This document shows positions 1 to 55,320 of a stretch of DNA of 55,320 nucleotides, piece by piece. Origin of the DNA: Massilia cavernae (GTDB lineage Bacteria; Pseudomonadota; Gammaproteobacteria; Burkholderiales; Burkholderiaceae_D). The notes beneath the pieces are model-generated. The model had not been told where the DNA came from and searched no databases. It worked only from the letters and a program-made list of their open reading frames with translations. A program made the translations under genes and the position numbers. Location: the NCBI RefSeq assembly GCF_003590855.1, contig NZ_QYUP01000153.1:1-55320 (forward strand), written 5' to 3'. How positions within the stretch are numbered: the stretch's first letter is position 1; every line of letters begins with the position of its first letter.

Positions 1-1981
<1,981 letters not shown>

Positions 1982-2095
1982 TATAACCTTAGCAGGTATA
2001 GTCAGCAAGACTTCAACACTGATTTGATATAAAGCTTTCTTCTTCCAGATTCAGAGCGCTGTTGCCCCATTGGGAACAGAGCTCGTACAAGTTAT

Positions 2096-2209
2096 GCCTG
2101 ATGACCATAGCAAGTCGGTCCCACCCCTTCCCATCCCGAACAGGACCGTGAAACGACTTTGCGCCGATGATAGTGCTGCAACCAGTGTGAAAGTAGGTTA
2201 TCGTCAGGC
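2096..2209 (+). rRNA. rrf: 5S rRNA of rrn1
   Basis: A 114-nt 5S rRNA whose ends GCCTGATGAC and GTTATCGTCAGGC pair as helix I. It contains the conserved CCCATCCCGAACAGG loop. The spacer from the 23S gene is identical to that of rrn2 but differs from rrn3. Confidence 0.95.
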
Positions 2210-2224
2210 TAGTTATAAGAAAGA

Positions 2225-2256
2225 AACCCGTTGACTGATGTCAGCGGGTTTTTTTT
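2225..2256 (+). terminator. rho-independent terminator of rrn1
   Basis: AACCCG and CGGGTT arms, an inner TGAC/GTCA stem and a TGAT loop, followed by a run of eight T (2249-2256). CGT and then the group II intron follow directly. The hairpin and T-tract are intact, so the insertion does not destroy termination. Confidence 0.9.
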
Positions 2257-2259
2257 CGT

Positions 2260-2904
2260 GTGCGCCCAGCATGGGCGCACTCTTGGAGGTGCAAGTCCTC
2301 CCGCGAGCTGGCCACAGCGAGCGAAGCGAAGCACAACTGCGGAAGGGCGACCGACTGTGGGGAGGAAGTGTGGAGCGAAACTGCGAGCCGATGAACAAGA
2401 ATCGGATAGAAGGCGCTGCCGAGCGGGGCGAGCGGGCACGAAACCGCAAAGCTCTTGTGGCCAATGCGAAGTGGCGTAGATCCGGCGGTTGTGCAGGGAA
2501 GGAGTGCGTTCTTACCTGGGGAGATCTCGTCTTATGTCTGAAAGGGCGACGGTGAAAGCCGGAACGAGAAGTCAGCAGAGGTCGTAGTAGTCGGAGGCTG
2601 GGCCGGGAAGGCCGAATACCGCCGACGAAGGGCCGAAGGAGCGGGAGGGCGATTCTGCCTGACCATCTGAGATGGATATGCTTCAGATGCCCGGATACGG
2701 GGCTCGTCACGCAACGCGCATCAGGTGAAGCCTGGTGCACGGTGACAGCGAAGAACCAAATCGGCCGGGTCGGGGCCAGATGAACCTAGGCTGCATGTTC
2801 GGGTATAGGCATGCAGACCTCAACCGTTTCAACCGCCCGGTGCGGACCCGCATGCCGGGTGGTGTGGGAGGGGCGCGGTCATTGTGGCCGCCCCCTATCC
2901 CGAT
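2260..2904 (+). mobile_element. ORF-less group II intron, copy 1, behind the rrn1 terminator
   Basis: A 645-nt intron. It starts GTGCG, whose first nine bases fold back on TGGGCGCAC. Domain V is at 2832-2863: a CGC triad whose central G forms a G.U wobble, a 4-nt loop and a TG bulge on the 3' strand. Domain VI follows and leaves A2897 unpaired, 8 nt from the 3' end, as expected for a branch point. The intron ends in AT (GAT). EBS1 is probably ACGAAA at 2438-2443, which pairs with IBS1 TTTCGT at 2254-2259. The ends are confirmed by the empty site in rrn3 (43609/43610). No open frame resembles a reverse transcriptase or maturase. Insertion behind a terminator is the known habit of subgroup IIC, but the length is large for an ORF-less IIC ribozyme, so the subclass is inferred. 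Confidence 0.9.
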
Positions 2905-2991
2905 CTGTACCATTCCCACGAATCATTTTTCCGCCCCGCGCGTTCGGTGTTATTGTTCGCGTGACATGCGTCCAACCCGTTAAACGCCACG

Positions 2992-4428
2992 ATGGAATAC
3001 GAACAGCTCCTGCTTCAGCGACGAAATCATCCGGCCTGGCGCCTGCTTGCGGCCGACAATGCGCCGATGATCGCCAGCTTCCTGCACCGCAGCTTCATCG
3101 TATCGAACGTGCGAACGATCGCGCGCCAGCAGCTGTCGTCCCTGTTGGACGACCATCTCTACCATCTGCACGAAACCGCCGGCGAGATCATCTTTCCCAA
3201 GCCGGCCACCGCCTACCTCGACGACTGGGCTTCGGACGACAAGGGCTGGCTGCGCAAATATTACCCGCCCGGTCAGGACGAAGCGCACTTCGACCTGACT
3301 TCATCGACCGAAATGGCGATCGACTGGCTGAACGGCCTCGGCAAGCGGGCCTTCATCGGCACCGAATCGCGCCTGATGACGGTATTCGACCTGCTCCACC
3401 AGATCGTCGATGGCACTGAACTCAATCCGCGCGTGCGCATCGCTGAACTGCAGCGCCGCAAAGCCGACATCGACGCCGAAATCGCCCAGATCGCCGCCGG
3501 CCGGCTCGACCTGATGGAGCCCACCCAGGTCCGCGAACGTTTCCAGCAAATGTCCTCGACCGCGCGCGAGCTGCTTTCCGATTTCCGTGCCGTCGACCAG
3601 AACTTCCGCAGCCTCGACCGCTCGGTGCGCGAACAGATCGCCACCTGGGACGGCAGCAAGGGACAGCTGCTGGAAGAAATCTTCGGCCGCCGCGACCTGA
3701 TCGCGGATACCGATGAAGGTAAAAGCTTCCGCGCCTTCTGGGACTTGCTGATGTCTCCCTCGCGCCAGGACGAATTGAGCGCCTTGCTGGCGAAAGTGCT
3801 CGCGCTCGAGCCGGTGCGGGCGATGGCGCCCGATGGCCGCATGCAGCGCATCCACTACGACTGGCTCGAAGCCGGTGAAGTAACGCAGCGCACCGTCGCG
3901 CGCCTGTCCGAGCAATTGCGGCGCTACCTCGACGACCAGGCCTGGCTGGAAAACCGCCGCATCATGGAGCTGATGCGCGGGATCGAGCAAAAGGCGCTGG
4001 CACTGCGCGGCGACATCGATGAACGCGCCTTCATGGAAATCGACGATCCGGCGCCGTCGGTCGCGCTGCCGATGGACCGTGTGCTGTACACGCCGCCGTT
4101 CAAGCCGAAGATCACGCAACAGGCAATCGAGGGTGAGAGCGCGCCGATTCCAGCCGATGCGTTGTTCGACCAGGTCTACGTCGACCAGCTCGAACTGATG
4201 TCCAACATCCGGCGGGTACTGCAGAACACCCGCCAGGCCTCGCTCGGAACAGTGGTCGCGGCACACCCGGTCAAGCAGGGACTGGCCGAACTCGCCACCT
4301 ACCTGAAGCTTGCCACCCACGACATGCAGAGCGCCATCGACGACGAGCGCACCGAAACAATCGAATGGACCGACGATGCCGGCAAACTGCGCAAGGCAAC
4401 GCTGCCCCTCATCATTTATACTTTGTAG
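2992..4428 (+). CDS. jetA: Wadjet type I protein JetA (DUF3375), kleisin subunit
   Basis: A 478-aa protein of the DUF3375 family, the usual length for JetA. In type I Wadjet, JetA is the MukF-like kleisin that bridges the JetC heads in a condensin-like complex, which extrudes and cleaves small circular DNA. The N-terminal third (PAWRLLAADNAPMIASFLHR onward) fits the winged-helix part, and the middle is long, charged and helical. The start ATG has no strong Shine-Dalgarno and lies only 87 bp after the group II intron, where I see no convincing promoter. The next gene starts at the base after its TAG stop, so the genes are coupled. Confidence 0.93.
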   Translation: MEYEQLLLQRRNHPAWRLLAADNAPMIASFLHRSFIVSNVRTIARQQLSSLLDDHLYHLHETAGEIIFPKPATAYLDDWASDDKGWLRKYYPPGQDEAHFDLTSSTEMAIDWLNGLGKRAFIGTESRLMTVFDLLHQIVDGTELNPRVRIAELQRRKADIDAEIAQIAAGRLDLMEPTQVRERFQQMSSTARELLSDFRAVDQNFRSLDRSVREQIATWDGSKGQLLEEIFGRRDLIADTDEGKSFRAFWDLLMSPSRQDELSALLAKVLALEPVRAMAPDGRMQRIHYDWLEAGEVTQRTVARLSEQLRRYLDDQAWLENRRIMELMRGIEQKALALRGDIDERAFMEIDDPAPSVALPMDRVLYTPPFKPKITQQAIEGESAPIPADALFDQVYVDQLELMSNIRRVLQNTRQASLGTVVAAHPVKQGLAELATYLKLATHDMQSAIDDERTETIEWTDDAGKLRKATLPLIIYTL

Positions 4429-5028
4429 ATGAACGACTTACGCATGCACGACGATGACCGGCTCGGCCCGTTGCTGGTGGCACTGTTCCAGGGCGTGCTG
4501 TACCGCGACGACGGCCAGCTGTGGCAGCCGCTGCTCGACCTCCAGGCCCGCGTGCGCGACTACGGCGCCACGATCGGGCTCGAACTGATCCTCGACGAAG
4601 CCGAGGGTTACGCCTATCTGCGCCAGCGGCCGGCCACAGCCGGCGAGCCCGAGCTGCCGCGCCTGGTGCAGCGCCGCCAGCTCAGCTACCCCGTCAGCCT
4701 GATCCTCGTCCTGCTGCGCAAGAAGCTGGCCGAGTTCGACGCCACCGGCGGCGATACCCGGCTGGTCGTTGCGCGCGAGCAGATCGCGGACCAGGTCCGT
4801 CTGTTCCTGCCGGACACCGCCAATGAAGCGCGCCTGCTCGACCGCATCGACGCCCACATCAATAAAGTTGTCGAGCTCGGATTCCTGCACCGCTTGCGCG
4901 GGCAAGAGAACCAGTACGAGGTGCGGCGCATCCTGAAGGCGTTCGTCGACGCCCAGTGGCTCAGCGACTTCGACCAGCGCTTGGGCGACTACGCGCGGCA
5001 CGGCGGATCGGAAGGCGAAGCGGCATGA
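4429..5028 (+). CDS. jetB: Wadjet type I protein JetB (DUF4194), KITE subunit
   Basis: A 199-aa protein of the DUF4194 family. JetB is the MukE-like KITE protein that binds the kleisin JetA. A winged-helix-like central part (about residues 70-140, RRQLSYPVSLILVLLRKKL onward) is followed by a C-terminal segment beginning VELGFLHRLRG. The ATG directly abuts the jetA stop, and the TGA overlaps the jetC ATG in an ATGA junction, as expected for a stoichiometric complex translated from one message. Function is assigned from family and gene order. Confidence 0.92.
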   Translation: MNDLRMHDDDRLGPLLVALFQGVLYRDDGQLWQPLLDLQARVRDYGATIGLELILDEAEGYAYLRQRPATAGEPELPRLVQRRQLSYPVSLILVLLRKKLAEFDATGGDTRLVVAREQIADQVRLFLPDTANEARLLDRIDAHINKVVELGFLHRLRGQENQYEVRRILKAFVDAQWLSDFDQRLGDYARHGGSEGEAA

Positions 5029-8000
5029 GCGCACAGCCCTTGCACGACGCCGATACGCCGATGTTCGAGTTCGTCGATGCGGGCGAGCGCGCCGGCTTCC
5101 GGCTGCATCGCTTCGAAGTGTTCAACTGGGGCACTTTCCACGAACGCGTGTGGCGCCTGACTCCGGGCGGCGACAATATCCTGCTGACCGGCGACATTGG
5201 ATCCGGCAAGTCGACGCTGGTCGATGCGGTGACCACCCTGCTGGTCCCCGCCAACAAGATTTCATACAACAAGGCAGCCGGCGCCGATGCGCGCGAACGC
5301 AGCCTGCGAACGTATGTCACCGGGCACTACAAATCCGAGCGCGGCGACAGCGGACTGGCGGCCAAGGCGGTTGCACTGCGCGACCACAACAGCTATTCGG
5401 TCATCCTGGGCGTCTTCCACAACGAAGGTTTCGACCAGACCATTACGCTCGCACAGGTATTCTGGCTGAAGGATGCGCGTGGCCAGCCGGAGCGCTTCTA
5501 TGTCGTCGCTGACCGCGAGCTGTCGATCGCCGAACATTTCAGCGGTTTCGGCACCGACATCGCAACCTTGCGCAAGCGCCTGCGCGCCGTTCCCGGCGTC
5601 GCCCTGCACGATAGCTTCACTTCATACGGCGACGCGTTCCGGCGCCGGTTCGGGATCGCCAATGAACAGGCGATGGACTTGTTCCACCAGACCGTGTCGA
5701 TGAAGTCGGTAGGCAACCTGACCGACTTCGTGCGCGACCACATGCTCGAAGCGTTTCCGGTGGAAGCGCGCATCAGCGCACTGATCGATCACTTCGACGA
5801 CCTGAACCGCGCACATGAAGCGGTGCTCAAGGCCAAGGCGCAAATCAGCCAGCTGGAGCCGATGGTGGCGGACGGCGCGCGCTACCGCGACTTGCTGGGC
5901 CAGGCCGAGCAGTTGCGCGGCTGCCGCGAAGCGTTGCGCCCGTGGTTTGCCAAGCTTAAAGGCGAGCTGCTGGAAAAGCGCGGCGCGCTGCTGCAGGCCG
6001 ACATCGACAAGCTGGATGGACGCCTGTTGCGGCTGCAATCCGACAAGCGTCGCGATGCATTGCGGCGCGACGAGATCACCCAGGCCATCGCCGCCAGCGG
6101 CGGGCACCGGATCGAGCAGATCAAGGCCGAGACCGCGCGCGTGCAGGAAGCGCGCGAGGCGCGCATGCGCCGCGCGGCGCAATACGACGCGCTGGCCGTG
6201 AAGGTCGGTTTGCACCGCGCGGCCGACAGCGAAACCTTCGAGGCCAACCGGCGCGGCATCGACAGCGGCCAGCAGGAGTGCCTGGCGCAGCGCGACGAGT
6301 TCCAGAACCGGCTGACCGAAGCAGGCGTGACGGTGCGCGAACTGGGGCGCCAGCACGGCGAGCTGACGGCCGAACTGGAATCGCTGCGCTCGCGCCGCTC
6401 GAACATCCCGATGCAGATGATGGCCTTGCGCGAGGCTTTATGCGAGGCCGTTGGCGCCGGCGCCGAAGCCTTGCCGTTTATCGGTGAGCTGATCCAGGTA
6501 CGCGAGGAAGAACGCGATTGGGAGGGTGCGGCTGAACGCCTGCTGCACAACTTCGGCCTGTCCCTGCTGGTGCCGGAAGCCTACTATGCGAAGGTCGCCG
6601 CCTGGGCCGACCGCACCCACCTCGGCGCGCGCCTTGTGTATTACCGCGTGCGCAGCGGCGCCGCGGCCGTCCAGCAGTCCTTGCATCCGGATTCGCTGGT
6701 GCGCAAGTTGTCGATCAAGCCCGATTCGCCCTGCTACGCATGGCTCGAAGCCGAGTTGGCGCGGCGCTTCGACTACGCTTGCTGCGACACCATCGACCAG
6801 TTCCGCCGCGAGAAGCGCGCCATCAGCCGCAACGGCCAGGTCAAGGCCGGCGGCGAGCGGCACGAGAAGGATGACCGCCACCGCATCGACGACCGCTCGC
6901 GCTTCGTGCTCGGCTGGTCGAACGAAGCGAAGATCGCGGCGCTGGAAAAGCAGGAGCGCGACGTCACCACCCGCATCCTGGCGCAGAGCGCGCAGATCAA
7001 GCAGTTCAAGAAGAGCATGGATGCGCATGACGAGATCCTGGGGAACTGGCGGCAGCTGGCGACGTTCGACAGCTTCGACGACCTGAACTGGCAGCCGCTG
7101 GCCACCGCCATCGAGCAGCTGGATAAGGAACGCGCCGCGCTGGAATCGTCGTCCGATGTGCTGCGCACCCTGCAGCAGCAACTGGCGGAGCTGGCCGCGG
7201 CGCAGGACGCGAACGAGGCCGATCTGTACGAGGCCAACCGGCAGCACGCGACCGCGGCCGAGAAACTGGAGCAGGCGCGCCAGGCGCTGGCGGCGTGTAC
7301 GGTTTTGTTGGACGCGACGCCGGAGTCCGCGAAGGACACGTATTTCCCGCTGCTGCAGCAAATGCGCGCCGAAGCGCTCGGCGAGCACACGCTGACGGTC
7401 GAATCGGCCGACAACCGCGAGAAGGACATGCGCGACTTCCTGCAGGCGCGCATCGATGCGGAACAGAAGAAGATTGACCGCCTGCGCGATGGACTGATCC
7501 GCGCCATGCAGAACTATGTCGAGGCCTGGCCGCTGGACACGCGCGAAGTGGACGTGAGCGTGGAATCCATCGGCGAATTCCATGGCATGCTGACGGCCTT
7601 GCAGGCCGACGACCTGCCGCGGTTTGCCGGGCGCTTCAAGGAGCTGCTCAACGAGAACACGATCCGGGAGATCGCCGGCTTCCAGTCCCAGCTCAAGCGC
7701 GAACGCGAAGACATTCGCGAGCGGATCGACGTCATCAACAAATCGCTGCAGGCCATCGACTACAACCCGAACCGTTACATCGCGCTGGAAGCCCAGCCAA
7801 GCATCGACGCCGAACTGCGCGACTTCCAGCAAGACCTGCGATCCTGCACCGAAGGCGCGTTGACCGGCTCTGCGGACGAAGAATACTCGGAAGCGAAATT
7901 CCTGCAGGTGAAGCGGATCATCGAACGCTTCCGCGGCCGCGAGGGCAGCGCCGAGATGGACAGGCGCTGGACCCGCAAGGTGACCGACGTACGCAACTGG

Positions 8001-8417
8001 TTTGTGTTTTCCGCATCCGAGCGGTGGCGCGAAGATGACCGCGAGCACGAGCATTACACCGATGCGGGTGGCAAGTCGGGCGGGCAGAAGGAAAAGCTGG
8101 CCTACACGGTGCTGGCCGCCAGCCTGGCGTATCAGTTCGGGCTGGAGTGGGGCGCGACGCGCTCGCGTTCTTTCCGCTTCGTGGTGATCGACGAGGCTTT
8201 CGGGCGCGGCTCCGACGAGTCGGCGCGCTATGGGCTGGAGCTGTTCAAGCGCATGAACCTGCAACTGCTGATCGTGACGCCGCTGCAGAAGATCCACATC
8301 ATCGAGCCCTACGTCGCTGGCTTGGGCTTCGTGCACAGCGAGGAGGGACGCCAGTCCATGCTGCGTTACCTGAGCATCGAGGAATACCGCGCCGAGCGCA
8401 GCGCGCGTGCGGCATGA
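5025..8417 (+). CDS. jetC: Wadjet type I SMC-like ATPase JetC
   Basis: A 1130-aa SMC/MukB-like ATPase and motor of the Wadjet complex. Walker A GDIGSGKST is at residues 56-64, the ABC signature SGGQ at about 1018-1021 and Walker B FVVIDE at about 1052-1057, close to the C-terminus. Two long charged coiled-coil arms lie between, with a compact hinge-like region near residues 470-620. I chose the ATG at 5025 over an in-frame upstream ATG at 4956 because it forms an ATGA overlap with jetB and starts just before the conserved FRLHRFEVFNWGTF segment. It overlaps jetD by ATGA. Confidence 0.94.
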   Translation: MSAQPLHDADTPMFEFVDAGERAGFRLHRFEVFNWGTFHERVWRLTPGGDNILLTGDIGSGKSTLVDAVTTLLVPANKISYNKAAGADARERSLRTYVTGHYKSERGDSGLAAKAVALRDHNSYSVILGVFHNEGFDQTITLAQVFWLKDARGQPERFYVVADRELSIAEHFSGFGTDIATLRKRLRAVPGVALHDSFTSYGDAFRRRFGIANEQAMDLFHQTVSMKSVGNLTDFVRDHMLEAFPVEARISALIDHFDDLNRAHEAVLKAKAQISQLEPMVADGARYRDLLGQAEQLRGCREALRPWFAKLKGELLEKRGALLQADIDKLDGRLLRLQSDKRRDALRRDEITQAIAASGGHRIEQIKAETARVQEAREARMRRAAQYDALAVKVGLHRAADSETFEANRRGIDSGQQECLAQRDEFQNRLTEAGVTVRELGRQHGELTAELESLRSRRSNIPMQMMALREALCEAVGAGAEALPFIGELIQVREEERDWEGAAERLLHNFGLSLLVPEAYYAKVAAWADRTHLGARLVYYRVRSGAAAVQQSLHPDSLVRKLSIKPDSPCYAWLEAELARRFDYACCDTIDQFRREKRAISRNGQVKAGGERHEKDDRHRIDDRSRFVLGWSNEAKIAALEKQERDVTTRILAQSAQIKQFKKSMDAHDEILGNWRQLATFDSFDDLNWQPLATAIEQLDKERAALESSSDVLRTLQQQLAELAAAQDANEADLYEANRQHATAAEKLEQARQALAACTVLLDATPESAKDTYFPLLQQMRAEALGEHTLTVESADNREKDMRDFLQARIDAEQKKIDRLRDGLIRAMQNYVEAWPLDTREVDVSVESIGEFHGMLTALQADDLPRFAGRFKELLNENTIREIAGFQSQLKREREDIRERIDVINKSLQAIDYNPNRYIALEAQPSIDAELRDFQQDLRSCTEGALTGSADEEYSEAKFLQVKRIIERFRGREGSAEMDRRWTRKVTDVRNWFVFSASERWREDDREHEHYTDAGGKSGGQKEKLAYTVLAASLAYQFGLEWGATRSRSFRFVVIDEAFGRGSDESARYGLELFKRMNLQLLIVTPLQKIHIIEPYVAGLGFVHSEEGRQSMLRYLSIEEYRAERSARAA

Positions 8418-9622
8418 ACCGCAAGGCGCCGGTCAAGGCGTGGAGCACGCCGGCCGATATCACGGCCCAGCTTTCCCGCATGTGGGACGATGGCAGGATG
8501 CTCGCTGCGCGTGTAAGCGGAGAAAGCCTGTTTCCGTTGCAGCTGCGCTTGCGCCAGCCCGGCATCGAGGATATCGGTGCGGACTTTGGCGAGGTTCAGC
8601 AGTGGATCCGCGCGCTTGAGGCATCCAGCAGCAGTTCAAAGGGCTGCGGTTATGAGCTTGTGTGGCGCGAGATTAATCACCGCCAGACTGGCCGCCAGCG
8701 CTTACCCGACGCCGCACTGGTGCCGACCGAGGCCGACGCGCTGCGCCTGATCGGGCGGCAGGGCGACATGCGGCGCTTCGAAGAACTGGCTGCACTGACC
8801 CTGGCGCAGTTTCCGCAACTGGCAGGCTGGCTTCGGCGCAGGGGACACGCGCTCCTCGAGCATGCGGCAGCATGGCCGCGGGTGCTGGCGATCCTTGCAT
8901 GGTTTAGCACCCATCACCGCCCGCAGCTTTACCTTCGGCAGCTCGACATCCCCGGCGTGGACAGCAAGTTCATCGAATCGCGGAAGGCCTTGTTGATCGA
9001 GCTGCTCGATGAGGTGCTTCCTCCCGAAGCGTTCGATGCGACGGCGATCGGTGCGCGCCAGTTCGAAATGCGTTACGGCTTACTCGGGAAACCTGCGCTG
9101 GTCAGGTTCCGCATGCTCGACCCGCGGCATTATCTTGCAGGCCTGTCGGACGTGAGCGTCCCGGTGGCGCAGTTCGCCGGCGCGCAGTTCGACGTGAAGC
9201 GTGTCTTCGTCACCGAGAACGAAGTAAATGGCCTGGCATTCCCGGACAAGGAAAGCAGCATGGTGGTTTTCGGCGGCGGCTATGGGATCGACCGGCTCGC
9301 CGGTGTGCCGTGGCTGCGCGAGAAAGACGTGATCTACTGGGGCGACATCGATACCCACGGCTTCGCCATCCTGGATCGCTTCCGCGCCAGTGTCCCGCAC
9401 GTGCGTTCCATCATGATGGACGTGGCCACGCTGGACTCGCACCGGCTGATGTGGGGGCAGGAGGGGGAGGCTACGCGATTCACCGGTGAATTAACCCGAC
9501 TGAGCGAAGCGGAGCGCGAACTCTACGACGAGTTGCGGCATGATGTGCATGGTTCCCGGATCCGCCTGGAGCAGGAGCGGCTTGGGTTTGGCTGGGTAAG
9601 TGACGCTGTGGCAAAGGCCTGA
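8414..9622 (+). CDS. jetD: Wadjet type I nuclease JetD (DUF3322/DUF2220, Toprim)
   Basis: A 402-aa protein with an N-terminal DUF3322 region and a C-terminal DUF2220 Toprim fold, related to the Spo11/TopoVI-A nuclease core. JetD is the subunit that cuts plasmid DNA once JetABC has extruded it. Visible Toprim residues are Glu268 in VTENE and the Asp311-X-Asp313 pair in WGDIDTHG, so the catalytic centre looks intact. The start at 8414 gives an ATGA overlap with jetC; longer in-frame starts lie inside jetC. It is the last gene before the rrn2 promoters and no clear terminator follows. Confidence 0.93.
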   Translation: MNRKAPVKAWSTPADITAQLSRMWDDGRMLAARVSGESLFPLQLRLRQPGIEDIGADFGEVQQWIRALEASSSSSKGCGYELVWREINHRQTGRQRLPDAALVPTEADALRLIGRQGDMRRFEELAALTLAQFPQLAGWLRRRGHALLEHAAAWPRVLAILAWFSTHHRPQLYLRQLDIPGVDSKFIESRKALLIELLDEVLPPEAFDATAIGARQFEMRYGLLGKPALVRFRMLDPRHYLAGLSDVSVPVAQFAGAQFDVKRVFVTENEVNGLAFPDKESSMVVFGGGYGIDRLAGVPWLREKDVIYWGDIDTHGFAILDRFRASVPHVRSIMMDVATLDSHRLMWGQEGEATRFTGELTRLSEAERELYDELRHDVHGSRIRLEQERLGFGWVSDAVAKA

Positions 9623-9656
9623 TTCAGTAATTTTAGCTGGTGAGAACGAAATACCC

Positions 9657-9801
9657 TTGCGGACGGCAAACCCTTTTGCTATAGTTCGCCTCCCCGCAGA
9701 AATGGTTAACGAAATCAAGTAGTTGCCGCAGCGTGGGAGCCGTCTGAAAAAGACGACGCAGTAAAAAAGAGTTTGACGAGCAACGCAAATTACCGCATAA
9801 T
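9657..9801 (+). promoter_or_regulatory. rrn2 tandem promoters P1 and P2
   Basis: P1: TTGCGG (9657-9662), 17-nt spacer, TATAGT (9680-9685). P2: TTGACG (9773-9778), 17-nt spacer, CATAAT (9796-9801). Both hexamer pairs and spacings recur in front of rrn3. A hairpin with GACAAA/TTTGTC and GCTGCT/AGCAGC arms follows in the leader (about 9813-9849). The stretch from jetD to the 16S gene holds only these promoters and the leader signals. Confidence 0.8.
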
Positions 9802-9864
9802 CTCATCTCTCTGCTGCTGACAAACAAAACGATTTGTCGATGAGCAGCAAGCAGTACCGAACAA

Positions 9865-9899
9865 GTTCTTTAAAAATTAACAGTCGATAAGTGTGGGCG
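9865..9899 (+). promoter_or_regulatory. rrn2 leader: boxA and 5' strand of the 16S processing stem
   Basis: GTTCTTTAAAAA (9865-9876) resembles boxA of the rRNA antitermination system. AACAGTCGATAAG with its downstream GGGCG (9879-9899) is complementary to CGTCC and CTTATCGACTGTT at about 11625-11646, behind the 16S gene. That gives the long stem cut by RNase III. Confidence 0.7.
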
Positions 9900-10059
9900 T
9901 TTGATGAAAGTGCCGGCCAAGCGTAAGCGAAGCTGATTACTTAAATTATCAAATGTTCACAAAAAAGAAATACGTTGCTCAGCAATGAGTAACGGTCAGT
10001 ATTTTGAGTGAGCGACCCGTCGAAAGACGGTGACACGAAAGTGTCAACAAACAGAGATT

Positions 10060-11591
<1,532 letters not shown>

Positions 11592-11680
11592 GAGTAGCAC
11601 TGGGCAAATCGCCCGATTCATTGAGCGTCCACTCTTATCGACTGTTGAAATTGAAAGAAACAGTAGCAGTGTCCAAGTCT

Positions 11681-11757
11681 GGGGCTGTAGCTCAGCTGGT
11701 TAGAGCACCGTGTTGATAACGCGGGGGTCGTTGGTTCGAGTCCAACCAGCCCTACCA
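11681..11757 (+). tRNA. ileT: tRNA-Ile (GAT) of rrn2
   Basis: A 77-nt tRNA with acceptor GGGGCTG/CAGCCCT, anticodon loop GTTGATAAC, TTCGAGTC T-loop and encoded CCA. It is identical to the copy in rrn3. Confidence 0.97.
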
Positions 11758-11767
11758 GTATCGAATT

Positions 11768-11843
11768 GGGGGATTAGCTCAGCTGGGAGAGCACCTGCTT
11801 TGCAAGCAGGGGGTCGTCGGTTCGATCCCGTCATCCTCCACCA
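11768..11843 (+). tRNA. alaT: tRNA-Ala (TGC) of rrn2
   Basis: A 76-nt tRNA with acceptor GGGGGAT/ATCCTCC, anticodon loop CTTTGCAAG, TTCGATCC T-loop and encoded CCA. It lies 10 nt after tRNA-Ile. Confidence 0.97.
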
Positions 11844-11911
11844 CTACCTACTAAGAGTGCAAATGTAAGCCCTGCGGTTTAGATTTGATCTTTTAGAGAT
11901 CATTGCTGTTT

Positions 11912-11924
11912 CGTTCTTTAACAA
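11912..11924 (+). promoter_or_regulatory. boxA in the rrn2 16S-23S spacer
   Basis: CGTTCTTTAACAA matches the spacer boxA that reloads the Nus antitermination complex before 23S transcription. It is conserved in rrn3. Confidence 0.7.
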
Positions 11925-12065
11925 TCTGGAAGAAGTAAAGTTTTATTAAGCGTGTGCTGTAAAAGGCGCACACTTAGGGTAGTAGTAAAACTCATCAAAC
12001 ACAGTAATAAATGAAGTCTTGCTTGGAACTGTAACGATCCCTGGCAACCAGGGGCTAACGTTATA

Positions 12066-14955
<2,890 letters not shown>

Positions 14956-15069
14956 TATAACCTTAGCAGGTATAGTCAGCAAGACTTCAACACTGATTTG
15001 ATATAAAGCTTTCTTCTTCCAGATTCAGAGCGCTGTTGCCCCATTGGGAACAGAGCTCGTACAAGTTAT

Positions 15070-15183
15070 GCCTGATGACCATAGCAAGTCGGTCCCACCC
15101 CTTCCCATCCCGAACAGGACCGTGAAACGACTTTGCGCCGATGATAGTGCTGCAACCAGTGTGAAAGTAGGTTATCGTCAGGC
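15070..15183 (+). rRNA. rrf: 5S rRNA of rrn2
   Basis: 114 nt, identical to the rrn1 copy, with pairing ends GCCTGA and TCAGGC. Confidence 0.95.
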
Positions 15184-15198
15184 TAGTTATAAGAAAGA

Positions 15199-15230
15199 AA
15201 CCCGTTGACTGATGTCAGCGGGTTTTTTTT
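15199..15230 (+). terminator. rho-independent terminator of rrn2
   Basis: The same AACCCG/CGGGTT hairpin plus T-run as in rrn1, followed by CGT and intron copy 2. Confidence 0.9.
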
Positions 15231-15233
15231 CGT

Positions 15234-15878
15234 GTGCGCCCAGCATGGGCGCACTCTTGGAGGTGCAAGTCCTCCCGCGAGCTGGCCACAGCGAGCGAAG
15301 CGAAGCACAACTGCGGAAGGGCGACCGACTGTGGGGAGGAAGTGTGGAGCGAAACTGCGAGCCGATGAACAAGAATCGGATAGAAGGCGCTGCCGAGCGG
15401 GGCGAGCGGGCACGAAACCGCAAAGCTCTTGTGGCCAATGCGAAGTGGCGTAGATCCGGCGGTTGTGCAGGGAAGGAGTGCGTTCTTACCTGGGGAGATC
15501 TCGTCTTATGTCTGAAAGGGCGACGGTGAAAGCCGGAACGAGAAGTCAGCAGAGGTCGTAGTAGTCGGAGGCTGGGCCGGGAAGGCCGAATACCGCCGAC
15601 GAAGGGCCGAAGGAGCGGGAGGGCGATTCTGCCTGACCATCTGAGATGGATATGCTTCAGATGCCCGGATACGGGGCTCGTCACGCAACGCGCATCAGGT
15701 GAAGCCTGGTGCACGGTGACAGCGAAGAACCAAATCGGCCGGGTCGGGGCCAGATGAACCTAGGCTGCATGTTCGGGTATAGGCATGCAGACCTCAACCG
15801 TTTCAACCGCCCGGTGCGGACCCGCATGCCGGGTGGTGTGGGAGGGGCGCGGTCATTGTGGCCGCCCCCTATCCCGAT
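15234..15878 (+). mobile_element. ORF-less group II intron, copy 2, behind the rrn2 terminator
   Basis: 645 nt, apparently identical to copy 1. IBS1 TTTCGT is at 15228-15233 and EBS1 ACGAAA at 15412-15417. Domain V is at about 15806-15837 and the branch-point A at 15871. The 3' exon starts CTGTACG, the same sequence that follows the uninterrupted TTTCGT in rrn3. Copies 1 and 2 probably spread by rrn recombination or gene conversion, because the whole 23S-5S-terminator block is shared. Confidence 0.9.
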
Positions 15879-15939
15879 CTGTACGATTTGAACTTGTCGG
15901 GCATGTTTCATGCGGGTCGCATAGGCGCCCCTAAAGGGC

Positions 15940-15968
15940 TGTCAAAACACCACGATCTTCACTACAAT
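15940..15968 (+). promoter_or_regulatory. possible sigma-70 promoter for the YbjQ-like gene
   Basis: TGTCAA (15940-15945), 17-nt spacer, TACAAT (15963-15968), 33 bp before the ATG. The -10 is good and the -35 weak. Confidence 0.35.
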
Positions 15969-16001
15969 CCGTGCACTTGATCAATTTTTAAGGGCCCTGC
16001 C

Positions 16002-16340
16002 ATGCTCATGATCAATATCGAAACCGTTCCGGGCAAGACCATCTCAGTTTGCCATGGTGTGGTTTCGGGCAGCACCGTATGCGCCAAGCACGTCGGCCGC
16101 GACATCATGGCGGGGCTGAAGAACATTGTCGGTGGCGAACTGACGGGATACACCGAGCTGCTGAACGAATCGCGCGACCACGCGATCGAACGCATGAAGT
16201 CGCAGGCCGCCCAGTTGGGCGCTAACGCCATCGTCAATGTGCGTTTCGCTACGTCGTCGATGCAGGACAGGATCGACGCTTTGACGCGGATGATCGGCGA
16301 GCGCGGGATGAAAGTCAGCCCGGTGGTGCCGCTGTTCTAG
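16002..16340 (+). CDS. YbjQ/UPF0145 family protein
   Basis: A 112-aa protein of the YbjQ (UPF0145, 'heavy-metal-binding' Pfam) family, usual length about 105-110 aa. The family signature is visible: VSGSTVCAKHVGRDIMAGLKN in the first half, then GGELTGYTELLNESRDHAIERM and GANAIVNVRF. These proteins form small oligomers of unknown cellular role; the metal-binding label is a family annotation and no metal site is obvious. It stands alone between the rrn2 intron and a low-complexity gene. GGGCCCTGCC before the ATG is a poor ribosome-binding site. Confidence 0.85.
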   Translation: MLMINIETVPGKTISVCHGVVSGSTVCAKHVGRDIMAGLKNIVGGELTGYTELLNESRDHAIERMKSQAAQLGANAIVNVRFATSSMQDRIDALTRMIGERGMKVSPVVPLF

Positions 16341-16476
16341 CCAGTCCGCCGAGCTCATCTGGAAGGTGGGCCGCTTCCTACAAATCCGCGCTCCCCACTC
16401 CGATACAAGCATGCGCCTCGCGGGCGCATCATCGCATGGAGGCGCACGAGTGGCGCATTCTTGGGAGGAGCGAAAC

Positions 16477-16875
16477 ATGGGCTCGAAGAAAAGCCAGGGT
16501 GGCAAGGGGCAAAGCGTCGCGCGGGAAAAGGCGATCCGGGTGGCGCCCGACAGCATGCAGACGCGTGCGCCAGGCGCGGGGCCACCACGTGCCGGTAACC
16601 AGGAGTCCGGTTCGGAGCAGTCCGGATTCGGCGGCTCCCAAGCCGGCGAGCGGGGTGGGGCGGGTGCGCAGCAAGCCGGCTGGAGTTCGCGCCAGCAGGC
16701 GCAACGCATCGAGGCTCGCGCCGAAGAGGATCGCCTTGGCCTGCCGAGGAAATCCGGCTATGGCGGCATGGAGCAGAGTCAGCATGCCGGGTCGCAGCAG
16801 TCGTCGACCGGCCCTGGCGCTGCGCAGCAGGCGGGCGAACGGGAAAAGCGGCTTGGCAAGAAAACCGGTAAATAG
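16477..16875 (+). CDS. hypothetical Gly/Ala/Gln-rich, probably disordered protein
   Basis: A 132-aa small hydrophilic protein with no family I recognise. The N-terminus is basic (MGSKKSQGGKG). The middle is rich in Gly, Ala, Gln, Ser and Arg, with repeated SGFGGSQAGERGG and GAQQAGW-like segments, and the C-terminus is lysine-rich (REKRLGKKTGK). There is no signal peptide or membrane segment. I chose the ATG at 16477 because GGGAGGAG lies 7 nt upstream; an upstream in-frame ATG at 16366 has no such site. A terminator follows. The composition suggests an intrinsically disordered, perhaps stress-related protein, but that is a guess. Confidence 0.6.
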   Translation: MGSKKSQGGKGQSVAREKAIRVAPDSMQTRAPGAGPPRAGNQESGSEQSGFGGSQAGERGGAGAQQAGWSSRQQAQRIEARAEEDRLGLPRKSGYGGMEQSQHAGSQQSSTGPGAAQQAGEREKRLGKKTGK

Positions 16876-16909
16876 CTGGACGCTGGCGCGCTGATTGCGA
16901 ACCAGGCGA

Positions 16910-16937
16910 AACGGCCCGCGCAAGGCGGGCCGTTTTC
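16910..16937. terminator. bidirectional terminator between convergent genes
   Basis: AACGGCCCGC and GCGGGCCGTT arms with a 5-nt loop, followed by TTTC. It lies between the small + strand gene and the 3' end of the isoamylase on the - strand. Confidence 0.75.
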
Positions 16938-16941
16938 ACTG

Positions 16942-19238
<2,297 letters not shown>

Positions 19239-19358
19239 TGTCGTCTCCGTTGTCTCGCCTCTTGTCGAGGTCGTTTATTGATGTATTTTGACTACCATTT
19301 CTAACCACAGGCACGCTAGTCCTTGGCAAAATCTACTCCGCAACTATTTGGAAGTCAA

Positions 19359-19387
19359 TGCGCGCAAGTAGTTTTACTACTCGCGCA
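19359..19387. other. strong inverted repeat in the isoamylase / DUF2868 intergenic region
   Basis: Arms TGCGCG and AGTAGT on the left and ACTACT and CGCGCA on the right, with a TTT centre and a 2-nt bulge. No T-run follows. The 357-bp region between the divergent genes holds this element and a 34-codon frame (19441-19545) that I could not support as a gene. It could be an operator or an RNA hairpin. Confidence 0.5.
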
Positions 19388-19595
19388 CGCTAAAAAACGA
19401 CGACGCGGTGCGTACCGTGGCTACCTGCTGCTACGCGCTGATGCCCGGCCCGGTCCGGCTTGCCGTCAAGGAGCCGGCTTTCATCGCCTTCGTCCTCGCC
19501 AACCGCGAAAAAGTCCTCGGGCGGCTGGACAACCGTGCGGCGTAAAAGTGCGGCACAATTGGCAAGTTAATATTGCCAATTAATACAAGCCAAAG

Positions 19596-21059
19596 ATGAA
19601 CGAACAGGTCGCAAGGGACGTGGTGCTGGTGCGCGCCATCGAAACGATGGACATCAAGAGCGAAATCCTGAGCCCGGACGACCGCATGTATGCGAGCCGC
19701 AGCGCCAAGGAGCTGGCGCAGTGGCAGGCGTCCGACAGCCGCACCGCTGTCACCAGCGAGCACTTCCTGCAGCAGCGCTCCGAACTGATCCTCAAGCGCC
19801 TGTCCGAGCGCATTCCCGCGTTTGCCGCGTTCGCGCAGCGCCGCCCCGGCCTGAAGGGTTTTTCGATCGCGCTGCCGGTCGCCGGGCTGATTCTCGGCGC
19901 CGGGCTTGACCGCATCAGCGACCCGCACCGGGTCGACCTGCTGTCCGCGCCGCTGCTGGCGATCATCGGCTGGAACCTGCTGGTGTACGTGATCCTGCTG
20001 GCCTGGTTGTTTGTCCCGTCGCGCGATACGGGGTGGGCCAGCAAGAAGCTGCTGCGCCGCGCCAGTGCGGGCAAGAGCGCGATCAAGCGCAAGCTGCCGC
20101 AGGTGCTGTCGGTGGCGCTGCTGTCGTTCATGTCCGAGTGGGCGTCGCTGCGCGACCGCCTCACGCGCGCGCGGCTGGCCCGCACCTTCCACTTGGCCGC
20201 AGCCATGTTCGGCGTCGGCGCCATGCTGTCGCTGTATGCGCGCGGTTTCCTGTCGCAATACATCGCCGGTTGGGAAAGCACCTTCCTCAATGGCGCCCAG
20301 GTGCACGCGATCCTGTCGGTGCTGTTCGCGCCCGCCGCCGCGCTATTCAGTATCCAGCCGTTTTCGCTTGCCGAGATCGAGGCGCTGCGCTTCACGCAGC
20401 CGCAGGCGCCGGCCGCCGGCGCGCGCTGGGTCCACCTGTACGCCGCCACGCTGTTCCTGGCAGTCGTGCTGCCCCGCCTTGCGATGGCTTTGTATGCGCA
20501 CTGGCGCGCGCGCGGCCTGTCGCGCAACTTCCCGATCGACCTCGACCAGCCTTACTTCCGCAAGCTGGGCGGGCAGGCCGGCACCACCGCGCCCGGCGTG
20601 CTGCGCGTGCTGCCCTACAGCTTCACCCTGGACGAAGCGCGCGACCGCGGGCTGGCCACGCTGGCGCACATGCTGCTCGGCGAGCAGGCGCGCGTGATGC
20701 TGCGCCCATCGAGCGCCTACGGCGAGGACGCCGCCCAGCTACCGCAGGGCGCCGGCGAGGACGAGGCCACATTGACGGCAGTGCTGTTCAACCTCGCCGC
20801 CACGCCCGAAAAGGAAAACCACGGCGCCTTCCTCGAGCAAGTGAAGCGTGCCTCTCCGCGCGGCGTCGCCGTGCTGGTGGACGAGTCGGCCTTCCTCGAG
20901 CGCATGGGGGGCGCCGAAGCGCGCCTGGCCGAACGCATCGCGCTGTGGCAGCAGTTCTGCAACTACCACCACGCGCCAGCCACCATCGTCAACCTGCTGC
21001 ATCCCGAACGCCGCCCTGTAGACGGCGGTGCCGGCCCCGCTGTTTCGAAAGCACCATGA
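19596..21059 (+). CDS. DUF2868 membrane protein
   Basis: A 487-aa protein of the DUF2868 family, found next to DUF3482 GTPases. A soluble N-terminal part (about 85 residues) is followed by hydrophobic segments at about 88-104 and 116-140 and further ones near 205-220 and 285-300, so it is an inner-membrane protein. The C-terminal part is soluble. Function is unknown. The TGA overlaps the ATG of the GTPase gene (ATGA), so the two are translationally coupled and probably form a pair. Confidence 0.85.
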   Translation: MNEQVARDVVLVRAIETMDIKSEILSPDDRMYASRSAKELAQWQASDSRTAVTSEHFLQQRSELILKRLSERIPAFAAFAQRRPGLKGFSIALPVAGLILGAGLDRISDPHRVDLLSAPLLAIIGWNLLVYVILLAWLFVPSRDTGWASKKLLRRASAGKSAIKRKLPQVLSVALLSFMSEWASLRDRLTRARLARTFHLAAAMFGVGAMLSLYARGFLSQYIAGWESTFLNGAQVHAILSVLFAPAAALFSIQPFSLAEIEALRFTQPQAPAAGARWVHLYAATLFLAVVLPRLAMALYAHWRARGLSRNFPIDLDQPYFRKLGGQAGTTAPGVLRVLPYSFTLDEARDRGLATLAHMLLGEQARVMLRPSSAYGEDAAQLPQGAGEDEATLTAVLFNLAATPEKENHGAFLEQVKRASPRGVAVLVDESAFLERMGGAEARLAERIALWQQFCNYHHAPATIVNLLHPERRPVDGGAGPAVSKAP

Positions 21060-22525
21060 ACCAGGCTCCTGTCCAGATCCAGTTTGCGCTGATCTCGCAC
21101 ACCAACAACGGCAAGACCACGCTGGCGCGCACGCTGGTCGGCGTCGATGTGGGCGAAGTGCGCGACGCCGCCCACGTCACCACGCTGGCCGAATCGCATC
21201 CGCTGCTGACGTCCGACGCGGGCGACACCTTGCACCTGTGGGACACGCCCGGCTTCGGCGATTCGGTGCGGCTGCTAAAGCGCCTTGCGATGTCGGGCAA
21301 TCCGATCGGCTGGTTCCTGCGCGAAGTGATCGACCGCTACGGCGACAAGCCGTTCTGGCTCAGCCAGCAGGCGCTGCGCACGGCGAAGGAGGCCGCCGAC
21401 GTGGTGCTCTACCTGGTCAACTCGTCGGAGAATCCCGATGATGCCGGCTACCTGCCGGCCGAAATGAAGATCCTCGAGTGGCTGGGCAAGCCGGTCGTGG
21501 TGCTGCTCAACCAGCTTGGCCCGCCCCAGCCGGCCGCCGCCGAACAGGCCGAGCAGGCGCGCTGGAAGCGGCATCTGGACCGCTACCCGGTGGTGCGCGA
21601 GGTGCTCGCGCTGGACGCGTTCGCGCGCTGCTGGGTGCATGAGCGCGTGTTCTACGAAGCGGTCGGGAAACTGGTGGACGAATCCAAGCGCGCGGGCTAC
21701 GCGCGCCTGTTCGCAACGTGGGAAGCCAACAACCTCGCGCGCTTCCACGCGGCGATGCGCCTGGTCTCGTCGCAGCTGGCCGCCGCGGCGCAGGACAGGC
21801 AAGCGATCGAAGAGGAGGAAAAGAGCCTGGCCAGGTCGGCGATGAAGGCGGTCGGTCTCGCCAAAAGCGACCGCCAGCGCCAGGAAAAGGCGATGGCGCA
21901 GCTGGTCGAGCGCCTCAATATCAGCATCAACGCGGCCACCGCGCAGCTCCTTAAGCTGCATCAGCTAGACCCGGCGGCCGCGGCTAAAATCAACGCGCGC
22001 GTACGCGAGAACTTCGCGGTCCGCGCGCCGGTCGACAAGGCGCAGGCGGGCCTGCTCGGCGCCGTGGTCTCTGGCGCCGCCACCGGCCTGTCGGCCGACC
22101 TGATGGCGGGCGGCCTCACTTTCGGCGCGGGTGCGATCCTGGGTGGCATCGTCGGCGCGCTCACCATGGCCGGCGTGGCTTGGGGCTTCAACACCACCAC
22201 CGACCGCAGCCAGACCACGATGCAGTTCGCCGACGAGTTCCTCCAGTCCCTGCTGGTGACCAGCGTGCTGCGCTACTTGGCGGTGGCACACTTCGGGCGA
22301 GGGCGCGGCAATTTCGTCGAGAGCGAAGCTCCGCCGTTCTGGCAGGCCGAGGTCGAGCGCGCGGCGGCAAAGCTCATGGCTGGCGGAGCGCCGTGGCAAG
22401 CCTTGCGCGACGAGGCGCCGGGCGCCGCCAGCGCGCGCCTGGACAGCGCCATCACCGCCATCGCCAGCGACACGCTCGCCGCGCTGTACCCAGGCAGCCT
22501 CCCGCTGTCACACCAGCCGATGTAA
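21056..22525 (+). CDS. GTPase with DUF3482 domain
   Basis: A 489-aa protein with an N-terminal TRAFAC GTPase domain: P-loop SHTNNGKT at 14-21, G3 DTPGFGD at 63-69 and G4-like NQLG at 152-155 in place of NKxD. A charged helical region (about 230-320) and a glycine/alanine-rich hydrophobic stretch at about 335-385, likely a membrane hairpin, make up the DUF3482 part. The substitution in G4 may relax guanine specificity. I chose the ATG at 21056 over upstream in-frame starts because of the ATGA overlap with the DUF2868 gene. Role unknown; partner of the DUF2868 protein. The TAA stop is part of the downstream palindromic regulatory site. Confidence 0.85.
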   Translation: MNQAPVQIQFALISHTNNGKTTLARTLVGVDVGEVRDAAHVTTLAESHPLLTSDAGDTLHLWDTPGFGDSVRLLKRLAMSGNPIGWFLREVIDRYGDKPFWLSQQALRTAKEAADVVLYLVNSSENPDDAGYLPAEMKILEWLGKPVVVLLNQLGPPQPAAAEQAEQARWKRHLDRYPVVREVLALDAFARCWVHERVFYEAVGKLVDESKRAGYARLFATWEANNLARFHAAMRLVSSQLAAAAQDRQAIEEEEKSLARSAMKAVGLAKSDRQRQEKAMAQLVERLNISINAATAQLLKLHQLDPAAAAKINARVRENFAVRAPVDKAQAGLLGAVVSGAATGLSADLMAGGLTFGAGAILGGIVGALTMAGVAWGFNTTTDRSQTTMQFADEFLQSLLVTSVLRYLAVAHFGRGRGNFVESEAPPFWQAEVERAAAKLMAGGAPWQALRDEAPGAASARLDSAITAIASDTLAALYPGSLPLSHQPM

Positions 22526-22546
22526 CACCTGTTCCGTTTTGGGACA
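22521..22546 (+). promoter_or_regulatory. putative activator site upstream of pedF
   Basis: TGTAACACC followed by the palindrome TGTTCC-N5-GGGACA (22530-22546). The same arrangement lies at 29572-29597 and a diverged form at 37895-37911. It is 31 bp upstream of a -24/-12 promoter. The likely ligand is the AcoR-type activator encoded at 35887-37836 (inference). Confidence 0.6.
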
Positions 22547-22576
22547 ACGCGCCGCCGCAGCCCTGCGTGCGCGGCG

Positions 22577-22592
22577 TGGCACAGCAATTGCT
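22577..22592 (+). promoter_or_regulatory. sigma-54 promoter of the pedF operon
   Basis: TGGCAC-N5-TTGCT, a near-perfect -24/-12 element with GG and GC exactly 12 bp apart, 46 bp before the pedF ATG. Confidence 0.85.
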
Positions 22593-22637
22593 CCTACCTG
22601 GTATATCCAAAACTTAAAACCAGTAGGAGACAACAGC

Positions 22638-23111
22638 ATGAACCACCCAATCCGCAAACTCGCCGCCGCCGCCATCGCAACGGCGGCCTTCCTTGCCTCG
22701 CTTGCCGCCCATGGGCATGGCCCCGTTACCCCGCAGGGCGTCGACACCACCGGCCTGCCGGCCCTGGGCGACAAGTGGCGCGACCAGAACCCGTTCAGTA
22801 CCAACAAACAGGCGCTGAAGGTCGGCACTTCCGCCTACAACCAGAACTGCGCGCGCTGCCACGGCATCGACGCGGTCAGCGGCGGCATCGCCCCCGACCT
22901 GCGCCATCTCGACCGCGACTGCGTCGGCATGAAGGTCGAAGCGAAGAAGCAAGCCTGCTTCAAGGAGATGGACAACTACTACCTGGCCTCGGTACGTACC
23001 GGCAAAGTCAGGAATGGGGCGGTGTACATGCCGCCGTTCGAGGGGGTGTTCAACCAGGAAGCGATGTGGGCCATCAAGACCTACCTCGAAACACGCCGCG
23101 AAACCAAATAA
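22638..23111 (+). CDS. pedF: cytochrome c550 PedF
   Basis: A 157-aa periplasmic monohaem cytochrome c of the PedF type, the electron acceptor of PQQ alcohol dehydrogenases. A signal peptide (AAAAIATAAFLASLAAHGHG) is followed by haem motif CARCH at 71-75 and a probable axial Met131 in YMPPFEG. Two further cysteines (95 and 107) may form a disulfide. I chose the start at 22638 because AGGAGA precedes it and the signal peptide follows. First gene of an operon with the binding protein and a TonB receptor. A sigma-54 promoter lies just upstream. Confidence 0.88.
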   Translation: MNHPIRKLAAAAIATAAFLASLAAHGHGPVTPQGVDTTGLPALGDKWRDQNPFSTNKQALKVGTSAYNQNCARCHGIDAVSGGIAPDLRHLDRDCVGMKVEAKKQACFKEMDNYYLASVRTGKVRNGAVYMPPFEGVFNQEAMWAIKTYLETRRETK

Positions 23112-23121
23112 GGAGGCTGCG

Positions 23122-23952
23122 ATGCTGAGCTATCGTGCAGGCGCCATGCGCGCGCTGCTGGCGGCGGCCTGCCTGCTGGGCGCAAGCCTTCCAGTGCGCG
23201 CCGACTGGGACAAGATCAGGCAGTCGGGCAGCCTGAAGGTGGCGGTGTACAAGGAGCTCGCGCCGTTCTCGAACAACGGCGAGGGCATCGACGTCGACCT
23301 CGCCCAGGCGCTGTCCAAAAAGCTGGGGCTGCGCATGGTGCTGCTGCCGTTTCCCGCCGACGAGGAGGTCGCCGACGACCTGCGCCACATGGTCTGGAAA
23401 GGACACTACCTTGGCTACGGACCTGCCGACGTGATGCTGCACGTACCAGTGGACAAGCACCTCATGTCGCGCAACGAGCAGGTGCGGATCTTCGCGCCCT
23501 ACCACGTCGAAACGGTGCGCCTGGTGCGCAACGCCGGCAGGATTCCCGCGTTCGACAGCATCGACGCCCTGGCCGGCAGGAAGGTCGGCGTCGAGAAGGT
23601 GTCGATCTCCGGCATGTTGCTGCTGGGTGAGGGCAACGGCCGCTTCCGCGACACCGTGCGCATCTACCCGAGCGCGATCGAGGCGCTGCACAAGCTCAAG
23701 GAAGGCGAACTCGATGCGGTGCTGGCCAAGCGTTCGGAGATCGAATCCGTGTTCAGGGGCGACTCGGCCTTCCCGCTGCACGACGTGGCGTTCCCGCGGA
23801 TGCCGCGTTCGGGCTGGGCGGTCGGGATGGCGGTCAAGAAGGACGACACCGATACCGCGCGGCTGCTGCAGAAGGCCATGAATGAGCTGTCCGAGAGCGG
23901 TGAGCTGGCCCGGATATTCGCGCGCCACGGCGTGCAGGTGGTCAAGCCATGA
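23122..23952 (+). CDS. quinoprotein-associated periplasmic solute-binding protein (MxaJ/XoxJ-like)
   Basis: A 276-aa protein of the family-3 periplasmic binding fold (COG0834). The signal peptide ends in ASLPVRA. Conserved parts are SGSLKVAVYKELAPFSNNG, then GIDVDLAQALSKKLGL and later GRKVGVEKVSISGMLL. Homologues next to PQQ dehydrogenases (MxaJ, XoxJ) are thought to help assemble or activate the quinoprotein rather than import a nutrient, and no ABC permease is present here. AAGGAGG lies 10 bp after pedF, just before the ATG. Its TGA overlaps the ATG of the TonB receptor. Confidence 0.82.
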   Translation: MLSYRAGAMRALLAAACLLGASLPVRADWDKIRQSGSLKVAVYKELAPFSNNGEGIDVDLAQALSKKLGLRMVLLPFPADEEVADDLRHMVWKGHYLGYGPADVMLHVPVDKHLMSRNEQVRIFAPYHVETVRLVRNAGRIPAFDSIDALAGRKVGVEKVSISGMLLLGEGNGRFRDTVRIYPSAIEALHKLKEGELDAVLAKRSEIESVFRGDSAFPLHDVAFPRMPRSGWAVGMAVKKDDTDTARLLQKAMNELSESGELARIFARHGVQVVKP

Positions 23953-26276
23953 ACCGGCCTCTCCGCATGCGGCGCATGGCGCGCATGCTGGCACTGGCGC
24001 TGCTGGCGCCATCCGCCATGGCCCAGGAGCGCACTGCGGCCGCGATGCTCAGTATCGAGATCATCGGCATCGCCCCGCTGCAGGGGCTCGGGATCGACCG
24101 CAGGCTGTTGCCGTATCCAGTGCAAAGTGCAAGCGAGCGCCAGCTGCGCAAGGCAGGCGGCGACAACCTGGCCGAATTCATGGCGCGCAACCTGAATGGC
24201 GTTAACGTCAACGAAGTGTCGGGAAGCCCGTTCCAGAACGACCTTACCTTCCGCGGCTTCCGGGCCTCGCCGGTGCTCGGCACTTCGCAGGGCATCTCGG
24301 TGTACCTCGACGGCGTGCGCGTCAACGAGCCGTTCGGCGACGTGGTCAACTGGGATATGCTGCCCGAGGCAGCAATCTCGAACCTGCTGCTGGTGCCGGG
24401 ATCGAATCCGCTGTACGGACTCAATACGCTTGGCGGCGCGCTGGCGCTGCAAACCAGGTCCGGGCTGACCAGCCCGGGCGCCGACGTCGAAATGTCGTTG
24501 GGAGCCAATGGCAGGAAGCGCGCCGACCTCGCGTTCGGCACGCGCGGCGAGAACGGCTGGCACAGCTTCATAGGCGCAACCTTGTTCGATGAAGAGGGAT
24601 GGCGCGACCATTCCGACGGCCGCCTGGCGAACGCGCTGGTCAAGGTGGGCAGGTCTGCCGGGGCCGACGCCTGGAGCGCGACCCTGCTTGCGGGGCGCAG
24701 CCGCCTGCTGGGCAACGGGCTGCTGCCCGACCCGCTGTATGAGGACGACCGCCGCGCGGTTTACACGCATCCGGACACGACCCGCAACCGGTTGGCGCAG
24801 GGGACGCTGAACTACACGCGCAAGCTGCCCGAAGGCGGCGAGCTGGCGCTGACCGCCTATGCGCGCGACAGCCGCCGCGATACCGTCAACGGCGACATCG
24901 GCGAGGACTACGACGACTATGTCGAGGACTGCGAGGACGGTTTCAGCGCCGATGGCGAAGCCGACGATCCCGACGCGTGCGGCGTCACGCGCGGGGAGGG
25001 CGCCGCGATCCATCCCGGCGTGCTGAATACGACTTCGACCCGCCAGCGCGGCCAGGGTTTCAGCGCCGCCTTCAGCGCCCTTCGCGGCGCTCACCGCATT
25101 GACGCCGGCGCCACTTTCGACCGCGCCAGCGTCGGCTACGCGCAGTTCGAGCAGGAAGCCTTCATCGACGGCAGCCGCGAGGTGATCGCGGATGATGACG
25201 AACAGCCGGAACCCTCGGCCTCGGTGACCGGCCGCTCGCGCGCCTTCGGCTTGTACATCGCCGACAGCTGGGCGCTGGGGCCGGCCACCCAGCTCACCGT
25301 TTCGGCACGCTTCAACCATGCGCGGGTAGGCAACACGCTCACCAATGAGCGCGGCGTCCAGCCCGCCGAGGCGTTCACGTACAAGAAGCTCAATCCTTCG
25401 CTTGGCATTGCGCATGCGCTGGGCCCGGGTACGTCCCTGTTCGCCAACATCGCGCAGGGGAACCGGGTTCCGACGGTGATCGAGCTTGGCTGCGCCGATC
25501 CCGAGCATCCCTGCCGGCTGCCGGTCGGCCTGCAGGCCGATCCCTACCTGAAGCAGGTGGTGGCGCGCTCAATGGAGTTCGGCGTGCGCGGCAACGTGAG
25601 CGGCGGGAGTTACGCTGTATCGCTGCACCGCACCGCCAACCGCGACGACATCCTGTTCCTCAGTTCGGGTCCTTCGCGGCAAGGCTACTTCTCGAACTTC
25701 GCGCGCACACGGCACCAGGGCATCGACGCGTCCTTCGCCCGCCAGTACGGCAAGGTCGACGTGCGCGCCTCGTACAGCTACCTCGAAGCGGTGTACGACG
25801 CCGATGGCGAACTGTTTACCGGCGCGCGCAACGTGCAGGTAGAGCGCGGCACCCGAATCGCAGGCATGCCGCGCCACACAGGCAAGCTGGGCGTGGACTG
25901 GAAGGTGGGGCATGGCCTGGTGCTGGGCGCCGACCTGCATGGCGTGTCGAGCATCGTCTCCCAGGGTAACGAAGATGGACTGGTGGAGGATGCCGAGGAA
26001 GGGGAGCCTCAGGAGCGCGCGGACTGGCGCGTGCGCGGCTACGGCTTGCTCGGACTGCGCGCGCGCTTCGTGCTCAATGGAAGGTGGGAGCTGTTTGCAC
26101 GCGTTAGCAATGTGCTGGATCGCCGCTACGAGACCTACGGCGCGGTCGCGCCCGACCTGTTCCCATCCGGCCGCCTGCTGGCCCCTCATGATGGACCGGT
26201 GGATGCCGAACATGCGCGTTTCGTGGCGCCCGGCGCGCCGCGTTCCTTCGTCGTGGGCGTCCGCTACGCCTTCTGA
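23949..26276 (+). CDS. TonB-dependent outer-membrane receptor with acidic Asp/Glu-rich loop
   Basis: A 775-aa receptor: signal peptide ending PSAMA, plug domain (about 45-170, with LTFRGFRASPVLGTSQGISV and GSNPLYGLNTLGGALAL), and a 22-strand barrel ending in the canonical aromatic C-terminus RYAF. A presumed extracellular loop at residues 316-344 has 14 acidic residues in 29, bounded by Cys328 and Cys344. Further acidic loops lie near 415-425 (DDDEQPE) and 680-690. Co-transcribed with pedF and the MxaJ-like protein, it probably takes up something the PQQ system needs. A metal (lanthanide) or metallophore is a reasonable guess, unproven. It overlaps the upstream gene by ATGA. Confidence 0.85.
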   Translation: MNRPLRMRRMARMLALALLAPSAMAQERTAAAMLSIEIIGIAPLQGLGIDRRLLPYPVQSASERQLRKAGGDNLAEFMARNLNGVNVNEVSGSPFQNDLTFRGFRASPVLGTSQGISVYLDGVRVNEPFGDVVNWDMLPEAAISNLLLVPGSNPLYGLNTLGGALALQTRSGLTSPGADVEMSLGANGRKRADLAFGTRGENGWHSFIGATLFDEEGWRDHSDGRLANALVKVGRSAGADAWSATLLAGRSRLLGNGLLPDPLYEDDRRAVYTHPDTTRNRLAQGTLNYTRKLPEGGELALTAYARDSRRDTVNGDIGEDYDDYVEDCEDGFSADGEADDPDACGVTRGEGAAIHPGVLNTTSTRQRGQGFSAAFSALRGAHRIDAGATFDRASVGYAQFEQEAFIDGSREVIADDDEQPEPSASVTGRSRAFGLYIADSWALGPATQLTVSARFNHARVGNTLTNERGVQPAEAFTYKKLNPSLGIAHALGPGTSLFANIAQGNRVPTVIELGCADPEHPCRLPVGLQADPYLKQVVARSMEFGVRGNVSGGSYAVSLHRTANRDDILFLSSGPSRQGYFSNFARTRHQGIDASFARQYGKVDVRASYSYLEAVYDADGELFTGARNVQVERGTRIAGMPRHTGKLGVDWKVGHGLVLGADLHGVSSIVSQGNEDGLVEDAEEGEPQERADWRVRGYGLLGLRARFVLNGRWELFARVSNVLDRRYETYGAVAPDLFPSGRLLAPHDGPVDAEHARFVAPGAPRSFVVGVRYAF

Positions 26277-26287
26277 TCCCACGGACC

Positions 26288-26309
26288 GGCTGCGCCCGCG
26301 GGCGCAGCC
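26288..26309. terminator. probable terminator hairpin between convergent receptor genes
   Basis: A 22-nt perfect palindrome with arm GGCTGCGCCCG, between two TonB receptor genes that face each other. It has no T-tract, so it may act with Rho. Confidence 0.5.
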
Positions 26310-26319
26310 GAAACCTCCA

Positions 26320-28449
26320 TTAGAACGTGTATTCGGCGCTGGCGCCCGCCATCCAGTTGCGTCCGGGAGCCGCTTCATAATAGCGCTTGTTGGTGTCACC
26401 GACGATCAGCGAGCCGACGTAGCTGCGGTCGAACAGGTTATTCACCCGCACGAACTCCTTGAGCTTCCAGCCGCCGGCAGACTGTTTCGCCTGCAGCCGC
26501 AGGTTGGCCACGGCGTAGCCAGGCGCCGGCGTTTCCGCGTTGGCGTCTTCCGCGTACACCTTGCCGCTGGCGACTGCTTCAAGCGCTGCGCCGAAGCGGT
26601 CGGCGCGGTCGGCCCATGCCAGTTCAGCGAACATGTTCTTGCCAGGCACTCCGGGCAGGCGCGCGCCTGCGCGCACGGCGCCGAACGGGGTTTCGTAAGT
26701 TGCGCGCAGCGCGGTCAGCGCGACCCTGGCGCTCCAGCCGATGCCGAAGCTGGTGTCGAGCGAGATCTCGGCGCCGCGGCGCTGCGTTTTGCTGGCGTTG
26801 CGGTAGCTGGTGCGTCCGCCGGCCGAGGTGTCGACCACCAGTTCGTCGTCGGTGCGTACGTCGAACAGCGCCGCATTGATGCGCGTGTGGGCGCCGACCA
26901 TCGCCTTGACGCCCGCTTCCGCATGGCGGCTGCTGGCCGGCTTGAGGCCTAAGTTAAAGCCCGCGCCGCCGCTGGAGTAGAACAGCTCATTGAGCGTCGG
27001 CGCCTCGAAGCCGCGCGCCGCGCTGGCGTAAACGTTCAGTACCGGCGACACCTTGTACAGCATGCCGAGCACTGGGGTGGTCTTGTTGTAGTCGACGCTG
27101 CCGCTGTCGTTGCCGTTCAAGAGGAAATGGTCTTCCACCTCGACCTCCAGGCTGCTGCGGCGCACGCCCCCGGTCAGCACCCACGGGCCGCCTTCCCATT
27201 CGACCTGCGCGTAGGGATCGGCGTTGGTCAGCACATTGGTTTCGTCGCGGCGCGGTGCGCCGCGCACGCCGAACACGGCGCCCACGAAGTTTTCAAAGCC
27301 CTTGCGTTCGTCGGTGGAGCGGCCGTAGTCGACGCCGATGGTGGTGCTCAGCTTGCCCCCGCCCAGCTGGCGCACCGCCAGCCAATTGATGTCCGCGCCA
27401 TGGAAGTCGCGGTCGAAGTCGACCACCCCGCCCGAATGGCTGGCCGGCGCCTGGAAGCCGCGCGAGAACGATTGGTACTGGATGACCTGGCGGTTGCCGC
27501 CGTAGGCCATCACGCGCAAGCGGTCGTCGCCGAAGCGTTGCTCGAACGAGATGCCGGCCTGGTGGTGTTCGATGCTCTTACGTGTGTTGTAGCGCTCGGC
27601 CAGCGTGCGCTTCGGCACCTGTGTGTCGGTCGCGTCGATTTCGCCGGCGCGCGGGTCGCGCTGGAAAGTGGCCCAGGTGACGCCGAGCGGATCCTGTGTA
27701 TCGTCCTGGCGCAGCGTACTGGCGGTAACCGTGATGCGGGTGCCTGTGCCAAGCGTTGTGGTCAGCTTCGCGAAGGCCTGGTCGCGTTGCGCGGCGCTGT
27801 GGTCGCGGTAGCCGTCGGTCTCGAAGCGCGATGCGTCGACGACGTAGCCGAGCGTGCCCGCCTGGCCCTGCGCGTTGACGTCGACCTTGCGCTGGCCGTA
27901 GCTGCCGGCGGCGAGGCTGGTCTCAATGCTCGGCCGTCCGGCGCCCTCGCGCGTGAACAACTGGATCACGCCGCCCGAGTGGTTGCCGTAGATGGCGGAG
28001 AAAGGACCGCGCAGCACTTCGATGCGTTCGGCCATGTCGAGGTTGAAGGTGGCGGCCTGGCCCTGGCCGTCGGGCATCGATGCGGGAATGCCGTCCGCGA
28101 TCAGGCGTACGCCGCGCACGCCGAAGGCGGAGCGGGCGCCGAAGCCGCGCGACGAGATCTGCAGGTCCTGCGCGTAGTTCTGGCGGTTATTGGCCACCAG
28201 TCCGGGTACCGCGACCAGCGACTCGGAGGCGTTGACCCGCAGCTGGCTGTCGCGGATGCGGCTGGCGTCGATTACGTCGATCGCGGCCGGCAGGTCGAAG
28301 CTGTTGTGCTCGACGCGGCTGCCGCTGACTACGACGACAGGCATGTTGGGAGGCGCGTCGCCGGCGAATGCCGGCACGCCGAGCGAGGCGCTGCCGGCCG
28401 CGAACAGCGCGGCGACGGCATTGAGCCTGGTAGTGAATGTGTGCTGCAT
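26320..28449 (-). CDS. TonB-dependent receptor, PqqU/YncD-like (PQQ uptake)
   Basis: A 709-aa outer-membrane receptor with a signal peptide ending PAFA, plug and barrel, and aromatic C-terminus EYTF. By recall it matches Escherichia coli YncD, shown to be the PQQ importer PqqU, along its length: NRQNYAQDLQISSRGFGARS, then DGIPASMPDGQGQ, EVLRGPFSAIYGN, ARGFEAPTLNELFY and NASKTQRRGAE. The assignment fits its place among PQQ-dependent genes. It is transcribed divergently from the beta-propeller gene, and both have sigma-54 promoters in the 167-bp gap. GGAGACC precedes the ATG. No PQQ biosynthesis genes are in the window, so the cell may use imported cofactor (inference). Confidence 0.83.
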   Translation of the reverse strand: MQHTFTTRLNAVAALFAAGSASLGVPAFAGDAPPNMPVVVVSGSRVEHNSFDLPAAIDVIDASRIRDSQLRVNASESLVAVPGLVANNRQNYAQDLQISSRGFGARSAFGVRGVRLIADGIPASMPDGQGQAATFNLDMAERIEVLRGPFSAIYGNHSGGVIQLFTREGAGRPSIETSLAAGSYGQRKVDVNAQGQAGTLGYVVDASRFETDGYRDHSAAQRDQAFAKLTTTLGTGTRITVTASTLRQDDTQDPLGVTWATFQRDPRAGEIDATDTQVPKRTLAERYNTRKSIEHHQAGISFEQRFGDDRLRVMAYGGNRQVIQYQSFSRGFQAPASHSGGVVDFDRDFHGADINWLAVRQLGGGKLSTTIGVDYGRSTDERKGFENFVGAVFGVRGAPRRDETNVLTNADPYAQVEWEGGPWVLTGGVRRSSLEVEVEDHFLLNGNDSGSVDYNKTTPVLGMLYKVSPVLNVYASAARGFEAPTLNELFYSSGGAGFNLGLKPASSRHAEAGVKAMVGAHTRINAALFDVRTDDELVVDTSAGGRTSYRNASKTQRRGAEISLDTSFGIGWSARVALTALRATYETPFGAVRAGARLPGVPGKNMFAELAWADRADRFGAALEAVASGKVYAEDANAETPAPGYAVANLRLQAKQSAGGWKLKEFVRVNNLFDRSYVGSLIVGDTNKRYYEAAPGRNWMAGASAEYTF

Positions 28450-28516
28450 GTGGTCTCCATTATTTGATTGCCGGGCGCTTCGGCCTGATTGCAGGTAGCC
28501 CGTCTATCCGTCGGTA

Positions 28517-28532
28517 AGCAATATACCTGCCA
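28517..28532 (-). promoter_or_regulatory. sigma-54 promoter of the pqqU-like gene
   Basis: On the minus strand TGGCAG-N5-TTGCT, GG/GC spacing 12 bp, about 68 bp before the ATG of the receptor. It is back to back with the promoter at 28552. Confidence 0.72.
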
Positions 28533-28551
28533 GCCTGCCTTTTTGCTTGAA

Positions 28552-28567
28552 TGGCATGGCGCTTGCA
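28552..28567 (+). promoter_or_regulatory. sigma-54 promoter of the beta-propeller gene
   Basis: TGGCAT-N5-TTGCA with correct 12-bp spacing, 49 bp before the ATG. I found no TGTTCC palindrome in this divergent gap. Confidence 0.72.
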
Positions 28568-28616
28568 TTCGATGCGCTTACGCGCGCGTCCCGCGCGCTC
28601 ACTGGAGACGAACACA

Positions 28617-29567
28617 ATGAACAATTCGAGCAAGAGAATGCTGGCGGCCTTCGCCGTCGCCGGCCTGGCCCAAGCCGCCATGGCGGCTCCCTTCGCCTAC
28701 GTCCCGAACGAAAAGTCCGGCACGGTCAGCGTGATCGACGTGGCCGGCGGCGCTGTCGTGCGCGACATCGCGGCGGGCAAGCGGCCGCGCGGCATCGCCA
28801 TGGACGCCGATGGCCGCCGCCTGTACGTCACCGACGCCGCCAGCAGCGCGCTGCTGGTGATCGATACCGGCGGCACGGCATCGGCGCGCCAGGTGCCGCT
28901 GGGTCGTTCGCCCGAAGGCGTGAGTGCGTCGGCCGACGGCCGCTACCTGGCCGTCGCGGTCGAAGAGGGCAATACGGTGACCCTGATCGACGCGCACACC
29001 CTGCAGCAGGTGGCCGACATCAAGGTGCGCGGCAAGAACCCGGAGCATGCGGTGTTCAGCCCGGACGGACGCTGGCTTCTGGTCAGCGCGGAGGACGCGG
29101 AGCAGGTCGACGTGATCGACGTGGCGCAGCGGCGCCAGGCCGGCTCGATTGCGGTCGGCCTGCGCCCGCGCGGTATCGGCTTCTCGCCCGATGGGGCTAC
29201 CGCCTATGTGGCCTGCGAGCTGGTCAACACTGTGTACGTGATCGACCTGGCGACGCAAAAGGCGATTGCCCGGGTCCCTGCGGGCAAAAACGCCAACGGC
29301 ATCGCCGTGCATCCGAATGGCCGACAGGTATTCGTGTCGAACGGCACCGACGGCACGGTGATGGCGATCGATACAGCCACCAATACCGTCAGCGCCACGA
29401 TCGGCGTCGGCAAGCGGCCGTGGAACATGGCGCTGACACCGGACGGCGGCAAGCTGTACGTGGCCAACGGACGCTCCAACAGCGTCTCGGTGATCGACAC
29501 CGCCAGCGCCACCCGCGTGGCCGACATCACGGTCGGTGAATTGCCGTGGGGCGTGGCGATACGTTGA
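28617..29567 (+). CDS. PQQ-catabolism-associated YVTN beta-propeller protein
   Basis: A 316-aa secreted seven-bladed propeller built of about 42-residue YVTN-type repeats, with recurrent units such as AYVPNEKSGTVSVIDV, LYVTDAASSALLVID and LYVANGRSNSVSVID. A signal peptide (MLAAFAVAGLAQAAMA) directs it to the periplasm. Family members are found with PQQ-dependent alcohol oxidation genes; their role is not established. The start at 28617 has GGAGACGA upstream and the signal peptide downstream; an in-frame ATG at 28551 lies within the promoter and is rejected. Own sigma-54 promoter. Confidence 0.83.
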   Translation: MNNSSKRMLAAFAVAGLAQAAMAAPFAYVPNEKSGTVSVIDVAGGAVVRDIAAGKRPRGIAMDADGRRLYVTDAASSALLVIDTGGTASARQVPLGRSPEGVSASADGRYLAVAVEEGNTVTLIDAHTLQQVADIKVRGKNPEHAVFSPDGRWLLVSAEDAEQVDVIDVAQRRQAGSIAVGLRPRGIGFSPDGATAYVACELVNTVYVIDLATQKAIARVPAGKNANGIAVHPNGRQVFVSNGTDGTVMAIDTATNTVSATIGVGKRPWNMALTPDGGKLYVANGRSNSVSVIDTASATRVADITVGELPWGVAIR

Positions 29568-29571
29568 GCGA

Positions 29572-29597
29572 TGTGACACCTGTTCCAGTTTGGGACA
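29572..29597 (+). promoter_or_regulatory. putative activator site upstream of the aldehyde dehydrogenase operon
   Basis: TGTGACACC followed by TGTTCC-N5-GGGACA (29581-29597), 67 bp upstream of the -24 element. Nearly identical to the site in front of pedF. Confidence 0.6.
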
Positions 29598-29663
29598 GGT
29601 GGTGCGCCGCGCGGCACGCGCCGCTTACGCGCCGCATCCTGCGGCGGTCATGCCGGAAGGGGC

Positions 29664-29679
29664 TGGCACGGTGCTTGCG
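29664..29679 (+). promoter_or_regulatory. sigma-54 promoter of the ald-DUF779-PQQ dehydrogenase operon
   Basis: TGGCAC-N5-TTGCG, GG/GC 12 bp apart, 75 bp before the ATG of the aldehyde dehydrogenase gene. Confidence 0.83.
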
Positions 29680-29753
29680 AATGTCAGGAGTGTGCTTGAC
29701 ACACGCCGTTGCTCAAACGGTCCAACAACTACTTCTGACAGAAAGAGGATGAC

Positions 29754-31274
<1,521 letters not shown>

Positions 31275-31295
31275 CGCGCGGATAAGGAGATCCCC

Positions 31296-31691
31296 ATGAA
31301 CGACGCGCTTGAACGGGTGACCGCGACCGAGGCCGCCCTGTCGCTGATCGGCCAGCTGCGCAAGCGGCACGGCCCGGTGATGTTCTTCCAGTCCGGTGGT
31401 TGCTGCGACGGCAGCGCGCCGATGTGCTATCCGGCCGGGGAGTTCAACATCAGCGACACCGATGTCTACCTCGGCAACCTGGGCGGGGCGCCGTTCTACA
31501 TGGGGCTCGAGCAGTTCGCCTACTGGGAGCATACGCAGCTCGTCATCGACGTCGTCGATGGCAACGGCGGCATGTTCTCGCTCGATAACGGAACCGGGCG
31601 GCGCTTCCTCACGCGTTCGCGCCTGTTCACCGACGAGGAGTGTCGCCGCCTGCATGCAGAGCAGGTGACGCGCCGCGTCAACCCACTCTAA
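31296..31691 (+). CDS. DUF779 protein, partner of aldehyde dehydrogenase
   Basis: A 131-aa protein of the DUF779 family, which commonly lies directly behind AcoD/ExaC-type aldehyde dehydrogenases. It carries a vicinal cysteine pair in FFQSGGCCDGSAPMC plus a third cysteine, then GEFNISDTDVYLG and FYMGLEQFAYWEHTQLVIDV. The cysteine cluster looks like a metal or redox site; no function is established. AAGGAGA precedes the ATG. Cytoplasmic by lack of a signal. Confidence 0.85.
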   Translation: MNDALERVTATEAALSLIGQLRKRHGPVMFFQSGGCCDGSAPMCYPAGEFNISDTDVYLGNLGGAPFYMGLEQFAYWEHTQLVIDVVDGNGGMFSLDNGTGRRFLTRSRLFTDEECRRLHAEQVTRRVNPL

Positions 31692-31712
31692 TTAAAACAA
31701 AAGGAGATGATC

Positions 31713-33452
31713 GTGCATACCAAGATGATAGGGGCCCTGCTGGGCCTCGCCGCCGCGGCGTTCGTACAGGCAGGCGATGTAACCGACGCGATGCTGGCAA
31801 ATACCGAGAAGGATCCGAAAGGCGTCCTGTCGTTCGGCATGGGCAGCGAGGGCCAGCGCTATTCGCCGCTTTCGCAGATCAATACCCGCAACGTGGCGAA
31901 ACTGACGCCGGCCTGGTCGTTCTCGTTCGGCGGCGAAAAGCAGCGCGGCCAGGAATCGCAGCCGGTGATCCACGACGGCCGCATGTTCGTCACCGCTTCG
32001 TACTCGCGCATCTTCGCGATCGACATGCGCACCGGCGCCAAGTTGTGGAAATACGAGCACCGCCTGCCGGAAGGGATCATGCCCTGCTGCGACGTGGTCA
32101 ACCGCGGCGCCGCCCTGTACGGCAACCTGGTCATCTTCGGCACGCTCGACGCCCAGCTGGTCGCACTCGACCAGGCGACCGGCAAGGTGGTATGGAAGGA
32201 AAAGGTCGACGACTATGCGGCCGGCTATTCGATGACGGCCGCCCCGCTGATCGCCAGGGGCCTGCTGCTGACCGGCGTGTCGGGCGGCGAGTTCGGCGTG
32301 GTCGGCCGGGTCGAGGCGCGCGACCCGATGACCGGCCAGCTGGTGTGGAGCCGCCCGACCGTCGAGGGACACATGGGCTACACGTACGACAAGGAAGGCA
32401 AGGCAATCGAGAACGGCATCTCGGGCACCACCAACAAGAGCTGGCCCGGCGACCTGTGGAAGACCGGAGGCGCGTCCACCTGGATGGGCGGCACCTACGA
32501 CGACAGCACCGGCCTCGCGTACTTCGGTACCGGCAATCCGGCGCCGTGGAACAGCCACCTGCGCCCCGGCGACAACCTGTATTCCTCGTCGACGGTGGCG
32601 CTGGACGTGAACACGGGCCGCATCAAGTGGGCCTACCAGAACACGCCCAACGACGCGTGGGACTTCGACGGCTCCAACGAGTTCGTCACCTTCGACATGG
32701 ATGGCAAGCGCTACGGCGGCAAGGCTGACCGCAACGGCTTCTTCTACGTGATCGACGCCAAGGATGGCAAGCTGCAGAACGCCTTCCCGTTCGTGCACAA
32801 GATCACCTGGGCCAGCAGCATCGACCTGAAGACCGGGCGCCCCAACTTCATCGCGGCCAACCGCCCGGGCGACCCGACCAAGGGAGACGGTACGAAGGGT
32901 TCTACCGTGTTCTCGGCCCCGGCCTTCCTCGGCGCGAAGAACCAGATGCCGATGGCGTACAGCCCGCAGACAAAGCTGTTCTACGTTCCTGCGAACGAGT
33001 GGGGCATGGACATCTGGAATGAGCCGATCAGCTACAAGAAGGGTGGCGCCTTCCTCGGTGCGGGCTTCACCATCAAGCCCCTGTTCGACGATTACATCGG
33101 CGCGATGCGCGCGGTCGATCCGAAGACCGGCAAGATCGTCTGGGAGGTCAAGAACAATGCGCCGCTATGGGGCGGCGTGATGAGCACCGCCGGCGGACTG
33201 GTGTTCTACGGTACGCCGGAAGGTTACCTGAAGGCGGTCGACGCGCGCACCGGCAAGGAGCTGTGGAAGTTCCAGACCGGCTCCGGCGTGGTCGCGCCGC
33301 CGGTCACCTGGCAGGACGGCGATACCCAGTATGTGGCGGTGGTGTCGGGCTGGGGCGGCGCGGTGCCGCTGTGGGGCGGGGAAGTGGCCAAGAAGGTCAA
33401 CTTCCTGGAACAGGGTGGCTCGGTATGGGTGTTCAAGCTGCCGAAAGCGTGA
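31713..33452 (+). CDS. PQQ-dependent alcohol dehydrogenase, lanthanide-type (PedH/XoxF-like)
   Basis: About 579 aa: a periplasmic eight-bladed quinoprotein oxidising alcohols to aldehydes, with electrons passing to cytochrome c. Numbering from the in-frame ATG at 31707, it shows the vicinal disulfide Cys127-Cys128, metal ligands Glu195 and Asn277, and catalytic Asp319 in NDAWDFDG. Asp321, two residues on, is the extra ligand that marks lanthanide enzymes (XoxF, PedH); calcium enzymes have Ala or Ser there. The signal peptide ends FVQA. I chose GTG at 31713 because AAGGAG abuts the ATG at 31707 with no spacing but lies 6 nt from the GTG. Last gene of the ald operon, with a terminator after it. 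Substrate range cannot be read from the sequence. Confidence 0.9.
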
Positions 33453-33500
33453 CGCTTCTTTTTTGATCGTGTCTCCACCCGTAGTTAAACGGGTGACTTC

Positions 33501-33531
33501 GCTGACGGCTCCGGTCGTCAGCTTTTTTTTT
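33501..33531 (+). terminator. rho-independent terminator of the ald-PQQ dehydrogenase operon
   Basis: GCTGACG and CGTCAGC arms with an 8-nt loop, followed by nine T. Confidence 0.9.
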
Positions 33532-33643
33532 GCCTGCGCCGCGCACGCATGCGCTCAGAAACAGAACAGCGCACCGCCATCGCATGGTCCGATCCGGCAC
33601 AGTTGCGCGTGGCGCGCATGCGCTTCTCCCTGTGGCGCGGGCT

Positions 33644-33659
33644 CGGCACGCATATTGCC
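33644..33659 (+). promoter_or_regulatory. sigma-54 promoter of the porin-apbE unit
   Basis: CGGCAC-N5-TTGCC with 12-bp GG/GC spacing, 57 bp before the porin ATG. The first base departs from TGGCAC. I see no TGTTCC palindrome upstream. Confidence 0.65.
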
Positions 33660-33715
33660 ATTCGTAGTGCACATCATCCGATGTGTCCACCAACTACAAG
33701 AAAGAGGAGAACCCA

Positions 33716-34867
33716 ATGAAGAACCTGATCGCATTGAGCGTCGTCGCCGCGGCAAGCATGCAGGCCGCGCACGCGGTCGACATCAAGGCAGGCGACTGGA
33801 ACGTCAACGTCGGCGGCATCGTCAACGCCTACTACACGGCCGTGTCGTGTTCGGGCGCGGCTGTCGGCGGGCTGGCGCTGGGAGGCGAAGGCATCGGCTG
33901 CGGCGGGCAGGACGACCGCACTACCATCGGCAACGGCCTGCTGCCGAACGGGCTGGTAACGTCCGCTACCTCTACCACCGGCGGCTACGACGTCAAGGCG
34001 CTGATCGGCATCTATCATTCCACCGCCACCGACAGCGCGATCGCGCAGAACAGCGTGGTCGACGTGCGCCAGGCCTTCTTCAGCTTCGGCAACGCCAGCA
34101 TGGGCACGGTGAAGCTGGGCCGCGACTACGGCATCTTCGGCGCCAACGCCATCCTCGGCGACATGACGTTGCTGGGCGCGGGCGCGCCGGTCCAGGCCAC
34201 GCAGCGCGGGCGCGTCGCGCTGGGCCACATCGGCGCCGGCTACACCTACCTTGGCAACTACGGGCAGATGGTCTACAGCTCGCCCAAGTCCGCCTCCGGT
34301 ATCAGCTTCGACATCGGCCTGATGGACCCGGTGTCGGATACGCCGGTAGTGGCCGGCCCGGCGTTCACCGGCAAGACCAGCCCGCAGGTCCAGGCACAGC
34401 TGGCATATGCGCGCGACGGCTTCAGGGCCTGGCTTGGCGCCAAGTCGCAGAAATTCGAGTCGCTCGCGGTGGGCGCCGGCGACATGACGATGACCGGCGT
34501 CGAGATCGGCGGCTCGTACACGGCCGGCAGCCTTGGCCTGCTGGCCAACGTGCAGCGTGGCAGCGGCCTGGGCATCCTGTCCGACGCGGACCAGGGCGAC
34601 ACCGATTCGATGAACTGGCTCGGCCAGGCCACCTGGAAGATGGAAAAGCTCAAGCTGGGCCTGAGCTATGGCATCAGCGAAAACGACGACGACACGCCCG
34701 GCACGCGCGGACTGAAATCGAACGCCAACCTGACCGCCGGCGCCTACTACTCGCTGAACAGCATGATCACCCTCGTGGCCGAAGCGGGGCAGACGCGTTC
34801 GAAATCGTTTGCCGGCCAGACTGCGCGCATGAACGGCGTGGCGGTCGGCGGCATCATTTTCTTCTGA
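33716..34867 (+). CDS. outer-membrane porin (betaproteobacterial trimeric type)
   Basis: A 383-aa porin. The signal peptide ends MQAAHA, the mature N-terminus is VDIKAGDWNVNVGG, beta-strands alternate throughout and the C-terminal residue is Phe (GGIIFF), as needed for BAM assembly. Features of the Gram-negative porin family are LIGIYHSTATDSAI and GNASMGTVKLGRDYGIFG. The mature N-terminal region carries two Cys (SCSG and GCGG) that may form a loop disulfide. The ATG at 33716 is preceded by AAAGAGGAGA; an upstream in-frame ATG at 33683 is rejected. Preceded by a sigma-54 promoter, so it may admit the alcohol substrate (inference). Confidence 0.86.
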   Translation: MKNLIALSVVAAASMQAAHAVDIKAGDWNVNVGGIVNAYYTAVSCSGAAVGGLALGGEGIGCGGQDDRTTIGNGLLPNGLVTSATSTTGGYDVKALIGIYHSTATDSAIAQNSVVDVRQAFFSFGNASMGTVKLGRDYGIFGANAILGDMTLLGAGAPVQATQRGRVALGHIGAGYTYLGNYGQMVYSSPKSASGISFDIGLMDPVSDTPVVAGPAFTGKTSPQVQAQLAYARDGFRAWLGAKSQKFESLAVGAGDMTMTGVEIGGSYTAGSLGLLANVQRGSGLGILSDADQGDTDSMNWLGQATWKMEKLKLGLSYGISENDDDTPGTRGLKSNANLTAGAYYSLNSMITLVAEAGQTRSKSFAGQTARMNGVAVGGIIFF

Positions 34868-34884
34868 CGTCACGGGAGGCAGCG

Positions 34885-35877
34885 ATGAGAAGGCGAACCT
34901 TCATTGCCGCGTCGCTCGGCACCATCGCGGGCGGGGTGGGCGCGGTCATGCCGGGACAAGTGCTCCGGAATGGCGACCTGCATACCGGCGCCGCGCTGGC
35001 GTTCGGCACGACGGTCACGGTCAGTGTGGTCCATCAGGATACGCAGCAGGCGGAACTGGCGATCGAGGACGCGCTGGCCGAGGCGAGCAAGGTCGATGCG
35101 CTGATGAGCATCTACAGCGAGTCGAGCCAGGTGTTCAAGCTCAATCGCGACGGCCTGCTTGAGAAACCCGATCCGCACCTGCTGGCGGTGTTGGCGCACG
35201 CGCGCGGCTTGTCGCGGCTGACCAAGGGCGCGTTCGACATCACCGTGCAGCCGCTGTGGCTGACCTTCCGCGAGGCCGCGCTGGGCGGCTTCCTGCCGCC
35301 GGCCATGCTTAAACAGGAGGCCCTGGACAGCGTGGGGTGGGAGTATGTGGACGCCGGCCCGGACCTTGTCAAGCTCAGGCAGCCCGGCATGGCGGTCACG
35401 CTGAACGGACTGGCGCAGGGCTACGCGGCGGACCTGGCGCTGGCGGCGGTACGTGCGCGCGGCGTGCGCCACGCACTGATCGACACCGGCGAATTCCTGT
35501 CGGACGGCGCCCTGTCGGCAAGCGGGCGCCCGTGGACGCTGGGCGTGGCCGATCCGCGCGAGCAGGGCAGGCTGGCCTCGGCGGTGCGGCTGGTGGGACG
35601 CGGCGCGGCGACGTCGGGCGACTACGAAAGCAGCTTCACGCCCGACTTCGTCCACCACCACATCTTCGATCCGGTCACCGGCGACTCGCCGCAGGAACTG
35701 GCCAGCGTGACGGTGCTGGCGCCGACCGGCATCGAGGCCGACGGCCTGTCGACGGCGTTCATGGTGATGGGGGCGCGCAAGGCGCACGCACTGGCGGCGC
35801 GGCTTCCCGGAGTCGACCTGATGACGATCAACAAGCGCGGCATCGTATGGAAGTCGCCAAGCTTCCCGGCGGCGTAA
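34885..35877 (+). CDS. apbE: FAD:protein FMN transferase (ApbE)
   Basis: A 330-aa ApbE-family protein that attaches FMN covalently to Thr or Ser of periplasmic or membrane flavoproteins using FAD and Mg2+. It begins MRRRTFIAASLG, a Tat-like or lipoprotein-like leader. Conserved parts are VDALMSIYSESSQVFKLN, then LTKGAFDITVQPLW, GLAQGYAADLAL, HHHIFDPVTGDSPQ and the metal-binding EADGLSTAFMVMG. It follows the porin by 17 bp with GGGAGG before the ATG. No obvious flavinylation target is encoded nearby, which makes its place here puzzling. It converges on the regulator gene with a 9-bp gap. Confidence 0.88.
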   Translation: MRRRTFIAASLGTIAGGVGAVMPGQVLRNGDLHTGAALAFGTTVTVSVVHQDTQQAELAIEDALAEASKVDALMSIYSESSQVFKLNRDGLLEKPDPHLLAVLAHARGLSRLTKGAFDITVQPLWLTFREAALGGFLPPAMLKQEALDSVGWEYVDAGPDLVKLRQPGMAVTLNGLAQGYAADLALAAVRARGVRHALIDTGEFLSDGALSASGRPWTLGVADPREQGRLASAVRLVGRGAATSGDYESSFTPDFVHHHIFDPVTGDSPQELASVTVLAPTGIEADGLSTAFMVMGARKAHALAARLPGVDLMTINKRGIVWKSPSFPAA

Positions 35878-35886
35878 GCGATGGCG

Positions 35887-37836
35887 CTACTTCAAGCCAG
35901 GCAACTTGCGGTAGATGGTGTTGCGCGACACGCCGAGCGCGCGCGCCGTTGCCGACACGTTGCCGCCGTGCGCCTCCAGCGACTTCACGATGACGGTGTG
36001 CTCCATCTCCTCGAGGTTGGCGCCGGCCGCGATCATGCGTTCCGTGCTGACCACGGCGTGGCGCTCCTGGACTGTCCCGATATCGTCGAGGAAGTCGTCG
36101 GGCATGTGGCGCATGCCGATTTCGTCTTCGCCGGCGGCCATGATGGCGGCGGTTCGCAGCAGGTTGGTCAGCTGGCGGAAGTTGCCCGGCCACTTATGCT
36201 GGCGGAACAATTGCAGCACTTCGGCCGACACGGTGAAGCGCGCGCCTCCGGATTCGGCGGCGAGGATCTTGTTGACGACGGTTTCGAGGTCGGTGCGCTC
36301 GCGCAGCGGCGGCAGTTTCACGACCAGGCCGTTCAGCCGGTAGTACAAGTCTTCGCGGAACAAGCCTTTGGCGATGCGTTCACGCAGGTTATGGTTGGTG
36401 GCGCAGATAAGCTCCACGTTCACCGTGATCGACTTGCCGCTGCCGAGCGGCGTTACCATCCGCTCCTGCAGCACGCGCAGCAAGCGTGCCTGCAGGCCGT
36501 AGGGCATGTCGCCGATTTCGTCGAGGAATAGGGTGCCGCCGTTCGCCTGCAGGATCTTGCCGACAGCTCCTTTCTTGCGCGCGCCGGTGAAGGCGCCGTC
36601 CTCGTAGCCGAACAGCTCGGATTCGATCAAGGTCTCGGGAATCGAGGCGCAGTTCACGGCGACGAAAGGCCCCATCGCGCGCGGCGAGTCGTTGTGGATC
36701 GCCTGCGCCAGCAGCTCCTTGCCGGTGCCGGTTTCACCCATGATCAGGATCGGTATGTCGCGCCCGAGGACCTTGTTCACTTTGTCGATCACCAGTTCGA
36801 GCTGCGGATCGCCGGTATTCAGGTAGCGCAGGCCGGACAAGCGCTGCGGCGCCTTCGGAACTGGTGGCGCGACCGGCGGCATGCTGGTGATCTCGTTGTT
36901 CCCGGTCAGCGCCTGGGCGCCGTTGGCCAGCCGCAGCTCGGCGCGGCCATACACGCGCACCCCGTTGTGCATGCACAGGTTGAGCAGGCCGGGCACCGCC
37001 GTGCGGTAGTGGTCGTACAGGGCGGAGACCGGGATGCCGAACAGAGAGCTGAAGGTATGGGAGTGCAGGGCGGCGAACGACAGGCCAAGCTGGAACAGGC
37101 CGTTGCGGTTGGCCGCGATGAAGCGTCCGCCCGGCGTGAACGACGCGATGCCTTCCATCAGGGTGCCGATGAATTCCGGGCGCGCGTGGAAGTGGAGGGT
37201 GATCGCGTTTTCGAACGTGGCGGAGAACAGCTGGTTCTCGATCATCAGCGCGGACATCCGCACCAGCGCCATAGTGTGCTTGTGGAAGCTGCGCTGGTCG
37301 CCCGAGACATCGAGCACACCGATGACATTGCCCTGGTAGTCGCTGATCGGCGCGGCGGAGCAGGTAAGGAAGTGGTTCGCCGCCAGGTAATGCTGGTCGG
37401 CGTGGACCAGGGTGGCGGTCTTTTCGGCGATGGCGGTGCCGATCGCATTGGTGCCCTTGCTCTCCTCGGACCATGTGACGCCGGCGCGCAGCGCCACCTG
37501 GTTGGCTTTCTCCAGGAAGTCGTCGTCGCCCAGCGAGTGCACGATCACACCCTTGGCGTCGGTCAGGATCACCATATTGTGGGTGTTGACGATCTGCTGG
37601 TACAGGGTTTCCATGGCCGGTACCGCATGGGCATGGAGCAGCCGGTTCTGTTCGATGAGCAGCGACAGGTCGGGACGGTTGAGGGGACTGAAGTCGGGGC
37701 GTGCGCCAGGGCACAGTCCATAGGAAGCCGACCGCAGGTGCGAGGTCTCTATTATTGCGGGCATGCCGTCGTCCCACTGGGTGTTCGGCGATTGCACGCC
37801 GCCGGGTGCGGTACCCGTAGCAGGCGGTTGAAACAT
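35887..37836 (-). CDS. sigma-54-dependent AcoR-type transcriptional activator
   Basis: A 649-aa enhancer-binding protein. An N-terminal GAF-type sensor (about 80-205, with GTNAIGTAIAEKTATLVHADQHY typical of AcoR regulators) is followed by a second sensor-like region and an AAA+ domain. The AAA+ domain has Walker A GETGTGKE at 367-374, the sigma-54 contact loop GAFTGA at 414-419 and Walker B GGTLFLDE at 433-440. A Fis-type helix-turn-helix lies at 623-645. There is no receiver domain, so it responds to a ligand rather than a kinase. GGAG lies 10 nt before the ATG. It is the only regulator in the module, and five -24/-12 promoters lie around it. A half-site of the shared palindrome lies 59 bp upstream, suggesting autoregulation. 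Confidence 0.9.
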   Translation of the reverse strand: MFQPPATGTAPGGVQSPNTQWDDGMPAIIETSHLRSASYGLCPGARPDFSPLNRPDLSLLIEQNRLLHAHAVPAMETLYQQIVNTHNMVILTDAKGVIVHSLGDDDFLEKANQVALRAGVTWSEESKGTNAIGTAIAEKTATLVHADQHYLAANHFLTCSAAPISDYQGNVIGVLDVSGDQRSFHKHTMALVRMSALMIENQLFSATFENAITLHFHARPEFIGTLMEGIASFTPGGRFIAANRNGLFQLGLSFAALHSHTFSSLFGIPVSALYDHYRTAVPGLLNLCMHNGVRVYGRAELRLANGAQALTGNNEITSMPPVAPPVPKAPQRLSGLRYLNTGDPQLELVIDKVNKVLGRDIPILIMGETGTGKELLAQAIHNDSPRAMGPFVAVNCASIPETLIESELFGYEDGAFTGARKKGAVGKILQANGGTLFLDEIGDMPYGLQARLLRVLQERMVTPLGSGKSITVNVELICATNHNLRERIAKGLFREDLYYRLNGLVVKLPPLRERTDLETVVNKILAAESGGARFTVSAEVLQLFRQHKWPGNFRQLTNLLRTAAIMAAGEDEIGMRHMPDDFLDDIGTVQERHAVVSTERMIAAGANLEEMEHTVIVKSLEAHGGNVSATARALGVSRNTIYRKLPGLK

Positions 37837-37876
37837 GACGTTGTCTCCAGTAGGTCCTTAAGAGGACTCTTTCGGC

Positions 37877-37911
37877 GGAACTTGGCTGTTCCATAATGTA
37901 GCACCTGTTCC
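37877..37911. promoter_or_regulatory. diverged activator sites upstream of the sigma-54 activator gene
   Basis: GGAAC-N6-GTTCC (37877-37892) and, 13 bp on, a second TGTTCC (37906-37911) inside TGTAGCACCTGTTCC. The latter repeats the left part of the sites at 22521 and 29572; the right half GGGACA is not conserved here. Confidence 0.45.
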
Positions 37912-38016
37912 AAACGTGAGCAGAAGAACTGTGAAAATTCACACTTGGGTACCGGTACGGACATGCATAAGCAAGTGCAGTGCCAACGAATCCCCGAGCA
38001 CGATTCAAAAAAGCCC

Positions 38017-38162
38017 TTGCGGGGCAGCATGGGCTTTGCTATAGTTCGCCTCCCCGATGAAAACGTTAACGAAATCAAGTAGTTGACGGCCTACCGGGGA
38101 CGCCAAAATGGCGATGCAGTAAAAAAAGAGGGGTTGACGTAGTTGAGCGAAAGCTTCATAAT
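38017..38162 (+). promoter_or_regulatory. rrn3 tandem promoters P1 and P2
   Basis: P1: TTGCGG (38017-38022), 17-nt spacer, TATAGT (38040-38045). P2: TTGACG (38134-38139), 17-nt spacer, CATAAT (38157-38162). Spacer sequences differ from rrn2 while the hexamers are conserved. Apart from the activator sites, the 585-bp gap before the 16S gene holds these promoters and the leader. Confidence 0.8.
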
Positions 38163-38225
38163 CTCATCTCTCTGTTGCTGACAAACAAAACGATTTGTCG
38201 ATGAGCAGCAAACAGTACCGAACAA

Positions 38226-38260
38226 GTTCTTTAAAAATTAACAGTCGATAAGTGTGGGCG
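38226..38260 (+). promoter_or_regulatory. rrn3 leader: boxA and 5' strand of the 16S processing stem
   Basis: GTTCTTTAAAAA (38226-38237), then AACAGTCGATAAG and GGGCG, complementary to CGTCC and CTTATCGACTGTT at about 39989-40009. Confidence 0.7.
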
Positions 38261-38421
38261 TTTGATGAAAGTGCCGGCCGAGCGTAAGCGAAGCTGATTA
38301 CTTAAATTATCAAATGTTCACAAAAAAGAAATACGTTGTCTCAGCAATGAGGCGACGGTCAGTATTTGAGTGAGCGACCCCTTAGAAATAAGGGTGGCAG
38401 AAATGCCAACAAACAGAGATT

Positions 38422-39953
<1,532 letters not shown>

Positions 39954-40029
39954 GAGTAGCACTGGGCATGATCGCCCGATTCATTGAGCGTCCACTCTTA
40001 TCGACTGTTGAACAAGAAGAACAGCATTT

Positions 40030-40106
40030 GGGGCTGTAGCTCAGCTGGTTAGAGCACCGTGTTGATAACGCGGGGGTCGTTGGTTCGAGTCCAACCAGCC
40101 CTACCA
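40030..40106 (+). tRNA. ileT: tRNA-Ile (GAT) of rrn3
   Basis: 77 nt, same sequence as in rrn2, with anticodon GAT and encoded CCA. The flanking spacer differs from rrn2. Confidence 0.97.
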
Positions 40107-40133
40107 CGTTTGGCACGATAGTCGTACCAATAA

Positions 40134-40209
40134 GGGGGATTAGCTCAGCTGGGAGAGCACCTGCTTTGCAAGCAGGGGGTCGTCGGTTCGATCCCGTCAT
40201 CCTCCACCA
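40134..40209 (+). tRNA. alaT: tRNA-Ala (TGC) of rrn3
   Basis: 76 nt, same sequence as in rrn2, with anticodon TGC and encoded CCA. It lies 27 nt after tRNA-Ile, against 10 nt in rrn2. Confidence 0.97.
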
Positions 40210-40279
40210 AAAGTTCAAATATAAGCCGTCACGCTGGTGATGAGGTTTAGGTTTGGTCTTTTAGAGATCATTGCTGTTT

Positions 40280-40292
40280 CGTTCTTTAACAA
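40280..40292 (+). promoter_or_regulatory. boxA in the rrn3 16S-23S spacer
   Basis: CGTTCTTTAACAA, identical to the spacer boxA of rrn2. Confidence 0.7.
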
Positions 40293-40432
40293 TCTGGAAG
40301 AAGTAAAGTTTTATTAAGCGTGTGCTGTAAAAGGTACACACTTAGGGTAGTAGTAAAACTCATCAAACACAGTAATAAATGAAGTCTTGCTTGGAACTGT
40401 AACGATCCCTGGCAACAGGGGCTAACGTTATA

Positions 40433-43305
<2,873 letters not shown>

Positions 43306-43418
43306 TATAACCTTAGCAGTTATAGTCAGCAAGACTTCAACACTGATTTGATATAAAACTACTTCTTCCAGATTCAGAGCGCTGTTGCCCCATTGGGAAC
43401 AGAGCTCGTACAAGTTAT

Positions 43419-43532
43419 GCCTGATGACCATAGCAAGTCGGTCCCACCCCTTCCCATCCCGAACAGGACCGTGAAACGACTTTGCGCCGATGATAGTGCT
43501 GCAACCAGTGTGAAAGTAGGTTATCGTCAGGC
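43419..43532 (+). rRNA. rrf: 5S rRNA of rrn3
   Basis: 114 nt, same sequence as the other two copies. The spacer from the 23S gene differs by a few bases from rrn1 and rrn2. Confidence 0.95.
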
Positions 43533-43549
43533 TAGTTATAAGAGAAAAA

Positions 43550-43609
43550 CCCCCATTAGCCTAAGCGCGCTCAAGATCGCGCTTAGTGCGAATGGGGGAT
43601 TTTTTTCGT
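43550..43609 (+). terminator. rho-independent terminator of rrn3 and empty group II intron site
   Basis: A long hairpin (CCCCCATT/AATGGGGG outer arms, CTAAGCGCG/CGCGCTTAG inner arms) followed by ATTTTTTTCGT. Its stem is unrelated to that of rrn1 and rrn2. The sequence after it, TTTCGT then CTGTACG, is the exact join of the intron flanks in rrn1 and rrn2 without the 645-nt intron. Confidence 0.9.
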
Positions 43610-44844
43610 CTGTACGTTCCACAGGACCGCTTTCGACACCGCTCACTGCCCAATTCGACGGCATATGCGGCCGCCAACCTGGCAAACTTCAATGCGTGAC
43701 TGGCCTGCCCACGGCTGTTGGCATATGTGTCGTTCGCCGTGTGGATGTGCGGATTGTCCTTCTTGATCTCGGCCTCGAACGGCATCGACGCCGCATACCC
43801 CTGTGCGCTCCATGATGCGTGATCCGAACACGCGTAGCCGCATTTGTCGTAGCCGACCGTCACCGACGGCAGGTATGCCGCCACCAGGTTCGAAAGAAAA
43901 CCGTTCTGCCGCTCATCCGTGTAATCGGTGAAGATGTAGATGTCCTTCTCCGAACCCTTAAAGTTGGTCATGTCCAGCTGTAGCATGCCGACGACATTGA
44001 CGCCGTTCTTCTTGTATTCCCGCGCTATCTCCTGCGATCCTCGTAAAACCGACTTCCTCTGCCGCATACGCGATGAGCTTGATCGTCCGGCGCGGTTTGT
44101 AGTCGCCTGCGGCTAATACGCGTAGCACCTCGGTCAGGCCGGCGATGCCGGAAGCGTCGTCGTCGGCGCCAGGCGCCTTTGGTCGTGTCGCGTGTGCCGT
44201 AGCAGGGTTAATGGTAGTCCAGGTGCGCAAGCCCAGCACACCACCGTTCAGCCGGCCTTGTCGCTGCCGGCAATGGTGGCAATCACGGAGCGCTGGTCGT
44301 AGCGGGCGTGGGCATACTGCTCGATCGAAATATGGTCGCGGCCGGTGCCAAGTGCGGTCCACTTTGCCTTCAGCCAGTTCGACGAGTCGATGCCGGGCGC
44401 CGACGTGTAGTAGCGGTTGGCGAACGCGGTCAGGCCGGCGATGATCTCCGAGATATTCTTCTCCTGCATCCGAGACAGCAGCGGGGCCACCGTCGCCTGG
44501 TTCATGATCGCATAAGCAGGCCGTACGGAATGCGGTCTTGCGCTGGATGCTGCTTCCAGCATCAGCCGCCCGGCCGCTTCGCTGCTGTGATACATGAACC
44601 CGCCACAATGCCGCAGCTCGCGGTGCAAGGTGCGCGCGATCTTGTCCAGTTCCTGGCTGCTCACTTCCAGTAGGTGAATTTTTTCGGCGCCAGCCATCGC
44701 GGTGCGGCTTTCGCGCGGCTTGATCCTGGGATAGGCCTTGCGGATCACCTTGTACGCGGCGTCGCCGGCAGAGATCCACGTGGCTTCGGCGGATGCATGG
44801 CCGGCGGCCACGGCCAGCGCAAGCAGTACTGGAATGATATGCAC
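43561..44844 (-). pseudogene. secreted M28-family (leucyl) aminopeptidase, broken by indels
   Basis: Zinc aminopeptidase of family M28, secreted (signal peptide LLALAVAAGHASA). Three reading frames together give one protein. The first (from GTG at 44844) runs to SVIATIAGSDKAG and a stop at 44248. The second has the metal-binding GADDDASGIAGLTEVLRVLA and AYAAEEVG. The third resumes QEIAREYKKNGVNVVGMLQLDM and carries SDHASWSAQGY and the C-terminus. Around 44225-44250, where HLD should be, several small indels lie close together. Near 44046 one extra T breaks EEVGLRGS. The last frame reads into the rrn3 terminator before stopping at 43561, so the native stop may be lost. It could be true decay or poor sequence. 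Confidence 0.75.
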
Positions 44845-44974
44845 ATCGTTCTCCCGCGTTGTACGCCAAACTCCTGCAATCAGGAAATGTTACCAACGGG
44901 GAATTTGAATGCGCCTTGATTCGTCAGTGTAACGATTGACGAGAATCAGGCGCTGGACGGGTGTGCTGCGCAGG

Positions 44975-45529
44975 TCAGAACGAGCGGGCGGCCTTGAGGA
45001 CGAAGAAATTGGCACCGCTGTTAGGTTTCTTGTAGCCGCCGTTCGAGAAATGCTGGAGCTTGAGTCCGATGTCCCATTTGCCCGCGACGTAGCCGGCGCC
45101 GAGGTGGTCGCCGAACTGAAAGTGGGTCGACAGGCGGTTGTCGTCATTGTCATAGCGCTTGGACAGCAGGTGCAGGCCGATGCCCCCTTCGGCATACCAG
45201 CCCTGTTTGCTGTCGGCCTGGTAGCGGAAGACTGGTGTGAATCCGATATCGGCAATATCCTGATGGTCGCCCTTCACGTTGCGGTAGGCCGTGCCGCGCC
45301 AGTACGCGACCGACAGGTCCCAGTAGCCCGACAGGTGGCTGCCATTCGACTTGAACCACTGCTTCTCCCACTGCGACTGCCCGGCGAGGCGGACCATGTG
45401 GACTTCGCTCCCGGCACCGGCTTCGAGCGAGACGGAATTGAAGAAGCCGTCGGCGGCGGAGGCCGGTGTAACAATTGCGGCAAGAAAAACCGCCAGTGAA
45501 TTCCTGATGATATTGTTTGTACTAAGCAT
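44975..45529 (-). CDS. PagL-like lipid A 3-O-deacylase (acyloxyacyl hydrolase)
   Basis: A 184-aa outer-membrane beta-barrel enzyme. PagL removes the 3-O acyl chain of lipid A and so modulates host recognition and envelope permeability. The signal peptide ends VTPASA and beta-strands follow. The catalytic His-X-Ser is HFS (His160, Ser162) in LQHFSNGGYKKPNSGANFF. The Glu of the PagL triad seems replaced by Ala173 in my hand alignment, so activity is uncertain. I chose the ATG at 45529 because GTGGAAC and the signal peptide surround it; the frame is open far upstream, opposite the next gene. C-terminal residue Phe fits an outer-membrane protein. Confidence 0.8.
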   Translation of the reverse strand: MLSTNNIIRNSLAVFLAAIVTPASAADGFFNSVSLEAGAGSEVHMVRLAGQSQWEKQWFKSNGSHLSGYWDLSVAYWRGTAYRNVKGDHQDIADIGFTPVFRYQADSKQGWYAEGGIGLHLLSKRYDNDDNRLSTHFQFGDHLGAGYVAGKWDIGLKLQHFSNGGYKKPNSGANFFVLKAARSF

Positions 45530-45659
45530 TTTTGTTCCACTTGATAGCCGTGCTGTACTGCGACAGCACCTGATGAGATATTTTACCGACGATCCAAAAA
45601 TCGCGTTGCCAGCTTGGTAATTGTTAAACTTACTACATCTGTTAATGAAACGAAGCGCC

Positions 45660-46559
45660 ATGACAACACTGAAACTCGCCTTCCTCGGCACCGGACTGAT
45701 GGGCCTTCCGATGGCGTCCCGCCTGCTTGCCGCTGGCTTTTCGCTGCGCGCCTGGAACCGCACCGCCGCCAAGGCCGAACCACTGCGCGCCCACGGCGCT
45801 GAAACCGCAGCTGATCCCGCCGCCGCCGTCGATGGCGCCGACATCGTCATCTCGATGCTCGAATCCGGCGCGGTGGTCGGCCAGGCGATCGATGCAGCCC
45901 TGCCGGGCCTCAAGCCCGGCGCCCTGTGGATCGACATGAGCTCCACGCGCCACGCCGAGGCGCTGGACTTCCACACCAGGCTGGCCGGCGCCGGCTGCCA
46001 CTTCCTCGACGCCCCGGTGTCCGGCGGCGTCGGTGGTGCCGAGGCCGGCACGCTGGCCATCATGGCGGGCGGCAGCATCCATGATTTCGCGCTGGCCGAG
46101 CCCGTGCTGAAGGCGATGGGCCGCCCGACGCTGGTCGGCCCGGCCGGCAGCGGCCAGGTCGCCAAGTTGTGCAACCAGCTGATCGTCGGGGGAACCCTGA
46201 ATATCGTGGCGGAAGCATTGCTGCTGGCGCAGGCGGCCGGCGCCGATCCGGCAGCGGTGCGGGATGCCATCCGTGGCGGCTTCGCCGAAAGCCGTATCCT
46301 CGAAGTGCACGGCCAGCGCATGCTGGACCGCGATTTCCTGCCGGGAGGGCAGGTGAAAAGCCAGCTCAAGGACCTGGAAAACGTGCTGGTGGCGGCGACC
46401 GACGCCGGCGTCGTCCTGCCGGTTACAGCGCTGGTCACGGAACGCTACGCCAGCATCGCCGGCGAGCTGCCGCGAGCGGATCAGTCCGCCGCCTTGCTCG
46501 CCCTGGAGAAATTGAACCCCGGCCAGCGCCTCGGCGCCGGCCCCGACAAGCTGCCTTAG
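45660..46559 (+). CDS. NAD(P)-dependent beta-hydroxyacid dehydrogenase (GarR/MmsB family)
   Basis: A 299-aa enzyme of the 3-hydroxyisobutyrate / tartronate-semialdehyde reductase family. The Rossmann motif GTGLMGLPMA near the N-terminus, the substrate-binding DAPVSGGVGGAEAGTLAIM and the catalytic-lysine segment GQVAKLCNQLIVG are present, followed by the all-helical C-terminal domain. The exact substrate cannot be fixed from sequence. Start at 45660 (MTTLKLAFLG) sits right before the Rossmann strand; ATG at 45645 is an alternative. Its stop overlaps the convergent M20 gene by 4 bp. Confidence 0.88.
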   Translation: MTTLKLAFLGTGLMGLPMASRLLAAGFSLRAWNRTAAKAEPLRAHGAETAADPAAAVDGADIVISMLESGAVVGQAIDAALPGLKPGALWIDMSSTRHAEALDFHTRLAGAGCHFLDAPVSGGVGGAEAGTLAIMAGGSIHDFALAEPVLKAMGRPTLVGPAGSGQVAKLCNQLIVGGTLNIVAEALLLAQAAGADPAAVRDAIRGGFAESRILEVHGQRMLDRDFLPGGQVKSQLKDLENVLVAATDAGVVLPVTALVTERYASIAGELPRADQSAALLALEKLNPGQRLGAGPDKLP

Positions 46560-47749
46560 AGCTCAGGTAAGCTCATCTCAGCCAGCCGCACCCAGTAGCT
46601 GGCGCCGATTGGCAACAGGTTGTCGTTGAAGTCATAGCTGGCGTTGTGCAGCTGGCATGGGCCGAGGCCGTGGCCGCCTGCGCGGTGGTCGCCCTCGCCA
46701 TTGCCGATAAACACATAGCACCCTGGCTTTTCCTGCAGCATGAAGGCGAAGTCCTCCGCGCCCATGGTCGGCTCGACATTGTCGTTGACGTTGGCGGCTC
46801 CCGCGACAGCCTTCATCGCCTCGATCGCGAACGCGGTTTCGCGCGCGTGGTTCACCAGTGGCGGGTAGTTGCGCTTGAAGGTGAAGTCGACCTCCGCATT
46901 GAATGCCGACACGGTTCCCTTGGCAATCTGCTCCATGCGCTTCTCGATCAGGTCGAGCACCGGCGTGGTGAAGGTGCGCACGGTGCCGATCAGCACCGCT
47001 TCATCGGGAATGACATTGGTTGCGCTGCCCGAATGGATTTGCGTAATCGACAGCACCGCCGTATCCAGCGGATTCTTCTCGCGCGAGATGATCGTCTGCC
47101 ATGCCTGCGCTATCTGGACTGCGATCATGACCGGATCGATGCCGCGGTGCGGCTGGGCCGCGTGCGCGCCCTTGCCTTTGACCACGACGCGGAACTCGTT
47201 ACTCGACGCCATCATCGGCCCGGCGACCACGCCGAAGCTGCCGGTCTTGATGCCCGGCCAGTTGTGCATCCCGTACACAGCCTGCATCGGGAACTGCCTG
47301 AACAGGCCGTCGTCCATCATGCGGCGCGCACCGCCGCCGCCTTCCTCTGCCGGCTGGAAGATCAGGTAAACGGTGCCGTCGAAATTGCGGTTCGTCGCAA
47401 GGTAATGCGCCGCGCCCAGCAGCATGGCGGTGTGGCCGTCGTGGCCGCAGGCGTGCATCTTGCCGGCATGGCGCGAGGCGTGTGGAAAACTGTTCACTTC
47501 CTGCATCGGCAGCGCGTCCATGTCGGCGCGCAGGCCGATGGCGCGTTCCGAGGTGCCGTTCTTGATGATCCCGACAACACCTGTCACGCCCAGCCCGCGC
47601 ACGATCGGGATGCCCCACTCGGTCAGCCGCGCGGCGACGATGTCGGCGGTGCGCTGCTCTTCATAGCAAAGTTCGGGATGCGCGTGCAGGTCCCGGCGAA
47701 TCTCTTGCAGCTCGGACTGAAATGCGATGATCGGTTCCACGAGTTTCAT
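46556..47749 (-). CDS. M20 family amidohydrolase (hippurate / N-acyl-amino-acid hydrolase type)
   Basis: A 397-aa cytoplasmic metallohydrolase that releases amino acids from N-acyl derivatives. M20D motifs are HPELCYEE, GLRADMDALP, the metal-binding MHACGHDGHTAMLLG, QPAEEGGGGA with the catalytic Glu, HAAQPHRGIDP of the dimerisation domain and a C-terminal MGAEDFAFML. The ATG at 47749 has GGAGAAC 5 nt upstream; in-frame starts further out are rejected. Substrate (hippurate, N-acetyl amino acid, indole-acetyl conjugate) is not determined. Monocistronic, convergent with the hydroxyacid dehydrogenase gene. Confidence 0.9.
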   Translation of the reverse strand: MKLVEPIIAFQSELQEIRRDLHAHPELCYEEQRTADIVAARLTEWGIPIVRGLGVTGVVGIIKNGTSERAIGLRADMDALPMQEVNSFPHASRHAGKMHACGHDGHTAMLLGAAHYLATNRNFDGTVYLIFQPAEEGGGGARRMMDDGLFRQFPMQAVYGMHNWPGIKTGSFGVVAGPMMASSNEFRVVVKGKGAHAAQPHRGIDPVMIAVQIAQAWQTIISREKNPLDTAVLSITQIHSGSATNVIPDEAVLIGTVRTFTTPVLDLIEKRMEQIAKGTVSAFNAEVDFTFKRNYPPLVNHARETAFAIEAMKAVAGAANVNDNVEPTMGAEDFAFMLQEKPGCYVFIGNGEGDHRAGGHGLGPCQLHNASYDFNDNLLPIGASYWVRLAEMSLPEL

Positions 47750-47898
47750 CTTTGTTCTCCGTTTGATGCTCGAATGCCAAGGGTCCATTGTAGCCTTCTC
47801 ATCCGCTGTAGGCCAGAGCGCCACGCCGGTCGTATATACCGGCCCGGAATCGTTTACAGTATTGGTTTGACGCTCGATTTATTCCGGAATTCCACTTC

Positions 47899-49990
47899 AT
47901 GACAAGCACCCAAGTCCGGGCCACCTGCCCCCACGACTGCCCCGACACCTGCGCGCTCCTGGTCACCGTCAAGGACGGCGTGGCGACTGAAGTGAAGGGC
48001 GACCCGGACCACCCGACCACCGCCGGCGTGCTGTGCACCAAGGTCGCGCGCTACACGGAGCGCACCTACCACGAGGAACGCCTGCTGCACCCGATGAAGC
48101 GGGTCGGCAAAAAAGGCGAGGGCAAGTTCGAACGCATCAGCTGGGACGAGGCGCTGGACACCATCGCGTCGCGCCTGAAAGGCATCGCCGCGCGTGACCC
48201 GCAGGCGATCCTGCCGTACAGCTACTGCGGCACGATGGGGCTGGTGCAGGGCGAATCGATGTCGCTGCGCTTCTTCCACCAGCTGGGCGCGTCGCATCTC
48301 GACCGCACCATCTGCGCCAGCGCCGGCGCCACCGGCTACAAGTACACGGTGGGCGCGTCGATCGGCACCGACATGGAGCAGTTCCAGAATGCCAAACTGA
48401 TCATCATCTGGGGCGGCAACCCGATCGCCTCCAACCTGCACTTCTGGATGCGGGCGCAGGAAGCCAAGCGCCGCGGCGCGAAGCTGATCGCGATCGACCC
48501 CTACCGTTCGCTGACGGCGGAAAAATGCCATCAGCATATCGCCGTCCTGCCCGGCACCGACTCCGCGTTCGCGCTGGGCCTGATGCACGTGCTGATCCGC
48601 GAGAACCTGCTCGACCACGACTACATCGAGCACTACACCCTCGGCTTCGACGAGCTGAAGGAGCGCGCCGCGGAATGGACGCCCGAGCGCACCGCCGAAA
48701 CCTGCGGCATCACCGCCGATGAAGTGGTCAAGCTCGCGCGCGAATACGGCCAGGCGGCCGTCAAAGGCGAAGCGGCAGCCATCCGCGTCAACTACGGCGT
48801 GCAGCGGGTGCGCGGCGGCGGCATGGCGGTGCGCGCGATCGCCTGCCTGCCGGCCCTGGTCGGCGCCTGGCGCAACCCGGCCGGCGGCGTTCAGCTCTCG
48901 TCGTCGGGCAGCTTCCCGACCAATAAACCGAAACTGCAGCGTCCCGACCTGCTGGCCGGCCGCCACGCGCGCACCATCAACATGACCACCATCGGCGACG
49001 ACCTGCTGAAGGAAAGCTCGCCGGAGTTCGGCCCGAAGGTTGGGAAGCGGTCATCGGTCTACAAACGCCCAACCGGTCGCCATCGCGCCCGATTCCGGCA
49101 AGGTGATGCGCGGCTTCGAGCGCGAGGATTTGTTACACCGTGGTGCTCGAAGCCTTTTCGACCGACCACCGCACGACCTATGCCGACATCTGCTGCCGGC
49201 CACCACCACCCAGCTCGAACACGTCGACACGCACACCTCCTACGGCCACCTGTACATGATGGCCAATAACGCCGCCATCGCGCCGATGGGCGAAGCAAAG
49301 GCCAACACCGAAATCTTCCGCCTGCTGGCCCAGCGCATGGGCTTCGACGATCCCTGCTTCAGCGAGACCGACGACGAACTGGCGGCCCAGGCTTTCGACG
49401 CCGGCAATCCGCGCGCCGTGCACTTCGATTGGGAGTCGCTCAAGCAAAAGGGCTGGCAGCGCCTGAACATGCCCGATGCCCCGTTCGCGCATGGCGGCTT
49501 CCTGACGCCATCCGGCAAATGCGAGTTCTATTCCGCCAGCATGCTGGCCGACGGACTCGACCCGCTGCCGGCCTACATCGCGCCGCACGAATCCGTGGCG
49601 TCGAACCCCGAATTGGCCGCGAAGTACCCGCTGGCGATGATCTCTCCGCCGGCGCGCAACTTCCTCAACTCCAGCTTCGTCAACGTCAAGAGCCTGCGTT
49701 CGGCCGAAGGCGAACCCCACCTCGACATCCACCCGCACGACGCCTTTACGCGCGGCATCGCGGACGGCGAGATGGTCCGCATCTTCAACGACCGCGGCAC
49801 CTTCGTCGCACGCGCCCGCGTCACGGACAAGGCCCGCGAGGGCTTGGTGGTGGGCCTGTCGGTCTGGTGGAAGAAGCTCGCCAGCGACGGCAAGAATGCC
49901 AACGAGGTCACCAGCCAGCTGCTGACCGACATGGGCCGCGCGCCCGTTTTCTACGACACCCTGGTCGAGGTTGAAAAACTCGCCGCATAG
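47899..49990 (+). pseudogene. molybdopterin oxidoreductase (formate dehydrogenase / DMSO reductase family), interrupted by an indel cluster
   Basis: Mo-bisMGD oxidoreductase of about 690 aa if whole. The N-terminal cysteine motif CPHDCPDTC with a later LCTK supports an iron-sulfur cluster. FERISWDEALDTIA, IIIWGGNPIASNLHFW and the C-terminal molybdopterin-binding domain (LNSSFVNVKSLRSAEGEP, then DIHPHDAFTRG and GLVVGLSVWWKKLASDG) are clear. The reading frame is lost and regained within about 49035-49215, where at least five one- or two-base indels can be inferred from the expected text FGPKVEAVIVYNANPVAIAP and LPATTQLEHVDTHTSYGH. Both flanks are intact, so a local sequence fault is at least as likely as a real pseudogene. 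The electron partner is not in the window. Confidence 0.8.
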
Positions 49991-50007
49991 GTAAAGCGAA
50001 ACGCCAT

Positions 50008-51063
50008 ATGATAGACAAGACCCTCAGGCTCGCGCTTGCGGGCGCCGTGGCAGCGATGTTAGCCAGCTGCACCGGTATCAACTACTACGCACAAGCCGCG
50101 AAGGGCCAGTTTTCGCTGCTGACGGAGGCGCGCCCGATCGAGGACTGGCTGGCCGATAACGGCACCGACTCGAAGCTGCGCCTGCGACTTGCCACCGCGC
50201 GCCAGATCCGCAGCTTCGCCGTCAAGGAGCTTGGCTTGCCGGACAACGCCAGCTACACCAACTATACGGCGCTGTCGCGGCCTTACGTCGTGTGGAACAT
50301 CGTGGCCACCCCCGAGCTGTCGCTCAAGCCCTTGCAGTGGTGCTTCCCGGTGGCGGGCTGCGTCAACTACCGCGGCTACTACAGCAAGGAGGCAGCGCAG
50401 GAATACGCCAGCGAGCTGCGCGCCCAGGGCAACGACGTGCAGGTCGGCGGCGTGCCGGCCTACTCCACGCTGGGCTGGTTCAACGACCCGCTGATCTCGA
50501 CCTTCATCCACTATCCCGACGCCGAACTGGCGCGCCTGATCTTCCACGAACTGTCGCACCAGGTGGTCTATGTGCAGGGCGACTCGCAGTTCAACGAGTC
50601 CTTCGCCAGTGCGGTCGAGGAGGCCGGCGTCGAGCGCTGGCTCAGTGGCTACGGCAACGACGCCATGCGCCAGAACTATGCGAAGTTCGTATCGCGCAAG
50701 CAGGATTTCATCAAGCTGCTGCTGTCGTACCGGCGCACGCTGGAAGACAACTACGCATCGAAGGCGCCTCCCGCCGAAAAGCGCACCACCAAGGTGCGCC
50801 TGTTCAGCCAGCTGAAGGACGACTACCTGGTGCTGAAGGCATCGTGGGGCGGCTTCGCCGGCTACGACCGATTCTTCGCCGAGCCGCTGTCGAACGCCCA
50901 TCTCGCCGCCATCGCCACCTACACCGACCTGGTGCCGGCCTTCCGCGCCCTGCTGGCGCGCGAGCAGAGCTTCACCAGGTTCTATGCGACGGCGCGCAAG
51001 CTCGCCGCACTGGAAAAAGCCGAACGCCACCGCCGCCTCAAGGCGCTCGACGTCAAGGCCTGA
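50008..51063 (+). CDS. lipoprotein aminopeptidase (COG4324 family)
   Basis: A 351-aa putative aminopeptidase of the COG4324 ('Aminopep') family. A lipobox AAMLASC in the first 25 residues makes it a lipoprotein. A metal site is seen in LIFHELSHQVVY (HELSH, a variant of HEXXH), followed by DSQFNESFASAVEEAGVERWL with the downstream Glu. The central ARPYVVWN-like segment and KPLQWCFPVAGCVNYRGYY fit family members. It begins 17 bp after the molybdopterin gene. Substrate unknown. Confidence 0.8.
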   Translation: MIDKTLRLALAGAVAAMLASCTGINYYAQAAKGQFSLLTEARPIEDWLADNGTDSKLRLRLATARQIRSFAVKELGLPDNASYTNYTALSRPYVVWNIVATPELSLKPLQWCFPVAGCVNYRGYYSKEAAQEYASELRAQGNDVQVGGVPAYSTLGWFNDPLISTFIHYPDAELARLIFHELSHQVVYVQGDSQFNESFASAVEEAGVERWLSGYGNDAMRQNYAKFVSRKQDFIKLLLSYRRTLEDNYASKAPPAEKRTTKVRLFSQLKDDYLVLKASWGGFAGYDRFFAEPLSNAHLAAIATYTDLVPAFRALLAREQSFTRFYATARKLAALEKAERHRRLKALDVKA

Positions 51064-51147
51064 CAGGCAGGCGAACGGGCAATGTTTTATGTTGCAGTGC
51101 ATCAAGCACTGCGGATAGAGGTCTTGCTCGAATAGCAGCAAAAGCGC

Positions 51148-51176
51148 TTGCATCGCAAGCCTCCGCCCGATAGCAT
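51148..51176 (+). promoter_or_regulatory. possible promoter of fadD1, overlapping a GCTTGC/GCAAGC palindrome
   Basis: TTGCAT (51148-51153), 17-nt spacer, TAGCAT (51171-51176), 104 bp before the ATG. GCTTGC-ATC-GCAAGC (51146-51160) covers the -35 and could be an operator. Confidence 0.4.
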
Positions 51177-51280
51177 CACATGGAAGTTGTCAATAAGCGC
51201 CTGCTTTTCAAAGCCGGAAAATGCGCGGCCCTGCAGGTACGCCAGTTCCCATAACGATAATTAACGAGACAGAGGCAGAC

Positions 51281-52972
51281 ATGGACAAAATTTGGTTGAA
51301 ATCATACCCACCCGGCGTACCCGCGGAAATCGACCCGGACCAGTACACCTCGCTTGTCCAGCTGCTTGAAGAGTCCTTCAGCAAGTACGCGATGCGCAAC
51401 GCCTACGTCTGCATGGACAAGTACCTCACCTACGGGGAACTGGACGAGTACTCGAAGAAGCTGGCGGCCTGGCTGCAAAGCCGCGGCATGAAAAAGGGCG
51501 CGCGCGTGGCGATCATGATGCCTAACGTGCTGCAATACCCGATCGCGATTGCCGCCATCCTGCGCGCCGGCTACACCGTCGTCAACGTCAACCCGCTGTA
51601 CACCCCGCGCGAACTGGAACACCAGCTCACCGACTCCGGCAGCGAAGCCATCATCGTGCTTGAGAACTTCGCCAACGTCCTGCAGCAGGTGCTGTCCAAA
51701 ACCTCGGTGCGCCACATCATCGTGGCCGACATGGGTGAGATGCTCGGCTTCGCCAAGGGCATGCTGGTCAACTTCGTGGTCCGCAACGTCAAGAAGCTGG
51801 TGCCACCCTATGCGCTGCCGAACGCGGTACGCTTCAGCGACGCCCTGTCGCAAGGCAGCAGGATGCAGTTCACGCCGGTCGCCGCGACCAGTGCCGACAT
51901 CGCCTTCCTGCAGTACACAGGCGGCACCACCGGCTTGTCGAAGGGCGCGACCCTCACCCACCGCAACGTCATCGCCAACGTGCTCCAGACCGAGGCATGG
52001 TCCAAGCCTGCGCTGGATAAGGCGCCGGTGGTCGAGCAGCTTTCCATCGTCTGCGCATTGCCGCTGTACCACATCTTCGCACTGACGGCGTGCGCGATGT
52101 GGGGCACCCGCGTCGGCGCGCTGAACATCCTGATCCCGAATCCGCGCGACATCGGCGGCTTCATCAAGGAGCTCGCCAAGTACAAGTTCAACATGCTGCC
52201 GGCGGTGAACACGCTGTACAACGCGCTGCTGAACCACCCGGACTTCAAGAGCCTCGACTTCAGCGGCCTGAAGATCTCGAACGGCGGCGGCATGGCGGTA
52301 CAGCAGGCCGTCAACGACAAATGGAAGGCCGCCACCGGCACCTCCATCATCGAAGGCTACGGCTTGTCCGAGACTTCGCCCGTGGCCACCTGCAACCGCG
52401 CCGACATGACCGAATTCTCGGGCACCATCGGCCTGCCGGTGCCGTCGACCGACATCGCCATCCTGGATGACGACAACAAGCCGGTACCACTCGGCGAGCG
52501 CGGCGAAATCGCGATCCGCGGCCCGCAGGTCATGGCAGGCTACTGGAACCACCCCGACGAAACCGCCAAGGTCATGACGCCGGACGGGTTCTTCAAGTCG
52601 GGCGACATCGGCGTGATGGATGCCGACGGCTACGTCAAGATCGTCGACCGCAAGAAGGACATGATCCTGGTGTCCGGCTTCAACGTGTACCCGACCGAAC
52701 TGGAATCGGTGATCTCGATGCACCCCGGCGTGCTCGAATGCGCCGTCGTCGGCGTGCCGGACGAGTACTCGGGCGAAGCGGTCAAGGTTTTCGTCGTGCG
52801 CAAGGACCCGAATCTCACGCAAGAGCAGCTGATGGACTACTTCAAGGAGCAGCTCACCGGCTACAAGAAGCCGAAGTATGTCGAGTTCCGCAGCGAACTG
52901 CCGAAGTCCAACGTCGGCAAGATCCTGCGCCGCATGCTCAGGGAAGAAAAGAAAGAGAAGCAGGCCGCGTAA
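51281..52972 (+). CDS. fadD: long-chain fatty-acid-CoA ligase, first of two paralogues
   Basis: A 563-aa acyl-CoA synthetase of the FadD type that activates long-chain fatty acids with ATP and CoA for beta-oxidation. The P-loop YTGGTTGLSKG is at 212-222. GYGLSETSPVATCN (A5 motif), GWFKSGD-type FFKSGDIG, DRKKDMILVSGFNVYPTE and the catalytic Lys region LPKSNVGKILRRML are present. Start MDKIWLKSYPPGVP matches the paralogue's MDKFWLKEYQPGVP; upstream in-frame ATG at 51221 is rejected. A terminator follows, and a group II intron has inserted right behind it, before the second paralogue. Confidence 0.93.
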   Translation: MDKIWLKSYPPGVPAEIDPDQYTSLVQLLEESFSKYAMRNAYVCMDKYLTYGELDEYSKKLAAWLQSRGMKKGARVAIMMPNVLQYPIAIAAILRAGYTVVNVNPLYTPRELEHQLTDSGSEAIIVLENFANVLQQVLSKTSVRHIIVADMGEMLGFAKGMLVNFVVRNVKKLVPPYALPNAVRFSDALSQGSRMQFTPVAATSADIAFLQYTGGTTGLSKGATLTHRNVIANVLQTEAWSKPALDKAPVVEQLSIVCALPLYHIFALTACAMWGTRVGALNILIPNPRDIGGFIKELAKYKFNMLPAVNTLYNALLNHPDFKSLDFSGLKISNGGGMAVQQAVNDKWKAATGTSIIEGYGLSETSPVATCNRADMTEFSGTIGLPVPSTDIAILDDDNKPVPLGERGEIAIRGPQVMAGYWNHPDETAKVMTPDGFFKSGDIGVMDADGYVKIVDRKKDMILVSGFNVYPTELESVISMHPGVLECAVVGVPDEYSGEAVKVFVVRKDPNLTQEQLMDYFKEQLTGYKKPKYVEFRSELPKSNVGKILRRMLREEKKEKQAA

Positions 52973-52988
52973 GGGCGCGGTTAAAAGG

Positions 52989-53015
52989 CCGCCCGCCGTG
53001 CGGGCGGTTTTTTTT
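52989..53015 (+). terminator. rho-independent terminator of fadD1
   Basis: CCGCCCGC and GCGGGCGG arms, CGT loop, eight T, then CGT and intron copy 3. Confidence 0.92.
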
Positions 53016-53018
53016 CGT

Positions 53019-53663
53019 GTGCGCCCAGCATGGGCGCACTCTTGGAGGTGCAAGTCCTCCCGCGAGCTGGCCACAGCGAGCGAAGCGAAGCACAACTGCG
53101 GAAGGGCGACCGACTGTGGGGAGGAAGTGTGGAGCGAAACTGCGAGCCGATGAACAAGAATCGGATAGAAGGCGCTGCCGAGCGGGGCGAGCGGGCACGA
53201 AACCGCAAAGCTCTTGTGGCCAATGCGAAGTGGCGTAGATCCGGCGGTTGTGCAGGGAAGGAGTGCGTTCTTACCTGGGGAGATCTCGTCTTATGTCTGA
53301 AAGGGCGACGGTGAAAGCCGGAACGAGAAGTCAGCAGAGGTCGTAGTAGTCGGAGGCTGGGCCGGGAAGGCCGAATACCGCCGACGAAGGGCCGAAGGAG
53401 CGGGAGGGCGATTCTGCCTGACCATCTGAGATGGATATGCTTCAGATGCCCGGATACGGGGCTCGTCACGCAACGCGCATCAGGTGAAGCCTGGTGCACG
53501 GTGACAGCGAAGAACCAAATCGGCCGGGTCGGGGCCAGATGAACCTAGGCTGCATGTTCGGGTATAGGCATGCAGACCTCAACCGTTTCAACCGCCCGGT
53601 GCGGACCCGCATGCCGGGTGGTGTGGGAGGGGCGCGGTCATTGTGGCCGCCCCCTATCCCGAT
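53019..53663 (+). mobile_element. ORF-less group II intron, copy 3, behind the fadD1 terminator
   Basis: 645 nt, apparently identical to copies 1 and 2. The 5' exon is again TTTTTTTTCGT (IBS1 53013-53018), but the hairpin is unrelated to that of rrn and the 3' exon starts TTAGTT instead of CTGTAC. EBS1 is at 53197-53202, domain V at about 53591-53622 and the branch A at 53656. This copy is therefore an independent insertion, not a by-product of rrn recombination. Confidence 0.9.
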
Positions 53664-53693
53664 TTAGTTAAACCACAAATGACAGAGGCAGAG

Positions 53694-55320
53694 ATGGACA
53701 AGTTTTGGCTGAAGGAGTACCAACCGGGCGTGCCGGCGGAGATCGACTACACGCAATACCGCTCGCTGACACACCTGCTGGAGGAGTCGTTCCGCAAGTA
53801 TGCCGACCGCAAGGCCTACGTCTGCATGGACAAGGCGATCACCTTCCGCGAGCTTGACCAGATGTCGCAGCAGATGGGCGCCTGGCTGCAGGCGCGCGGC
53901 CTGAAGCGGGGCGCGCGCGTCGCCATCATGCTGCCGAACGTGCTGCAGTACCCGGTTGCCATGGCCGCCGCGCTGCGCGCCGGCTACACCATCGTCAACG
54001 TCAATCCCCTGTACACCGCGCGCGAGTTGCAGCACCAGTTGATCGACTCCGGCGCCGAAGCCATCATCGTGCTCGAGAACTTCGCCGGCACGCTGGAGCA
54101 GGTCATCGCAAAGACCAGCGTCAAGCACGTGGTGGTAGCAACGATGGGTGACCTGCTGGGCGGCCTGAAAGGCACCATCGTCAACTTCGTGGTCCGCAAG
54201 GTCAAGAAGATGGTGCCGGCGTTTTCGCTGCCGTCGGCGGTCGGCTTCAACAAGGTGCTGGCCGACGGCTCGCGCCTGGCGCTGAACCCGGTCAAGCTTG
54301 GTCACGACGACATCGCCTTCCTGCAGTACACCGGCGGCACGACGGGCGTATCGAAGGGCGCTGTGCTCCTGCACCGCAATGTCATCGCCAACGTGCTGCA
54401 GAACGAAGCTTGGCTGCAGCCGACGCTCGACACGCTGCCTGAAGGTACGCAGACGCAGTTCGTCTGCGCGCTGCCGCTGTATCACATCTACTCGCTGACC
54501 GTGTGCGCGCTGATGGGCATGCGCCTGGGCGGAATGAACGTGCTGGTTCCGAACCCGCGCGACATCCCCGGCTTCGTCAAGGAACTGGCCAAGTACAAGA
54601 TCAACATCTTCCCGGCCGTGAACACGCTGTACAACGCGCTGCTGAACAACCCTGACTTCTCGAAGCTGGACTTCTCGAGCTACAAGGTCTGCAACGGCGG
54701 TGGCATGGCAGTGCAGAAGGCCGTGGCCGAGAAGTGGCTGAAGGTGACCGGCACAGCCATCGTCGAAGGCTACGGCCTGTCCGAGACCTCGCCGGTGGCC
54801 ACCGCCAACCGCTGCGACATCAAGGAGTTCACCGGCACCATCGGCCTGCCGTATCCATCGACCGAAATCGCCATCCTCGACGACGACGGCAACCGCGTGT
54901 CGCTCGGCACCGCGGGCGAAATCGCCATCCGCGGCCCGCAGGTGATGGCCGGCTACTGGCAGCGCGACGACGAGACGGCCAAGTCGATGACGCCGGATGG
55001 CTTCTTCAAGACTGGCGACGTCGGCATCATGGACGAACGCGGCTACACCCGTATCGTCGACCGCAAGAAGGACATGATCCTGGTGTCGGGCTTTAATGTG
55101 TACCCGAACGAGGTGGAGGGCGTGGTGGCCAGCCATCCGGGCGTGCTGGAAGTGGCGTGTATCGGCGTGCCCGATTCGGCATCCGGCGAGGCGGTCAAGC
55201 TGTTCATCGTGAAGAAGGATCCTGCGCTTACCGAAGACCAGGTCAAGGATTACTGCAAGGACCAGCTGACCGGCTACAAGAAGCCGAAGTACGTCGAGTT
55301 CCGCAGCGAGCTGCCCAAGA
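53694..55320 (+). CDS. fadD: long-chain fatty-acid-CoA ligase, second paralogue, 3'-truncated by the window edge
   Basis: 542 codons of an open frame that continues past the window. It is closely similar to the first ligase along its length. The same P-loop position (YTGGTTGVSKG, 212-222), GYGLSETSPVATAN, FFKTGDVG, DRKKDMILVSGFNVYPNE and the terminal KKPKYVEFRSELPK are present; the final catalytic-Lys segment lies beyond the edge. The leader TGACAGAGGCAGAGATG resembles that of the first gene. Only 30 bp separate the intron end from the ATG, so a promoter must lie within or before the intron, or the gene depends on read-through of the first terminator. Confidence 0.92.
   Translation, partial: MDKFWLKEYQPGVPAEIDYTQYRSLTHLLEESFRKYADRKAYVCMDKAITFRELDQMSQQMGAWLQARGLKRGARVAIMLPNVLQYPVAMAAALRAGYTIVNVNPLYTARELQHQLIDSGAEAIIVLENFAGTLEQVIAKTSVKHVVVATMGDLLGGLKGTIVNFVVRKVKKMVPAFSLPSAVGFNKVLADGSRLALNPVKLGHDDIAFLQYTGGTTGVSKGAVLLHRNVIANVLQNEAWLQPTLDTLPEGTQTQFVCALPLYHIYSLTVCALMGMRLGGMNVLVPNPRDIPGFVKELAKYKINIFPAVNTLYNALLNNPDFSKLDFSSYKVCNGGGMAVQKAVAEKWLKVTGTAIVEGYGLSETSPVATANRCDIKEFTGTIGLPYPSTEIAILDDDGNRVSLGTAGEIAIRGPQVMAGYWQRDDETAKSMTPDGFFKTGDVGIMDERGYTRIVDRKKDMILVSGFNVYPNEVEGVVASHPGVLEVACIGVPDSASGEAVKLFIVKKDPALTEDQVKDYCKDQLTGYKKPKYVEFRSELPK

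Follow-up and report, generated by a model that had tools for sequence, protein, structure and literature searches.

How does an intron that carries no gene for a reverse transcriptase (RT) come to stand at several places of one genome? The question is raised by the window analysed here, a stretch of 55,320 nucleotides of Massilia cavernae which makes up one whole contig of an assembly of 201 contigs. In the initial annotation, made from the letters, three 645-nt units of this window were read as members of a group II intron family without an open reading frame (ORF), inserted behind rho-independent terminators and spreading in trans as non-autonomous elements.

The three units are letter-for-letter identical, as had been annotated (Table 1), and in each of them the Rfam models RF02001 (105.2 bits, gathering threshold 32), RF01998 (42.6 bits, gathering threshold 35) and RF00029 (41.5 bits, gathering threshold 40) were matched above gathering and in domain order. 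The unit starts with GTGCG and finishes with GAT, and GUGYG at the start and AY at the end are motifs of group II introns. The CGC triad and the unpaired A at position -8, both named in the annotation, were read back from the letters, and the A was unpaired in the folds; a D5 triad and a bulged A in D6 are given as group II features in PMC12350094. The single-sequence fold of the unit was more stable than all 20 of 20 shuffles (z -2.23). These domain models and sequence motifs confirm the identification as a group II intron, and splicing is predicted. No RT frame was found in the unit, the longest stop-to-stop frame being 97 aa and the YADD motif being absent, as is expected of an ORF-less intron mobilised in trans. 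Promoter scans of three stretches of the window found none.

Table 1. Features of the three introns, their targets and the unoccupied site (positions in the window)
Feature	Position	Strand	Basis
ORF-less group IIC intron, copy 1 (behind rRNA operon)	2260..2904	+	Rfam matches; identity with copies 2 and 3
ORF-less group IIC intron, copy 2 (behind rRNA operon)	15234..15878	+	Rfam matches; identity
ORF-less group IIC intron, copy 3 (between two paralogous ORFs)	53019..53663	+	Rfam matches; identity
Domain V, CGC triad at 2834-2836 (copy 1)	2832..2863	+	Rfam, folds, letters read back
Candidate branch-point A, domain VI, position -8 (copy 1)	2897	+	Unpaired in two folds; letter checked
Terminator hairpin, eight T and CGT, target of copy 1	2225..2259	+	Sequence; fold -24.5 kcal/mol
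Terminator hairpin, eight T and CGT, target of copy 2	15199..15233	+	Identical to copy 1 flank
Terminator hairpin, eight T and CGT, target of copy 3	52989..53018	+	Terminator scan; fold -27.4 kcal/mol
IBS1 TTTCGT, copy 1	2254..2259	+	Pairs 6/6 with EBS1
EBS1 ACGAAA, copy 1	2438..2443	+	Sequence; family-wide covariation
IBS1 TTTCGT, copy 2	15228..15233	+	Sequence
EBS1 ACGAAA, copy 2	15412..15417	+	Sequence
IBS1 TTTCGT, copy 3	53013..53018	+	Sequence
EBS1 ACGAAA, copy 3	53197..53202	+	Sequence
Unoccupied site behind third rRNA operon, TTTCGT/CTGTAC, junction 43609/43610	43604..43615	+	Sequence
Domain IV structured element (DIVa-like), copy 1	2645..2788	+	Covariance model R1, 118.3 bits; pair counts
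Domain IV structured element, copy 2	15619..15762	+	Covariance model
Domain IV structured element, copy 3	53404..53547	+	Covariance model
Domain IV base stem, 5' strand (partner 2824-2830)	2638..2644	+	Helix 1 of alignment structure

The sequence 5' of every copy consists of a hairpin, eight T and CGT, and GTGCG follows directly, just as described in the initial annotation. Copies 1 and 2 were found after the 5S genes of two rRNA operons and copy 3 between two paralogous ORFs, so the annotated use of both rRNA and protein-gene terminators also holds, and EBS1 pairs with IBS1 at all six positions in the three copies. The three rRNA operons lie within approx. 43 kb (window 1-43532), the first one being cut by the contig start. 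In the third operon a different hairpin is followed by TTTTTTTCGT and then by CTGTAC, the same six bases that lie 3' of copies 1 and 2. Thus an unoccupied paralogous site is available, which fixes both ends of the intron. Our own terminator rule accepted the three occupied sites and missed the third operon; a consensus terminator scan of three sites found the hairpin of copy 3 and missed those of copy 1 and of the unoccupied third operon. The flank in the third operon folds at -33.1 kcal/mol although both rules missed its hairpin.

Identity between copies 1 and 2 runs over 1462 nt upstream and 6 nt downstream of the units, so homogenisation of the rRNA operons may have produced one from the other. 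Copies 1 and 3 have only the 13 nt GGTTTTTTTTCGT in common upstream and 0 nt downstream. Three separate insertions are thereby reduced to at least two independent ones, according to the flanks of copies 1 and 3. The ORFs around copy 3 are arranged in tandem at window 51221-52972 and 53643-55319 and are, from their sequence, presumably acyl-CoA-ligase-like; between copy 3 and the likely ATG of the second ORF there are only about 15 nt.

The annotated lack of a reverse transcriptase is correct for the unit and for the window contig and incorrect for the genome. A search of the genome with the RT model TIGR04416 gave 13 matches and none of them was on the window contig. The view of a genome without RT was rejected, since RT-bearing class C introns are present on three other contigs (C15, C181 and C57), with 81% identity to the unit over its first 388 nt. 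The relative on C15 has an open RT frame of 474 aa, and the one on C181 an open frame of 462 aa, downstream of one TGA within a longer matched stretch. The class C intron on C57 (C57:20157-23865) is split by another, different group II RT in a twintron-like nest. The best PDB match of the C15 RT was the GsI-IIC RT (E 5.5e-127). The placement of all three copies behind terminator hairpins according to our rule, together with this class C enzyme (one RT was compared), supports the annotated subgroup IIC, a putative assignment made through the resident relative. Introns of this subgroup are characterised by EBS1 and EBS3, with EBS2 absent; the mapping covered the EBS1-IBS1 pairing.

Related introns that encode an RT are therefore found in the same genome, on C15 and C181. 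The EBS1/IBS1 pair of the resident RT-bearing relatives is ATGAAA with TTTCAT or TTTTAT, and that of the 645-nt unit is ACGAAA with TTTCGT. The RT-bearing introns nearest to the unit by RNA (89-90% over the first 330-357 nt) occur in other genomes (G007, G153, G019, G279, G033), and thus the resident relatives with 81% identity are possible helpers and not the direct parent.

On this basis we regard the 645-nt unit as probably a non-autonomous group IIC intron mobilised in trans. The RT gene would have been lost from the unit, and the ribozyme core and a structured element in domain IV would have been kept. A class C RT from another intron in the same cell would bind the unit, presumably through the domain IV element, and help its splicing, and the intron would then enter by reverse splicing behind those terminator hairpins that end in bases pairing with EBS1. 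Such spreading in trans agrees with the presence of class C introns in the genome and with the retention of the domain IV element.

The site choice was followed across the family. From a first set of 75 intron rows, 6 had no readable EBS1; in the remaining 69, at least 5 of the 6 EBS1-IBS1 positions pair, G-U included, in 59 rows. EBS1 and IBS1 covary: in 65 distinct rows Watson-Crick pairs occupy 317 of the 390 positions, as compared with a mean of 196 and a maximum of 232 in 5000 shuffles. In the ORF-less pairing set (38 rows, L121 and L191 being one copy) 5-6 pairs were counted in 24 rows, 4 pairs in 8 rows and 3 or fewer in 6 rows; three of these 6 poorly pairing introns (L122, the second introns of L198 and L201) lie directly behind another intron. 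Terminator-like sequences were recognised by our rule in 80 of the 96 distinct 45-nt flanks and in 143 of 5000 random 45-mers of the window, in agreement with the annotated placement behind terminators. Among the 16 flanks that failed, 5 follow another intron, 7 would pass on visual inspection as hairpins with a T run, and 4 have no T run (L023, L062, the first L063 intron and L169).

Domain IV contains a structured element with covarying base pairs. In 18 ORF-less introns 96.6% of the pairs are standard pairs (slid controls 29-46%), and 34 of the 53 pairs show double changes (8-15 when slid), the structure having been derived from the same 18-row alignment, which favours these counts. The covariance model R1 covers the inner part of this structure and was trained on the same 18 ORF-less rows, copy 1 included. 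Over 87 sources it gave a match in 69 and none in 18 (L019-L029, L060, L062, L162, L163, L164, L167, L168). Complete ORF-less rows outside the training set scored 46.8-144 bits, RT-bearing introns 34 to 78 bits and L139 18.2 bits; L199, L202 and L213 overlap the RT-bearing range. The idea that the element is a novelty of ORF-less introns was rejected, since the model built from 18 ORF-less introns finds the RT-bearing ones too, where the element overlaps the start of the RT frame.

With the alignment fitted to the covariance model, 88.1% of the domain IV cells were paired in the RT-bearing relatives (31-41% when slid) and 93.7% in the ORF-less rows. The RT frame is open in 35 of 36 RT-bearing rows, as compared with 20 of 41 ORF-less rows; the anchor motif was absent from 2 rows. 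Since the frame is broken in many ORF-less rows and the pairs are retained, the coding use of this region was lost and the RNA fold was kept. Among introns of RT length with both ends located, 20 of 33 had anchor motifs for the base stem; in each of these 20 the stem can form with 6 or 7 pairs, a count that is the best of 75 registers and has no control.

The ORF-less family, putatively non-autonomous, is one that extends well beyond the Massilia cavernae genome. In the family sample 55 of 392 genomes had a match at 1e-15 (two candidates scored per genome), and the genomes with long ORF-less matches were Massilia cavernae, G089, G128, G279 and G345, in which masked letters cut the match. When named genomes were scanned with a pattern, 38 matches were obtained on 36 stretches from 20 assemblies, mostly of betaproteobacteria; both intron ends were located in 22 of the 38 matches and the 3' end only in 16. 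More than one copy was present in 6 of the 20 assemblies (Zoogloea 7, Neorhizobium huautlense 6, Herminiimonas 3, Rhizobium esperanzae 3, Massilia 3, Cupriavidus amp6 2) and a single copy in the other 14. The lineage also occurs on plasmids of Cupriavidus campinensis and Rhizobium sp. CIAT894, and viral contigs gave one match. In the Neorhizobium family sample 5 of 297 genomes matched at 1e-25, Neorhizobium included, and such sparse matches are consistent with horizontal spread. In 399 order and 369 class genomes no match outside the own genome covered more than about the last 90 nt, the query being the 3' half with two candidates per genome, so that divergent members of the lineage would look alike.

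The hosts differ in their helper enzymes. Five genomes of the family sample carry the lineage. Intact class C RTs are present in G000 (Massilia cavernae) and G279, and the class C RTs of G089 and G345 are each broken into two frames. In G128 no class C RT was found, only an RT of 33% identity whose nearest PDB entry is 6me0 rather than the IIC RTs. Eighteen named host assemblies were searched: 8 contain an RT or a piece of one with at least 50% identity, in 6 the best identity of any RT is 32-39%, and in 4 there was no RT at E 1e-25. In five plasmid records with the lineage no close RT was found on the plasmids themselves. Neorhizobium huautlense, searched in its contigs of at least 3 kb, gave no group II RT above the cut-off, and its two weak hits were a UG13b defence RT and a TIR retron RT. 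Since contigs below 3 kb were outside the collection, an RT may be encoded there. For hosts without a close RT the simplest reading is the loss of the helper after the spread. The TIR-domain retron RT and the UG13b-type defence RT of Neorhizobium huautlense (L225, L221) lie in the same genome as its six intron copies.

These hosts supply the arguments for propagation without any RT, in which the ribozyme would cut or reverse-splice into DNA alone and host replication or repair would copy the unit. The six copies of Neorhizobium huautlense differ by 0-4 nt, in a genome without a group II RT above the cut-off, and the flanks of all six sites resemble terminators either under our rule or on inspection; G128, whose single contig is rated 100% complete, contains two copies 3 nt apart and only the distant RT. 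Liu et al. are said to have described in 2024 HYERs that have no protein and occur in several copies. The 645-nt unit, a IIC intron without a protein and in several copies, is like them in these two features. HYERs are hydrolytic endonucleolytic ribozymes of group II-C (PMC11127173; PMC11224995), described as locating and cleaving DNA (PMC11127173). A HYER cleaves DNA by RNA alone, an activity that this explanation would predict for the 645-nt unit. We consider this explanation unlikely, because base pairing is maintained in the domain IV element common to the unit and its RT-bearing relatives, which would not be expected without a binding RT, and the RT of these hosts may have been lost or may be encoded on a missing plasmid or in contigs below 3 kb.

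That the copies are fossils of an old insertion, spread by homogenisation of the rRNA operons and segmental duplication and no longer mobile, agrees with the 1462 nt upstream and 6 nt downstream common to copies 1 and 2. It is, however, very unlikely in view of copies 1 and 3, which have almost no flanking sequence in common, of the identity of the three copies with their intact catalytic features, and of the complete EBS1 pairing at all three sites. The strong covariation of the domain IV pairs could also be expected of a host regulatory RNA kept behind terminators, but the same element is found in RT-bearing introns, the flanks of the copies differ from site to site and one paralogous site is empty, which makes a regulatory RNA extremely improbable. 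Mobilisation in trans by a class C RT thus stays the preferred reading.

The history of the lineage was approached by trees. The tree of the domain IV element groups 42 of the 43 ORF-less rows in a single clade (support 100/99) and leaves L061 outside, a result favoured by the fact that many of the 42 rows had been picked by a pattern in the same element; the input was 73 chosen sources, without L139, L189, L197, L204, L205 and L212 among others. Because the stretches compared in an earlier domain IV tree (p-AU 0.58) differed in extent, the later tree was relied on. In the ribozyme core, where the bootstrap had not settled, a single ORF-less clade was rejected both with 31 rows held together (p-AU 0.00086) and with all 37 ORF-less rows held together (p-AU 9.6e-5). 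Both trees would be explained if ORF-less and RT-bearing introns had exchanged their cores, and tandem arrays such as L198, with two ORF-less introns and one RT-bearing intron in a row, would give the opportunity for such exchange.

A wider scenario can be sketched tentatively, and we hold it to be rather unlikely as a whole: a SINE-like IIC lineage of single origin, in which the RT was lost once and the RT-binding element kept, would have spread between distant proteobacteria, swapped its core with RT-bearing relatives and multiplied in some hosts without a class C RT, by means of a foreign RT or none. In the papers searched no description was found of this single-origin lineage or of its retained element, the published HYER list being outside this comparison.

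ORF-less introns and terminator targeting are both already known, and the 645-nt unit adds a non-autonomous IIC intron to them. The TeI3 introns are of class CL/IIB. In Thermosynechococcus elongatus driver RTs mobilise ORF-less TeI3 introns (Mohr et al. 2010, PMC2882425), and the unit is like these in the deletion of the ORF in domain IV, the broken remnant frame, the good EBS/IBS pairing and the covariation in DIVa. The TeI3 introns belong to one genome, whereas the class C lineage of the unit is spread across many genera and behind terminators. Class C (IIC) introns of bacteria are reported to insert directly behind rho-independent terminators (PMC8919778; PMC3522654); the unit resembles them in its placement and in the class C RT of the resident relative, and differs in having no RT gene. 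According to a 2015 review ORF-less group II introns are rare in bacteria and nearly always accompanied, in the same genome, by related introns that may supply an RT in trans (PMC4424553). The lineage offers many natural copies, an empty-site comparison and a defined RNA element for RT binding, and in G128 and Neorhizobium huautlense the need for a cognate RT can be examined directly.

Tandem intron arrays were seen in L198 and L201 (Zoogloea MAG), L122 (G279) and L063 (Polaromonas plasmid), with ORF-less and RT-bearing introns mixed in the arrays of L198 and G279. Five other ORF-less introns were set apart from the lineage (L060, L061, L062, L164, L167), and among the matches listed RT remnants were present in L060, L061 and L167. 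L062 (NZ_CP122941.1 82387-82871) is a 482-nt ORF-less relative; it lies on a plasmid of E. coli, with genes for holin, lysis and tail fibres nearby.
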